Assembly (NCBI GenBank): GCA_004519485.1
Contig: CP038116.1
Coordinates: 248,001-312,000, forward strand
DNA: 64,000 nt
Source: Nannochloropsis oceanica
Lineage: Eukaryota; Sar; Eustigmatophyceae; Eustigmatales; Monodopsidaceae
Direction of reading: 5' to 3'
Below the pieces are notes generated by a model. The model was not told where the DNA came from. It was given only the letters and a program-made list of their open reading frames with translations, and made no database searches. Numbering within the stretch: the stretch's first letter is position 1; each line of letters begins with the position of its first letter. The position numbers and the translations under genes are program-made. Positions 1-64,000 of this stretch are shown piece after piece.

Positions 1-3000
1 GCAGAGGGACGGAGGCCGTTAACGATTCATTGTGTGGACGAAGAGGGATCTCCTTTGGACCTGATTTTTTTCTTAAATCGGCGGAATTACGGGTCTTTTT
101 ACACGCAGAAGAAATTCTATCCAGGAAGCGTGCATCGATTGCAGGGCAAAGTGTCAAGAGCAAAATACGGGGACAAAAAGATGTGCATGTCGCACCCGGA
201 AGCCGTGAAGGAGGGAGGGGGGCAGGGAAGGAAGGAGGGGACGGTCGAGCCTCTCTATCGCCTCACATCTGGACTGAACGCGAGCAAGCTAAGGGATTTC
301 ATTCAAGAAGCCTTGCGTGCCATTTCTCCCTCCGACCCTCCCATCACTAAATTAGCCCGCGCCGCTTCCTCGTCCTCTTTTCCTGATTGGCTCGATGATT
401 CTTTTCGGGAAGCCAAGGGCTGGCCTACCTTCCCCGAAGCTCTCCGTCAAGTCCACAACCCTACAGGAGTCGATGGCATCGATGCCTGCAACAAAGCCAG
501 AGAACGCCTTGCCTTTGACGAGCTCCTCGCCACGCAGCTTCCCACTGCCCTCAAACGCGCCCAAGACAAAAAAGATGCCTTGGCAGCAGCCGCTGCTCCT
601 GCTACTGCTGCTGCTGTTGCCACTGCTGCGCGGGCAGTGGGTGGGGATGGACACTTGACAAACCCATGTATTCAGCAGTTGCCTTTCCAAATGACGGAGG
701 GACAGAAGAGGTCAGTGAGCGAGATATGGGGGGACATGGCGTCGCATCAGGGAAGGATGGTGAGGTTGCTCCAAGGAGATGTGGGGAGTGGAAAGACTGT
801 GTGTGCCCTGTTAGCGATGCTTCGAGCTGTGGAGGGGGGATGGCAAGCAGCGTTGCTGTCACCTACGGAGATTTTGGCTTTCCAGCATTTGAAGACATTG
901 GGGGAGTTGACGAAAGGGTTAAAAGTCAGGGTGGGAGGGAAGGAGGGAGGGGAGGAGGAGTGGAGGCCGTTGAGGATTGAAGTCTTGACGAGCAGTGCGA
1001 AGAAGGGGAAGGCAAGAAAGGTGCTGTTGGAAGAGTTGGCGAGTGGGAAGATCGATATTTTAGTGGGGACTCATAGTTTGCTCAGTCATGAGGTGGTGTT
1101 TGACAAGTTGGGCGTCACGGTGATAGACGAAGAGCATCGTTTTGGAGTAAAACAGCGAGAGAAATTGTCGACCGACACCAATGTTATATACATGAGCGCT
1201 ACCCCAATTCCGCGGACTTTGTTGCTGACGAATTACGGTGATATGGAAGTGAGTCGCTTGGAGGAAGCCCCGGCAAGGAATGTAAAGGTCACCACCACCA
1301 TTTTCCCCTTGACAAGCGTGGGGCAGATCGCAGAGAGGTTGAAGAAGAAGGTTTTGGATGACAGTACAGAGAAGGTCTTCTGGGTGTTGCCCTGTATTGA
1401 GGATAAGGAGGAGGAGGGAGGAGGGGCGGATGGAAGAGGGATTACAAGTGTTATTTACAGACACGCGGCGTTGGTGGAGCTGTTAGGGAAGGAGAGGGTG
1501 GGGATGGTGCATGGGAAGATGGATGCGGAAAGTAAACTGAAGGCGTTGAGGGATTTTAGCGCGGGGGAGACGAATGTGTTGGTCTCGACATCTGTGATTG
1601 AAGTAGGTGTGGATGTTCCGGACGCGACAGTGTGTATAGTTGAACATGCGGAATATTTTGGGTTGTCGCAGTTGCACCAGCTCAGAGGAAGGATTGGTCG
1701 GGCCATAAGCGGCAGCAGTAATAGCAGCGGCAACAGCAGTGGCGGAGAGACGAAGGAATATCATTGTGTGCTGACCTACGATGATACCAGCCCGAATCGA
1801 GAAAAGGCGCTAGAGCGGCTGTTGACTTTGAAGAGGACGGTGGATGGGTTTGAGATAGCTGAGCAGGATTTAAGGCTGAGGGGCCCAGGGGAGGTTTTGG
1901 GACATAAGCAAAGTGGGCATCATGGCTTTAGGTTGGTGGATCTTGGAAAGCACCAAGAGTTGTTAGACGAGGCTTATACGTTGGCGAGAACATACGCAGC
2001 TGTATGTGTGCGAGGGGAGGAGGAGGGCGGGGAAGAAGCGGTGGTGATGGCAAGGAAGTTAAAGAAGGAGGGAGTGGAAACTTTGTTGAGTTTTTTCGCG
2101 TCTGATGCTAATGATGTGGGGAATGTTTCGGCGAAGGTGCGTGTCGTCAGGAGTGGCAGTAGCAGCAGCAGAAATACCAGTGGTAGTAGCAGCAGCGTGT
2201 CAGCAGCGGCAGCATCTGACGGATGGATCAGTGCTAGCCCACCAGTAGACACCAAAAAGAAGACTCATGTCAGAGCCTCCACATTCTCCTCTACAAGGAA
2301 CAGCACCTCCTCCTCTTCCTCCTCCTCCTCCTCCTCCCCCTCCTCCCCTTTGCCTGGTTGGAATATTATCACCTATGGGGATAGGTATGAGATCTGTACT
2401 CCACCTCCCTCCGTCGATGATGACGACGACCTTGAGCTAGCTAACGCCTTAAATGCCACCTCCCTCTCATCTCCTGAGACCTCTCTGTTGAGTACGCGTT
2501 TCTCGACCGATGACCAACCTATCCCTCGGATGGAGATTGATTTGGAAAAAGAGGATGTGACTTTCATTATCTTCGATACAGAGACGACGGGCCTCAAGGC
2601 CGAGTCGGATCGCATCATCCAACTGGCTGCTAAAGTCCTTACTCCTGCTGCCTGGGGAGGGGAGGAAGGGGGAGATATAAGGCTCGCGGCGATGGCGGGA
2701 GTAGAGGCCGGGGGAGAGCCGGGGGATGGTTTAATCTTCAATCGGTACATTGATCCGGGGTTTTGGATTCCTGCGAAGATAACCGAGATAACTGGAATTA
2801 GTAATGAGTCCTTGTTTCGGGCGAGGGCAAAGAAATTTGAAGAGGTATGGCCTGAGTTTGTTGAATGGGTGAATGTGGTGAGGGGAAAGAAGTCGGTGGT
2901 GCTAGTGGCACACAATGCTGGGTTCGACCACAAGTTTGTGATGTTTGATTTGAAGAGGGGAGGCTGGGACGAACGGACGTTTCGTGAGGAGACTCATATC

Positions 3001-3294
3001 GTGGGGATGATGGATACGCTGCCTGTGTTTAGGAGTGAGGAGCTGTGGAGCAGGAGGAAAGGGGATGGGCTGCCGGGGAAACCGAATAATTACCGGCAGG
3101 GGACGCTATACCGGTATTTGTTGGGGGAGGAATTGCAGAATGCGCACAGCGCTAAGGGAGACGTGCTGGGGTTGGAGGCGTTGTTAAGTCATCCATCCGT
3201 ATGTCGGAAATGGAGGCGGTTGGGTTCGGCGAGTGTTTTGGAGATGGGGGGATGGGACGGCGCGAGGGGGAGGAATGGTGATCTTGCGAGTTAG
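1..3294 (+). CDS. recG: RecG-like DNA helicase fused to a DEDDh 3'-5' exonuclease (5' partial)
   Basis: The frame is open from base 1 and has no ATG of its own, so the N-terminus lies outside the window. The first ~60 codons resemble the end of the RecG wedge (OB) domain. Helicase motifs follow in order: Walker A GDVGSGKT (~nt 778-800), DEEH box (~1126-1137), MSATPIPRT, and the GRIGR arginine finger (~1690), then the RecG C-terminal element LRLRGPGEVLGHKQSG. RecG remodels stalled forks and Holliday junctions; in plants it acts in plastids and mitochondria. After a Ser-rich linker (~2150-2350) comes a DnaQ/RNase T-type domain with all Exo motifs: FDTETTG (~2572), HNAGFD (~2920) and HSAKGD (~3145). 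One open frame with no stop joins both halves. The fusion is unusual, because bacterial and plant RecG lack an exonuclease. An organellar role is inferred, since the targeting peptide is not visible. Confidence 0.9.
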   Translation, partial: AEGRRPLTIHCVDEEGSPLDLIFFLNRRNYGSFYTQKKFYPGSVHRLQGKVSRAKYGDKKMCMSHPEAVKEGGGQGRKEGTVEPLYRLTSGLNASKLRDFIQEALRAISPSDPPITKLARAASSSSFPDWLDDSFREAKGWPTFPEALRQVHNPTGVDGIDACNKARERLAFDELLATQLPTALKRAQDKKDALAAAAAPATAAAVATAARAVGGDGHLTNPCIQQLPFQMTEGQKRSVSEIWGDMASHQGRMVRLLQGDVGSGKTVCALLAMLRAVEGGWQAALLSPTEILAFQHLKTLGELTKGLKVRVGGKEGGEEEWRPLRIEVLTSSAKKGKARKVLLEELASGKIDILVGTHSLLSHEVVFDKLGVTVIDEEHRFGVKQREKLSTDTNVIYMSATPIPRTLLLTNYGDMEVSRLEEAPARNVKVTTTIFPLTSVGQIAERLKKKVLDDSTEKVFWVLPCIEDKEEEGGGADGRGITSVIYRHAALVELLGKERVGMVHGKMDAESKLKALRDFSAGETNVLVSTSVIEVGVDVPDATVCIVEHAEYFGLSQLHQLRGRIGRAISGSSNSSGNSSGGETKEYHCVLTYDDTSPNREKALERLLTLKRTVDGFEIAEQDLRLRGPGEVLGHKQSGHHGFRLVDLGKHQELLDEAYTLARTYAAVCVRGEEEGGEEAVVMARKLKKEGVETLLSFFASDANDVGNVSAKVRVVRSGSSSSRNTSGSSSSVSAAAASDGWISASPPVDTKKKTHVRASTFSSTRNSTSSSSSSSSSSPSSPLPGWNIITYGDRYEICTPPPSVDDDDDLELANALNATSLSSPETSLLSTRFSTDDQPIPRMEIDLEKEDVTFIIFDTETTGLKAESDRIIQLAAKVLTPAAWGGEEGGDIRLAAMAGVEAGGEPGDGLIFNRYIDPGFWIPAKITEITGISNESLFRARAKKFEEVWPEFVEWVNVVRGKKSVVLVAHNAGFDHKFVMFDLKRGGWDERTFREETHIVGMMDTLPVFRSEELWSRRKGDGLPGKPNNYRQGTLYRYLLGEELQNAHSAKGDVLGLEALLSHPSVCRKWRRLGSASVLEMGGWDGARGRNGDLAS

Positions 3295-3838
3295 GTGGAA
3301 GGAGGCGGAGGGGTTGCAGCGGCTGCTGCGGCTGTGGGTGGGGGTGATGGCGGGAGGATTGCGGCGGCAGTGGCATCGTCGTCGCCGAGAGGTGCGGGCA
3401 GGATGTTGGCGACGCGCCGAGCCACGGATGAGGGCCAGCAGGGGGTCTCTTGATCGTCTCTTGTGTTTGTTGTGTGTGTAATAGAGAAAATATGTTCCAG
3501 TGGGAAAGGGATGAAGAAGAGATGGCGACAGAGATGATGATGATAATGTGTGTGTATATATAGAGTCAGATTGTGCGCAGAGAAGCCAATTCATATGTAT
3601 TGATACTTTCGAACGTCCCATCCGGTATGGTTGAAAAAGGGGAAGGCGAAAAGAAAGAAACATGGGCGAAGTCGCATGGTAAAGATTTGATTAGGTTAAA
3701 ATGGTATGGACGCTCATAAAAAGAGGTGTTCCTTCCCAGTGTACTTTATTTGCTGAGTGCACACACGCATTTCTTTATGACATGCCTCTTTTAAAACACA
3801 TGCTTACTAATAAGACAGTCCATTGTTTCATAGATAGT
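3295..3838. other. Intergenic region between convergent 3' ends
   Basis: This lies between the stop of the RecG fusion (+) and the stop of the amino-acid transporter (-). It is G/A-rich just after the RecG stop and AT-richer in the middle. I see no gene, RNA or repeat in it. Confidence 0.6.
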
Positions 3839-5473
3839 CTAGCACTGCGATTGCCCATAAATCAAGTCATGCAGCGCGTGGCCCGCTCCAATTACCCCCC
3901 CAACAACCCCAAACGCAATCAGACAGCCATACCTCCCCTTCTCTTTCCTCGTGGCCGTCTCCTTATACATGGCCCACCCCAAAATTCCCGGCATTATAAA
4001 TGCAAGCATGCCCGCGCCTATGGATCCCACTAATGCCACCAGCAGCTCAAATTCAGGCAGAAGGTAAGCAACTATGGACGTAAAAAGCACTACGCCCACA
4101 CGCACCCCTAAGTAGGTCGCAGCTCTTATATTTCTTCGTCCGAGGGCGGTGCCAACAGCAGCTGCAGGAGCAGCATCAGCAAGTGATGGTGAGAAGTGCA
4201 AGGCACCATATCCGTCATGAGCTAGGAGGGACGAACCTCCTGGGAAAAAATAGGGCGATGAGGTGTCTACATCTTCTCCAAGCAGCCGCAAGTCGATCAT
4301 TTGATATACCGGATACATTTGAAAGCCATCTATCCAGGAGTGTAGAGAATAAGGTGCAGGGAGAAGAGTGAGGGATGAGGGTGGGCGGTGAGGTCATGCC
4401 TATTCTTTGTTGCCCATCTCTTCCGCTCACGTCCTCTCCGCCCCTCTCACCGTCCCCGAGCACACAAGCCCACACAACCACCATCACTTACACGTACAAA
4501 ACAATCCTACGATCAGAGCGACCCGCGCCACGTCCGCACATACCCCCATGGGCAAATTTGTCAGAACCACACTGCACAATTCTTTTCCAAACGCCCCGAA
4601 GCCCACTATCCCAAAAGCAGAAAACAAAATTGTTACAAGCAGCAGGGTTTGTTTCAACAACAGAGGGTAATATCCCCTCACTTGATCACGGGCCATACTC
4701 CCCTCCACGCTCAAAATCGTCCCAATCCCCTCAAATGACGCCACAATATTTCCAAATGCCAACGGTAGCTTACGTGCATCCACCACACCCCAAGTAACGT
4801 AAAATATCCCCTGATCCCGCGCCCGGGACACGCTCGCGATAAGTACAGCGAGAAAACCCACCAGCAACGCCACATTACTCAAGAAAGCGAACGGCAAAAA
4901 ATGCTTTAAATCTGGAATAAGGCACAAGCAGATCAGTGGAAGAGTGACCAGGCCGAAGAAAATATAAACTAGGGATAAAGACTCTCCTGCGAATTGATGA
5001 ATGGCCGTGCTCATATAAATGACATAGCCAATGCAGTACCCCACCTGGGTTAATATCAAAAACACCTCGACGAGGTAGTAGCCGGGTCTCCCCAATAGCG
5101 CTCCAGCCACCTGCGCGTACGTCTCGACCGCCGGCCGGTGCTGTTGTTGGTGCTGCAGCCGTTGTTGCAGGTCTATGCGGATTTGAACGAGAAGGAGACA
5201 CCCAAGGCCACTGACGCTGGCAATTAAGGCGACAGCCAGTGGGCCTAGCAGCGAGCCGGCCGCGGCAAAAGCAAAGGGCACGGACAGGAAGTTGGAGCCA
5301 ATGAAGGACTTGAGCACGTTGATGGCGTGCTTGGCCGCGGTCTGCCGCTGCTGCGTGTCGTGGGGATAAGGTGGTGGTGATGACGACGAGGCTGTTGATG
5401 CGGTGGGGAGTGTTTGGAGAGGCTGATTGTCCCCATTATCATCGTTGTAGTTGTCCCTGTCGTCGTGAGCCAT
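3839..5473 (-). CDS. AAAP-family amino acid/auxin permease (SLC36/vacuolar AVT-like)
   Basis: Two exons, 5473..4492 and 4329..3839, with a 162-bp intron (GTAAGT...TAG) give a 490-residue protein. The splice restores FCTYGFQMYPVYQMID, which matches the family's conserved helix-8/9 region. AAAP permeases are proton-coupled amino-acid importers or vacuolar exporters with about 11 membrane helices. The protein has an acidic, low-complexity N-tail (~60 residues) and then KHAINVLKSFIGSNFLSVPFAF, a typical first AAAP helix. Many hydrophobic segments run to the C-terminus. I chose the ATG at 5473 because the upstream in-frame ATG (5518) adds only a short unrelated stretch. Substrate and membrane cannot be told from sequence; the AVT3/SLC36 type fits the N-tail. 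Confidence 0.88.
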
Positions 5474-6144
5474 AACTCCTGTCGATGTGGTGATTATGGT
5501 TAAGATAGAGGAGTGCACGGGTGGGTATGGGTGACGCCAGCGTCAAGCCAACAAAGCCGAGTAACGACTCCTTCGGTGTTCCTCAAACCCGTTGGTGGCT
5601 TGTCCTCTAATCCAAGGCACCGAGCTCGGGCCACCTGCAGGGCAGGGATGGGGCTAGCAGGTAGGGGAACCATGGTCGGGTTGGGAAAAGGGGGAGGAGG
5701 TCAGCGTTCGGTCGTTGTTTCTTTGGCTACTTGCTAGTAGCTTGGTCAGTGGTCAGTGTAGTGGCAGACCGGCCCCGGCCGAGGCGCTCGCTCTCGCCAA
5801 CCATCTCCCTGGATTAACTCAACTTAATCGATTCCCCACTCGCCAAGGTCGCTCGTACCGCGTGTGCAAGCAAGGAGAGTCCCTTAAAGAGGAAATCTCT
5901 CCGACAGACCCCCTAAACCTTGATGGTAGTAGGTCCGCGGCCCTAAAACGAGGAGTCCCCTGGGCCTATCGATACAAATAAGACAAGCACAAAATCTTCG
6001 AGAATTCTTTTTATTGTTTTTGGTCCGTTCTTGCTTTAATACCACCATTTCCGTATAACACAATGTCTCTATGCAACTGGGTTGTGTTTTGTACAAGGAC
6101 TACGCATTTCCCTCTCTTCTTTCATTTCCCTCCTCGCCCAACGC
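5474..6144. promoter_or_regulatory. Upstream region of the permease gene
   Basis: This holds the presumed promoter and 5' UTR of the permease (reading left) and the 3' flank of the OTU gene. I recognise no gene or conserved element. Short open frames here have no recognisable protein features. Confidence 0.4.
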
Positions 6145-8753
6145 TCAATTATCTCCTGCTCCTGCTCCTGCTCCTGCTCCTCCTCCACCTCCCCCTTCTG
6201 CGCCTCCTCCTCCTCCGCCTCCTCTCCCCCCCTCTCGTCCTCCTTCTCGTCCTCCTCCTCCTGCTTCCCTGCTACTAGTAAGCGGCTGTATCGACACTTC
6301 CAATGCCCTCCGAAGGTCCTCTGCTTCCTTCCGAGCACGCGCTTCCTCCAAATTCCGTTGCTGCTCGCGAAGATACGCCTCCCCCACGCCACCACTACTC
6401 TGGCTGATGTCACTGTTGCTCGTGCCCGCACCGGCAACAGACGACAAAAATGGAGGTTGCTGCAAAGACAATGCTAAAGCGGCCGCCACCTCCCCGTCCT
6501 CCCCCATCCCTCCCTCCATCTCTCCCCCCTTTGCCTCAACCATACTCAAATTCAACGCTTGCTGATACTCTTCCTCCGCCAGTCTCGCTGCCGCCGCCAC
6601 CACATCCTCCTCCCTACCCTCCTCCTCTCCCTCCCTCCCCGCCAGAGACTGCTCCAACGCTGCCTTGACCATCTCCTCTTCCGTCCCTCCAACCCACTCC
6701 CCCTCTCTCCCTCCCTCATTCAAACTATCTTCCAGAGCCTTCCTGATCATGTCCTCCTCCGTGGTCGCCGCCGCCGACCTCAACAGCTCCTGCTGCAAAT
6801 GCGTCTCCGCCGAGACCTCCAACGCCGTCTCCAAATCCGCCAAGGAGCCAAAGTCCTCCCTCGATACCCTGAGGGCCGCCTCCACTGCTGCTCGTTCCGT
6901 CGCCTCTTCATCCGATCTCCTCTTCATTTCTTCCACTGCTCCCAAACCTCTCCCTCCTACCGCCGCCCGCCGTTGCCTCGCCATTTCCAGCGCTCGATCC
7001 TCCATCACCCCCGGCGGCATTCTCACACTCCCTCCCTCCCTCCCTTCCATCGTCATCAAAGAATCATAATGCCCCCCCCCATAATAACTCAACCTCATCG
7101 CCACCACCGTCCTGCCCCCCCCTTGCCGCCCAACTCCAACCATAGCACCAGCAGCAGCCTCATGAAAAGTCCTCAGTTTCTTCGCCCCCTCCACTGCATC
7201 AAACGACCATATTTCTGCTGGCCTGTCGTACATCTCACACAACGCTTGCACCTCAGGATCATCCCCCCACACGCCCCCTTGCCTCTTAAGCTGCAGATAC
7301 TGCAGGTACTCCTCCATTCCCCCCACCACATAGGGCTCAAAGTACTCGCGTTCTATGTCCATGTAGTCCATGCATTTCCCACGGATTAACAGGTGGTGTT
7401 CTTCTGTGCCGTACACCTAGGGGTGAGGCAGGCCGCAAGGCAGGAAGGATGCGCGGGAGGACGGATGAGTAGTGTGGAGAAATAAAGAGGGAGGGAAGGC
7501 GGGTGGGAAAGACGTACCTGGTGAGAAACGGAGCGAAACAGGCAGTTGCCGTCCCCTTCGATAGGCTGGATGGCCAGCCCCTGCCGCCTCAACCCCTGCT
7601 CGTACGCACTGTAGCGATCACTGCTGGCGGCAATAGACCTCAAATGCGGTTCACTCAGATTAATGCAGGTTTTGTTTTTGCGCACATTGAGCTGGTGGTG
7701 GTTGGTGTCATCGATGGCTCGTAAAGGCATACGCTTTGAACCTCCGGTGGCAGTAGCTCCAGTAGTTGCAGCCCTAGTTCTTGTAGCAGCAACAGCAGCA
7801 GCAGCCGCAGCAGCCCGATTCAGCCTCTTCTTTTCCAACGTGCTCGTCTTCATCCGCCCATAGGCTCTCAACCTCGACGAGTCCATCGGCAACCACTGCT
7901 CTACCCTCTCCTTCTCTTTGGGTCTCTTCCACGATACAAGCACCATCCCCAGCCTCCCTCCCTCCCGCTTCTCGTCCTTCTCCTCCAATGCCTTCACCTC
8001 GGCCTCGCCCCACCTCTTTCCGACCTCTTTCTCCAGATCCTCCACTTCTATGCGTTGTCCTACTTGCAGTGTGTGGGGTTGCCCGGGCTGGTAGGTATGG
8101 GTGGGAAAGGGGGCCAGGCGGGAAGAAAAGAAGGGAATGTCCTCATCGTATTTATCACCCCAGTAGAGGTAAGTAATGCGGAGCGTTTTAAGTGAGGTAT
8201 TGATGCCGATCACTTCCGCCTCACACCATTTCTGGACCTTGTCTTGGACTTCGAGATACATGCCCACGGAGTAGGAGGTGAGGGTTGATGGGGAGGAGGG
8301 GGAGGAGGGAAGGGCAGGGGTAGAAGTGACAGCGGCGGGTGTGACTCGGGGCTCAACGTGCGTGTTCTTTTGTGTGGAGTTCTGGCTATTTTCATTGTTG
8401 GTGGGGCTATGGTCAGGGAGATAGGGAAGGGAGGGCTGCAATAACAAAGAGGCCGAATGTGGTGGCGCGACCTCTGGCTCGTGGGAGATGGTGGTGCTGC
8501 TGCCGTCGTTGATGTTCCCACTCCTAGAAAGAGGTCGGGATGGCACTACATCCGCCCCAGGATCTGTCTCCATATCGTGGTGGCCATCTTCCTGCCCATT
8601 GGCTATGCGGACTTGCAGGGGCTCGCCCGCAGGAACGGTTTGCGGTGGTCCCATACTATTTCCTAGCTGCTGGTGCTGGTGCTCCAGCAGTTCCTGCCTA
8701 ACCAGCTGCTGTGGTATCGTAATCTCGTCCTCCGCATCAATGGCTTGGGTCAT
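6145..8753 (-). CDS. OTUD5-like deubiquitinase with Tudor-like modules and C-terminal UIM-like helices
   Basis: Exons 8753..7518 and 7416..6145, with a 101-bp GTACGT...TAG intron, give 835 residues. The junction falls inside the OTU domain and joins GDGNCLFRSVSHQ to VYGTEEHH. This matches OTUD5, with catalytic Asp/Cys in GDGNC and His in YYGGGHYDSL. OTU proteases cleave ubiquitin chains. N-terminal to OTU are two Tudor-like modules (~nt 7860-8280), the first containing WCEAEVIGI and YLYWGDKYDED. C-terminal are at least four UIM-like helices, e.g. EEDMIRKALEDSL and EEEMVKAALEQSL, which fit ubiquitin-chain binding. The protein ends in a Gly-rich tail. The frame stays open upstream to 8948 with an acidic EREEEEEE stretch but no ATG. 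A short upstream exon is possible, because an AG precedes 8948. Confidence 0.88.
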
Positions 8754-9530
8754 GACTGGGGGTTGGGCTGGTGGCTGTGGTAGTGATGGTGGTGCTGCCG
8801 GTGCCGCGCTGTCCAGCCGCGGGTGCACGGCACGTTCACCCTCCCGCTCGCGATGCTCCTCCTCCTCCTCCTCCCTCTCGTAATCGTCCTTTGTACGATT
8901 TGTGGCACTACCAGTCCCTGGCACATTAAGGCGCTTGATGCGCGCCACCTTTCTTTGTGGTTTGTGGAGACAGAGTGATAAGGTCTGAGTCCTTGGAAGT
9001 GCCCTGTGTGCGTGGCTAGGCAGATGAAGGAAAGGGCGCTAGGTTTAAGTGGGCAAGCGAAGAAAGGGAGAGTGGCTGTAACACTGCACGGCAGCTTGAA
9101 GGGTACTACAAAGATTCTGCAGAAGTTCAAACAGTAGGGTAATAGAAGTCAGGAATGGTGCGAAGAGCAAACAAATTGCATTGCAGAGGGCAAGGTATAC
9201 GTTTTCTTGGGCTTCTCCGGGTGTCTTTTTGTGCTTGTTTCACGTCTCCATCCTTCTCCGGGTGTCTTTTTGTGCTTGTTTCACGTCTCCATCCTATTCC
9301 ATTCTTTCTTCTGATATATTACTCTATCCCTTTCGTTATTTTGGGGGAATGTATTAACATGTTCACTATAAGCTTGGCCTGCCCTCCTGCATCGCTGATT
9401 CATGTCATTTCCATGCTTTGGAGCAGAACAAGCTATGGTATGTCTTGCCGCCCAAGCCCATGTCTTTCCTCGGCGCCATGCGCTGCTCCTGGCCAATCAA
9501 CACCCTACTCTCCTTTTTACATGAACCTCT
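8754..9530. promoter_or_regulatory. Upstream region of the OTU gene
   Basis: Bases 8754-8948 stay in frame with the OTU protein and may be extra N-terminal coding sequence or 5' UTR. The rest holds a 41-bp tandem duplication (listed separately) and no recognisable gene. The 3' end of the Cys-rich gene lies on the right. Confidence 0.4.
9213..9294. repeat. 41-bp direct tandem duplication (2 copies)
   Basis: Copies at 9213-9253 and 9254-9294 are identical as read. They lie in intergenic DNA upstream of the OTU gene and carry no coding frame. Perfect identity suggests a recent local duplication. Confidence 0.9.
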
Positions 9531-10536
9531 CTAAGTACATCCGTCGAAATTAAGATAACGCGAGCTACCAGGACAGAAATACTCAACGGCGCGAACGGTG
9601 CCGGATGACATAGGGTACCCTGCGTAGTTGCCGAGACGGAACCAACTAGCATAACAACAAGAATTGAAGAAGTCACATCCCTTCTTAGCCGCACACATCT
9701 CACCATCATACGCCCGTATGCACCCCAGCGCCGTGCCAGGACGGTCTTTGTGAAAAGCGTCCAGCATCTCTTGCTCCGTCGGCCTTTTCTTGTTGGACCC
9801 ACTGCTGCTCGTGGTGGCTTGGCTATCGTTGTTAACGTCGTCGTCGTCATCGTTCTCCTCCTCCTCCTCGTCATCGTCGTCGTACTTGTTGTCCTTGTCG
9901 TCATCGTTTTCATTCTCGTCGTTGTACATGGGCCGAGCAGAGGATCGGCCTGAGCCGCCACGTTGACCCACAACCACCACTACGCCTGGTGGCGCTCGCA
10001 CGATAACTCTAACGTTGGGGCGACCTGAGACGTTCATGCGGGAAGGAAAGGGCTGCAGGCACTTGCCTTGAAGGATGGATCCCACATGGTCCGTGTAGCT
10101 GTGATAATATGAAGATGATTGGAATGAGCAATTCCTGTGTACCATTACCCTACGGATTGACATAGTGTACCGTCCCACTCCACTCTCTCCTTACGTACGT
10201 CTTGCCGCAGTCGGTGACGCAGAAGTTCTGCAGAGCGGTGTCCTTGTCAGTGTCGGCCATAGAATCGTTATGTGCAGAGTCAGCCAAAGCACCTATGTCT
10301 TCCACGCACTCATCGGGAACGGGCTCGCATTCCTTTGGCAGCGTGGTGTTGCTGGCTGGACCCTCCTCACCCGCTGTTGTCGTGGTGTTAGCATCGTTGC
10401 TGTCGGACTGCGTGTTCGAGGAAACATTGACTTCGATGCGGCGGCCGCTGCGTGGACGGAAGCAGAGAGCAGCGGCGTTGGGGAGGAGAAATAAGACCAA
10501 GGCCAGGAGGGCCAGAAGCGGCAGAAAGTGAGCCAT
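9531..10536 (-). CDS. Secreted Cys-rich protein of unknown function
   Basis: Exons 10536..10199 and 10098..9531, with a 100-bp GTACGT...CAG intron, join CVTDCGKTY to TDHVG and give 301 residues. The ATG at 10536 begins a clear signal peptide (AHFLPLLALLALVLFLLP then NAAA). In-frame sequence further upstream lacks this character. The mature protein has N-glycosylation sequons near the start, then a CEPVPDEC/CVTDC cysteine region. A long Asp/Glu run (~residues 190-215, partly from a CTC/GTC-type repeat) follows. The C-terminal domain is rich in Cys and aromatics (ALGCIRAYDGEMCAAKKGCD, FNSCCYASWF). The paired cysteines suggest a disulfide-bonded extracellular or wall protein. I do not recognise the family. 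Confidence 0.75.
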
Positions 10537-10954
10537 CTTTGCTGCTCGGCGAGGTTGATGGGGCAGGAGGTTCTCTGTTGGGCATACGTGTCTGAATGAG
10601 CAAGGGCATCCTTTCATGAATGCGTGCAAGAGTACTTCAGTGTTTAAGCTCTTCTGTTGCTAAATTGCACACTCTTTGTTGGTCTCGACTTCTGGACCAC
10701 ACTAAAATTTTGCGGCAGAGAATGTTCTGGGTCGTCGTGTAGAGTGGACAAAAAGCGACTTGTAACATTTGGCGAGTATATGGCGGATTAATCCGGCAAC
10801 TGGACCACCAAGGGTAGGTCTACCACCATGACAGCGCACTCATTGCCAACGCTTCCCTTTAATCACAGTGCCTGACGCAGTCGTCGGAAGAATTCGTCAC
10901 CTCTCGTAGCCACTGGGAAAATCCTCGCCTCCCGCCTACCCCTAGCCAGTACGT
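10537..10954. promoter_or_regulatory. Divergent promoter region
   Basis: This sits between the start of the Cys-rich secreted protein (-) and the start of the small Lys-tailed protein (+). A 16-codon upstream ORF (10828..10875) precedes the + strand gene and could damp its translation. No other element is recognised. Confidence 0.4.
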
Positions 10955-11475
10955 ATGGACGACGTGGAAATTGTGGTTGCCAAGTGCAAACCGCTGGTGC
11001 AGGCCAAGGCCCTGGCAATCCTGAGCACATTTTTGAAGAATGATCAAGGAAAGCAGCCCGACGAGCAGGTGCGTTTCTCGGTGGAATGGTGTGCATCTCT
11101 GTGTTCTTGGAGGAGGACTGCAAGAGGCTAACCTCGACGACAACACATCAGGTCGTCGACAAACTTTATTTGAACCAGAGAGCGTAAAAATCAATTGGAC
11201 TGACAATTTCTTATCAATTTCTGAATTAACTTTTGCCACAGTTGCCGTCCGACGTGCTGCACCAGCTGCAAATAGTCCGCGACTCCTGCGTGGAGAGAAG
11301 TGATTGCGGAGACGCAGAAGAGGACAAGGCACAGGATAGAATAGAAGACACAACTTTGAACAAACTAGAATTAGCACCGAACTCGGCCGCAGCAGCAGCT
11401 GCAGCTGAGGTTGTTGCCTTGAGCAGCAGCCCCGAGAAGAAACGCAAGATGAAGCAGAAGAAGGACAAAGCGTAG
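10955..11475 (+). CDS. Small hypothetical protein with Lys-rich tail
   Basis: Exons 10955..11068 and 11242..11475, with a 173-bp GTGCGT...CAG intron in phase 0, give 115 residues. Exon 1 encodes MDDVEIVVAKCKPLVQAKAL and a further helical stretch. Exon 2 continues LPSDVLHQLQIVRDSC, then an acidic part, an Ala run and a basic end (EKKRKMKQKKDKA). The basic tail resembles nuclear or nucleolar signals. I do not recognise the family. Support comes from a clean splice, an in-frame fit and uniform helical propensity in both exons. It is divergent from the secreted Cys-rich gene and convergent with AspRS. Confidence 0.6.
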
Positions 11476-11713
11476 TGAAAAGAAATTAGAAAGCAACACA
11501 TTCTAAAGGCATGCCACGTATTTTTGACTGCTCAACTTTCATTTAGTTCTATCTTCTAGCGTCGCAACTCCGACGAAGCGCAATTTCACTAGGTAACCCG
11601 ACATGGCACGCCACTCCTATCCATTCATCTCTCTTCTCTTTTTTCTTATTTGCCTCAGCCCTCACCTTCTCCTTCTGCTTCCCTGACCACCCTCCTTGTC
11701 CTCCCAACCCTGT

Positions 11714-13715
11714 CTAAGGCGCCAAGCGTTTTGGGTCGCGGGGAAACAAGCTCGTCTTTCTTATGTTCTTTAAGCCCAAATATAGCATCACCACCCTCTC
11801 TAACCCAATCCCTCCCCCTCCATGCGGCAAGGCCCCCTGCCTAAACGCGTCAATGTAAGTCCTCAATGTCTCCCTCGGCACGCCCATCGCATCAATACGT
11901 TGCCCCAACAATTCCACATCGTGAATCCGCTGCGCCCCGGACACGATCTCCTCCCCCCGAATAAACATGTCATAGCTATTACTCAGGGTAGGGTCATCCG
12001 GACAAGGCATGGTGTAGAACGGCCGCACACTCAACGGGTACCGGTCCATCATATAAAAGTCCGTCTGGTACTTCTCCTTCACGATCCTCCCTAATGCTTT
12101 TTCTTTCTCTGTGTCCAGATCCTCATGCTCACTAGCTTCGAACCCGGCCTCCCGCAAGAGAGCCACGCCCTCGGCGAAGGACAACCTCAACGACGGCCGA
12201 CAAAACTGCAGCGGCTCAAAAGGATGCTGCTTATTCACTGCCTCCAGCTCTGCCGCAAACCGGGAGGACAAATTGTCAAAAATAAATGTGAATAGGTCTG
12301 AAAACAATTCCAATACCTCATAGTAATGCTCATGGATGGCCATCTCGAAGTCCAGGCCAGTAAACTCACACAGATGCCGATGCGTAAAACTCTTCTCCGC
12401 TCGAAACACCGGCCCTATCTCGAACACTTTCTCAAACCCTCCGCACGCACAGGCAATCTGCTTGTACAGCTGTGGGCTCTGGGCCAGGCACGCCTGCTGG
12501 TCAAAATAGTTCAGCGCAAACACGCTCGATCCACTTTCCGACGCCCCACCCAACAGTTTTGGCGTGTGGATCTCAATGAACCCTCGCTCCGACAAAAATT
12601 CTCGGAATAATTGACTCACCCCATGCTGAATCCTGAAGATCGCCTGGTTGGCTGCTGTCCTCGTGTCGATCCACCTGTAATTCAACCGGTTGTCCATCCC
12701 CACCGAGGGCATTTCAACATTATCCTCCCCTTCCTGCAAATCAGGCCTCGATGCATCCTCCAACTGAAAAGGCAGCACATTCTCAGCTGCGCTCACGACA
12801 TACATCTCCTCTACTTGCAATTCGACCATCTTAGCTGTCGCGCTTTCCACGGGCTCCCTTGGCGCCGTCAAAATGCCCACTAGATCCACAATCGATTCCT
12901 TCGACACCCCTCCCGCAAATTTCACCATGCCCTTGTTCACTTTCGCGCCCTGATAAACAACAGCTTGCACAGTGGCAATGCCTTGTCGCAAAAGAAGAAA
13001 TACGCCCTTGCCAACGGCACGGGAGGTGTGTACCCGCCCACGGAGGAGGACGCGTTGCCCGGCCCGCTTGGGGGAGAGGTCAGAGATACGTGCCCAGACC
13101 TTGTTAGTCATCACTTGGGATTGAATCAAAGGCAGGATGCCGTACTTTTCTCTCTCTTCGCTGACAGTAGTGACAGTGGCAGCGGCAGATGTAGCTTCGG
13201 GAGCAGTACCGGTACGTGAGGACCCTGGTGCGGGGGCAACTGCGCCACCGGTTGCGCGCTTTGCGGCACGTGCTTCCTTGGCAGCCTTTCGAGGGTCAAT
13301 TTTAGGACCGCCGGCCACAGCAGAGTCGTCATTTTTCGACTCCTTCTTCTTGCTGGGCGCAGGCGGGGGACCGTAATCTTCGCCGGTGAGTTGTTTGTAT
13401 TGGGCTTTGAGCTCCTGTGGGGGGTTGGGCGGGTGGTGGGGGGATGGAAAGGAGGGCAGACGACCAGTCAGCAAGATGAATAAGAGCAAGGGGTGAGATG
13501 AAAGGCGGGTTGTAGGCATGCGGGTTGATTTGGCCTTGCCAAAAAGTTGTCCGGAGAAAGGAAGGACGGCAGAGGAAATGATGGTGCTCCAATCTTACAT
13601 TCAAGCCTGTCACTTGCGCCATGATGACCTCCTTGTCCGCTTTGTCAGCCTTGAGCTGTCGGATCTCATCGCCTTTGGCCTTGATGAGCGTGTCGAGCTC
13701 CTCCTTGGTGGCCAT
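11714..13715 (-). CDS. DARS1: Aspartyl-tRNA synthetase, cytosolic (class IIb)
   Basis: Exon 1 (13715..13599) encodes a 39-residue helical N-terminus starting MATKEELDTLIKAKG. After a 184-bp intron, exon 2 (13414..11714) carries the rest, for 605 residues. An in-frame TTG upstream is ignored in favour of the ATG at 13715. A charged linker precedes the anticodon-binding OB fold (RVLLRGRVHTSRAVGKGVF). The catalytic core has motif 2 (FRAEKSFTHRHLCEFTGLD) and motif 3 (GGGIGLERVVMLYLGL), and the protein ends SLFPRDPKRLAP as eukaryotic/archaeal AspRS do. It charges tRNA-Asp with aspartate. No organelle presequence is visible, so it should be the cytosolic enzyme. Confidence 0.95.
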
Positions 13716-14658
13716 GATGGTGTCGTGTGCCGTCAAGATCGAGCCCGGAAAGGAAAAGACGGGAAGGCTGGGGCGACTTCTTGCCTGTGTTAGTGTGTCG
13801 GTTGCGAAGGGCGAGGGTGAGAGGTTGGCCTGTTATTTAGAGAGAGGCAACAGCAACGTGCATGAATTGCATAGAGCAAAATGACACATCCTACGTGATT
13901 GCATAAAGAGGACGCAAGGGCAATGAAAATGACAGAGAAGGAATGGATAGAGGCAGCCCGAGCGCGTCGATGACGACCAGGCCCATATGATAAACCAGCG
14001 CTCCTATACAAACGCCGAACGCCGCGCCTTCTCAACTAGGTACGTACGCATTGTATTGTTCAGGCCTCAGAGTTGGATCAAAATATGGTAGCGTGTGTCT
14101 ATCAAAGGGGCGTGTGTGTACCCCGATCTCTGGAGGGATATGCGTCATATACAGAAGAAACTTGCTACGAGTGCGGTGGAGAATGTCGCCTTGCATTCTC
14201 GATTTTCGTTTATAAGTCTTGCAAGTAAGATCAATGTGATGAGTGGTTGTGGAAATCGTGCCTTCTCAACCTCCTCTGCCGCCAAAGAGGAACGGAGAAT
14301 CGAGGAATTGAAAGGGGAGGGGAGGAGGGAAAGGTGGAAGGAGTGGAGCCTGGGCTAGTCTTTTCTCTAACTTTCTGGGAAGGTGGATGGAAGGGAGGAG
14401 GGAGACCGATGACAAAAAATACTGCTAATACGAGATAGGGACTCGAGAAAACGCTTTGCGCTCCGCTGACGGTGCAGCTGCTGCTTTTTCCGAGACCACC
14501 CTCAAAATATACAAAAGTGGCTTTTTCTTCGCTATTTTGCTGCTATTGTTGCTTGCTGTTGCTGTTTGTTCCTAGTCTGCCTTCAGTTCTTGAGATCACT
14601 TCCGTCCCACCATCTCTGTGTGCGCCTCTTTTTCCAACTCAGTCGACTTATTTCCACC
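13716..14658. promoter_or_regulatory. AspRS upstream region and SEL1L 3' flank
   Basis: About 0.94 kb without a supported gene. The part next to 13716 should hold the AspRS promoter. The part near 14658 is the 3' flank of the SEL1L-like gene. Several short open frames occur, but none shows family features or splice-supported extension. Confidence 0.4.
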
Positions 14659-17406
14659 TCAGTCTTGATGCGCTCTTTGAGCGTCCCCTCCTCCCGCGCC
14701 TCCTCTTCCTCCCCCACCATGTCCTCCACTCATTTCCTCCTGCTGCTGCAGGCGCTGTTGCTGCAGCTGCTCACCCTGTCTTCTCCTCCTCCGTGCCATC
14801 TCCTCCCGTTGCTCCGCCCTCACCCGCATCACATACAAAAACGCCGACGATAACAACACAATCAGAAGAGTATCCATTGCTGGCATTATATCCCTCGCTC
14901 CCTCCCACCACCCTCCTCCCCCTTCCCCTCCTCCCTCCCTCCCTCCCTTCTCCCCAAGATTCGCTGGCATATCCCTCCAGACATTCCTCCATTGCTCCTT
15001 CTTCCTCCCCCACGCCCTCCCCAGTTCCGCGAGCACACTGTGCTCAACCAGCACACTCACCCCTGGGGCCGTGGTTACTATAGGCGATTCCGTCAGAGAC
15101 TTCTTTTCCCCCACCATCCACCAATGCACGTACAAGCCCATCAAAGCGAGAGCCACGGGCCACTTTGCTTCTGGATTAGCCTCGGCTGAGGCGTCCAGGA
15201 AGCGTTTGGCCAGGTGAAAGTCTTGCTTTAATCCCACGCCATACTGGTGCAACAGACCTAGATTGAACATGGCTTGTGGTTGTCTCGCTTCCGCCGCTGA
15301 TTGGTAATATTTGGCTGCTTTGGAAAAGTCGACAGGAAGACCAGCAGAGCCGTAGTAGTAGGCATCGCCAACTTTTAAGCTTGCGTCGGCGTTGCCCTGC
15401 CTGGAGGCGTGACGGTAGTATCGAATCGCGAGGGCTTGGCAGGCCAAGGAAGAGGAGAGGAGGCCACAGGTTCCTTCTTCCAGGAGCAAGGCGGCGTTTG
15501 ACTGGGCGACCTCGTAACCGATTTCTGCGAGGTGGATGTAAAGGACGAGGGAGGCGGTCCTGTCCCCTTGTGTGTGTTTCATCATGGCTTTGTTCATGTT
15601 GGCAACCCAGGGCCCGCGTTCGGCCACGCTCTTGAAGGCGTGCACTGCGGTGGTACACACGCGCTCAGTGGCGACCCCTTGCGAATACATCTGGCCGAGC
15701 TTGAACAAGGCGCCCATGTGGCCGCTTTGAGCGGCGAGAGAGAAATACTTGAGGGCTTTGGCAAGACTTTTCCTCGTCCCACCACTGCTGCTGCTGCTGG
15801 TGCTGCTGGTGGTGGTGGTGCTGCTGCTGTCCATACCGTGGACCGATGCCTCAGGTGCCCTAACCTGCTGGGTCTTACCCGACTTTTCCTCACTGACTGC
15901 TGCCTTCTTCCCCTCCATCATCTCAACAGCCTCTTTCGCCACCCTCTCAAACTCTGCCGCCTGCAGCGTTATTTCAGCCAGCTTTAGAAAAACCTCCTCC
16001 GGTAAATCAGCCAACTGGGGATCTTTCCTCAGTTTCTCCATTCTCTCCATCGAAAGTTTCACACTCCCCTCTCCTCCTTCCTCCCCGTGCACCGCCTCCG
16101 CCGTCGGCTTCTTCGCTTCCTCCTCCCCTCCACTCACCACTCCCGCATAGATCAAACCTAGGTTGTAAAAGCTGTCCGCATGCCCCTTCTCATGGGCGGC
16201 CTTCTGCAGGTACCTCACGGCCCTCTCCAAATTCCTCTCTACCCCCATCCCATGCATATACAAGTGTCCCAGTCCATTCAAACTCACCGCATCCCCCCCT
16301 TCCTGACCCCGCACGAAAAACCTCCGTGCCGTCTCATTGCTTTGCTTCACTCCTATACCCAACATGTACATCTGTCCTATAGAGCCCGAGGCGTGTGCAT
16401 CGCCTGTCCGTGCCGCCTGCTCGAAATACACAGCCGCCTTGACGTAGTTCTGCGGCACACCCTGTGTCCCCTGGTAGTAGAGTTTCCCCAGAGCAATTTG
16501 GGCCCCAACGTCTCCTTTGTCGGCGGTGTGGAGGTAATAATCGACCAACTGTTTGTCTGCTTCCACTGCGGCAGATCGGCGCGCGGTGCCATCGGAGAGA
16601 CGGAAGCGTTCATTGGGAGGGAGGACTTTGAGGCGGTCCATTTCCTCCATGGCCGCATTAGCGGCGATTTCGTAATAGAGCACAGCTTTGTCGCAATCAG
16701 CTATTGTCCCATGTCCGTACAAGTAACGATATCCAAGGGCCATGCTCCCTGCGACGTCGCCCGCCATGGCCGCAAACTGTTCGAGGATCAAGGCGGTTGC
16801 TTCGGCGCTAGGGTCTTGCTCGTCCTGTCGGTCTTGTTTTTGGTCTTGTGTGTGGAGGGAAGCAAGGGGTAATGATGGGGGAGTCCCATACAAACCAGTG
16901 GCATACGCAATAGCAAGGCGGTGCTGCGCGTGGGGGAAACCGTAGTCCCGGGCGGAACGCATAAGCCAGTTGAGCCCACGGGAGAGGTTTTGGTGGACAG
17001 AGGGTTTGCCGTCTTCGCCAGATACACCCTCAGTAAAGACACGTCCGAGCTCGTAGAAAGTGGGTCCGAATTGCTCTGGACGGAAAGAACGCGCGATATT
17101 TTCCATGTCAGCGTCTTCTTTTCCAGCGCGACCGAAGATGAGGGCGAGGTGTTTAGCTTTGGCGTGCTCATCAATATTGCTGTCGTCGTCGTTCCCGCTT
17201 TTGCTCACATTACTTTTGGAGTTTCTCTTTCCACTGCGACTCTTATCACTACCGCTGCCGCTTATGGAGATGGTGGTGGCCTTGTCTTCCTTGGCGGTGT
17301 CGGCCGCGGTGGGCGTGGAGATGAAGGAGACGAGGATGAGGGCCACGAGGAGGGTGAGGGAGGCCTTAATGACGGCTTTTCCCCGTATTCTACTTCTTCT
17401 CGTCAT
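14659..17406 (-). CDS. HRD3: SEL1L/HRD3-like ERAD membrane protein with Sel1 repeats
   Basis: A single-exon gene of 915 residues. The ATG at 17406 starts MTRRSRIRGKAV, and a hydrophobic signal sequence follows (SLTLLVALILVSFI). The lumenal part contains many Sel1-type TPR repeats of about 36 residues, e.g. AQIALGKLYYQGTQGVPQNY, ASGSIGQMYMLGIGVK and AMFNLGLLHQYGVGLKQDF. Near the C-terminus is one membrane helix (LLIVLLSSAFLYVMRV), then a basic/Gln-rich tail and a Gly-rich end. This layout is that of SEL1L/HRD3, the substrate-receptor partner of the HRD1 ubiquitin ligase in ER-associated degradation. A Ser/Thr-rich insert lies between repeat groups at ~nt 15780-15850. The gene has no introns, unlike most neighbours. 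Confidence 0.9.
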   Translation of the reverse strand: MTRRSRIRGKAVIKASLTLLVALILVSFISTPTAADTAKEDKATTISISGSGSDKSRSGKRNSKSNVSKSGNDDDSNIDEHAKAKHLALIFGRAGKEDADMENIARSFRPEQFGPTFYELGRVFTEGVSGEDGKPSVHQNLSRGLNWLMRSARDYGFPHAQHRLAIAYATGLYGTPPSLPLASLHTQDQKQDRQDEQDPSAEATALILEQFAAMAGDVAGSMALGYRYLYGHGTIADCDKAVLYYEIAANAAMEEMDRLKVLPPNERFRLSDGTARRSAAVEADKQLVDYYLHTADKGDVGAQIALGKLYYQGTQGVPQNYVKAAVYFEQAARTGDAHASGSIGQMYMLGIGVKQSNETARRFFVRGQEGGDAVSLNGLGHLYMHGMGVERNLERAVRYLQKAAHEKGHADSFYNLGLIYAGVVSGGEEEAKKPTAEAVHGEEGGEGSVKLSMERMEKLRKDPQLADLPEEVFLKLAEITLQAAEFERVAKEAVEMMEGKKAAVSEEKSGKTQQVRAPEASVHGMDSSSTTTTSSTSSSSSGGTRKSLAKALKYFSLAAQSGHMGALFKLGQMYSQGVATERVCTTAVHAFKSVAERGPWVANMNKAMMKHTQGDRTASLVLYIHLAEIGYEVAQSNAALLLEEGTCGLLSSSLACQALAIRYYRHASRQGNADASLKVGDAYYYGSAGLPVDFSKAAKYYQSAAEARQPQAMFNLGLLHQYGVGLKQDFHLAKRFLDASAEANPEAKWPVALALMGLYVHWWMVGEKKSLTESPIVTTAPGVSVLVEHSVLAELGRAWGRKKEQWRNVWRDMPANLGEKGGREGGGEGGGGWWEGARDIMPAMDTLLIVLLSSAFLYVMRVRAEQREEMARRRRRQGEQLQQQRLQQQEEMSGGHGGGGRGGAGGGDAQRAHQD

Positions 17407-18646
17407 AAGGCTGTGTTGACAGGGGTTATGCTAATAGGCCGTTATCGTAGTGCTATCGCGGCTTTTGGGGTGGTGATCATGCGGCGGCTTGCTGTGGTGT
17501 GTTTGTTCGGTTCGAAAGGCGTATGGGCAAAAGTGATGACGACTATGACGGTGATAGAAGCGCAGAAGGCAGAGTCTGGGTACAAATTTGTACACAAATT
17601 ATACTGTGCATCAGAGACCTCTGAGCAATAGCTTTCCATTATGTCGTGGTGATATGCGTGTCAGTTGGTTGTCTGTGGCTATATGGCGTAAACGCAAGGA
17701 TGGAGGAGACGTTGCATATTGCTTTCGTTTACCGCACCGGTGTGTGCCCGTCTCTTCTGGACTGCTGGGCAGTATGGCCCAGATTCCAACTTGTCTGTTC
17801 TACTAACTGCGCAGGATTGAAAATTGATTATATTTCTAACTTTCTCTTTCGTCTTGTCAATTTCAAACAGGACAAGAGTTTTTTCCTTGCAGTATCCATT
17901 CGCTTGCATTCATTTTACTTCCTTTTAACAACCTGTCAACTTTGAAAGCCACTAGAAAACTCTGAAAAATAAGGGAAGGATATGCAACAATTTATTGTTG
18001 GAAAGCTTTCCCCCGTGTGCAATCCCAGCAGGAGGCACGCTTGTGCTCTGGTAGGTCGCATTTTCTTGCGGATTAGGTGGCACGAGATAATTTTAGGGTT
18101 GTAGGAAACTACAGGAAAAAGAATTATCAAGTCTGCCCTTTGCGGGCCCACACGCTCCTCGCACGGGCGTACATTTCAAAGGTATGCGTACTCACTCTTC
18201 AAGAGGTTTATAACAGTAGGGTTATTCTTGTCACTCAATCTTGTTGATGTTCTAGCCCATCTACGCCAAGTGTGCTTATGAAAGTGCCGCAGAGATGATT
18301 GACGATTGCTGGCGGCGTCTCTTCCTCCTCCTAGTCCCTCGCCATCCCTACGGAGTCCGTAGTGAATGCAGTACATCGTGTGAAATATATGCTTGAGGCA
18401 CAGACTGAATAGATTTTTCTTTTTTTCCGGCAGTCATTTCGAAGTCTCAAATCATTCCGTCAGAACCCCCTCCTTCCTCCAGCCACCAAACTCATCCACG
18501 ACTCTCAACCTCTCAATGCAGATTTTCTTTCCTCCCTCTCTTCGCTTTCACACCCGTTGACTATCCTTTCACCACCTTCAAACCCCTAGCATGACAGTTT
18601 CATTCATGAATTCATCTCATTTCCCTTCCTCCCTCCCTACCTCCTC
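17407..18646. promoter_or_regulatory. SEL1L upstream region and cytochrome b561 3' flank
   Basis: About 1.2 kb with no supported gene. It is AT-richer than the coding parts. The left portion should carry the SEL1L promoter. Near 18600 the + strand is C/T-rich, which is the purine-rich 3' end of the leftward cytochrome gene. I see no RNA gene or repeat. Confidence 0.4.
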
Positions 18647-19668
18647 CTATTTGGCTTTCCGCTTGTCCTCCTTCCCTGCGGATCGCGTCATTACATCCAA
18701 AGCCACAATCAGCTGGGGTACAATGATGCACAATGCCAAACCGGTCCGTATGTTCTTATCCTCAAAAGTTGTCTTGCCCCATCGAGTGAACAGACCCGTG
18801 GAGATAGCTAACCCTGTCATGCACAGGGCCACTTTCCCGATGTTTTTGTGAATCTTGCTTGTCCAATTAAAGTTGACCTGACGGGAGTTCAGACCATAGA
18901 TGTATGGAAAGCAACGGTTAGTGTATGTGTGCTGAGAGCAGAAGCACAAAATAAGAAGAGGAAACCTCCTAGTTGAAACACCACCTCTAGTTCCTACCTT
19001 TTCCTTGGACTTTGAGTCAACTACGTTGTAAAGCGCTGACATATAGCTCGAAACAATCAAAACAAAGACACTCGCGCCCATCATGCTATGCGGACTCTGG
19101 AAATGCTCCTTCTCCAATTTTTGCTTGTGAACAAAAATAGACCCGAGGGCCAAGCCCCAGCAGACTACCGCCAAAAACATGCTTGCAGCGTGCAGCTGCG
19201 TCAAAATCACACGCTTGCTTTTGACCAAGGTCCTGCCGCGCACCAAGATGAGGCTCCAGGAAAGAGGGGCGAAGAACAGCCAGGAGGCTACCATCAGGAT
19301 GGGGTGGTAGGCGAAGAGAGGGAGGGTCTTAAGACTGTGGGGATGGAAGAGAGAATAAGGATGGAATTGGAAGTCAGTGGATAATTTGCCATCCACCATA
19401 CGATGCGGAAGAAAGGGAAACTCTACCTTCCCTCCCCCTTGGCTACAGTAACCGAGGAAGAGGTGGATTAATAATAAGTCGTGCAGTTTTGTGAAAGTAA
19501 GGTGAACAACCGCTTCCCCATTACCTCCACACACCTCCAACGCCCACCCACAAGTACTCACTCTTTCAGCGTCTTGCCGCCAAGGGCTTTGAAGGTCTCA
19601 AAGGCAATATAGGCCCCTGCTCCAAAGGTCAGGAGCAGGAGGACGGGGGTGACAGGCAGGCGGGCCAT
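18647..19668 (-). CDS. Cytochrome b561 family transmembrane ferrireductase
   Basis: Three exons, 19668..19562, 19334..18998 and 18877..18647 (introns 227 and 120 bp), give 224 residues, the normal length for this family. Exon 1 encodes MARLPVTPVLLLLTFGAGAY, the first helix. Later exons supply the remaining helices and the four conserved haem-ligating His in context: YHPILM, TQLHAASM, SPHSMMG and KIHKNIGK. CYB561 proteins carry electrons across membranes, typically from ascorbate to a trans-side acceptor such as Fe(III) or monodehydroascorbate. The ATG at 19668 is preferred because further upstream in-frame sequence does not look coding. The protein ends in a basic tail, GKEDKRKAK. Membrane location (plasma membrane, ER or vacuole) is not shown by sequence. 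Confidence 0.88.
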
Positions 19669-20440
19669 CGCTGCTTCCTGGGCTGATGCGGGAGCCGGAT
19701 GGGAACTTGGAGAAAAGCGGGCGGAGGAGATGGCCTTCGGGTTGTGAAAAGAGGTAGATTTTGGGTAAGAAAAAAGAAGGAGAACAGGGTACTGCGAGCT
19801 CCGCTTGCCTTGCTCTGTGCAAGACTCCCAATGCCTGAATGAATGGGGGACAGAATGTAGGAATTCCGCGCCGCCGCTTCCGATCCTCCTCCTCCCTCCT
19901 CTCTCCCCTCCCTTACACATCAATCACACACAATCCGTGACGCAGCGTGCTGCAACAGGCCATCAGGACATGGCATTATTAAACTTGGTGATTGCATGTA
20001 CTTCCATGTCCTTTCTATCATTATTATCGATTCGATTCATTAACCGGGCGAGAGATGCACGTTCTGATCCGCTCCTTCCCTGCATCTCCAAAGACTCCAA
20101 AAAAGTCCCCGCAGGAGAGCGCGCTGACGTTGACATCAGCGCAAGACAAGGCTACAAACGGCGGGCAGAAATGTTCACGTAGTGCTGGGGGAAGAAGAGA
20201 GCAGCAGCGGCAGCAACGGCAGTGACGGCAGGCAGCGGAGCGAGGAGAGCAGTCAACGACATAACGTATCAAGAAGCCTTGAGCATTTGACATCCAGTGG
20301 TAAAAATAAAAGTAGCTCAAAGGCCAACAATAAAACGGCGCTTCTAGTTCTGCAACGCGGAGAGGCAGCAGGAGCAGCAGGAGTAGCAGGAGCAGCAGAA
20401 GGTGGCCCCACCCTACCTTGTTGACTCCTGATCGGAAAGC
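19669..20440. promoter_or_regulatory. Divergent promoter of cytochrome b561 and the SPX-EXS gene
   Basis: A shared upstream region. A + strand open frame at 20182-20424 ends just before the SPX-EXS ATG, so the SPX-EXS 5' leader may contain an upstream ORF. No known motif is identified. Confidence 0.4.
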
Positions 20441-22993
20441 ATGGTGAACTTCAGCGCCAAGCTCCAAGACAACACCCGCCAAGAATGGGCGGAGCACTAC
20501 ATCGACTACAAAGCACTCAAAAAACTCCTCAAACCCCTAAAAAAAGGCATGCTTCCCAAAAAAGGCAGCAGCATGATAGGCCACTACGGAGGAGCTGAGG
20601 CGTCAGATTCCGACGAAGAACCCTCCACCCATCACGACTTCGTCAGTGACATCAAAGAGCGAATAATTTTCATCACAAAAGGAGGCAAGACTAAAAAGCC
20701 AGGAGTAGCAGTAGTGACCCCTACGAGGGGGGGAGCGGCTGGAGAGGCAGAGGAACAGAAACCCTTGCTTCTCACTCAAGACCAGCAGCCGGGTAATCTC
20801 TTTTATGGAGGAGGGGGAGCAGCAGCACGGCCTCCAACGACCGCAACAGAGGAGGGTTTAGCGGGGAAAGAGCATGAGAAGGGGGAGGAAGGGGAGGAAG
20901 AAGGGGACGACCATGGTTTGTTGTCGCCGGATGAAAGGGGGAGGAAGCAAGGTGAGAGTGAGAAGTTTGAGGCGGTGCTGGGTATGGAGCTGGAGAAAGT
21001 AGAAAGCTTTTACGAGGATACGACGACGGATTTGGGACAGCAACTTGGATTCCTGAAGGCGCAGTTGAGGGGAGATGGGAATAAGAGTAGTCAGCTGGCT
21101 TTAGAGGATCTGACAAGTTGGGCTTATCCCATGAGTGATGAAGACAAAAAGCGCGCCAAGCAGCTAGGACCGAAAGAGAGGGAACTCATCGAGACAACCC
21201 TGATACGGCTGAATCGAGAGATGACGCTTCTGGAGAACTACTGCATCATCAACTACACGGGGTTCATCAAAATCATAAAAAAACACGACAAGCTCATGCC
21301 ATCCCGCCCGCTCCGTCCCGCTCTTCTCCCTAAGTTGGACAATACCCCTTTCTTCCAGCATGAGCGCTTGGAGGCGATCAAGAAGGAGGTGACAGCGATT
21401 TTTGCCGATATTTTTTGTAACCGGGACAAAAACCAGGCGGCCGCCATGCTATTGCCGAAGCGCTTCCGAACGAACCTGGACTACTTCCTCCTCCACCTTG
21501 GGTATAAACTAGGTACGCCACACGCTCCTATCCACCGCGCTCTCCTTCCTCCCACCCTGTTTGCATCCTAAGGGGATAGTGCCGTGTCACTGAATTCTGA
21601 AAACCCACTATCCCGAACTTCCTCCCTCCCTCCCTCCTTCCTTCCAGGGGTCGCCGCCACGCTCGCTCTTTGGGTGGTGTGGGACTGTGTCGTCCAAGTT
21701 GCCAAATTCGGAAAGCCCACCATTGTGGCCAAAATGGCCTTCCCTGTCTTTCGAGCCGTGGGGGGGTTGTTGCTTTTGCACTGGTGTTGGGCGATCCTCG
21801 AGCATTTCTGCAATCATTTACGGATTAATTTCGTGTATTTGCTTGATCTGTCCCCTAAGAATGTGTCGAGCCCGCGAAAGATCTTCGATGAGGCGGTGAA
21901 TGAGTCGATTGTGTATTTGACGTGTATGCTTTTGTACTACAAGGTGCTGGTGGGTGGATTCCCTGACTGGATTCCTGCGGGATGGTACCCCCTTATCCTG
22001 GTGTCTTATACCGTGTACTGCCTGGTCTTCCCCTGGAGGCAACGGAAGGGGATATGGTGGACTGTGGGGAGGGTGCTGTCGAGCCCAATGGTGAGTGTGA
22101 CGTTGCTTGATACTGTAGTCGCGGATATGTTGACGAGTCTGGTTAAGGTCTTGCTAGATCTGGCTTGGTCGGCCTTCTACATATGTTCGGGGGATTTTTC
22201 GAGGGATATCGACGGGGAGGTGGATGCCCAACCCGGGGATTGGGAGACTAGTGTGTTGTACTCGAAGGTACTGGCGCCCGTAGTTGTGATTTTGCCGTTG
22301 TGGTGGCGGTTTATGCAATGTTTGAGAAGGTTTTACGACACGGGAAATAGGTGGCCGCACTTGTTCAACGCAGCCAAGTATGCCTTGGCCCAGACAGTGA
22401 CGCTGTTTGGGGCGTTCCATCGTGTGTATTATCATGGGAGCTTTCAGAGTGGAGGGGGAGGGATTGTGCGGCGGGGGCTGACGTATGATGTGCTGTGGGT
22501 GATTGTGACGGTGGTGAGTACATGTTACTCGTATGTATGGGATGTGACGATGGATTGGGGCTTGGGGAGACCAAGTAAGCGCTTCTTGAATGATCGGAGA
22601 ATGTGTTCGAGTGATGTGCCCTATTATGCGGCGATTGTCGCGGATTTATTCCTGAGGTTCTTGTGGGTGAATACCTTGATTCCTCCTGGATCGGGTGGGT
22701 TGTTGTCGCTGCCGCTTTATTTGAATGCGTTTCTGATGGTCATGGAGATATTACGACGGACGTTCTGGGGGATCCTGAGGCTGGAGAATGAGCAACTGAG
22801 GAACACCCAGGGCTTCAGGCGGGTGGATGTGATACCTTTGTCCTTCTCGACGGAGAGCCAGCATGAGTATCGGGACCCGAAGAACACGAATAATTTAAAA
22901 GTCATCCTGGAGGTGAGCCTCGTTGCGGGGCTGGTGATCTTCCTGTCAATTGGTGCGGTAGTGGTGGCGGATGGGATCGATGAGGGCACATAG
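20441..22993 (+). CDS. SPX-EXS phosphate exporter (XPR1/PHO1 family)
   Basis: Exons 20441..21512 and 21648..22993, with a 135-bp GTACGC...CAG intron, give 805 residues. The N-terminus MVNFSAKLQDNTRQEWAEHY with YKALKKLLKPLKKG is a canonical SPX start with the Lys cluster that binds inositol pyrophosphates. The SPX is interrupted by an acidic/Gly-rich insert (~residues 55-180). It resumes with MELEKVESFYEDT and helical segments up to LPKRFRTNLDYFLLHLGYKL. After the splice come several membrane helices and the EXS domain: WDVTMDWGLG, RFLWVNTLIPP and RRTFWGILRLENEQLRN. PHO1/XPR1 proteins export phosphate under inositol-pyrophosphate control. A decayed copy of the tail lies just downstream. Confidence 0.93.
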
Positions 22994-23022
22994 ATCCATC
23001 CTCCCTCAGTCCCCCCCTCACT

Positions 23023-23160
23023 TCCGTGACCGAGAGTCAGGCTGAGTACTGGCATCCGAAGAATACGAATAACGTGAATGCTGTTTAAGAGATGAGCGTT
23101 TTGACGGGCTTGGTGAACTGTTACGTGGTGGTGGCGGATGATATTGTTAAAGGAGCGTAG
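23023..23160 (+). pseudogene. Decayed duplicate of the SPX-EXS C-terminal end
   Basis: This 138-bp stretch reads TESQAEYWHPKNTNN, then a stop codon, then EMSVLTGLV and VVVADDIVKGA. The true gene end reads TESQHEYRDPKNTNN, then EVSLVAGLV and VVVADGIDEG. It is a partial copy of the last ~50 codons, with an internal stop and a few codons lost, 30 bp after the functional stop. It could be the remnant of a tandem paralogue or of a local duplication. Confidence 0.85.
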
Positions 23161-23836
23161 TGATTGAAGGGGGTGGGGAGGGACGGAGGGAAGGAGGGAG
23201 GCAGGGAAGGGAAGGGTGGCCTTTGCACGCCACCCCGAGGATTCATGTTTTGAATGAATCAAAAGTTGCGTATGTTGATAGATGAGAAACGTCAGAGGGC
23301 ATAAAGCATTCATAAGGAAGAATAGAGTAGGGATGGGGGAGAGAAGACACCTTTGGCAGCTGGCAAAGAAAGGAATGGAATGAGTAGAGTTGTTTTGGAC
23401 GGAAGAGCGAGGAAGAGCGAGAGAGCAAAGAAAGAGATAGTGCGCGACAGAAAGAGAGAGACCCTAACCCTGCGCGACAGATGTATAAATAGAAGAAGTA
23501 TTCTCAGCACAACAGAGAGAAGAGACAAGTCTCGTCGAAGAAACGAAGAGGGAAACTACATGATAGAACGAAGGCGAGGACGGGGAGGAGGACCAGGATG
23601 AGTGGGCGACAGGAGCCCATCAAAGAGAATGGGGGAAAGCAAGAAAACTCAAACATGCCATAGGAATAAGAAACAACAAATAATCGAAAACCATTGAGCG
23701 CGGTGATGGTAGTGACTCCGCTCGTTTTCAGTTATGTAAAGGTACACATACGAGTTCAATTACATTTTTTTGTGTCTTGTGCTTTTGACACACCATTCAC
23801 TTAATTGTCCTTCCCTCCATCCCTCCGTACTAACTG
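23161..23836. other. Intergenic region between convergent 3' ends
   Basis: The sense strand is purine-rich (GA runs ~23400-23520) after the SPX-EXS gene. The + strand becomes C/T-rich next to the leftward kinase gene. A two-unit CCCTAA-like stretch at ~23461 is too short to mean anything. No gene is seen. Confidence 0.5.
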
Positions 23837-24961
23837 TCACCCTTCTCCTCTGTTCAACGGCACCATGTCCACAGCCACCATTCCTCCCTTCCTCCTCCCC
23901 TCCCATCCACCTTCCGCCTCAAAAGCATACGCAGTGAGCGACCTCTCCACCCTCGCCAGCACCTCCCCAACCCCCGGCCTCTTCCTGGGATCCTGCTCCA
24001 ACATCCATACAACAATCTCTACCACTCCCTCCGAATAGCCATGTCGCGCCGGCCAGGGTATCTTGCCGATAACCCGTAGAAAAGTACACTCCACCACCCG
24101 TGGCCTTTCTCCCTCCCTCGCCCCTCCATTCTCAGTGAATTCAACCTCGAAGGGGGAATAACCAAACATGAGCGCAAATAGCAAGCAGCCCAGCGACCAC
24201 ACATCCACTTTGGCGTCTAAACACGCATCACTACTAACGTCGAATAGTTCCGGTGCTCGGAATGTCATCGTGGAATGCTGTGTGGCTTCCTCCTGTATCA
24301 ACAGCGCCTCTGACCTATTCTCCACTCTCCGATCCGCCGGCATCATGGAACCAAAATCAATGAGAATAGGCGTTGTTCCATCGGCTTTTAGTAGCACATT
24401 TTCGGGTTTTATGTCCCGGTGGGCTAGGGCTGGTTTGTGTTCGTGCAGCGCTTGGACGCCTAGGAGAACCCCATGAAACAAACGGAGTAAAGCCGCTTCA
24501 GGCCATGTCCCCATCACGCCCGTGGTCATCAAAGGCCGCAAAATCCTCTTATCGATCTCATCTCTTAGGGAACCGCCTGATATGTAAGGAAAGAGGAGGT
24601 AGGCATAGATGCCCGTGCTGCTGCTTGGGACGGGGTGCTGCTGATGCACGCGACTGTCAATCAGGGGCAAAAGGTTGGGGTGTCGCAGCTCCCGGTGGTA
24701 AAAAATTTCACGTTTGGCAGCTTCGAGTTGCTCTCGTACTTGGCATAGCATCTTTTTCAGAGCGTACACTTCGCCTGTGTGAGCGTCCTGAGCGAGGTAG
24801 ACGTACCCAAACCCACCCTCGGCCAACTGTTTTTTGATGCGCACGCGTCGCCCACCATCCAACGCCACGGAGCTCGGCCACAGTGCCTCCTGCAGCCAGG
24901 CCAGCAGCGCCTTTACAGCATCGAGCAACACGTGGAAGAAGCCTTCGAAGGACTGCAGCAT
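23837..24961 (-). CDS. STK16/MPSK1-like serine/threonine kinase (NAK family)
   Basis: A single exon of 374 residues. The ATG at 24961 is the first in frame; the open frame extends further upstream without an ATG. Kinase motifs are complete: Gly loop AEGGFGYVYLAQ, ATP-binding Lys in YALKKM, catalytic HRDIKPENVLL, DFG in LIDFGSM, and RAPELF. DFGSM, the TMTFRAPELFDV activation segment and the late DVWSLGCLLFALMFGYSPF are characteristic of STK16, a Golgi/membrane-linked kinase of the NAK group. Human STK16 is myristoylated and palmitoylated. This protein has no Gly2 and begins instead with an amphipathic stretch (LQSFEGFFHVLLDAVKALL) that could serve as membrane anchor (inference). It is divergent from ALG14. 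Confidence 0.9.
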   Translation of the reverse strand: MLQSFEGFFHVLLDAVKALLAWLQEALWPSSVALDGGRRVRIKKQLAEGGFGYVYLAQDAHTGEVYALKKMLCQVREQLEAAKREIFYHRELRHPNLLPLIDSRVHQQHPVPSSSTGIYAYLLFPYISGGSLRDEIDKRILRPLMTTGVMGTWPEAALLRLFHGVLLGVQALHEHKPALAHRDIKPENVLLKADGTTPILIDFGSMMPADRRVENRSEALLIQEEATQHSTMTFRAPELFDVSSDACLDAKVDVWSLGCLLFALMFGYSPFEVEFTENGGAREGERPRVVECTFLRVIGKIPWPARHGYSEGVVEIVVWMLEQDPRKRPGVGEVLARVERSLTAYAFEAEGGWEGRRKGGMVAVDMVPLNRGEG

Positions 24962-25286
24962 ACTAATTAAAACGAGGCGGAAATAATGGTGGCGGCGCCG
25001 GCCGTGGTAATGCTGCGGAAGAGGTGAATGGGAGGGAAACACGGACTGACTGACGACAGGATAAGCAAGCGCCGTCGTCGTAGCTGTCTTCTTTGGTCTA
25101 GCTCCGGGAGTCTGTTCAGAGTGATTGTGTCGGTCTGGTGGTTGAGTTTAGTACGGCCGTATGTATGGAAGGAACTCGCCCAAGATGCCTCAACGCGCAA
25201 GTCTACGCAAGCCATGTCCTGACCCTCAAAACAATTGTGCCACACACTCATAGTTCGCCCGGAATACCCTTAACAACATTATCAGC
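24962..25286. promoter_or_regulatory. Divergent promoter of the kinase and ALG14 genes
   Basis: A compact upstream region shared by the leftward kinase and rightward ALG14. Its right part is the first unit of the 172-bp triplication, so ALG14 has three copies of its proximal leader. Confidence 0.5.
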
Positions 25287-25445
25287 ATGAACGACAAGCC
25301 CGCTCTGGACTGGGCGGACCCCGTTACCCTGGGCCTTGCCATGTTTGCTGTCTTTTACGTCGTCACAATCATTCTCGCCTTACTCGCTTACCGACCCTCA
25401 AAACAATTGTGCCACACACTCATAGTTCGCCCGGAATACCCTTAA
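25287..25445 (+). other. Upstream ORF 1 created by the ALG14 triplication
   Basis: It starts with the same MNDKPALDWADPV as ALG14 and encodes its N-terminal membrane helix. It then reads into the next repeat unit and stops after 52 codons. If transcribed with ALG14 it would act as an upstream ORF with an identical start context. Confidence 0.6.
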
Positions 25446-25458
25446 CAACATTATCAGC

Positions 25459-25617
25459 ATGAACGACAAGCCCGCTCTGGACTGGGCGGACCCCGTTACC
25501 CTGGGCCTTGCCATGTTTGCTGTCTTTTACGTCGTCACAATCATTCTCGCCTTACTCGCTTACCGACCCTCAAAACAATTGTGCCACACACTCATAGTTC
25601 GCCCGGAATACCCTTAA
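25459..25617 (+). other. Upstream ORF 2 created by the ALG14 triplication
   Basis: Identical in structure to the first upstream ORF, 172 bp further on. It ends 13 bp before the ATG of the complete ALG14 frame. Confidence 0.6.
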
Positions 25618-25630
25618 CAACATTATCAGC

Positions 25631-26377
25631 ATGAACGACAAGCCCGCTCTGGACTGGGCGGACCCCGTTACCCTGGGCCTTGCCATGTTTGCTGTCTTTT
25701 ACGTCGTCACAATCATTCTCGCCTTACTCGCTTTCCGCCTCTTCGTTGTCCTCCCCAACCGCGTCACCAATGCCCGAGTTTCAACCCCCGGCAGCGAAAA
25801 AGAGCCTCTACGAAAGATGCCAGTGTCACTCCTTGTCGTTCTAGGCTCGGGGGGTCACTCCAAGGAGATGCTCACGATGCTCCGTGGCCTCGACCCACAG
25901 CGCTACCACCCCATCGTCTTCGTCCGGGCCGTGTCGGACACCCGCAGCGAGGGCATGCTTAAGACCACCTTCGCCTCCTTAACCACCTCTTCGTCCTCTG
26001 ATTCCAATTTCCTCATCAAACCAAGCGCTATACTGACCGTGCCCCGCGCCCGCTCTGTGGGGCAATCGTGGTTCACCACCCCCTTCACCACGCTTCAAGC
26101 CACGGTAGCATCCCTCATGCTCGTCGCAAAACAGCAGCCCGACGTGATCTTATGTAATGGTCCAGGGACATGCTTGCCTATATGTTTGGCTGGATATGTC
26201 CTCCGTTTTTGGGGGTTGAAACACGTCAAGGTCATTTTTGTGGAGTCTTTTTGTAGGGTTCAGAGCTTGTCATTGACCGGTAGGCTGCTTTATCGAGTTG
26301 CGGATAGATTCATCGTGCAATGGCAGGGGTTAAAGGGCAGATACCCACAGGCAGAGTATTTGGGACAGCTTTGTTAG
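25631..26377 (+). CDS. ALG14: ALG14, membrane subunit of UDP-GlcNAc transferase
   Basis: A single exon of 248 residues. An N-terminal membrane helix (LGLAMFAVFYVVTIILALLA) is followed by the ALG14 core: LLVVLGSGGHSKEMLTML, a central variable Ser-rich loop, DVILCNGPGTCLPICLAGY, VIFVESFCRVQSLSLTG and FIVQWQGL. ALG14 anchors the catalytic ALG13 on the cytosolic face of the ER and together they add the second GlcNAc to dolichol-PP-GlcNAc in N-glycan assembly. The start is the third of three identical ATG contexts; the first two lead to short frames. The gene ends in YPQAEYLGQLC, the normal family end. Confidence 0.94.
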   Translation: MNDKPALDWADPVTLGLAMFAVFYVVTIILALLAFRLFVVLPNRVTNARVSTPGSEKEPLRKMPVSLLVVLGSGGHSKEMLTMLRGLDPQRYHPIVFVRAVSDTRSEGMLKTTFASLTTSSSSDSNFLIKPSAILTVPRARSVGQSWFTTPFTTLQATVASLMLVAKQQPDVILCNGPGTCLPICLAGYVLRFWGLKHVKVIFVESFCRVQSLSLTGRLLYRVADRFIVQWQGLKGRYPQAEYLGQLC

Positions 26378-26601
26378 TTTGGCGGGAGAATAAGGCAAAG
26401 TCGTTAAAGGAGCAAAGTCTTTGTACAGTAGGAGGAAAAGCGTGTTTTTCGCGATCCTGAGTTTCTTTCCCTTCTTGTTATTTATCTTCTTCTACTCCTC
26501 CTTTTCCTCCACCTTCGTTCACATCTTCTTCCTCCTACTCTCATCCTCTCCCTCCTCATCATACTACCTCTTCTGTTGCTGTCGTTTGGAGCAGTGTTTG
26601 T

Positions 26602-26670
26602 TTTACGTCTAGAGCTGCTGCTGCTACTGCTGCTGCTACTGCTGCTGCTGCTGCTGCTGCTACTACTGCT
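26602..26670. repeat. Imperfect CTG/CTA trinucleotide run
   Basis: An interrupted run of CTG units with some CTA in the ALG14 3' flank. It lies outside coding sequence. Confidence 0.8.
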
Positions 26671-26767
26671 GTCAGTGCTGCTGCGTTCATGAAGTAATCA
26701 TTGTCATCGACAGGGAGGAATAACTAAGATGAGAAAGACAAGGGGATAAAAGGGGAGAGAGTAGGTA

Positions 26768-26769
<2 letters not shown>

Positions 26770-26799
<30 letters not shown>
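26770..26799. repeat. (CTG)10 microsatellite
   Basis: About ten uninterrupted CTG units in the intergenic region. It is likely length-variable between strains. Confidence 0.85.
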
Positions 26800-26800
<1 letters not shown>

Positions 26801-27042
26801 CTAAGTCCCAAAAAACTACTACACAAACTCTTCCTCCCTCCATCCCACCTTCCCTCGCTCCATGATTCTGATCAGGAGGGATCCCTCGTCCATCCCCCCT
26901 TCCCCCTTCCCCCTTTCCAGGCTCGTCAACTATTTCGTAATGCCAATCTCCATCTTCACATTTCATTTTCTGCATCGCCTCGATGAAACACAAAGAGAAT
27001 GAAGGAAGGAAGGGAGTGAGTGAGGGAGGGAGGGAGGGCACT

Positions 27043-28022
27043 CTATACAGGCGGTGTTCCTCCCCCAACCCTCCTTCCCGACTTGGCCGATTTTTCCGTG
27101 CTCTCAATTTCAGCCTTGAGACTATCCAACAGCTCCCTCTCCGACATTGCCTTCACAACCGTACCCTCCTCCATTGCAATCCTCCTCACCCGCACCCTCT
27201 TGTCTCCCTCTTTCCCTGCCTCCGTCACTTCCTCCACACACACCTCCAACCCCCCTTCTAGAATTGGCCTCGTCGGTTTCTGCCCCCCCAGAATCGCCTC
27301 CCCCTTCATCCGGGCCTTCTCAATCGCTTTTTCCTCCCTAAAGCCCGGCCCGAGGCTCTGCATGGTGGGCAAAAAATAGATCTTGGCACCCAGGGGCGTC
27401 CTGACAGCGAAAACCTTGGTGGTCAGCCTCCTTTCCCCCTCCATGTACTGCAGAGCCCACGCTCGGAGTGACATGCGCATGCCCAACACGTCGGTCTCCT
27501 TGAAGGACAAGCGCAGCACCTCCGGTCCCACCAGTTTGAGCATGCTGTCCCTCCATCCCGCATCGGTCGGCGGGCTGGTGCCCTTGCCATTGATCACCGA
27601 GAAGGACGCGTTCAACGCCATGGGCAACGCGATGGACTGCACCACCGCCTGGGCCGCAGTCGCGTAGTTCGTGGCCCCCCCATTGAAAGGGTCGCCGGGG
27701 GAGAGGTTCAGCGCCTCCTCCCCGCTCTTCACCGGCCCCAGCGATCCAACCCGGATGATGGAAAAGTTATAACCCAAACTTTTACTCAATCTCTTGATGC
27801 TCTGTTCCACTGCCTTCTTTTTCTCCAGCACCCCACTCATACTATCAAAGGAAAATTGAAACAATGCTTTTTCTGACCCCAAGCTCGATAAATAAACCAC
27901 ATGTCGCAACCCCCCCCCTTCCGCCGCTGCTGCAATCAGCGCCTCTACCGCAGGTGCTTCCATCACACTTCCTCCCCCCTTTGTATCCGGCAACAACACC
28001 AATACACTCGCTCCTTTCACGT

Positions 28023-28062
<40 letters not shown>

Positions 28063-29256
28063 TCCTCCTCCTCCTCCTCCAAGCACGACCTCCCTCGATG
28101 ACCCCCCTCTTGCTTTCAGGCACTCCTTGAGCGCAGGCGCCATGGCACTTTCCCTCAAATAAACTAACACTGTGGTAGCTCTCGTGAGGTCCACGTTGCG
28201 ACAAACTGTTTCATAAGCAGCGGCTTCTTCGTTCCTCAAAACAGATTGCATGTTCTCCGTGATTTTTGGCCAGGTGTTTTCTTCGCCTTCAGCTAGATCC
28301 AGGTCGTCCAACTCCTGAGAGGGAGGGAGGGAGGGAGGTAATAAGGGAGAGAGGGAGGGTCAGCCATGCGTCAGGAGTGAGAGAGTGAAACTCTGCATTA
28401 TGGGGCAGCGTGAAAATCCCCCCCCCCCCCGCCCCTCCCCCATCAACCCCGAATGTCTGAAACAAAATTGAATTGGAACAAAAAGCGTACCTTCATCAAG
28501 GCATCTACTATCCCCGTCCCCTCCTCAATCGACGCCTCCATCAGCTTCTGAGCAATGTACGCATTCGCTTTGCCTATATTTCCACCAACCACCTGCAAGT
28601 CCTCCGTCTTCACACCTGTGGCTTTACTTCCTTGTTCACATTCACCCGAAGGAGTGGTGGTGGTGGGAGAGGACGAGGACGAGGAGGAAGACGGATTACG
28701 GGAGGGAACGCCGATCTCTTCCACGTCATCGCCTAGGTCCAAAAATTGCCCCGTGTATGGGTCCCATTGGATTTTCATTTGAAGCGAGGAGGAAGAGGAG
28801 GAGCTGGGGGGGAAGGAGGTGGAGGGAGAGCGTCGGGTCTGTTTTTGTGGAGCAAGGGGGAAGGGAGGGAAGGGAGAGTGGTTCGAGGAGGAAGGGAGGA
28901 AGGACACAAGGGTAAAGCGTTGAGATTAAATGGTACATAGGGAATGGACAATCTGGAGCGCGCGCTGTGCAGTCAGATTGAATTAAAACGCGACGTTTTT
29001 TGTCCTCTTCTTTTCTTTTATCGGGCAAGGGGGAGGCGATGAGAAGGTCGCCAAAGCACCAACATACCTGACGGCTGGGCAAGAAGGACGAGGACCAGGC
29101 GACACACGAGGGGGGGAAGAGACACAAGATTGTGTAGACCACGTAGAAAAATACGAGGGCAAGCGAGGGGAAGGATGAAGAGGAGGAGGAGGAGGAGGAG
29201 GGGGAGGAGGAGGAGGAAGCCCGCCGGGTTGAGGAGGAGGAAGGCACCATCATCAT
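27043..29256 (-). CDS. Plastid-targeted NmrA/atypical SDR-like NAD(P)-binding protein
   Basis: Three exons, 29256..29068, 28838..28491 and 28314..27043 (introns 229 and 176 bp, all phase 0), give 602 residues. Exon 1 starts MMMVPSSSSTRRASSS, then a Ser run and a hydrophobic signal core (LALVFFYVVYTILCLF) ending CVAWSSSFLPSRQ. This is a bipartite signal-plus-transit layout as used for complex plastids. Exon 2 encodes MKIQWDPYTGQFLDLGDD and a helical segment. Exon 3 has a Rossmann-like half with RHVVYLSSLGSEK, a YNFSIIRVGSLGP strand and a YATAAQAVVQSIALPMALN region, which fits NmrA-like/atypical SDR proteins. The cofactor Gly motif is not obvious; a poly-Gly/poly-Ala tract (~nt 28020-28080) lies nearby. 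Catalysis is uncertain, and a structural or regulatory plastid role is possible. Confidence 0.72.
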
Positions 29257-30006
29257 CGCTCGTGGCCGTGGCGTGAGGACGGCGGGTCAAGAAGGTTAGG
29301 GGCCCCGCACCGCGCAAGAATCTGTAGAAGATGACGAGAGATTGGGTGAGCTGCGGGAGAGGGTGCTGGTCGAAGTGTCAAGAATGAAAAGGAGACAGAC
29401 GGCACGGGTATCGGCCCAAGGCATGCCCTTCTTTCCATATTTCGCGGAATAACTTTTGTGTTCGTTCTTTGTGCTCTTGTGGCCTGGTGGCCCATCGCCG
29501 GGTGTTTTCAAAGCCCCTTTGAACGTGGCATGATGGATAATCTGCTGTGGTTTTCACTCGACGACTTGCTTGGCACTCTCAATATTGCTGGAAACTACGT
29601 AGTGGCGGAGGTCTCGGCAAGGCGGGGGCTTAAAAAAGAAGGAGGGCTGGCAACAACCGACAGCCAAAACACGATGCAACGGCTTGCTTCTTGCTGTCTT
29701 GACAGACCTCCACTTCATCCTTCTTTTGAACGCTTTGGCAAGCCCTTGAGGCTTCCCGCGCTCACATACACATTCGCTACACATCATCCCTTCCGCCCTT
29801 TACCTAGGTTACGCCCGTTGCGCGCTTCTCCTGCGCTTTCCACGCCTCGGCTGAGAGTCAATTTCGGAGGGCTCGATTTTGTGTGCCCGGCGTCTCATCC
29901 TCCGACCGGAACACAATGCCACCAAACCCTTGAATTATCGGCACTTTTACTGAACCCCGCATCCGAACCACCACACAAACAAACCAGGCACAAATCTTAC
30001 TAGATC
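29257..30006. promoter_or_regulatory. Divergent promoter region
   Basis: This lies between the NmrA-like gene (-) and the ankyrin/Tudor-like gene (+). A + strand open frame at 29458-30003 ends 3 bp before the next ATG but shows no domain. I treat it as leader sequence rather than a gene. Confidence 0.4.
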
Positions 30007-31998
30007 ATGAGTGCCGCGTCATCTTCCCTTGCCAAGCGCAAGCGGGGTGTCGAGGGCAGCGAGCCGCCTCAACCTCGCCACCCCCCTCCACGACGCCAGA
30101 GCCGCCGAAACGAGGCCAACAACAGCAACAATGTGCCGTCTACGGCCGCATCTTTGGAGAGGATCCTCCCCTCAACAAGCAGTACCAATGCCCTTGAGTC
30201 GCCCGCGTTGCTTCCGCCCATCGACCCCCGTCCTCCCATCCCCCAGGCTCCTACAGCCCTTCTTACTTCCATGGAGCGCCGCGCCTTGGGACTGTCAGGG
30301 TTGCTCCTTGCTGCCTTTGTCGGCGACGCCGCCATGTTCGCCAAGGAAGTACATCGCGTATCGACCTTGTCGGTGTCCTGTCCGTCCTCTTCCTCTTCCT
30401 TCGCGTCCACCGCCTGGGGCCGTCTAGACGCCCACGGTCGTTCCGTCCTCCATGCCGCCGCCTCCTCAGGGCATCCGACAATTCTTCGACAAGTCCTTGC
30501 GGCCCAAGTTCTCGATATTGATACAGAGACCGAAGGTGGATTGACGGCATTGTGCTATTCCTTGGACCGACGCGACGTGGCTGGCGCCACCACCTTGCTT
30601 ACCGCTGGGGCTGACCCCGGAAAAGTCGAAAAGATTTACGGATTGTGGGAGAGCGAGTGGGCAAGTGAGAAGATGGGCTTATTTGGAACATCACGAGAGG
30701 ATGCTTTAGCCATTTTAAAGCTTGCTTTGTGTGCATCGGTGGCACGGAGAAATGAACAGGCTCAGCCGTGGTTGGATGGAGAGACGCAGCTCTCGCTGTA
30801 TGAGGAATGGAAAGCAAAGCTGAAAGTGGGGAGTAGGGTCGATGCGCGGGATTGTGATTATCGATGGTATGAAGCGGAGGTAATTGGAGTGTTCCCTGGA
30901 GGGGTACGTGTGAGTTATCTAAGTTGGGGAAAGAGGTTTGATGAGGACCTGGGCTTGGATAGCTTGAGGGTGTTACCTGCATACTCGGTAGTGCCGGCGT
31001 GGAGGGAGAGCCTGGGGGTGGGGAGCCAGGTAGAAATTTTGGCGGCGGCGGCAACAGCAGTGGTGGCGCCCGAGACGGGCCAAGGAGGGCCGGAGATTGC
31101 TGGTGAGGAAGGGGGTGGGGTAGGAGGAGGGGAGGGTGGGGGAGGAGGAGGAGGAGAGGGTGGGGGAGGAGGAGGAGGAGGAGGAGGAGGGGGGGGAGGG
31201 GGAGGGGGAGGAGGGTTGCTGTCCTCTCCGCCCCATGTCCGGTGGGAGGAGATGGAAAGGAAGTGGTGGGATGCCACGGCTCTAGATATTGATCGACGAC
31301 GGCGCAGAATCCTCTTAAGTGTGGATGGTCGCCCTAGCTTGTCTCGCTGGGTGGAGATCGATGGGAGGGAAATTGCTGATATATCTACTCACGTCAAGCC
31401 CATCACTGGCGGTACCCTCGCTCCTCCCCCTCCTCCCCCTCTTCTGCCCCCTCCTCCCCTGTCGCACCCACTCCTCGCTGGTGTTGGTGCTGCGATTGAT
31501 CCTGCTGCTGGTGTTGCTGGTGGCGGTGTGCTCGTCCCTCTCCGGGGGGGCAAAGAGCCCGTCCCTGCCACACCCCGTCAGATCCGAGCACGCGAAGCAG
31601 CCAATGCCAGAGACCTACCTACGCTCCTCTCCTTCATCAACGTACAAGATCCTGCCGCTCTTCGGATGACTTACTACCGCCGCAAGCTTCATTTAATCAC
31701 GGCATACAGCCCCGAAGCTCCTTCTCGTGGCGTAGGTTGCCCCCTGCTGACAGCACGTCGAGAGCAGGGTGCGCCGGAGCTCAACGTGCACCACCACAAC
31801 CACCACCACAAGCGAGGATATGTAAAAAGGGCGAAGATTGATCGTCGTGGCAGCACTATGAGTAGCAGGCGCGGTAAGAGTGGCCATAGTAGTGCGTTGA
31901 CTATGGGCTACGCGGAAAGGCGGGAGCGGGTGTTGAGCCATGTGGTGACTGAGTTGAATGAAGATTTGTTTACGGACCTCTTGTTGGACTATTGGTGA
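30007..31998 (+). CDS. Ankyrin-repeat protein with two Tudor-like modules and a poly-Gly tract
   Basis: A single exon of 663 residues. A basic N-tail (LAKRKRGVEG, PPPRRQSRRN) looks like a nuclear signal. Ankyrin-type repeats follow (HGRSVLHAAASSGHPTILRQ; GGLTALCYSLDRRDVAGATT). Next is a Tudor-like module with RVDARDCDYRWYEAEVIGVF and VSYLSWGKRFDEDLGLDSL, close to the module in the OTU protein at 6.1-8.8 kb. A ~30-residue Gly-rich run (nt ~31120-31220) separates it from a second module containing KWWDATALDID and SRWVEIDG. The C-terminal part is basic and ends ELNEDLFTDLLLDYW. Tudor/Agenet folds commonly read methylated histones or bind RNA/DNA, so a chromatin role is plausible but inferred. 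Confidence 0.75.
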   Translation: MSAASSSLAKRKRGVEGSEPPQPRHPPPRRQSRRNEANNSNNVPSTAASLERILPSTSSTNALESPALLPPIDPRPPIPQAPTALLTSMERRALGLSGLLLAAFVGDAAMFAKEVHRVSTLSVSCPSSSSSFASTAWGRLDAHGRSVLHAAASSGHPTILRQVLAAQVLDIDTETEGGLTALCYSLDRRDVAGATTLLTAGADPGKVEKIYGLWESEWASEKMGLFGTSREDALAILKLALCASVARRNEQAQPWLDGETQLSLYEEWKAKLKVGSRVDARDCDYRWYEAEVIGVFPGGVRVSYLSWGKRFDEDLGLDSLRVLPAYSVVPAWRESLGVGSQVEILAAAATAVVAPETGQGGPEIAGEEGGGVGGGEGGGGGGGEGGGGGGGGGGGGGGGGGGGLLSSPPHVRWEEMERKWWDATALDIDRRRRRILLSVDGRPSLSRWVEIDGREIADISTHVKPITGGTLAPPPPPPLLPPPPLSHPLLAGVGAAIDPAAGVAGGGVLVPLRGGKEPVPATPRQIRAREAANARDLPTLLSFINVQDPAALRMTYYRRKLHLITAYSPEAPSRGVGCPLLTARREQGAPELNVHHHNHHHKRGYVKRAKIDRRGSTMSSRRGKSGHSSALTMGYAERRERVLSHVVTELNEDLFTDLLLDYW

Positions 31999-32932
31999 AG
32001 GAGGGGAAAGAGTGAGAAAAAAGAAAATTCATCAGAGAGGGAGAAAGACTGGCAGACGAGAAGAATGACTTTTAGTTAGTGTGTATCTTACTATAGTACA
32101 GGTGAAAAAGAGAGGGAGAGCGCGCGGAAAGCATATGGAGTGTAGGTAAAGGATAGAGAGTGCGAGGGAGGGCGAGAGGGAAGCCGGGTGACGGTATGGT
32201 GGTTCGCATATGTATGAAGAGGACATATGTCTCTAACAAACAACAGTGTGTGTACGTGTTTATTTAATTAATAAATGGAGTATCACATAAAAGGCAAGTA
32301 CTTCCCACATCCAACGGAACACAAGAGAGAGATAAAAATCAGAAGTACTACAATGCCCCCATAAGCTCATATCTAATCAAATAATGTAAGCCTGTAGGTA
32401 GGTCGGTAGTCCCACACACTTCACAAACACATACTTACACATATATGCATGTTACACACATACAAGTCAAGTGGCATAGTCAGCCAGAACGCCGAAAGTC
32501 AAAATGTCTGAAGGGACCCAGAAGTACGGCCCATGCATCAGCCCAGTGAGTCACTGACTTGTGAAACGGAATAATATTGGGGGGGACAAGAAATAACAGA
32601 AGACAGAAGATATCAATAAGCAACGTGTCACCACCATCACGACGGCTCTGCCTTCTGACTAGATGTGATGATAAACGCAATAAGACCCATGCCTCTGAAG
32701 CACATATACGATTCGTTCATAGTACACAAACGTGAAAGAGAGGGGGGAAATAAGGAGGAAAAGGGATATAGATAACGATCTCATGTGACGCTATTGATTT
32801 TTAAAGTGCTGCTGACTTTTTATGTACAAGCCTCGCTTTTTCCCTGTCCCGGGTTCTCCGATAAATCGTCTTCTATATCGCTATAATATCAAAACATATA
32901 TGAATCATCCCCCTCCCTTGATCCAGTCTTTT
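31999..32932. other. Intergenic region between convergent 3' ends
   Basis: The + strand is purine-rich just after the ankyrin gene stop. AT-richer sequence with no coding signature extends to the end of the APE2 gene. No repeat or RNA gene is seen. Confidence 0.5.
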
Positions 32933-33148
32933 TTACACTTCCTTATTTTTACTACTGCTGCTGCTGCTAGTGTGGATGCTAGTGCGGATGCTGCAACTGC
33001 TTGTGGACGCACTCGTCAAAAACTTGCGCAGCCCCTTCCCCTCAGTCGCCGTGGCCTCTCGCGCTTTTTTTCTATCCTTTCCCGTCTCCGCTTCGACCCT
33101 AACTTCTGCCCTTCTCTTCACGACACCACCTGCTGCTTCTCCTTTCCG

Positions 33149-33182
<34 letters not shown>

Positions 33183-34715
33183 CCTGGTGGTGGTTGTACT
33201 GCTGATCCATCCCCTCCTCCTCCTCCTCCTCCTCCTCCTCGTCCTCCTCGTCCTCCTCGTCCTCCTGCTCCTGCTCCTGTTGCCTCCATGTTCACACCAT
33301 TCTCAGTCGTAGTCGTCGTCACTGTTGTTTTCTTAGCAGCAAAAAAACCCTTAATACTCTGTTGGTTCGGATCAGGCAGCAGCTTCCGGAAGAGCACCCG
33401 TCCTTCCACCTTGGCCTTGACGTCGCAGAGCAACGGCGACACTTGCACAGGCAGTACCGAAGAGAATGCCCGCGGCTGCTCCTCCCCACATTTCTGCAGC
33501 TGATGCTGATGCTGATGCTGCTGCTCCTGTGTGTGCTCTTGCTCGTGCTCCTGCGGCTTTCCCCCTCCTTCCTCGCCCTCCATCCCTTCCTCCTTCCCTC
33601 CCTTGCTCCCAAATTCCAGCTCCACCATCACCGGCATGTGATCGGACGCCTTATTGCTCCTCAAAACTCCACTGCCCAGAACCTCCGCCTTTGTTATTTT
33701 GGGCATCGTCTCCTCTGGCGTGCTTGACAGCAAAATATAGTCAATCCTATACCCTTCATTCGCGCCTCTTCTGGTCGTAATGTAGTTATCAAAAAACGAA
33801 TAGGTGTCCGTCTCCCTAGGATGCAACACCCTAAATGTATCTACATATCTCCCCCCCTCCAGCACCCGCGGAAACCAATGCCTCGTCCGTTCGTCCAAAC
33901 CTTCCTCTTTCCAAAATTCCATATGCATATCTTCTTTCATATCTGCCACCAAATTCAAATCGCCCACCAGTACTACCCTTCTCCTCCTTTGTACTCTCCA
34001 CTCCTCCATCTTCTTCCATAGGGCCTCCAAAAAACGCCTCTTAAACTCTAATCTCGGCCTTCCCTCCCCCCCGGCATTGGGACAATATACATTAAACAAA
34101 ACAAAGTCACCGTGATCAGTAAGTAACACCCTGCCCTCCTTCGAGATTTCGAAACCTTCCTCATTCTCCTCCTCTAAGAGTTCCACGTCGGTGTAAACTG
34201 CCGCTGGCTCAGCTTTACAAAAAGTGGCAATGCCACAATAGCCCGGAATTTGTCCAATAGACCAGTAGGTGAACCACCCTCCATCTGGCACCAGGAAAGA
34301 GGCTTGTTTTTTAGTCACTTGCGCGAGGGTAAGCTTAGTTTCTGTGATGTAGAGGTAGAAATAGAGGAACCATGTATATGTGGCGTAATGTCGGAGAGTG
34401 GGACATGCTAAGAAATGAAAATGGCACATGTCACGCATATCCGTGCATACCCTCTTTCTCTTCCTGTGTCTCCCCTCCCTCTACACTCCATTTTTAGTGT
34501 AACTTTTCCTTCCTATCCAACTAATCCTACCTTAAAAGCACATAATGTCCACATTCAGGTCATCCAAAAACTGTCTCTATCCATCTAATCCTACCTTGAA
34601 AGCACATAATGTCCACATTCAGGTCATCCAAAAACTGTCTCATACTGCCTTTTTCATGCTCAATGAAGCCCTTCAAGGCCGGGAGGGACGCCACATTCCA
34701 GCTGATGATCTTCAT
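32933..34715 (-). CDS. APEX2: APE2/APN2-type AP endonuclease with PIP box
   Basis: Exons 34715..34595 and 34341..32933, with a 253-bp GTAGGA...CAG intron in phase 1, give 509 residues. The splice rebuilds DIMCFQETKLTLAQV, the Mg-binding Glu motif of the ExoIII family. Other motifs are MKIISWNVASLPAL at the start, VVLVGDLNLV, RIDYILLS and NKASDHMPVMVEL at the catalytic end. A large helical insert and a C-terminal extension fit APE2 rather than APE1. The extension contains QQSIKGFFAAKK, a textbook PCNA-binding PIP box. The Zf-GRF finger found at the end of many APE2 proteins is not visible; the tail is Ser-rich (TSSSSSSKNKEV). An in-frame upstream ATG (34829) could add ~38 residues. APE2 processes 3' blocks and abasic sites at replication forks. 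Confidence 0.9.
34513..34640 (-). repeat. 64-bp tandem duplication across the APE2 exon 1/intron junction
   Basis: Copies at 34513-34576 and 34577-34640 differ at about two bases. Copy 34577-34640 is the functional end of exon 1 with its donor at 34594. The other copy lies in the intron and carries a second donor-like GTAGGA. Splicing from that donor would first pass an in-frame stop. Confidence 0.9.
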
Positions 34716-35076
34716 TGCGTCTCGCACAGGTGCACGCGGCGAAGACCGTGGTGGGGATGGGTGTCTTGAAGAACTAGTGGAGGGACTGTACGAAGGGCAT
34801 TGGCAGAATGAAGCTTTCATGTGTGCCATGAGGGAAGTAGATTCAGGTAGGAAGTCGATTTAAATAATCTGCTGGCACACTCCGGGGAGTCCCTTCCCTC
34901 CCCAATCATCCGAGTCTTTGCCATCGGACATATCGATGGATACAAACGACCCATCACATACTTCGATGTATTAAGAGGCTCATTTAGGGGTGAAAATCGA
35001 TCTCACTATCAGTCTATCCATCAGCTAGGCTAAATCATGTCTCACCTCACACACTATCTCTCTTATTCTCGCTCTC

Positions 35077-35340
35077 TCATAGCAGCACTACTAACGACCA
35101 CAAATAGAAGAAAGAAAGGTACTGAAGCAGTAGCGGCAACCGCAACAGCAAAAAAGTAATAAGCGCTGTTGGGCCATCTCTTGTCCGCAGTCGCTTGCTC
35201 GGAAAGTCATCGGCGTCAAGACGGTCATCGCTCGCCGCCTTGTGCTTAGTTAACCCTTGGTTTTCCTCTTTACTCTCCACAGCGTCGAATTGGTGTGCGT
35301 ATGCGACCGCACGCCACTCGTTCATTGACATCTCTGGCAT
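35077..35340 (-). CDS. Possible small tail-anchored protein (weak prediction)
   Basis: An 87-residue frame starting MPEMSMNEWRAVAYAHQFDA at the ATG at 35340. It has a hydrophilic, charged middle with a basic SKRLRTR patch. It ends in a strongly hydrophobic stretch (ALITFLLLRLPLLLQYL and beyond) right before the stop, as in tail-anchored membrane proteins. No family is recognised and no splice evidence supports it. It sits between APE2 and the MTHFR start and may simply be non-coding leader. Confidence 0.3.
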   Translation of the reverse strand: MPEMSMNEWRAVAYAHQFDAVESKEENQGLTKHKAASDDRLDADDFPSKRLRTRDGPTALITFLLLRLPLLLQYLSFFYLWSLVVLL

Positions 35341-35724
35341 CGCTGGGTTTGGTATGCCTGACCTCGGGTGTTGATTTGATTGACAGCACAAACGCTCGCC
35401 GGCTTACGGTTGCAGCGTCGCCTGTTGCTGCTCACCCATTGGCATTTGCTTGGCGGCGAAGATCTCTGGGGCATTTGGCCAGTTCTCGTGCCCACCTCTT
35501 GCTCAAGCAAGATGGGTGTCAAGCCTTGTATCTCGTCGAACTTGACTATACGAAGGCCGCGCTTTATTTGGGCGGCCGTTGCGTTGCTTTGAGTTTGGAT
35601 CTCGCCACTCATCGCTCGACGCGCCTCCTCTGCACCTCACCCGACATATCACACCCCCGACATATCACACAGGCACGGCACCCAAAAGGCAAACTAATTG
35701 CATTAGCAGCAGCATACGGGAAGG
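35341..35724. promoter_or_regulatory. Upstream region of MTHFR
   Basis: Contains the presumed MTHFR promoter and leader. No known element is identified. Confidence 0.35.
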
Positions 35725-37283
35725 ATGACGGCTTTGGCATCAGGCGAGCAGGAGACCTCCAGAAATGAGGACGAGCGCATTGGGGATCTGTTGACGCAGC
35801 GTGCGGGCCATACCACCCCCTGGTTCTCCTTTGAGTTCTACCCACCTAAGACCCCCGAGGGCGTCGAGAAGCTGTATGAGCGCTTGGCCAAGATGGCGCC
35901 TTACAATCCGCTGTTTGTGGACTTCACGTGGGGCGCCGGCGGTTCTACGGCGGAGTTGACGCTGGAGCTGACCATAGAGGCGAGGAGACGCTTTGGCTTG
36001 CTTGCCAACATGCATTTGACCTGCACCAACATGCCGACCGAGAAGGTCACAGAGGCTTTGGCTAAGGCGAAGGAGGCAGGAATAACGAACATCCTCGCGT
36101 TGCGTGGCGGTACGTATGATGTTCTTATGTGTAGGGGCGCTTTGGATGGGACCTTCGGCTGCGTATTCTCGATTCGTCCCTCTAACTTTCTTACACTTCT
36201 CTTTTTCAACGACAAAATAGTGTGACCATCCAGTGTAAAATACTAGTTACTTGCATGCTTCCATTTCTCACTCCGTCAACACACTCTCCCACCGCTTCTC
36301 ACCCCCTCATCCTATCCACGTATATCACAGACCCGCCTCTGGGTCAAGAACGGTGGGAGCCCGTGGAAGGCGGCTTCTGTTCAGCCCTGGACCTGGTCAC
36401 GTATATTCGCAAGAATTACGGCACGTTTTTCAGTGTTGGCGTGGCTGGGTACCCTGAGGGACACCCCAACCGGATTTCGCAAGTGGGGGGGCTGGAGGGC
36501 CTGAGCGAGGCGGAGCGGGGCAGGGTGGCGGTGGAGAGGGAGGAGGACGGGACAGTGACTGGCTTTTATGTGTGCAAAGACCAAGACTTTGCGCAGGAGA
36601 TTCAGTACTTGAAGCAGAAAGTGGAGGCGGGGGCTGACTTTGTGGTAGGTTGTCGATAAAACGGGCATGGGGGTTGAATTTGGGGGGTTGGGAAGGTGGA
36701 GGGGCTTAAACTTACATGTCTTACCAAACTGTTCGCGGTAACTTCTTTCGCTACATTTTTTTTTCGCCAATAATTCCGTCGCTTTTTCCCTTTCTTGCAG
36801 ATCACACAAATGTTCTTCGACTCGGAGGTGTACGTCGCTTTCGTCGAGGCCTGCCATGCCGCTGGCATCCACGTGCCGATTATTCCGGGTATCATGTGTG
36901 TTAACACTGTCGGGGGATTCAGGCGTATGGTTAGCTTTTGTCATACTCGTGTCCCTGACCAGCTGTGGAAAGAGATGATGTCCTTGCCTAAGGATGACGA
37001 GGAGGCGGTGAGGAAGTACGGCACCGCGTTTGGTGTGCGCTTGAGCCAGGAATTGCTATTGGCAGGTGCGAGCGGACTGCACTATTATTGCTTGAATCTG
37101 TCGAGGGTCGCGTTGGGGATTGTTACTGGTCTTGGATTGGGCCCGCAGAGTGCTGATACTCCCCCTCACAGAGTGGAAAAGGTCGATGAAAAGCCGATTA
37201 AGTCGCTTGTGAATGGTGCGGACAAGGAGGAGAAAGAGAAGGATTTGGACGGGGAGCTTGTGGGGGCGGTAGCAAGCAGTTAG
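35725..37283 (+). CDS. MTHFR: Methylenetetrahydrofolate reductase, short form (catalytic domain only)
   Basis: Three exons, 35725..36109, 36331..36644 and 36801..37283 (introns 221 and 156 bp), give 393 residues. Splicing restores ILALRGDPPLGQERW and EAGADFVITQMFFDSEVY, both hallmark MTHFR motifs. Also present are FSFEFYPPKTPEG, FVDFTWGAGGST, MHLTCTNM and IIPGIMCVNT. The enzyme reduces 5,10-methylene-THF to 5-methyl-THF with FAD for methionine synthesis. Animal, fungal and plant enzymes are ~590-650 residues with a C-terminal SAM-sensing domain. Here the barrel is followed only by a short Lys/Glu-rich tail and a stop, so the regulatory domain is absent, as in bacterial MetF. The ATG at 35725 gives a charged N-tail with no targeting signal, so it is probably cytosolic. 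Confidence 0.94.
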
Positions 37284-38294
37284 ATGGGAGAGCAGGAAGA
37301 AGAGGGAGAGTAGGGCATATTCGGGGAAGTTTGAATGTGAGTTTTGGTGCATGGTAGTGAGTGAGGGATTTGTATGAATGGATTAGAGGGCGGTAGATAG
37401 ATGCGTATGTGTGAGAGAGTAACAGATTAAGAGTGACAACGGAGGGATAGGAAGTATTGACGCAGAAGTAAGAGCATCTGCTGGGCCTCAACGATCGAAA
37501 AGAGAAGGTGAGGTCCTGAAAGTAACATTTGAACGTACGTGTGTCCCTCTGCCAGTCGGTGAGTCTTCCTGCCTGTGTTCGAAAAAAGAGAACGAGCTTC
37601 CCCCTCTTTTTCAGGTGGACAACGATGTACCAAAAAGCAGCGGTCAAAGAAACATGATATATGACGACGATATTTTTGTCAGAGGATGGTTTGTTTGATT
37701 CGTGCCTGGCTTGTAGACATATGGCTGGATAAAACGGGAACTGCAATAGACTGGAGGTTCCACCGGTGGCATCCATTGCGACAACGGTGCGCCTGCGTCG
37801 ACAATTTGCCATATCTCTCACACGATGAATGAGCGTCTGTAGGATAATACATTGGTGCTCACCCATAGAGCTATTGGCTGGTGTTCAATCAAGGCAAGGG
37901 ATGACACAGAAGAGGAGAGGGAGGCGACAAAGAAACAAGCAATAACTTATCGGTCCCCATGTCGTTCTGTGGGATGGGCTGGCCTGGCCACCACGAAACA
38001 GCAACTTCATGCTTCGCCTCTCAGCTTTCCCCTTCATAGGGGTTGTGCCTTGGTTCGTGAATGGCCCGCATATTCAGAGTGCTCCTCAGATCAATACCCT
38101 CCACACGCTCACATCCACCCTCCGGCCTGCACCTTGACAGGGTATCTAAAACGACCAGGACGCCCATCTACACTCTCATAATCGACAACAGTGCCTGGTT
38201 GTGTTGAGCGAGAGCAAGCAAGCAGGAGACTCGAAAGCCAGCAGCAGCAGATAACGCAGCAGCAGAAGCACCATCTTCCACGGCAAAACAGTAA
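37284..38294. promoter_or_regulatory. MTHFR 3' flank and upstream region of the PolA-type exonuclease
   Basis: About 1 kb. The sense strand is purine-rich right after the MTHFR stop. A 222-codon minus-strand frame (37198-37866) overlaps MTHFR antisense and has no recognisable domain; I regard it as non-coding. The right part should hold the exonuclease promoter. Confidence 0.4.
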
Positions 38295-40591
38295 ATGCGC
38301 ACGTGTGCTCTTTTGTCCGCGGCGCTCTTAGCCACAGCGCAGCAAATGGGCGGCCTGGCCTTTGTGTTCAGGCCAACAAACCGATGCAGCATAAGAGTAA
38401 TACGTCAACTTGGGGTGAGTTACCATGTCCTCTAGTCCCACCCATCTTCCACCACTTCACGGTATACGTCTAAAAGGCCAGTCTGATCACCCTTGTCCTA
38501 TTTCATTATTATCCCACCATTTCACAGGGCCGGCAGTCGCTCGAACGGTCAAAATCAGTATCCTTCCCAGCGCCGCTTTGCGCCATATCCACGGCCTGTG
38601 GCAGCAGCAGCATCACCGCAGGCAGCAGCAGCGACGGTAGAGGAGGTCGCAGCAGTAGGAGTAGCCGTTTGGGTGGCGGCAGCAGTAAGATGCCCTTCAT
38701 GAGACCGCTGAACTCGGTGGTAGAAGGGCGAGGGGAGCGGATCAAGATGGCGCGAGGCGACGATGACAGAGACAGTGGAGCTGCTTCAGCAGCCCCCGTC
38801 GTGGTGGATGCAGTTCAGAATTCTGGTATAGTGCCAGCCACAGCCACAGTGGATAGCATCCTTAGACCACCGCCACCACCAGCGCCAGCAGCAGGGGATA
38901 AAGACGAGGACGGTGTGGTGGGCGCGGGAGGTGAGGGAGCACCTGACTTGTCGGCGGAGCTGGCACGGTTGGAGGAGTTGGGGCAGGATATATTCAAGAT
39001 GGCGGGACGGGAGTTTAAGATTACGTCGTATGTTGAGCTCTCGCGGGTGCTGTTTGAGGATTTGAGTCTTCCTGTGGTGAAGCAGCCGAGCAATAAGGTT
39101 TTGGGTGGGTATTACTCCACCTCGAATGCTGTGCTCAATGAGCTGTCTGCCATGGGGTACGAGCTCCCAGCCAAGGTACTGGATTATCGGGCGCTACTAT
39201 ATTTGATTCGTAGCAAGCAGGGGAAGAAGAAGAAGAAGAAGACAGCCGGGGAGAGGAAGGACTCTGCGGGGTCCGACAAGGACGTAGCAGGTGGAGGGGC
39301 GGGAGGTGTGGGGGGAGCGAAGGGGGAGCGAATGTCACCGGAGGAGAAGTTGATGATGAGTATGTTGAAAGAAGAGAGTGGTATCGATGCCTTGGATAGG
39401 ACGATGGTGCGAGTGGGTGTAGATATAAGCAAGGTGATGGAGAGGGTGCAGACGATGACTAATGGCGGGGGGCTACGGACTCCGGGAGGAGCGAGCACGG
39501 AGGAGAAGGACGAGACTTTCATCCCGGAAGAAGGAGGATTTGAAGAGCCTGATTTGGCGGAGCCAATCCCAATGTTGATGGGGACAGGGGAAGAGGATCT
39601 GGAGGGGGAGAAACCGATGTCATTGTATGACAAGGGGTGGGGAGTCGCGAATAATTTTGTGCTGATTGATGCCGCGAGCATCATTTATAGGACTTTTCAC
39701 GCAATGCCTAAGCTGACGGGGCCTGATGGAACGCCGATCAATGCTGTCCTTGGGTTTTGTAATGTCTTGAACAAGCTCTTACTCCCCGCCATGGTCCAGA
39801 GTCGCATCCGGCCCTATGTGCTCGTAGTCTTTGATGGCCACGTGCCCCTCCACCGACAAACCGCACTCTACCCCACCTATAAAGCCAATCGTGCTCGCAC
39901 CCCGGAAGACCTCATCTCCCAATTTCCTCTAGCCCAGGAAGCGGCAATTGCGTTTGGCGCCATCAATGTGACGGCGCCGGACGGATTGGAAGCTGATGAT
40001 GTCATTGCCACCTTTGCCCAAGTGGCAATTGAGCAGGTACCCGATATGAAAGTCACGATTGTGAGTTCAGATAAAGATTTTTTGCAGCTGGTAGGGGATG
40101 ATGTGAGTGTCTTCGATCCATTTAACATGGCGAGGTTGGGTCCGAATGAGGTCTTTGAGAAGTATGGGTTGGAGGCTGGGCAGCTGCTTGATTATTTCGC
40201 GATGGTGGGGGATGCGGCCGACAACGTGCCGGGCATCCCTGGGATAGGTCCTAAGACGGCTCAGGAGCTGTTGGAGGAGTTCGAGAGTTTCGAGGAGCTA
40301 TGGGAGTTCAAAGATGAGGTGGAATCGCCTAGGTTGAGGAAAATCGTGGAGGACAATGTGGAGAAGTTTTTGATGTCGCGACGTCTGATTCGATTGAAGA
40401 AATTGTTTGAGCCGCCGAGCATGACGTTGATGCCGAGAGCAAGGTTTTCGGAGGCGAAGATGCAGGCTTTCTGTGCCAAATACGGATTTAAGACGCTGGC
40501 GAGCCGGGTTACGAGTACACTGGCCAAGGCCGAGGCGGCGAAGGAGGCGGCGGCGGAGGAGGGGGGGGTCGGGAGGGGGTTCTTTTCGTAG
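38295..40591 (+). CDS. Organellar PolA-type 5'-3' exonuclease with an N-terminal DNA polymerase I thumb segment
   Basis: Exons 38295..38414 and 38528..40591 with a 113-bp GTGAGT...CAG intron (phase 0; predicted) give 727 residues. The ATG at 38295 directly follows an in-frame TAA. It begins a signal-like stretch (MRTCALLSAALLATAQQ), then GGLAFVFRPTNRCS, a plastid-type Phe transit start. Residues ~140-235 (LARLEELGQDIFKMAGREF, LSRVLFEDLSLP, YSTSNAVLNELSAMGYELP, VLDYRALLYLIRSKQGKK) align with the family A polymerase thumb that normally lies C-terminal to the nuclease in Pol I. After a Lys/Gly linker comes a complete 5' nuclease: VLIDAASIIYRTFHAMP, VVFDGHVPLHRQ, GLEADDVIATFA, VSSDKDFLQLV, and the helix-hairpin-helix GIPGIGPKTAQELL. 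No polymerase palm is present. The likely role is primer removal or repair in plastid or mitochondrion (inferred). Confidence 0.85.
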
Positions 40592-41771
40592 ATATTTATC
40601 ATAAGAAAACCCGAGAGATTTCACCATTTCACTAAACACCAGCCACAGGCACCTATCTCGTGGCTAGTGGCTAGTTCCCTCCCTTCTCCTTCCCTCGTTT
40701 CCTCGTATCCTCCCTTTTCCTTCCCCCCAATGTAGAGAGCCAGGGAAATTAGAATGACAAACAAAATAGATGAAATATGTCGTAATGACTAAGATACACA
40801 GTTCCCCAATGGAGTAGCTGCACCAGCAATTCAGCATGGAGGCAACCACACTGTATAAGTAGAGGAATATGGAAGTTTGAGGGAAAGAAGAGTACGACAG
40901 GGAACGAGACGAGATAGGAAAAGAGGAGAGAGAAATAAGGAATAAGAGAGGGAAAAAGGGATGCAAGCTGACCGCTCAATAAATTGTTTGTGGTTAGATG
41001 CTGACTCCAAATAATTTGAGTTCTTTTTAGAAGGAGGGTGAGGCGTAGGTCTTTGTGAGTAGAGAAAGGCAATGGCAAGGACAAAATAGAAGATAGCTAG
41101 ATTAATATGGCAGAGAGAAAGAAGGGCTTCACATTTATGTTATTTTGATGCCGCCGGCCATGCCATGACCAAACGACCCCCACGACTGCGACCCCCGAGA
41201 AGAAGAAAAGAGAAGGAACCACAGCAATAATAAATAATGAAAAAGTGAGAAAACGGAATACTCAAAAAACGGTGATGCTCTCTGCACAGTTTTTTTTTTA
41301 ATTCCTTCGAAGACGGTTGCCGTCCTGCCACGTGAGCAGCTCTCTTTTCTGTACGTAAGAGACTTTTACCGAGACAAATTGTCTCGCTCGCAAGAGAGCA
41401 ATGAATGTCATTGCCCCCACCGGAAGCGTGGTATTTCACTGCCGATGTTCTTGACTTCTCTCTCTATGCGTACGTGACTCGCCGATGACTATCTTTCTTC
41501 TAACACTTCTGACGCATGCATTTTTGCATCAAACTAAAGCGCCAGAAAAAGGCGGAGAAAACCAAATCTCATGGTCCTCACGCTTATCCACCTATATGTC
41601 TGTACTGCACAGCTGCTGCTGCTGCTGCTGTTAATGTCACCGCACCAATCAGTTACACTGCACACAATGTACAAATAGAAAACAATAATATGATCTAGCC
41701 TACCTTTCACTCGCTCCATTTTTCATCTCCTTTTTTGTTCTATATTTCCCATGAAGAAAAATGAGACAAAA
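40592..41771. other. Intergenic region between convergent 3' ends
   Basis: About 1.2 kb between the exonuclease gene (+) and the CPBP protease gene (-). It is AT-richer and has a short GCT run near 41610. No supported gene, RNA or mobile element is present. Confidence 0.5.
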
Positions 41772-43395
41772 CTATTCTTCTCCACCACTACTTTCCTTCT
41801 TCCCTCCCCCCTCCTTCCTTTCCTTTTCCTCTTCCAACACCATCATCCCCCCTTTCCCCTCCGAAATCCTCCTCTTCGCCCTCAGATATGCTCCACACAA
41901 AATCAAAAAATCATAACTCGCATGCAACGCAATAGTAATTGTCAAGTCCCCATAGAGCAAGAAGATGCCCCCCATATATGCCCCTGAAAGGGTAATAAAA
42001 AGGACATCGGATGGCCCCATTTTGTGAGCTAAGCCAAACACGCCTGCTGCTATTCCAAGCCCTAAGTAAGGACCGAAAATCTGTGTGATATATTAGATAG
42101 TCGGAGGGACGGGAAATATTGTTCAACCTCGGCTGCTGCTGTTGCTGCTCTCCGGCCGTTCTGTTGTTGCTGCTCTCCTGCCGTTCCAATCGATCATTAC
42201 CCCTATCTACCTCGGACCCTGCCATGTGAGATAGACAGTCAATGCCCCACCCACCCCAAACATCGTGAACTAAAATCACTTACCTGAGCAATCCCCTGTT
42301 GAATCAATCCTCGAAAAAGCGCTTCTTCCCCAATGGCTGTCGCCAATGTGACGGCAGCAGCGAGGAGGAGGACAAGGCCGGCAGGGGTCTTGGTGCCGAA
42401 GATTGAGAGGGCATAAACCTCGCTAGCTGTGTCTTCTTGCAATCCTTGAAGCACTATAAATGTGGAATGTAAAATAAAAATAGAGCGGCATGGGTTAGGG
42501 CGGATTTGGACGAGGCTGGCCGTTTCTTGGTACCGATTTGAGAGGACCTAGAGCTCACTACTTGTGTCTTCTTGCACTCCTTGGAGTATTTAGGACACCA
42601 AGAAGGAGCAATACTGTGTCCAGTCAGCATACATTTCAGATGTCAAGCATTTCTTTCCACAGAATAGATGTATCCTTCACCCTTCGCCCCCCTTACTGCC
42701 TCCCCACATCTACCTACCAGCGTCGACTGCAAAAAGAGGGAGGGCTAGGAGAGCGCCGAGCGCGAACTGGGAAGGTTGGAGTGAAAGGGTCGCGAAGGGG
42801 AGGACGCTTATGAAGGAACCTACGAGTTGTCCTAAGGCTCCCAAACCTAAGGCCATAATGATGCTGAAAGCAATTAAAAGTTGATTAGGGCCTGGAGGGA
42901 GGAGGATGCGTTGCTGTGCGGAAAGGAGGAAGGCAGAGAATGAGGCGGTTAGACAAAGTGACTCACAAGCCAACAGAAAGAACGATTGAGTAAGTGGAAC
43001 TGTCGCACCCACCACCCATCAAGGAAACTTACTTTGCCCTTGGGCGTCTGGGTCACATAGGCGAACGGCACTGTGCTTTTCTCGTCTCCACCATAACCCT
43101 TGAGGCGTCGCTCTAAATCCTCCAGGGCATTTAACTTTAGCTGTTGCGGAGTATCTTGCTGCTGCTTCTTTGAACACAGCTTTGTGCTCTGAACGCCGCG
43201 TTGGGTGTTTGGGCAGGACGGCCATCTCGGGAAGAGGCTGGGCTGCGGCCCAAAGAAGGATTTGAGACCAGGCCTCACGGAGGACAGAGGCAGCGGTGGG
43301 CGAGCTTGGGTCGGCACAAATGCTTGCGTAGAGAGCGCTGTTAGATTGATGAAGAAGAACAGAAGTACAGGAAGGGGCACGAGGCGGACGGCCAT
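41772..43395 (-). CDS. Plastid CPBP (CAAX-type) intramembrane metalloprotease
   Basis: Four exons, 43395..43033, 42913..42718, 42453..42284 and 42080..41772 (introns 119, 264 and 203 bp), give 345 residues. The ATG at 43395 starts MAVRLVPLPVLLFFFINLTA with LSTQA|FVPTQARP, a signal peptide followed by Phe and a basic transit segment, as in complex plastids; an ATG at 43440 is an alternative. The membrane part has the family's catalytic set: AIGEEALFRGLIQQG (EExxxR), VFGLAHKMG (FxxxH) and ITIALHASYDFLI (HxxxD). CPBP (Rce1-like/SCO4-like) proteins are glutamate-dependent membrane proteases or bacteriocin-tolerance relatives; plant SCO4 acts in plastid development. A Glu/Lys/Gly-rich C-tail follows. 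Splices were chosen by frame continuity and motif recovery. Confidence 0.85.
42417..42590 (-). repeat. Partial copy of the exon 3 start inside a CPBP intron
   Basis: The start of exon 3 (~42417-42453) has a degenerate partner at ~42541-42590 within the preceding intron. Both read through a shared core with TGCAAGAAGACACA on the minus strand. The intronic copy is diverged and lacks a good acceptor. Confidence 0.6.
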
Positions 43396-44062
43396 GACGG
43401 CCGAACCGTAGCGCGCATGTCGTCGCTCTTGAAGGGACATAAGGTGTGGTGCGAAACAGACGGGCTTGGAGCGAGGAGCGAGGAAAAAGGTCCAGGAAAC
43501 CTCCGGAAGCCGATCCAAAGCACGTACAAAGCTGTAATATATGTGGAGATGGGAAAGGCACAATTTTGAAGGGACAAAGCAATCAAGGTCTCAAAGCCCG
43601 CGGCGGCTTCAGCCACCTTCGCAGAACAACCGCACCTCAAGAACATAAAAGGGGCCGAGCACCGAGCATGTCGTGAAATCGCGGATACTGCCACACTGTC
43701 CCTCGAAGGACCATTATCCTTTTGCCAACACGCCACACCCCCACATGCCCTCCCGTATAAGCAGACAGGCTGCCAAGGTACCTAGCATCCTTGCCATTTT
43801 TGGGGGGACCCCTGATCTCCCCACCGCACGCATACCACTCAAACACAATCCACGTACGCTTCCGTGTGCTCAGCGAAGATCGTCGTCGTGTTTTTGAGGA
43901 CGTTGCTCCCTACTCCCAGTCAACGCACCCACGCATCCCTATTTCCCACGAGACAGACGATTTCTTCCCAACCCAGCTGCAGGACGCCCGTGCTGCTTGC
44001 CGCTGGCCGGCTAGTCCCGCGGTACTGTTTGTCTTCGCATCTCCTCATCAATCCCACCAGCC
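43396..44062. promoter_or_regulatory. Divergent promoter of the CPBP protease and MFS genes
   Basis: About 0.67 kb shared upstream region; bases 43396-43440 could be coding if the upstream ATG is used. No other element is recognised. Confidence 0.4.
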
Positions 44063-46517
44063 ATGACCGACTCGCTTCGCCAGCGCCCCAGCCGGAGACG
44101 AGAGGAAAGTGTGAGCCCCCTTGTGAAACATTACCTGCCTGAATCTGCTGCTGTCAAAGGTACGTACGAGAAGAAGCGAAGAAGAGAAGGGGACTTGTGC
44201 CATTTTGACATGGTGTCAGCATGCCCTTTTTGGTCTCCGTCCATCTCCTCCTATGACCTCCTACTTCTCCTACCTCTCCTCAACTTATCCATGATATCCC
44301 TTCCACACCTGCGCACAATCTTCTCTCTCATCGCCCCGCGCATCTCACCTTGATTTGATTGCTGAGCTCCACCTCGCTGTCATTATCACCACCTTTAAAC
44401 AACACCAAACAATGATGCCTCCGCAATGACATGCTCCGCCCTTTATTGTGCACCTTGTGCCTCACTGCTCATTTCTTCCCTAACCACCCTCAATCCCACC
44501 CCACTTGTTATTCTTTTAACAAACATAATCAGACAAAACATCACCTCCAACCAGAAGCAGCAGCAGCAGCACCACCAGCAGCACCCATAGCACCGAGCAC
44601 GAAGATGACCGAAATGGCGACTTCCCACCCCTATTAATGAGCCCCCACCGCTCCCACAGCGACGGCGGTGACGTCTTCCACGGCCACGGCGGGAACACAA
44701 CCCCTTGCAACGGCGGAGGGATGAAACGCTCCCGCTCTTTCCTCGACTTGATAAATGAAAAAATCGAGCAAGAGCCAAGCACCAACCCGGACACCGTCTC
44801 CCTATACCTCAAATTCATCGTTTCCTTGGACTTCCTCGCTGTTGCGACCGTCGTCCCCCTTCTCCCCCAATATTTGGTCCGAACGGGCTGTTGTAACGAG
44901 CAGCTAGCCTTCATTTCCTCTGCCTACAGCCTCGCCCAGTTGGTAGGAGGGGTACTCCTAGGCTGGGTCTCCGACGGGATCATGACGCGAAAAACAATCC
45001 TAATGACTTCCCTCTTGGGCTCCGCTGCATCCTATGGCATGATAGGCGTGTCCTCCTCCCGCCCACTCCTTATACTGTCCCGTATCGTGGTTGGGTTGGT
45101 CAAACAAACCATGACAATGACTACGGCCTTGATTTCCGACCTCCCCCTCGACCGGTCCCGTCGGACCAAGCACATGTCCCACCTCACGGCCGCCGTGACT
45201 GTCTCCTGGATTGTAGGCCCTGCCCTCGGGGGATACCTCTTCTGGCTCTCCCCCTGCCTGCCCCCCCTCGTTGCTGCCGTCATATTCACCATTGCCGCCT
45301 TGCTCTGCTTGATAGGTGTCCCCAACCACCCCGACCCCCCACCACCTGGCTTTTCCCCGCTTTCCACCTCCATCTCCTCGCCAGACCTGCTCGGCATGTC
45401 TAATGGCAACAGTGGAAGTGGGTTTAAGTCCAAGAGTAAGAGCTTCGGCACATTCTTGTCGACGCTTCGGAGCAACTTCAGGGAGGCGTTCAATGACCCA
45501 ACCATTATTAGAATAGTGGGGATAAGACTCCTCTACAGCTTCACCATCATTTCCCTCATGCCCACCAATTTCGTGGGATATTTGGAGGCGAGATATGGGC
45601 TCAAGAGCCATGAAGTCGCCTACTTGCATTCTTACCGCGCAACGCTGTCGTTTTTAGCACAGACGTTTTTGGTGTCGGCGGTGGTGAAACACCATACGTT
45701 TTCGGAGGAAGCGACCGCGAGGGCCGCGATTGTGTTTGGGGTTTTTCTCAAGTACTCCGAGGTGCTGAACCGCGATCGGTTGGTTTTCTTATTTGTGACC
45801 ACCCCTGCTATAGTCGGTGTTTTTTCTCTGTTCGATTGTTCTTTGCAGGGAATTTATACAGACAGTATTCCAGCAGGGCACAGGGGGGCTGCGCTAGGAT
45901 CAATGTCGGCGTTGCAGTCGCTGGTTAAGGTTGCGGCGCCTTTGTATGGGGGGGAGATTTTCCAACGAGTGGGTCATGAACGCCGACCGGAGATTATCTT
46001 CATTCATTATGTGGTGTTAGCGACGGTGGTCTGGCTTGTCTTTCCCCCTGGCCGGCACCGACCAAAGCAACATGAACAGCGCCTGCCCCCGTCAGTGTCG
46101 ACCGGCTCGTTATCACAGATTGTGGAAGGGAAGGAGGAGGGAAATGCGCTTTATGGGAATGATGACATGAGCAGTAGCAGTAGTAGTGAAGGTAGAAGTA
46201 GAGGGAGCAGCAGTACCAGTACCGGACTCGTCAGACGGAATGTGTCTGCCCATCCCCTCCACGGCAACCCCTCCACTGCCTCACTCTCTGACGCCGTGCC
46301 GGTCATGCGTCCCGCCCACGAACTCACCACTTTGACTGATGAGGCTATTGCTTCTGCTCCTGCTACTATTTCTTCCTCTTCGCGAGGCGGCAACAGCAGT
46401 AGGGAGCCGGTGGCGATCCGGAGGGGAGGAATGACCAGCCTTCCGAGTTCGGAGAGGCTGCATCCGATTAGGGGCAGGTTTGACAGGGGAAGCAGGGTTA
46501 GGATTGGGCAAATATAG
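44063..46517 (+). CDS. Major facilitator superfamily transporter (MFSD9/TetA-like)
   Basis: Exons 44063..44159 and 44533..46517 with a 373-bp GTACGT...CAG intron (predicted, phase 1) give 693 residues. The spliced N-tail runs from MTDSLRQRPSRRREESVSP through a Ser/Thr-rich part to EDDRNGDFPPLLMSPHRS. A shorter protein could begin at the internal ATG at 44637. The membrane part starts at LKFIVSLDFLAVATVVPLLP and has the MFS loop 2-3 signature variant GWVSDGIMTRKTIL. About 12 hydrophobic helices follow, with a Pro/Ser/Gly-rich central loop (nt ~45320-45450). A long Ser-rich cytosolic tail ends the protein. Substrate is unknown. The closest impression is the TetA/MFSD9/MFSD10 group of drug:H+ antiporter-like proteins. 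Confidence 0.8.
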
Positions 46518-46803
46518 ATAGAAAGGAGAGACGAAGGAGGACGAGAGAGTCGGCACATGGAGAGGTAGGTTGGGCCGCACCAACTGCAGCAACAGCAGCA
46601 ACTGCAGCAAGTGTTCTGCCAAAGACTAGAATTCCCACTTATTTTATTCCTCACCTCGCAATCGTCAAGTCGCTTTAGTCGGAAGGGGTAGGGAATAGGA
46701 GGGGAGGGAAAGATTATCTCACACACACTGTTTTCACCACAAAAACAAAGAAAGAAAGCGAAATCTAAACAAAGTCTCACCAAATGCGTACTTTCATTTT
46801 CTT
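46518..46803. other. Short convergent intergenic region
   Basis: The sense strand is purine-rich after the MFS stop. A short CTG/CAG-like stretch with Gln/Leu-type triplets is present near 46580-46612. No gene is seen. Confidence 0.5.
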
Positions 46804-47877
46804 CTATCGATTCATCAACCGTCGAAAATTTGCCCTGATTATCATCATAGCCTCCTCTTGTGTAATTCCCTTCACTGCCGCAATGGCTGCCACACCAATC
46901 GGCACAGTCATCGGCTCATTCCTCATATCCTTCTCCGGACCTTGATAAGGAGAATCCGTCTCCGTCAAAAGCTGCTCGAGGGGCAACTCCTTTACCAATT
47001 TCTTGAACGACTCACTCCGATTTACCACCGAGGGGATTGATAGATAATAGCCCGCCTCCGCAATACGTTTCCCAAGCTTTACCTTCCCACTGAAGCAATG
47101 AAAATCTGCCTTCGTGACTTCCATTTCTTGCAATATCTCGAAGGTACGCAGCTCGGCCTTGCGGGTGTGAAGGATGAGGGGGAGGCCGTGTTTTTTCGCC
47201 ACTACGATTAGCTTCCGAAGCACCCGTTCTTGTTCTGCAAGCTGCGTGGGATCCGTGCAGTAGTAAGCATCTAGGCCGCATTCACCCACAGCTACCACCT
47301 TGCCTTCGGCGCACATTTGATCAATCCATTCCACCTCGGCGTCGACATCGAATTTATCGGGAGGGGGAAAAGGATGAGGCCAGGCATCAGGGCCAATGAC
47401 ATTACATGCCGCGTCCAAAGGATAAATACCCAACGCAGGCAAGAGACTGGCAGGGTGCCGGGCACAGAGCTCTAGCACCGCCCGATTCGACTGCGGCTCC
47501 AAGCCGTTCACAACGCAGAACTCCAGGCCCTTGTCCCGAGCACGCTGTGCGACGTCGTCTTCTTCCCCCACAAACTTTTCATGGATAATGTGGCAATGCA
47601 CGTCGACGTAGTTATTTAGTGTTGACGCGACGCTCTCAGTCATACTGGCACTGATGGCGGTGATTGGAGCACGGCTTGTGGGACGGAAACTCTGACTGTG
47701 GCGGCGGCGGACGAACGTCGGGATAGCGGGAGCAAGGAAGCACGAAGATGACAATGATGTGGTGAAGCAGGGAATGCAGTGGGCAATATCAGCTCCTCGT
47801 CCACGGCTAAAGGCCAAGAACATCCAAGTCGTGCAACAGGACAAGAAGAGGAGAGCTCGGACGGGGCGGGGGTACAT
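46804..47877 (-). CDS. TatD-family metal-dependent DNase
   Basis: A single exon of 357 residues starting at the ATG at 47877. The first ~80 residues are hydrophobic and basic (YPRPVRALLFLSCCTTWMFL, later FVRRRHSQSFRPTSRAP), which suggests an organelle or ER signal. The core starts at NNYVDVHCHIIHEKFVGEED. Metal-binding motifs are all present: DVHCHI, VGECGLDAYY, LILHTRKA, ADFHCFSGKV and TETDSPYQGPEKD. TatD enzymes are TIM-barrel 3'-5' exonucleases or endonucleases linked to DNA repair and apoptosis. The internal ATG at MTESVAS gives the usual ~280-residue length, so the extra N-terminus is probably a targeting segment. Confidence 0.9.
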   Translation of the reverse strand: MYPRPVRALLFLSCCTTWMFLAFSRGRGADIAHCIPCFTTSLSSSCFLAPAIPTFVRRRHSQSFRPTSRAPITAISASMTESVASTLNNYVDVHCHIIHEKFVGEEDDVAQRARDKGLEFCVVNGLEPQSNRAVLELCARHPASLLPALGIYPLDAACNVIGPDAWPHPFPPPDKFDVDAEVEWIDQMCAEGKVVAVGECGLDAYYCTDPTQLAEQERVLRKLIVVAKKHGLPLILHTRKAELRTFEILQEMEVTKADFHCFSGKVKLGKRIAEAGYYLSIPSVVNRSESFKKLVKELPLEQLLTETDSPYQGPEKDMRNEPMTVPIGVAAIAAVKGITQEEAMMIIRANFRRLMNR

Positions 47878-48148
47878 GCGCCGGGCTTGCTGGGCTGGGA
47901 AGAGGCGTAAAATATTTTGGTTCCTACACGCTGCCTTTTAACCGGCCTTGTCCTCTATCTTTGCCAACCTGTACTAGGGATGTGTATGGGAATGTGTCGC
48001 TGATGCGGTGGACTGCTGATATCATAATCGTCCGTTTGAGGCCAAGCGAACCCCGGAAGTCACACAGGTTAATGCAAAGCGGATGATATGCTTGTTTCCT
48101 TCATTTCCTTTTGACACTTACGAAAAGGCAGGCATTGGGAAAGAGCTC

Positions 48149-48454
48149 TTTGGCGATTTGAAACGAGACTTCTACCACCGGGTGTGGAAGACGATTCAGG
48201 AAAGTTTGTCTGTATACAAGGAGACCGGCATGTGTCTTGCGTTGCGTGGAAGGGTACATAACTTTAGGGCGGCGGTTTCCAGAGGGAGAGCGCTCTCCCT
48301 CTGGATGGTCTTGGACAACGACAGAAACCACCGCCCTAAAGTTATGTACCCTTCCACGCAACGCAAGACACATGCCGGTCTCCTTGTATATAGACAAACT
48401 TTCCTGAATCGTCTTCCACAACCGGTGGTAGAAGTCTCGTTTCAAATCGCCAAA
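48149..48454. repeat. Long inverted repeat with palindromic centre
   Basis: Arms 48149-48279 and 48324-48454 (131 bp each) are inverted copies with only about three mismatches. The 44-bp centre begins with a perfect 26-bp palindrome at 48279-48304. A transcript would fold into a near-perfect ~130-bp hairpin. The right arm belongs to a leftward transposase-like frame, and the left arm is its inverted copy. Confidence 0.95.
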
Positions 48455-48720
48455 CAGAAGTTCTTGTCCCGCGCTGGCTCTCCAAGGTGGTGGCATCCAA
48501 GTACGGCACATAGGGTAGAATCTTCCTGAATGGTGTTTCCTGTTTTGTTGTTTTCCAAAAGTCTGCGGTGGCCACCTCGCTGTAGACACGCTCCCCATTC
48601 ACCATCATGATAGCTGGATGTAATTGCAATTGTGTAGGGTCCCGTGTAAGAGCTGGATCTGCCAGCAATTCTGCGGTAATGCGCCCTATGGAAGCCAAAC
48701 TACGTTGCATGCAATAAAAA
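48324..48720 (-). pseudogene. Relic of a DNA-transposase-like gene (Plavaka/CACTA-type, tentative)
   Basis: Reading leftward from ~48720: SLASIGRITAELLADPAL, HPAIMMVNGERVYSEVATAD, FRKILPYVPYLDATTLE. After a frame change come LFGDLKRDFYHRLWKTIQES, YKETGMCLALRGRVHNFRAV and VQDHPEGE. The order FH...TGM...RG...DHPE and the LPYVPYLDA...LE stretch resemble the transposase region of Plavaka-type CACTA relatives (DYPEQ in those). The match is by eye and weak. There is no start, no end and no terminal repeats, so it is a fragment. It lies directly upstream of the DUF1995 gene. Confidence 0.4.
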
Positions 48721-48954
48721 AGGTTAATTACAATAAAATATATATAGCGCGTATTCGTTGCTCGGCAGATTCCGGTAATGTTATATTGTTGTTCGGAGCT
48801 TGAGGTCTGATCCAACGCTCCAATGCATGCACATACTTGTTGAAATGCACACACCCTACAAAATACAGGCAAGTTATCGCAGAAGGAAACCCAGGCACTA
48901 CCCCTCACACCTTTCCTCTCGTCTTCCTGCCCTTTCCAGCCCTCGTGTGCCATC

Positions 48955-50132
48955 ATGCTCCAGAGCATTTTGGCGTGTTCACTTTTGTTAGTCGACGCAT
49001 GCGGCGGCCTTCCTGCCAAGACGACGTCGCGCGACCCACTGGCTTTCTTTGGCAACTGGGGAAAACCCTTTGTCCCCAAGGTCCCGAGTGCTGCGCCTGC
49101 TCCTGCCGCTGCCGCTGCCCCCGCGAGGAAACTCGTCGATTATAGTCCTAGGCTCCCAAAACTGTATGGGGGGTGGTTCGACAATACTCTCGTCGATCAA
49201 GCATCTGCAGCCATCACCGCGGCGTTGAAAGACGGTACGTGATAATTGCTGAGCACTGAAATCTGGGGAAATTGCTGTCTGACCGGCCTTTCTTCCGCCC
49301 TTGTCTTCTTATCCTCCATTTAACAGGCATTCAGACGTCCGAAGTGCTCTTCCCCCCCTTGCCCAACATGGAAGAGCGCGAGTTCGGGACCAGTCTAAAC
49401 AGTACGTAATGCATCTTTGCTTTTCCGCTTCGCAGTAGTGTGTATGAGTCCCAGAGATGTACTGCTCTGCTACGTACAACCCTCTCCGTCTCTCACCGCG
49501 CATTTCAACATCCGCCCTCCTTCGTCCCTTCAGTGAAATACAACAGGGCCGTCGCCACTCGTTTGGGCGGCCCCGACAATATTTTGCGGAAGCAAAGCGT
49601 TGCTTATGCGAATGTTGACCTGGCCAGCAGAATCGCCACCAAGCTCAGAAAACGCACCCTCCTCCTCACCTACGACAACGCTGTCGACTCAAGCATCATA
49701 AAGCTTAGCAAACAAGCCGAAATCATGCGCATCAGTAGCGCTGATCTCAAAGCATGTATAACGGCCAATGATGTTTTGCTCGCCCTTTCCCCTGGCGTCG
49801 GTTCGCATTGGACCAAAGCAGCGGGGCTCCAAACCGAGGCGCCCGTGGTGGCCATGAATGCCCCCTTTTCCCTTTCTTACGATATCGCACAAGGTGGGAA
49901 ATGGGAGCCGATTTATGTAGTCAAAAGAGTGACGAAAGGATGGATTTATCGAGCTTACCCGTCTGGATTTAAGGTGTATTTAGACAAACCTGATGGAACG
50001 GTAGAGTTAATCAAGGAATTTGACAAGGGGGTGATCCCCAAGCTGAGGGAAGTGGCGGCCGTGGTCCGCGACGAAAGTCAAGCACGAGGATATGCCATTT
50101 CGAATGATCGGTACTTGACGCAGCGGTTATAA
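48955..50132 (+). CDS. DUF1995 plastid protein (LPA3-like)
   Basis: Three exons, 48955..49234, 49327..49401 and 49534..50132 (introns 92 and 132 bp, both with GTACGT donors and phase 1), give 317 residues. The N-terminus (LQSILACSLLLVDACGGLPA, then KTTSRDPLAFFGNW) has a signal-like core and a basic, Ser/Thr-containing segment, consistent with complex-plastid import. The mature part includes LVDQASAAITAALKDG, IQTSEVLFPPLPNMEEREFG and VKYNRAVATRLGG. Next come RKRTLLLTYDNAVDS and DVLLALSPGVGSHW, and it ends in GYAISNDRYLTQRL. This is the DUF1995 fold found in cyanobacteria and plastids, including LPA3, which aids photosystem II assembly, and the C-terminus of plastid adenylate kinase-like proteins. 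Biochemical role is unknown. Confidence 0.88.
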
Positions 50133-50905
50133 ATGTGGCGTAATTGAAGTAGAGGGAGGATATGGGGAGGTCCTTGGTGTTTATGCGAAATGGAGAGAAA
50201 TGGGGAGAGAGGATGGAAGAGCGGCAGAAACGACGAAAGCAAACAACATAAAGCATTCGATTTGTCCGAGGAGAGATGTAAGTTAGACTAGTCAGACGCA
50301 GAGTGGATTTGTTTCTCTAATGAGTAGCCCAGGTGTATGGCAATTTTGTTCGATGTGCTCACAGAGCGTGCGTGCGAGGAGCCAGATTTGGGGGCCAGTG
50401 ACCTGTAGGGAAATTAAGGAGGGTATTTTTTTCACTTGAACATATCTATTGAACACCTAGTTCTGCTTTGTAGCTTGTTGCTGTTATGGACGTGCCCTAC
50501 TGTGAAGAAGGAAAGCAAGAATTCGGTCATTCTGATTTTTGATTTTTTGAATTGAAATATTGTACTTGCGTGTACTAACGCATCGTCGAGCTAAGCCTTG
50601 CACCCCCCCTGTCCACGAACGGAAATTCACCATACAACATATACAGGTGTACACAGAGCACAGATTTTCTCCTTTGCGACGGTGGCAGTCCTCGATGGGT
50701 CAGGCACCGACACGTTTCCATAAACGTCCTTCGGCACAACGTTGACGTCCCTCGCGCATCGTCCTTTGTTTCTGTTTTAAGCTGGGCCAGTTCCGCCCAT
50801 CGCGTTCGGGGGGCCAGCGCATCGCAAGATTACCTCATCATTTGAAATTATCTTGCCATTCATGACCCTGTCTCTGTCCCTCACCACTTTTCCCTGCAGG
50901 TGAGC
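50133..50905. promoter_or_regulatory. DUF1995 3' flank and upstream region of the phospho-motif gene
   Basis: About 0.77 kb. A pyrimidine tract ending TTTTCCCTGCAG at 50899 looks like a 3' splice site just before the next gene's ATG, so that gene may have an intron in its 5' UTR. No separate gene is seen. Confidence 0.4.
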
Positions 50906-52150
50906 ATGACAAGCACAGGGACCCGCGACTTCCTCAATGGCCTCCGGGTGGCTGGCCGCCTGTGGGGCTCTCACGGTGACAAGATCACCAATGCAGTGCA
51001 GGGACGAAACTACGATGATGATCAAGCTGCCCAGAAGATAGATAGAATAGTCGGTGTTGCTGCCACGGGCGCGGGTGGAGAGGAAATGCGGCTGAGTGCG
51101 GGAAGCCCTACCATAGTGCACCAGCAATCAAGGGACTTGGTCGTCTCACCCTCATCTCCGTTCAGCATGCGGCAGGCTTCCTCTCCGATGTTTGGCTGGG
51201 GCGACGATGGGCATAATTCGTCTGTCTCTGCAGCATCTGGCAGCCTCACGCGTCAAAACTCATCGGACTTTGTCTCGTCTACCAAGACTGCCGTCAACGC
51301 TACCCCTTTCATTGCCCGACAAGCCTCGCGCGAAATGCCCTTGCCCGAGATTCTGCGGCAACACTCCCTAGATCTCGCCTCAACCAGCCCCACCCAGTCT
51401 GGTAACAAGTCCAACGCCAGCATCAACAGCAATAACGGCTTCCGTCCCATCGGTAGCCCTGTGAGCGAAGGTTTCAAACGAGATCCCTCATCGAGTCCCG
51501 TCTCCTTCTTGCCCCCTCCGCTCCTTCCCGGCACCATAGCGGCTCCCACTGCTCTCCGGCCTAGTGGCCTTCGTTCTCAGCTTCTCCGCTCTCAGTCATC
51601 TTACGAACGAGGAAAGAACAATCGAGGGGCGGGTGGGAAGCAGGAGCAGCAGCAGCAGCGCCAGGCCTTGTCTCCCTCTTCTTCCCTAGATCGCCAAGGT
51701 ATGGAGAACATCCAGCAGGTGGTACCAAGTTTGCCTCCGCAGGTCTTGCGGGAGGCGTTTAAGGCCTTGACTGAGCGTGAGGAACGTGCACATGGGGCCG
51801 AGCATGCGGCGGCCATGGCGGTGCATGAGGTGGAGAAGAATGAGGAGAAGGAGGGCGGTCCTACCGTCTCTATTTCTGCCACAGAGAAGGTGAGTTTGGT
51901 TCATGCCGCCCAAACCAGCCGTCGTAAGAGTCAGACTTTTGGTAGTAATCTCTTCAATCGTAAGAATCCAGGGAAATGTATCGTGAGCCGTACGAGCATC
52001 AATGCGGAGCCTGAGAGTTTAGGTGGAGGAGGGGGTGGAGGTAGCGGGAAAGGCGGTGCTATCGGTGTGGAGGAAGGGGGGGGTTGGAGGCCTGGTCATT
52101 TCCTTTCGCGTATCTTAAAGAATAAGAGCGGGGAGAGGGGGCAGTCGTGA
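50906..52150 (+). CDS. Low-complexity protein with repeated RQxS motifs, unknown function
   Basis: A single coding exon of 414 residues from the ATG at 50906. The short N-terminal part (TRDFLNGLRVAGRLWGSHGD) is helical and could be a binding motif. The rest is mostly disordered. It carries a recurring basophilic-kinase site: MRQASSP, LTRQNSSD, IARQASRE and ILRQHSLD, plus LLRSQSSYE. Such RQxS repeats are typical of PKA/CaMK substrates and 14-3-3 clients. A Gln run (~nt 51645-51665), a short charged coiled region (REAFKALTEREERAHGAEHA) and a basic end (FLSRILKNKSGERG) follow. No catalytic domain is recognised. It lies head-to-tail with the RhoGEF gene; a functional link is possible but unproven. 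Confidence 0.65.
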   Translation: MTSTGTRDFLNGLRVAGRLWGSHGDKITNAVQGRNYDDDQAAQKIDRIVGVAATGAGGEEMRLSAGSPTIVHQQSRDLVVSPSSPFSMRQASSPMFGWGDDGHNSSVSAASGSLTRQNSSDFVSSTKTAVNATPFIARQASREMPLPEILRQHSLDLASTSPTQSGNKSNASINSNNGFRPIGSPVSEGFKRDPSSSPVSFLPPPLLPGTIAAPTALRPSGLRSQLLRSQSSYERGKNNRGAGGKQEQQQQRQALSPSSSLDRQGMENIQQVVPSLPPQVLREAFKALTEREERAHGAEHAAAMAVHEVEKNEEKEGGPTVSISATEKVSLVHAAQTSRRKSQTFGSNLFNRKNPGKCIVSRTSINAEPESLGGGGGGGSGKGGAIGVEEGGGWRPGHFLSRILKNKSGERGQS

Positions 52151-52829
52151 GACCTGAAGGAGATAGGAAGGAGCACATATTTTGTTGATATTTGTTAACA
52201 CTATTATTATGTCTTGTCGACATGTATTCGGGATGGTGGAAGGGTGGGGGGCCTGAAAAAGAGAGGATAGGGGGTTCAATAATGTAAAGTGAGCAGTCTT
52301 TATTGAATTATGCACAGTGCGTCGTCTGATGGGGTAGAAACCTAACATTAGTAATTTATACATTTTGCTTTCGATGGGCCAGAAATATTCATGATGGCAA
52401 CGTATGTACCTCACTAACAGTCGAAAGGTCCCCTCTTGTTCTGCTCGAGCACACACCAATTCTCAAACCACGACCAACATAACCCCTCCACCGACGCAGT
52501 CCACCTACACGAAGAGCCTACACAGTGGCGAGGGGTAGTAGCTTTGGAATTGGAGGAAGTTCAAGCGAGAACGACGCCGCTCGACTATCGCACGGGCACA
52601 CCTTGCTCATCTCGCGTTGACCCGGGGGCAGGACGACGAAGTACATGTGGGACCTCTAGCGGCACCGAACCATCTATCTACAGCTCCATCCCGCACGTGT
52701 GTCGCGCATCTCGCACCTTATTACTGGGACCAGCTGTTGGAACGGGACACGGAGAAATCCCCACAAACAAGTCTTGCTGTGACGCCTTGTACACGCCTTT
52801 CTTCTGCCTCAAATCGCACACACACACAA
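52151..52829. other. Region between the phospho-motif gene and the RhoGEF
   Basis: The RhoGEF frame is open from ~52617 without an ATG until 52830, so 52617-52829 may be leader or the end of an upstream exon. The rest shows no gene. An AT-rich part (52160-52400) is the likely 3' end of the previous gene. Confidence 0.4.
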
Positions 52830-55800
52830 ATGGACCACCCCAGCAGAAACAGCAGCATAACGTCCATACCGAACAACACTGACAAAGATGGCAGCTGGGG
52901 TCCTGTGCCCAGCTCAAGCCCCCCGCCATCGTCTCCCTCAAACCTAGTAGGCGTGTCGACCTCCTTGCCTCTAACACCCCGCTCTCGGACCACGCGCCGC
53001 GACCAAGTCGCACGCGAGCTCATGGACTCAGAAAGGACTTTTGTGGAGCAAATGACGGTACTGACCAAGGTCTTCATCAATCCCTTGCGATGGTGGAAAT
53101 TGGAGATCACACAAGGCAGGGAATCGATGCACCCGCCGCTGCCGGACGCGCTCCTTCAAGAAATTTTTGGCAATGTTGAGCAGCTGTTGGTTTTCAATGC
53201 GCATGTAGTGGAGCAATTTGCGGAGCTGCATTGTGGGAATCAGGCGTTTGGGGGCTTCTTCAAGAAGGCGGCACCCTTTTTTAAGATGTATTCGAGTTAC
53301 GTCTCTAACTATGACAGAGCAATGGAGACATTGCTGCATTTGATTGAGACCCGGCTCGATTTTGCAGCTTTTGTCCGAGGTACGTGTGTGTAGCGAAGTG
53401 TTTCGAATCCTTTGACTGGCTGACTGGCGCAAGCGTTGATCTGTCTCTCCGATCTCAAGCCTCTTTTGTTTTTCCTTCCCGGGCTGTGGCTATCCTCTTA
53501 TCCCATTACCCTTCCTCCTCCTCTCTCATTTCCTTCCACCCCCAGCCTGCGAACTCCAGGAAGGTTGCAAGGGCCTAAATCTCCGGGCTTATCTCATCAT
53601 GCCTGTGCAGAGAATACCACGCTACAAGCTCTTGCTCACGGAGCTGCTTAAACACACGTCAGAGGACCACCCTGATTACGAGGTATATGGCACCTGGAAG
53701 AGGGCGGTCAGCAAGAGCACGCAAGCTGCGCTTTTTTTTAAAAATGTAGCACTGATATTTAAATAAAAACCTGCATTCACTTTACACAACATATACATGT
53801 AGGACCTGGAGGCGGCCGTCAAGCTCGTGTCAGGCGTGGTAGGCGCCATCAATGAAGACATAAAAAGGCAAGAGAGGCGGTTTAAGGTCATCGAGATTCA
53901 AGAGCAATGGGACACGGTATGTTTCAATATTTACTTTACAGAAGGGACTCCCTAACCTTCTCGCCTCCCCCCTTTGATCTTCTCCTTTTCACTCACTCAT
54001 TATCCTCTCCCCTGTACCCTTTCCTTCCAGGTCCTTGTCACGGCTTCCCGCAAATTCGAAAAGGAAGGGCCACTCATCAAGGTCTGTCGGAAAGGGCCAA
54101 AAACGCGGGAATTCGTTCTCTTCAATGACCTCCTAATCTACGGCGTCCGCAAAATGGCCTCCTCGGAAAAGCGCTATTTGCATAGGAAGCTTGATTTGGG
54201 TGAGCTGTTCGTTGTGGATAGTGGGGAGGCAGAAAAGACCTTTGTTTTGGCGACGCGTTCGAAGTCATTTGTTGTGCAATGTGTGGACATGGCCGAAAAA
54301 AAGTCATGGATGGCGGCGTTTACTTGTTGTTTTGCCGAGATGGAGAAGACGGTCTTGTATGGGAAGAATCGAACAATCAACAAAGACCATCGCTTGACCC
54401 ATGTCGGCCTGTGGATGGTCAGGGAGGGGGAGATGGTGCGAGAATCCTACCTTATGCCACCTGACATGCCCAAGGATAAAACGTATGGCTTCCTCAGCTT
54501 CCAAGACCTCCGTCTGATTGTCGATCCTCAGGAGCCTGATCGTAGCAGCATGGGCAAGCGTGTCCTTTCTCGTATCTTGCGGCGGGGGGCAAGCCTTTCG
54601 CGGTTTAATTTTAAGGTCCAGAGTGGGAATCCGGTGCCATGCGAGCACGTCTCACCGGACGATATTCATGGAGCGGTTGATTCGGACGACGATGACGAAG
54701 TGTCGACTTATAGCGATGCCCTCTCCCCATGCAGCTCTGCGAGTGCCTCCCCCTACGATTTTGATTCAGCGGATACGCGCTGGGGGGGCATTGGCGTACA
54801 CGGCTTTCCCGTCACAAGTACTAGGACGAATATTACTACTACTCCTCCTCTTACTGATGATGCTACGGCGACGGATCCCAGCAGCAGTACGGGTGTTGCG
54901 ATGACGAGGACCGGGATGCGAAGGGCGAGCCTCGATACGGTGGCGCCGGGCGCGCTCAATGACGTGGGGTTCCAGACCGCTTCGGGCTTTATCGATGGGA
55001 GGTAGGTTTGGCTGACGTGAATTTGGGGCTAGATTTAAATTGTACCAACCCTGTTGTTTTATCTTCTCCATCTCCTGAATTCCCACCCTCCCTTTGATTG
55101 CAGACAGTGCTCCATTATCCTAACCCTCTCATTCCCGCCATCCGATTTCGCCCTTCTCTCTCTCCTTCCATCCGGACTCCCATCCATACAGACAAAGCAG
55201 CAAATGGAGTGGCATCCTCAGCGGCCTCCGTCCCCAGGGCGCAAACTCCACCTCCCCCAAAGCTGTCCCAGACCTTCACCAGGAAAAGGAATTGGCAGCT
55301 CTTGAACGGTCCTTAGGCTTGATGGGGTTCAGAAATGAGGCGAAGAACGGAGGGCACACAAACGACAGCAAGCCTCCGCAGGCTCGCCTCTCTCCACCTC
55401 CGCTCGTTGACACGGCCGCCTCGGCCCCTACAGGTGCCACTGCTGTCCCAAGTACCAATACCATCGTCGGCGGTGGTGTGGCTATCAGCAGCAACAGCAG
55501 CAGCAATGCCAGTGCCCCGGGATCATTACACGGGGGGCGTCCGCCTAAACCGATTTCACCTCCTCGGAGCCCCTTGTCGCCTCCCATCTCTCCTCGTCTG
55601 ATCCATTGCGTCCCCTCAGAACAACACCATATCTCTCCTAATGCCTTGTTCTCGCCGGCAGCATCGTTTTCCTCGGAATCGTCTCCCTTTACCTCCTACG
55701 CAAACTCAAACACCATCAATTGCAGCGGCAGTGGCAGCAGCAGCAGCAGCAGCAACAACAACAGACTTCCACATGGCGACTCGGCACGGACCAAGTCACG

Positions 55801-56689
55801 TCCAAGCACAGGCAAGGGGGCTGGTAGGGGTGGGGGTGGCTGCAGCAGCGGCAGCAGCAGAAGCAGCATGGGCAGTATCGTCGTATCTCACGAGAAGTTC
55901 GGAGGTTCTGTTGCACCTGCTGCTGCTGCTGCTGCTAGTGCTAGCTGGAGCAATGGAGCCTTATTAGGGCCCGATGCAGAGTCACCCGGTGGCAGCAGCA
56001 GCAGGTCTCGCAGGAGCTCAACGGGAGGTCCACGTCCGGCCAAGGCCCCCCGCTCTCCTCGCTTCGGTTCGCTCTCTCCCCCCGCCCGCTCCGAGCACCT
56101 CAACAGTGACAGTCCACCTGACGTCTTCTCTCGTTCATCCTCTCCTTTGCTTCATCCTGATCTGTCACTACCCCCACCCTCATTCAGCTCCACAGCCTCC
56201 TCCTACCGAGTACCTGGGAACGAGTATGTAGTTGTTCTCCCAGTTTCTGATTTAGGTTTGGGCATTTTCTTGAGGGATGAGAATGGCAAGGTTTTAGTGG
56301 GTGGATTTCGTTCCCCAAAGAACTTGTCAGGCGCTGGTGTTGGCGGGGTTGGGGGAGCAGGGGGTGGGGGAGGAGGTGGGGGGGGTCATGGTGTGCATGC
56401 AATGAACCCATCCATGCGCGCGGGTATCAGGTTGGGAGATTCGTTGCTCAAAGTAAATGGTACTGTTGTTCATTCGGTGAGTCACACGATTGCTGTGCTC
56501 GGGGAGTCAAGGATGGAAAAGGTGATTGCCCTGACCTTGCGGCGAGGCACTGGCGTCGGGGAGGGGTGGCCGGGAAGGACTGGGAAAGTCTCTGCGGGGG
56601 CGGGAGCGCGCGTCCTTTCTCATTCGCCCCCCAAGCCTCAGAGCAAGATTTTGCGAATTCATCGGGATAGAGGGACAGGAACAAAGTAG
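52830..56689 (+). CDS. Dbl-family RhoGEF with DH, PH and C-terminal PDZ-like domain
   Basis: Five exons: 52830..53379, 53546..53682, 53803..53916, 54031..55001 and 55192..56689 (introns 114-190 bp, AG acceptors throughout). They give 1089 residues. The DH domain spans exons 1-3: VARELMDSERTFVEQM, LRAYLIMPVQRIPRYKLLL (the conserved DH core) and LLKHTSEDHPDY. A PH domain follows in exon 4: FVLFNDLLIYGVRKM, YLHRKLDLGEL, SFVVQCVDMAEKKSWMAAF. After a long Ser/Pro-rich part is a PDZ-like domain: DLGLGIFLRDENGKVLVGGF, a Gly-rich insert, and MRAGIRLGDSLLKVNGTVVH. DH-PH modules load GTP on Rho/Rac/Cdc42 GTPases. The PDZ would tether the exchange factor to a partner. The first ~50 residues are Ser-rich; an extra upstream exon cannot be excluded. 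Confidence 0.9.
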
Positions 56690-57048
56690 GCAGAGACGAG
56701 ACGGAAGGAATGGGATGAAGAGAAAAAGATAGGGAGAAAGAGAGAGAGGAGAGAGAGAAAGAGAGATTAAAAGAGAGAGTATGTACACACAAAACCATAT
56801 TTTTTGCACCCACAAATCTGACAAGTAAATAACGAGAAAGTGGACATACGACTACCCCTAATAAGTCTGATTAGACAATGCGATTGGCTATGAGCTCTTT
56901 CTTTTTTAAATGAATTTCTTTATCTTCTTTTCCATTTCTTTTCTTTCACTGGCTCATCATCTTTTCTTTTCCCTTCTGCACAGAACAAACTTAATTAGTC
57001 AGTCATAAAGTCAACAGTCGTCTTTTCCTTCTCTCCTCTCACCATTTT
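56690..57048. other. Convergent intergenic region with a GA tract
   Basis: A strongly purine-rich GA stretch (~56712-56780) follows the RhoGEF stop. The rest is AT-rich and leads into the end of the leftward LRR gene. No gene is seen. Confidence 0.6.
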
Positions 57049-60006
57049 TCAATATCCCCCAGCCTTCCCCAATACAATTGCAAAGCCCATGATGACCCCA
57101 GCTATCCACAGACAAAGCAGTCCCGCATTCCACCAACACATCATCATGCCCCCCAACGCCGCCACAGCCGTATCCCCCGCCAGAATCGCCCAAATGACAT
57201 ATCCAGGCACCCGACCCCCCTCGACCTCCACGTCCTCTTCGTCATCCTCATCCCAATTAATAACAGCAGCAGCACCAGTAGCAGCAGCACCAGTAGCAGC
57301 GGCGCCAGTAGTAGCAGCACCAGCAGCCGCAGCATTAGTAGCAGCAGCACCAGTTACAGCGTCGCTACTGCTAGGTGCTTGTTTCCAAGCCCGGACAAGA
57401 CCATAGCTCTGCACAAAGCCGACCACAGCAGCCTCCACCACAAGCAACACTAGCAAAGTCGACAAAGCCCACCACGAGCAAATAATCCCCCCCTCCTCTA
57501 TCAGAAGAATCTCCAAGCACGCCCTCGCAAGTTTGATAGTTAATGCCCCAAAAACTGCACCTCCTCCCACTACAAATCCCACACAGATGCGCCGGGTACC
57601 ATTCAAAATCCACCCTGCCTCCCTCCTCAAAATCTGCTGAGCCCCATTCCCCGAAAATTCTAACCGAAGTCTCCCGCCCCGAGCTGCAACTAGAGCCACA
57701 GTCTCTTGTAACCGCGCCAAGCCATCTCTACTGATCCAATTATCTTGAAGATTCAGCCGCTCGAGCTTTGCCAGGCCAGGACCTGTTTTTATCCCTTCCA
57801 CCAACACGCGCAAACTCAAATCAGTCGCTCGACTCCGCGACATCCCAAGGTAAAGCAGTAGCGGACAGGCCCCTGCAGTCAAAACATTCGAAATCGCCAT
57901 CACTCCTTCATCCCCTAACTCATTCTTATGCACTTCCAACCCCACCAAATGCGGTAATCCCCCTGCCGCCATAGCATCTCCCAAAGCCACCGCTCCCTGG
58001 CACCCTATCCGATTCAAAGCCAAGCCCAACCCCATTAACTCAGGACATGCATTAATCTTTAATGCCTGCGCGATCTCTCTCATCCCCTCCGTTTCCAGCC
58101 CAACGGCATGTAAATCCAGTCTCCGCAAGTTCTTTCCTGCCCCTCCTACGAGCGCTCGGGCCAGTTCTCGCGCCCCGTTAAGAAAGAGGGCATTTCCACT
58201 CAGGTCCAACCAACGCAGGGAAGGGCACGCCTGCTTACACAACGCATCCACCAGGGGTAAAAGGGCCGTCCCGGTGATAGAGGTAGACCTCAAATCGAGC
58301 CGATGCAACTTAGGACGAGGATAAGAAGTAAGAGCTGAAGCCAAGGCTGCCGCACCACTACTCCCCAACCCTGTCCAATTCAACCCGAGAGCTTCCAGAG
58401 CTGGTAATGCACCCGCAGCTAGCACAGCCATGACATCTTGCACCGCAATCCCTCCATCCTCCTCTCCTTCTGTATTATCGTCCAACCACAACTCCCTTAA
58501 GCCATCACACGCTCCACTCTTCAAAGCTTCGGCAATAACACATATGCCCTCACGTCCCAAACGAGCACTATGCAACTCAAGGAGTGCCAGTTTTGCTCCA
58601 CAACCATCCTGACACAACGCCTTGGCTAGCTCCTCCGCTCCTCGTGAACCCACCACATTCCCCCCCAAGTGCAGCTTACACAAATAGGCGCAACCCGCCC
58701 TTGCTCTCGCCCCGAGCGCGACCGCCAGCGCTTCCACTCCCTTCTCCTCCACATTATTATCGCTCATTCCTAGCTGCTCTAAGAGCGGACAATGTCCATC
58801 CGTCAACACTTTGCTCAACTCCAGCATACACGCCGTACCCAACGCCGCGCCGGACAAATCAAGGATCTCAAGCTGCGCCAACCCACCACTCTGCATAGCC
58901 CTCGCGATCGCTAACCCCCCCCCATAAATTTTATCCCCGAACAACAACAGACCCTGCAGCAATGGTAAAGCCCCATGTTCCAAGGCAAGACCCAAGGCCT
59001 GGGCACCCTCCTCCCCCATTTCGGGATTATCTGAAAGGTCAAGATGATTAAGCTTTGGACATGTTCCAGCAGCAAACGCCGCTGCAAGACTATGTGCATC
59101 CGCTGGTGTCATGTGCGTTTCAGACAAATCCAGCGCAAGGAGTCGTGAAAGGCGGGGGGTGGCAGAAGAAATGAGGGCACCTGCGAGCGTGCAGACCTCG
59201 CCCCGGTAGCGCATACGGCGGACGAGGGGAGTGTATTGCAGTAAGGAGACGATAGGCTGCTTTACGTCAGTTTCATACCCTAGTTCTACACATCCTGTCC
59301 CATTTTGTCGTCTCAACTGTTCCCCTGCATCTTCACCAACCCCATCCGCTACCGACCTTTCCTCTTCCACACCTTCTCCATCAGTAACCTCCATACCCTC
59401 CAACATCCCGGCAGCCTTTAATGAGCAAGACTGCATGCCACTGAGACTGCTGCTACTCGCCATCGATGTGCTTTCACTCAACCCGATGCTGCTCCCTACG
59501 CATACACCCTTTGCCGCTCGTCCTTGCTGAGGTTGGCGTATGACTAGCTCGCGGAGGACATTGGCCCGTTCGGCGCGCAGCCAGCGGCACGTGGAGACAA
59601 TGTTGACTTTGTCTGCCTGGACCATAAAGGAGAGTAGCATCCACAGTATATCTCCCGCATAAAATGGTAGTGGCAAGGGTGATTCGTGCTGCACCTGGGC
59701 GGAACGTGCAATGGAAGCACCGGGCCTCCCCGGTTCACGTTCGCTCCAAAATGTGCATGAAGAATTGGTGTGGTACAGGCGCCTCTGGTTGCCCGGCAAA
59801 TCTCCTTCGCACTCTTCCCAGGACTGCTGCTGCTGCTGCTGCTGGTGATGATGATGGCGATGGTGATGGTGATGTTGTTGTGATCCTTTACCATTGCTGC
59901 TGTCGCCCTCGTGACGTGTAGAGCTGCAGCCACAAATGGTGCTGGACAGCAGAGGTGAAGTCTGTGCCGTCGACTTTCGTGGTGATAGCGCCCGGACTTG
60001 CAGCAT
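57049..60006 (-). CDS. F-box-like, RNI-type leucine-rich-repeat membrane protein
   Basis: A single exon of 985 residues from the ATG at 60006. The N-tail is Ser-rich with a His/Gln run (~residues 44-62). At ~110-155, LPLPFYAGDILWMLLSFMVQ and VNIVSTCRWLRAERANVLRE resemble an F-box. A long array of ~28-residue RNI/NLRC3-type repeats follows (~285-760), e.g. CPKLNHLDLSDNPEMGEEGA, ALEALGLNWTGLGSSGAAAL and CPSLRWLDLSGNALFLNGAR. The C-terminus has several membrane helices: CVGFVVGGGAVFGALTIKL, CSWWALSTLLVLLVVEAAVV, then, after an Ala/Thr-rich repeat and an acidic strip, GYVIWAILAGDTAVAALGGM and CLWIAGVIMGFAIVLGKAG. F-box plus LRR would suggest substrate recruitment to an SCF ligase. Membrane helices make it unusual. 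Function is inferred. Confidence 0.78.
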   Translation of the reverse strand: MLQVRALSPRKSTAQTSPLLSSTICGCSSTRHEGDSSNGKGSQQHHHHHRHHHHQQQQQQQSWEECEGDLPGNQRRLYHTNSSCTFWSEREPGRPGASIARSAQVQHESPLPLPFYAGDILWMLLSFMVQADKVNIVSTCRWLRAERANVLRELVIRQPQQGRAAKGVCVGSSIGLSESTSMASSSSLSGMQSCSLKAAGMLEGMEVTDGEGVEEERSVADGVGEDAGEQLRRQNGTGCVELGYETDVKQPIVSLLQYTPLVRRMRYRGEVCTLAGALISSATPRLSRLLALDLSETHMTPADAHSLAAAFAAGTCPKLNHLDLSDNPEMGEEGAQALGLALEHGALPLLQGLLLFGDKIYGGGLAIARAMQSGGLAQLEILDLSGAALGTACMLELSKVLTDGHCPLLEQLGMSDNNVEEKGVEALAVALGARARAGCAYLCKLHLGGNVVGSRGAEELAKALCQDGCGAKLALLELHSARLGREGICVIAEALKSGACDGLRELWLDDNTEGEEDGGIAVQDVMAVLAAGALPALEALGLNWTGLGSSGAAALASALTSYPRPKLHRLDLRSTSITGTALLPLVDALCKQACPSLRWLDLSGNALFLNGARELARALVGGAGKNLRRLDLHAVGLETEGMREIAQALKINACPELMGLGLALNRIGCQGAVALGDAMAAGGLPHLVGLEVHKNELGDEGVMAISNVLTAGACPLLLYLGMSRSRATDLSLRVLVEGIKTGPGLAKLERLNLQDNWISRDGLARLQETVALVAARGGRLRLEFSGNGAQQILRREAGWILNGTRRICVGFVVGGGAVFGALTIKLARACLEILLIEEGGIICSWWALSTLLVLLVVEAAVVGFVQSYGLVRAWKQAPSSSDAVTGAAATNAAAAGAATTGAAATGAAATGAAAVINWDEDDEEDVEVEGGRVPGYVIWAILAGDTAVAALGGMMMCWWNAGLLCLWIAGVIMGFAIVLGKAGGY

Positions 60007-60616
60007 ATTGTCGAGGCTGTCGTCAAGGTGTGTCCGTGTGTGGTTGTGTGCGCGGAACGGGTGGTCAGCAAGGCACAGATCCGATCAATTGGGTGATGCA
60101 AGGGCATCGTAATTGTGTCGAAGAACAGATCTTCTATGCACGTGCTTGTCTCAATCCCCAAAGATAACGTCCGGCACTATAAGTGGGAGCAAAGAAAGCA
60201 AGACATACCGCAGCTAGCTGAGGTGCCACCTGATAGTGCGGACCAGGAACCTTTCTACACTAATTGAAACAAAGACGAGGCGGACAGGGCATCCAAGAAG
60301 AGGCATGTGTGACGTGTGCCCGGCAGGCCATTCGCCGCCTTCATAAAATAGTTTAACTTCTTCCTCCTTCTTTTCTTCTTATTCGTCGTCTTCAATAATT
60401 TCTTGTTCGTTCTCTTCGTCTTTCTCACCTAACCCACGAATGTAAAGACTATGTGTGACTTTTTGACTTGACGATACTACCGCATGACAACCTCCCCCGC
60501 CCCAATAGTTTTCTCAGAGTTGGACCCTACTTTTATTTCCGGGCTTTGGACCTCGTCTCGAAACTCCTCCCCATTCACCTTTTTTCCCCCTCCTGAAACG
60601 ACGAAGCCACATAGGC
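60007..60616. promoter_or_regulatory. LRR-gene upstream region and UreG 3' flank
   Basis: About 0.6 kb. The left part should be the LRR gene promoter; a pyrimidine-rich stretch near 60360-60430 lies downstream of UreG. No gene is supported. Confidence 0.4.
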
Positions 60617-62214
60617 CTATACTGTCCCTTCTGTTATCACCCCCTCCTCCACATCTCCGGACCCCACCGGCGTGGTCTTTTTGGGCCGGATGATGCCTGT
60701 CGCCAGTTTCCAAGATGTCAGAATGTATTGCAAAATGTCTTGCACTCCAACATCAAACTTGACCTGAGCCATAACCACGGGTCCCTCCCCACGCATCACT
60801 GCCGCCTCGCTTGCCATGCGCTCCAAGTCCGCCCCGACAGCCTCGGCAAGATCCGTCTTGTTGATAACTAAGAGGTCGGACTGTGTAATACCCGGCCCGC
60901 CTTTGCGCGGCACCTTGTCGCCACCGGCTACATCAATCACATAAATTATGTAATCCGCAAGCTCTCGACTGAAGTTTGCGGCAAGATTATCACCACCCGA
61001 CTCAACAAGAACTATATCAGCGTTGTGCTTGGCCGTCATGCCTTCACAGGCGGCAAGGTTCGCAGAGATGTCCTCGCGGATAGCAGCGTGTGGGCACCCA
61101 CCCGTCTCGATGGCTTGAATGCGACCTGGTTCGAGCGCGGAGTGGCGGAGGAGGAATTCTCCATCTTCTTGGGTAAAAATGTCGTTGGTGATCTTGAAAG
61201 ACAGGGGTGGAGTCAAAGGAGAGATAGAAATAGAGTTGAGGGGTGGGTGGTTGATATATCGACTGGCTTAGGAATGGAAAAGGTCAGGGCGGAACACTAC
61301 ATACGCCCACTACCACTTAGTACAAATTTCTTCTTCCACCCCCTCCCTCGCCCCGCCATGCTTACCGCAGCAATGCTATGGTCGCGACGAAGAGCCTTGC
61401 ACAGCGCATACACCAAGGCCGTCTTGCCCGAGCCCACTGGCCCGCCCACACCCACGGTGAAAGCTCGCTCCAAATAGTCCCGTTTCAAGGGCTGTTCGCG
61501 CGAATCAAAGGTACCAGGGGATTCAAGGGGTTCATGGGTATGGCCGTGCTCGCCATGGCCATGACCGTGATGATGAGAAAGGGAGTTGTGGTGGGCATGT
61601 CTGTGCGAGTGGGCGTGCGCGCCATCTTCGGAAGCACCCTCCTCCTTCTCGTGGTGGTGGTGGTGATGATGGTGGGAGTGATGCGGAATATCGTGGCTGT
61701 GCGCATGACTGTGTTCTTGTTCATGGTGTCCATGACCGTGGGTGTGGGCGTGGGTGTGCTCGCCCGCGTGGTGGCGGTGCTCATGCTCCCCGCGCCCTGC
61801 AAAGGAAGAATAAGGGACATGAAAGAGGAGTCAGAAGAAGAATAGTGAGAAATGAGCAGCCGTCTCTAAGCATGAGTCACGTACCGTGATGATGATGGTG
61901 GCGGTCCTCCGCGTCTGTCAAGGGGGAATACAAGAGATAGGTTGAAGATAAGGCAGAAGAAAATTGCCGCGGCCATCCTGCATCGACCGCGGTGCCCGCA
62001 CGCCAATAAATATGTGTTGAACTTAAAATACAAACTTTTTGTGTGTGTGTGTGTGTGCGCGCGCACGTGCGTGTGGCAGGGGAAATGGGAGGAGAGCCCT
62101 TTGTGCAAGCAAAAGAAACTAACCGTGATGCTTCTTAGAAGACCCCGCCTCGTTGTCGACAGGCGCCGCGTGATGATGCTGAGGGTGAGTCTTGGGGTGA
62201 GTCGTGGGGCTCAT
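60617..62214 (-). CDS. ureG: Urease accessory GTPase UreG with a long His-rich N-terminus
   Basis: Four exons, 62214..62124, 61914..61885 (a 30-nt micro-exon), 61796..61366 and 61192..60617 (introns 209, 88 and 173 bp), give 375 residues. The ATG at 62214 starts [20 protein letters not shown]. Exons 2 and 3 continue a striking His-rich region ([20 protein letters not shown], then many HxH pairs to EHGHTHEPL) of ~110 residues. The SIMIBI GTPase follows: [19 protein letters not shown] (P-loop), [29 protein letters not shown] (CPH nickel/zinc motif), [12 protein letters not shown] and INKTDL. UreG inserts nickel into urease with UreF and UreH/D; plant and some bacterial UreG have shorter His tails that store Ni/Zn. 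Other urease genes are not in this window. Confidence 0.93.
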
Positions 62215-62540
62215 GCTTCCTACTTTGATTGCTATACGCGACTGTAGAGCGTGGTGATACGGATGAGTTGGCTAACACATTAGTACGCCAGAAAAGCCAA
62301 AAACAAAGCGCTTCGGAACAGCCTTCAGTCATCAAACCGAGTTCGGCTCCGAACAACTGCGAAAAAGCATGTGGACAGCTTCTTTCTTCGGGGCTACGTG
62401 CGGACAATTTATCTTCAAAGAAAATAATATTTCTCTCCGCTCTCGGTATTTCAGTACTCATTCCTACTTTCCCCCTTCACTCCCTGCTCTGCCACACGTT
62501 GTGACCGCCCTCCGCCCACCCCAAACCCCCAACCTCGAAA
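62215..62540. promoter_or_regulatory. UreG upstream region and prolyl hydroxylase 3' flank
   Basis: A short intergenic region: UreG promoter on the left, end of the prolyl hydroxylase on the right. No element is recognised. Confidence 0.45.
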
Positions 62541-63882
62541 TCAAGCATGCCCAAGAATATGAGAAATCTCGTCATTCCATATCCACTTGTTGGCCGCCCA
62601 CTTGACTCCATCCTTGACAGCACAAGAACCATGGAGACTGCGGTGGTCCAGGTCGCCATTAGGGAGCAAGGAGTAGAACATAATGACACTCCCTTCTTTG
62701 GGCGGAGATCGCAGAGCGCCATGCATCCTCTCGCAATTGCGAAATTCGTGCATTTCCCCACGGCTATTGTAGAGCGGAAAGATAGTTTCCCCACCTGCAG
62801 AGACGTCGCTTAGATACCACAGGACTGTGGCCATGCGATTTCGTTTGCCACCATCGATTAACTTTATAGTGTCAGGGTCCTTGGCATATAGACGACGATC
62901 GAAGTAGTCATGGTGCGTATCATACCGCTGTGTATGCTCGTACCTCAACACCTGCACATCCTCCTGAAACGCAACCGGCTGACGCGTCAATCCGGCCACA
63001 CGACGATCGATTCGCTGCAGGCCTTCATGGCGTCTGGTGGGAAGGAAATGGGTGGAGCTTGTGCGCCACTCTGTGGCAGCCTTACCCTTATCGTGGTCCA
63101 TCAATTTTACCCCCGACTGCCTCATGTGAGGTTGGGCGGTCTCCCGGATATACTGACACTCCTCCGCCAGCAAGAAGCCGTCCACAGCGAAGACGAGGGG
63201 GGACATGGAGAGGGTCCGCATGTCGATGGAGCCTAGCCCGTCCAACTGGGTTACCCTTGTGATATGTCCTTCCCTTACCCCCGGCCAGATGAAGCGTCCT
63301 CCTTCATACAGCAATATGTCGTTTGCTCCTTCTTGCAGGTCAAGCAAGCTATCCACAGGCAGGCCCTGAGGGGTGAACATGGCCCAAGGCTGTTGCGTGT
63401 TGGGGGTCTCCATGCCTCGAGGGCCGCGGGGGTCACGGCGTCCGAACGGGGCTAGCATCAGCTCTTCTTCCAGAATTGTGCGCAGGCCTTGAAAGTCGTT
63501 GGCAGGCGCTGAAATTTCGGTTTGGGTGCCGTTTTGGCCGTCAATGAAGACGGTCGCGAAGAGGCCAGTGGGGCTGTGGAGTGGAGTGAGGCGGATGGGT
63601 AGGGGAGTTGTGTGAGTAGAAACTTCAATAGATTAAGACCAAAATGCTGATTACTTACGAATGCTGAATGCAGACCAAGTGCATACCGTGCACAGGCTGG
63701 GTGGCAAAGAGGTTCGAGATGGTACAGCCTACCAGGGATGGGCCCGTCGCGAACTTTGGGGTGGAGCCTTTGGCCAAAATGCGTCGGAAAGTGTCCATGA
63801 GTGTGTGAGAATCGTTCCTGTAGAAGTATCCCACTCCATAGCCCACCAAAGCTGCCCCCAAGGCACCGCACAGCATCGCCAT
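62541..63882 (-). CDS. Prolyl 4-hydroxylase-like 2-oxoglutarate/Fe(II) dioxygenase
   Basis: Exons 63882..63659 and 63573..62541, with an 85-bp GTAAGT...CAG intron in phase 2, give 418 residues. From the ATG at 63882 the protein starts AMLCGALGAALVGYGVGYFY, a type II membrane anchor. The P4H domain has QEDVQVLRYEHTQRYDTHHD (HxD Fe ligands in HHD), GKRNRMATVLWYLSDVSAGG and ETIFPLYNS. DHRSLHGSCAVKDGVKWAAN supplies the distal His and the 2-oxoglutarate Lys. Such plant/algal ER-Golgi enzymes hydroxylate proline in secreted glycoproteins. The spliced N-terminal half includes PTGLFATVFIDGQNGTQ, not matched to a known domain. The frame stays open upstream to the window edge with a CPLQKCNGSKR stretch, so the true start may lie earlier. 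Confidence 0.88.
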
Positions 63883-64000
63883 GAAGCTGCCGTCGTACCC
63901 TCCTCCGCGTTTCGAGCCATTGCATTTTTGGAGCGGACAGCGGTGCAGGGCATGATCATGGTTGCTGCTGCCGCTTCTGCTGCTGCCGCATAAGTTCTTG
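63883..64000 (-). other. Window edge upstream of the prolyl hydroxylase
   Basis: The hydroxylase frame stays open here without a stop and reads NHDHALHRCPLQKCNGSKR before the chosen ATG. It may be additional N-terminal coding sequence or 5' leader. Confidence 0.35.

Follow-up and report, generated by a model that had tools for sequence, protein, structure and literature searches.

The 64,000-nucleotide stretch of Nannochloropsis oceanica DNA analyzed here (hereafter, the window) encodes a predicted 727 aa protein in which a thumb of DNA polymerase I (Pol I) type precedes a complete 5'-3' exonuclease, and in which neither Pfam nor an unfiltered Pol I profile search detected a 3' exonuclease, palm or fingers. 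Judged from its sequence, this protein is probably a flap endonuclease/5'-3' exonuclease that is encoded in the nucleus, targeted to the plastid and descended from a bacterial DNA polymerase I, most likely that of an alphaproteobacterium.

Gene structure and predicted targeting

An earlier sequence-only reading had placed the gene at 38295..40591, and these coordinates proved correct: the two predicted exons join in frame across a GT-AG intron of 113 bp. The features of the locus are as follows.

38295..38414, plus strand: exon 1, aa 1-40 of the predicted translation, with a signal-peptide-like start
38415..38527, plus strand: predicted GT-AG intron, 113 bp
38528..40591, plus strand: exon 2, aa 41-727 and stop, with thumb and nuclease in a single unbroken frame
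38942..39211, plus strand: Pol I thumb, aa 179-268, comprising helices H, H1, H2 and the start of helix I, and stopping just before the KLKSTY motif
39224..39241, plus strand: run of six lysines, aa 273-278, read from the sequence and adjoining the thumb end
39242..39640, plus strand: linker, aa 279-411, of low predicted confidence, with three weakly predicted short helices
39656..40549, plus strand: segment after the linker

Splicing to either of two further acceptors, at 38477 or 38537, would likewise preserve the frame, so the precise position of the splice site is predicted. The stop-free frame containing exon 2 spans 705 codons; when 38474-40591 was shuffled base by base 500 times, plus-strand frames ran to 188 codons at most. 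G+C content by codon position in two linker blocks (0.57/0.40/0.67 and 0.59/0.44/0.63) is similar to that of the nuclease blocks, from which the presequence block differs. By eye, the neighboring frames resemble the end of a methylenetetrahydrofolate reductase (36774-37283, plus strand) and a CAAX-protease-like membrane protein (~41772-42547, minus strand).

Exon 1 begins MRTCALLSAALLATAQQMGGLA/FVFRP..., a signal-peptide-like hydrophobic stretch followed by A/F, where the slash marks a cleavage point read by eye. Three of five light-harvesting-gene stretches from the same genome begin with M, then R or K, then a hydrophobic stretch and A/F, the other two showing no start; the genome has 36 antenna-protein matches, many of which are pieces of exons. 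When the upstream DNA was shuffled 300 times in two-base blocks, no shuffle produced a spliced start in which a hydrophobic stretch leads into A, G or S and then F. The complex-plastid-type presequence previously attributed to exon 1 is supported by its resemblance to three antenna precursors and by the shuffles, and this resemblance suggests that the protein may be targeted to the plastid.

Domain content and order

Pfam matches DNA_pol_A (positions 13-86 of 381, E 2.9e-11) upstream of the nuclease domains 5_3_exonuc_N (E 1.2e-42) and 5_3_exonuc (E 2.4e-21). NCBIfam DNA polymerase I models also align over two stretches, both far below the whole-protein cut-offs. Our own Pol I profile, built from 60 long prokaryotic Pol I proteins out of 89 at hand, matched aa 181-264 with model positions 559-639 and aa 415-717 with model positions 5-304, and when searched unfiltered revealed no further Pol I remnants in the linker. 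Both Pfam and this profile place the thumb piece first, as the sequence-only reading had proposed, and its description of the protein as polymerase-free extends from the palm to the fingers and the 3' exonuclease. The term "permuted", used in the same reading, is apt only in that the two parts left of Pol I stand in reversed order; with the 3' exonuclease, fingers and palm missing, the protein is not a circular permutation. Lacking a palm/fingers active site and a 3'-5' exonuclease domain, and with its 5' nuclease behind the thumb, the protein does not classify as DNA polymerase I (PolA). Bacterial DNA polymerase I is homologous to both surviving parts, but carries them in the opposite order and together with the 3' exonuclease, palm and fingers not detected here.

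The 168 prokaryotic and viral loci examined yielded 80 frames bearing both parts, none of which puts the thumb first, so the reversed order is unusual within the searched set; in the search of Alphaproteobacteria genomes, all 16 thumb rows among the matches listed lie downstream of the nuclease. Literature searches returned no published Pol I thumb-nuclease fusion and no Nannochloropsis organellar exonuclease among the top matches listed. The nuclease is of an already known kind, and the front-mounted Pol I thumb is without description in those matches.

The thumb segment

The sequence-only reading had matched the residues ahead of the nuclease to the Pol I thumb by eye, an identification on which sequence, profile and predicted fold now agree. 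The DNA_pol_A match scores 43.4 bits against a curated cut-off of 34.3, the segment alone matches E. coli Klenow with an E of 1e-7, and the best thumb match in the alphaproteobacterial genome search reaches 46% identity (E 1.1e-12). Six positions are invariant across 48 of 48 aligned thumbs, including that of the window, at identities of 29-47%. All four thumb helices appear in a predicted structure built with the thumb alignment; in a model without thumb rows, ten-residue mean pLDDT over the region was 37-72. In sequence and in its four-helix fold, the segment is therefore a family A polymerase thumb.

Helix I is truncated, with the KLKSTY motif of bacterial thumbs replaced by LYLIRSKQGKKKKKK. 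Five thumb positions (N579, S582, T609, R631 and K635, numbered from the E. coli Klenow alignment) are what we take to be DNA-contact residues of Pol I; three are kept (S207 = S582, T238 = T609, R261 = R631) and two are changed (N579 to K204, K635 to Y265). The segment thus falls short of a full DNA-binding thumb, and with the motif and two of five contact positions lost, its DNA binding may be weak.

Thumb and nuclease were placed in separate trees. A combined alignment, in which the thumb rows came out in the wrong position, was set aside. The thumb tree (93 columns) has no resolution; the nearest rows by path are Bacillota, and alphaproteobacterial (AU p 0.66), Bacillota (0.79) and Gemmatimonadota (0.60) placements all went unrejected. 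Among alphaproteobacterial rows, 64 of 83 combine thumb loops of length 5 and 13, as does the single Micavibrio row, whereas none of 34 other rows does (identical rows removed). The second loop of the window thumb measures 13, and the first measures 5 only when counted from the second glycine (6 as printed).

The linker that follows has ten-residue mean pLDDT values of 27-62. Its three short, weakly predicted helices (39338-39460) may form a small binding element; no Pfam family was listed for them at E up to 1, and no second genomic copy of thumb plus linker was found at E up to 10. A poly-lysine stretch also lies just ahead of the conserved nuclease region in the Plasmodium apicoplast nuclease, according to the available portion of its description (PMC11260460).

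The nuclease and its bacterial affinity

The protein has a complete 5'-3' exonuclease domain of Pol I type, made up of PIN-like and H3TH parts. Eight acidic positions, presumably the metal ligands of the nuclease, are invariant in a nine-row alignment. With this domain and its acidic residues intact and the polymerase core absent from the protein, the product has the make-up of a candidate organellar 5'-3' exonuclease/flap endonuclease of the OEX, PLE1 or PfExo kind. Identity with eukaryotic or archaeal FEN1 (Rad2) was rejected, the fen_arch and rad2 models scoring 20.3 and 16.3 bits against cut-offs of 351.95 and 1204.4.

Origin comparisons covered non-cyanobacterial prokaryotic sequences and, among eukaryotes, the host genome alone. 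Among the best 80 of at least 592 related contig stretches, 71 were titled alphaproteobacterial (Micavibrio included), three only as "bacterium" or Proteobacteria, and six otherwise, a tally that is biased if taken alone because the listing is incomplete and five of the eight bacterial query rows were alphaproteobacterial. Searched with the whole exon-2 protein, Alphaproteobacteria genomes gave a best score of 232 bits (44% identity; matches in 130 of 142), and a nuclease-only query again gave 232 bits. With the nuclease as query, Bacillota gave a best score of 160 bits (matches in 31 of 31 genomes) and Gemmatimonadota one of 155.5 bits (matches in 21 of 21). A score of 197.8 bits came from one Desulforhopalus genome. 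The nuclease tree (71 rows) places the window, on a long branch, as sister to 39 rows with an SH-aLRT of 94, under the tool's star at 95; 37 of these rows were assigned to Alphaproteobacteria, and the other two are a "Proteobacteria" row and a "Deltaproteobacteria" bin. A single clade of window and Alphaproteobacteria, the sole placement put to test in this tree, was not rejected (AU p 0.41). By sequence, then, the nuclease is of alphaproteobacterial Pol I affinity. Green plants and red algae have likewise been described as owing their 5'-3' exonuclease/PolI to Alphaproteobacteria, and the PolI that red algae retain, which has both a nuclease and a polymerase domain, is plastid-localised in Cyanidioschyzon, as reported in the accessible part of that study (PMC4166229). 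Since red algae have kept such a PolI, descent of the window protein from a red-algal-type PolI would be the simplest history.

Other polymerase and nuclease loci in the genome

The assembly searched comprises 29.3 Mb in 32 contigs. Contig 32 carries a RuBisCO large-subunit gene (best PDB match 8bdb, E 1.6e-287), by reading of the red type. Outside the window, DNA_pol_A matches fall on contigs C5, C25 and C27, and 5_3_exonuc_N only on C5, at a locus distinct from the C5 DNA_pol_A match. As the sole other 5_3_exonuc_N match lies apart from the polymerase loci, the host family A polymerases seem to be without a 5' nuclease, an assessment based on an exon-by-exon search that may miss pieces.

The C5 match reveals another 5'-3' exonuclease gene of Pol I type, seemingly split by an intron (C5:501907-502299; locus L010 1051-1950, minus strand), which has no listed DNA_pol_A match and whose branch in the nuclease tree is very long. 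C25 and C27 (loci L016 and L017) hold two more intron-rich family A polymerase genes, by eye one nu-like and one POP-like, whose exons are surrounded by frames rich in simple repeats reading SLPPS or GGREGG. Recent copying of the thumb from host family A polymerases was rejected, the best tblastn match to the C5 (theta-like), C25 and C27 loci having an E of 1.3.

Discussion

The nearest known systems include the plant organellar exonucleases OEX1 and OEX2 and plastid-localized exonuclease 1 (PDB 9l55/9l56). OEX1 fills the place of primer/flap-removal partner in plant mitochondria; it is drawn in a figure legend as a targeting sequence, PIN domain and H3TH, with no mention of the thumb that the window protein carries (PMC12164749). 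Plasmodium PfExo resembles the window protein as a stand-alone exonuclease/FEN targeted to a complex plastid (by prediction for the latter), and has been proposed as the primer/flap-removal nuclease of the apicoplast. It also offers a precedent for an extra segment that alters DNA binding and substrate range, but that segment is a low-complexity insertion within the nuclease, whereas the one described here is a polymerase thumb upstream of it (PMC11260460, available portion). The red algal plastid PolI, CmPolI, shares the alphaproteobacterial type and the 5' nuclease, and is plastid-localised with proposed roles in repair and primer removal. The available account has CmPolI retaining its polymerase domain and names its nuclease first, whereas the window protein has lost the polymerase core and has the thumb first (PMC4166229). 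For the bacterial stand-alone FEN-like nucleases ("solo Exo5-3", E. coli Xni/ExoIX and M. smegmatis FenA), the accessible part of the source makes no mention of a thumb (PMC12926913).

A plastid polymerase without a 5' nuclease requires a partner for primer and flap removal, and the window protein most likely fills that place. We infer that, once imported, it would strip RNA primers and 5' flaps where the organelle polymerase meets the next Okazaki fragment, the nuclease supplying in trans the job of the 5' nuclease inside bacterial Pol I. The thumb, on a long flexible tether beside the poly-lysine run, would grip the duplex and hold the nuclease close to the nick, thumb and lysines together acting as an added hold. 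More tentatively, and with somewhat less than even confidence, we propose that the thumb was cut from the palm and reused as the tethered DNA-holding module of a plastid flap nuclease, representing a polymerase-free, order-reversed Pol I class that may extend across red-lineage complex plastids. The likeliest route to this order, itself speculative, would be a Pol I gene partly duplicated or in tandem, followed by loss of all that lay between the thumb of the first copy and the nuclease of the next.

The protein might instead be an ordinary organellar 5'-3' exonuclease whose thumb is vestigial, still folding but without importance now; the loss of KLKSTY and of two of the five presumed contact residues would fit such a relic, as would a second nuclease gene without a DNA_pol_A match. 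The depiction of plant OEX1 without a thumb (PMC12164749), and the silence of the available PfExo text on one (PMC11260460), point the same way. We nevertheless regard a relic as rather unlikely, given that the six invariant positions are kept, that all four helices are modelled, and that a leftover would be expected downstream of the nuclease, not upstream. The thumb could also dock onto the organelle polymerase or another replication protein and not onto DNA, since its core positions outlast its presumed DNA contacts and the other family A polymerase loci, without a 5' nuclease, would need coupling to one; the retention of S207, T238 and R261, whose equivalents we take to touch DNA, makes docking improbable.

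Action in the mitochondrion, or in both organelles, with exon 1 mispredicted or alternatively used, appears unlikely as well. An alphaproteobacterial type is the expectation for mitochondrial genes, more than one splice model is possible, and dual targeting has been predicted for several plant and red algal relatives in the accessible part of one study (PMC4166229), but the signal-peptide-like stretch of exon 1 and its A/F are like those of three plastid antenna precursors encoded in this genome. The gene model is known here from DNA alone, so two adjacent genes, or an assembly join, might have been taken for one; against this, a single 705-codon frame, far beyond any in the shuffles, covers thumb, linker and nuclease, and the linker follows the nuclease in codon-position G+C with the presequence block apart, which makes such an artefact highly improbable.

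Under the favored reading of a plastid-targeted flap nuclease, the window protein would be a direct candidate for removing primers in complex plastids, where primer and flap removal is little known. Where ochrophyte POPs act, and whether further organellar polymerases exist, were questions left open in the available portion of a 2019 survey (PMC6523293), and nuclear transformation of Nannochloropsis is on record in the accessible text of another report (PMC7502441). Thumb-first proteins may be present in other red-lineage complex plastids. If the thumb works, the protein would offer a compact test of thumb action without a palm, and would mean that part of a polymerase can be taken out of its setting and put to new use as a DNA clamp.
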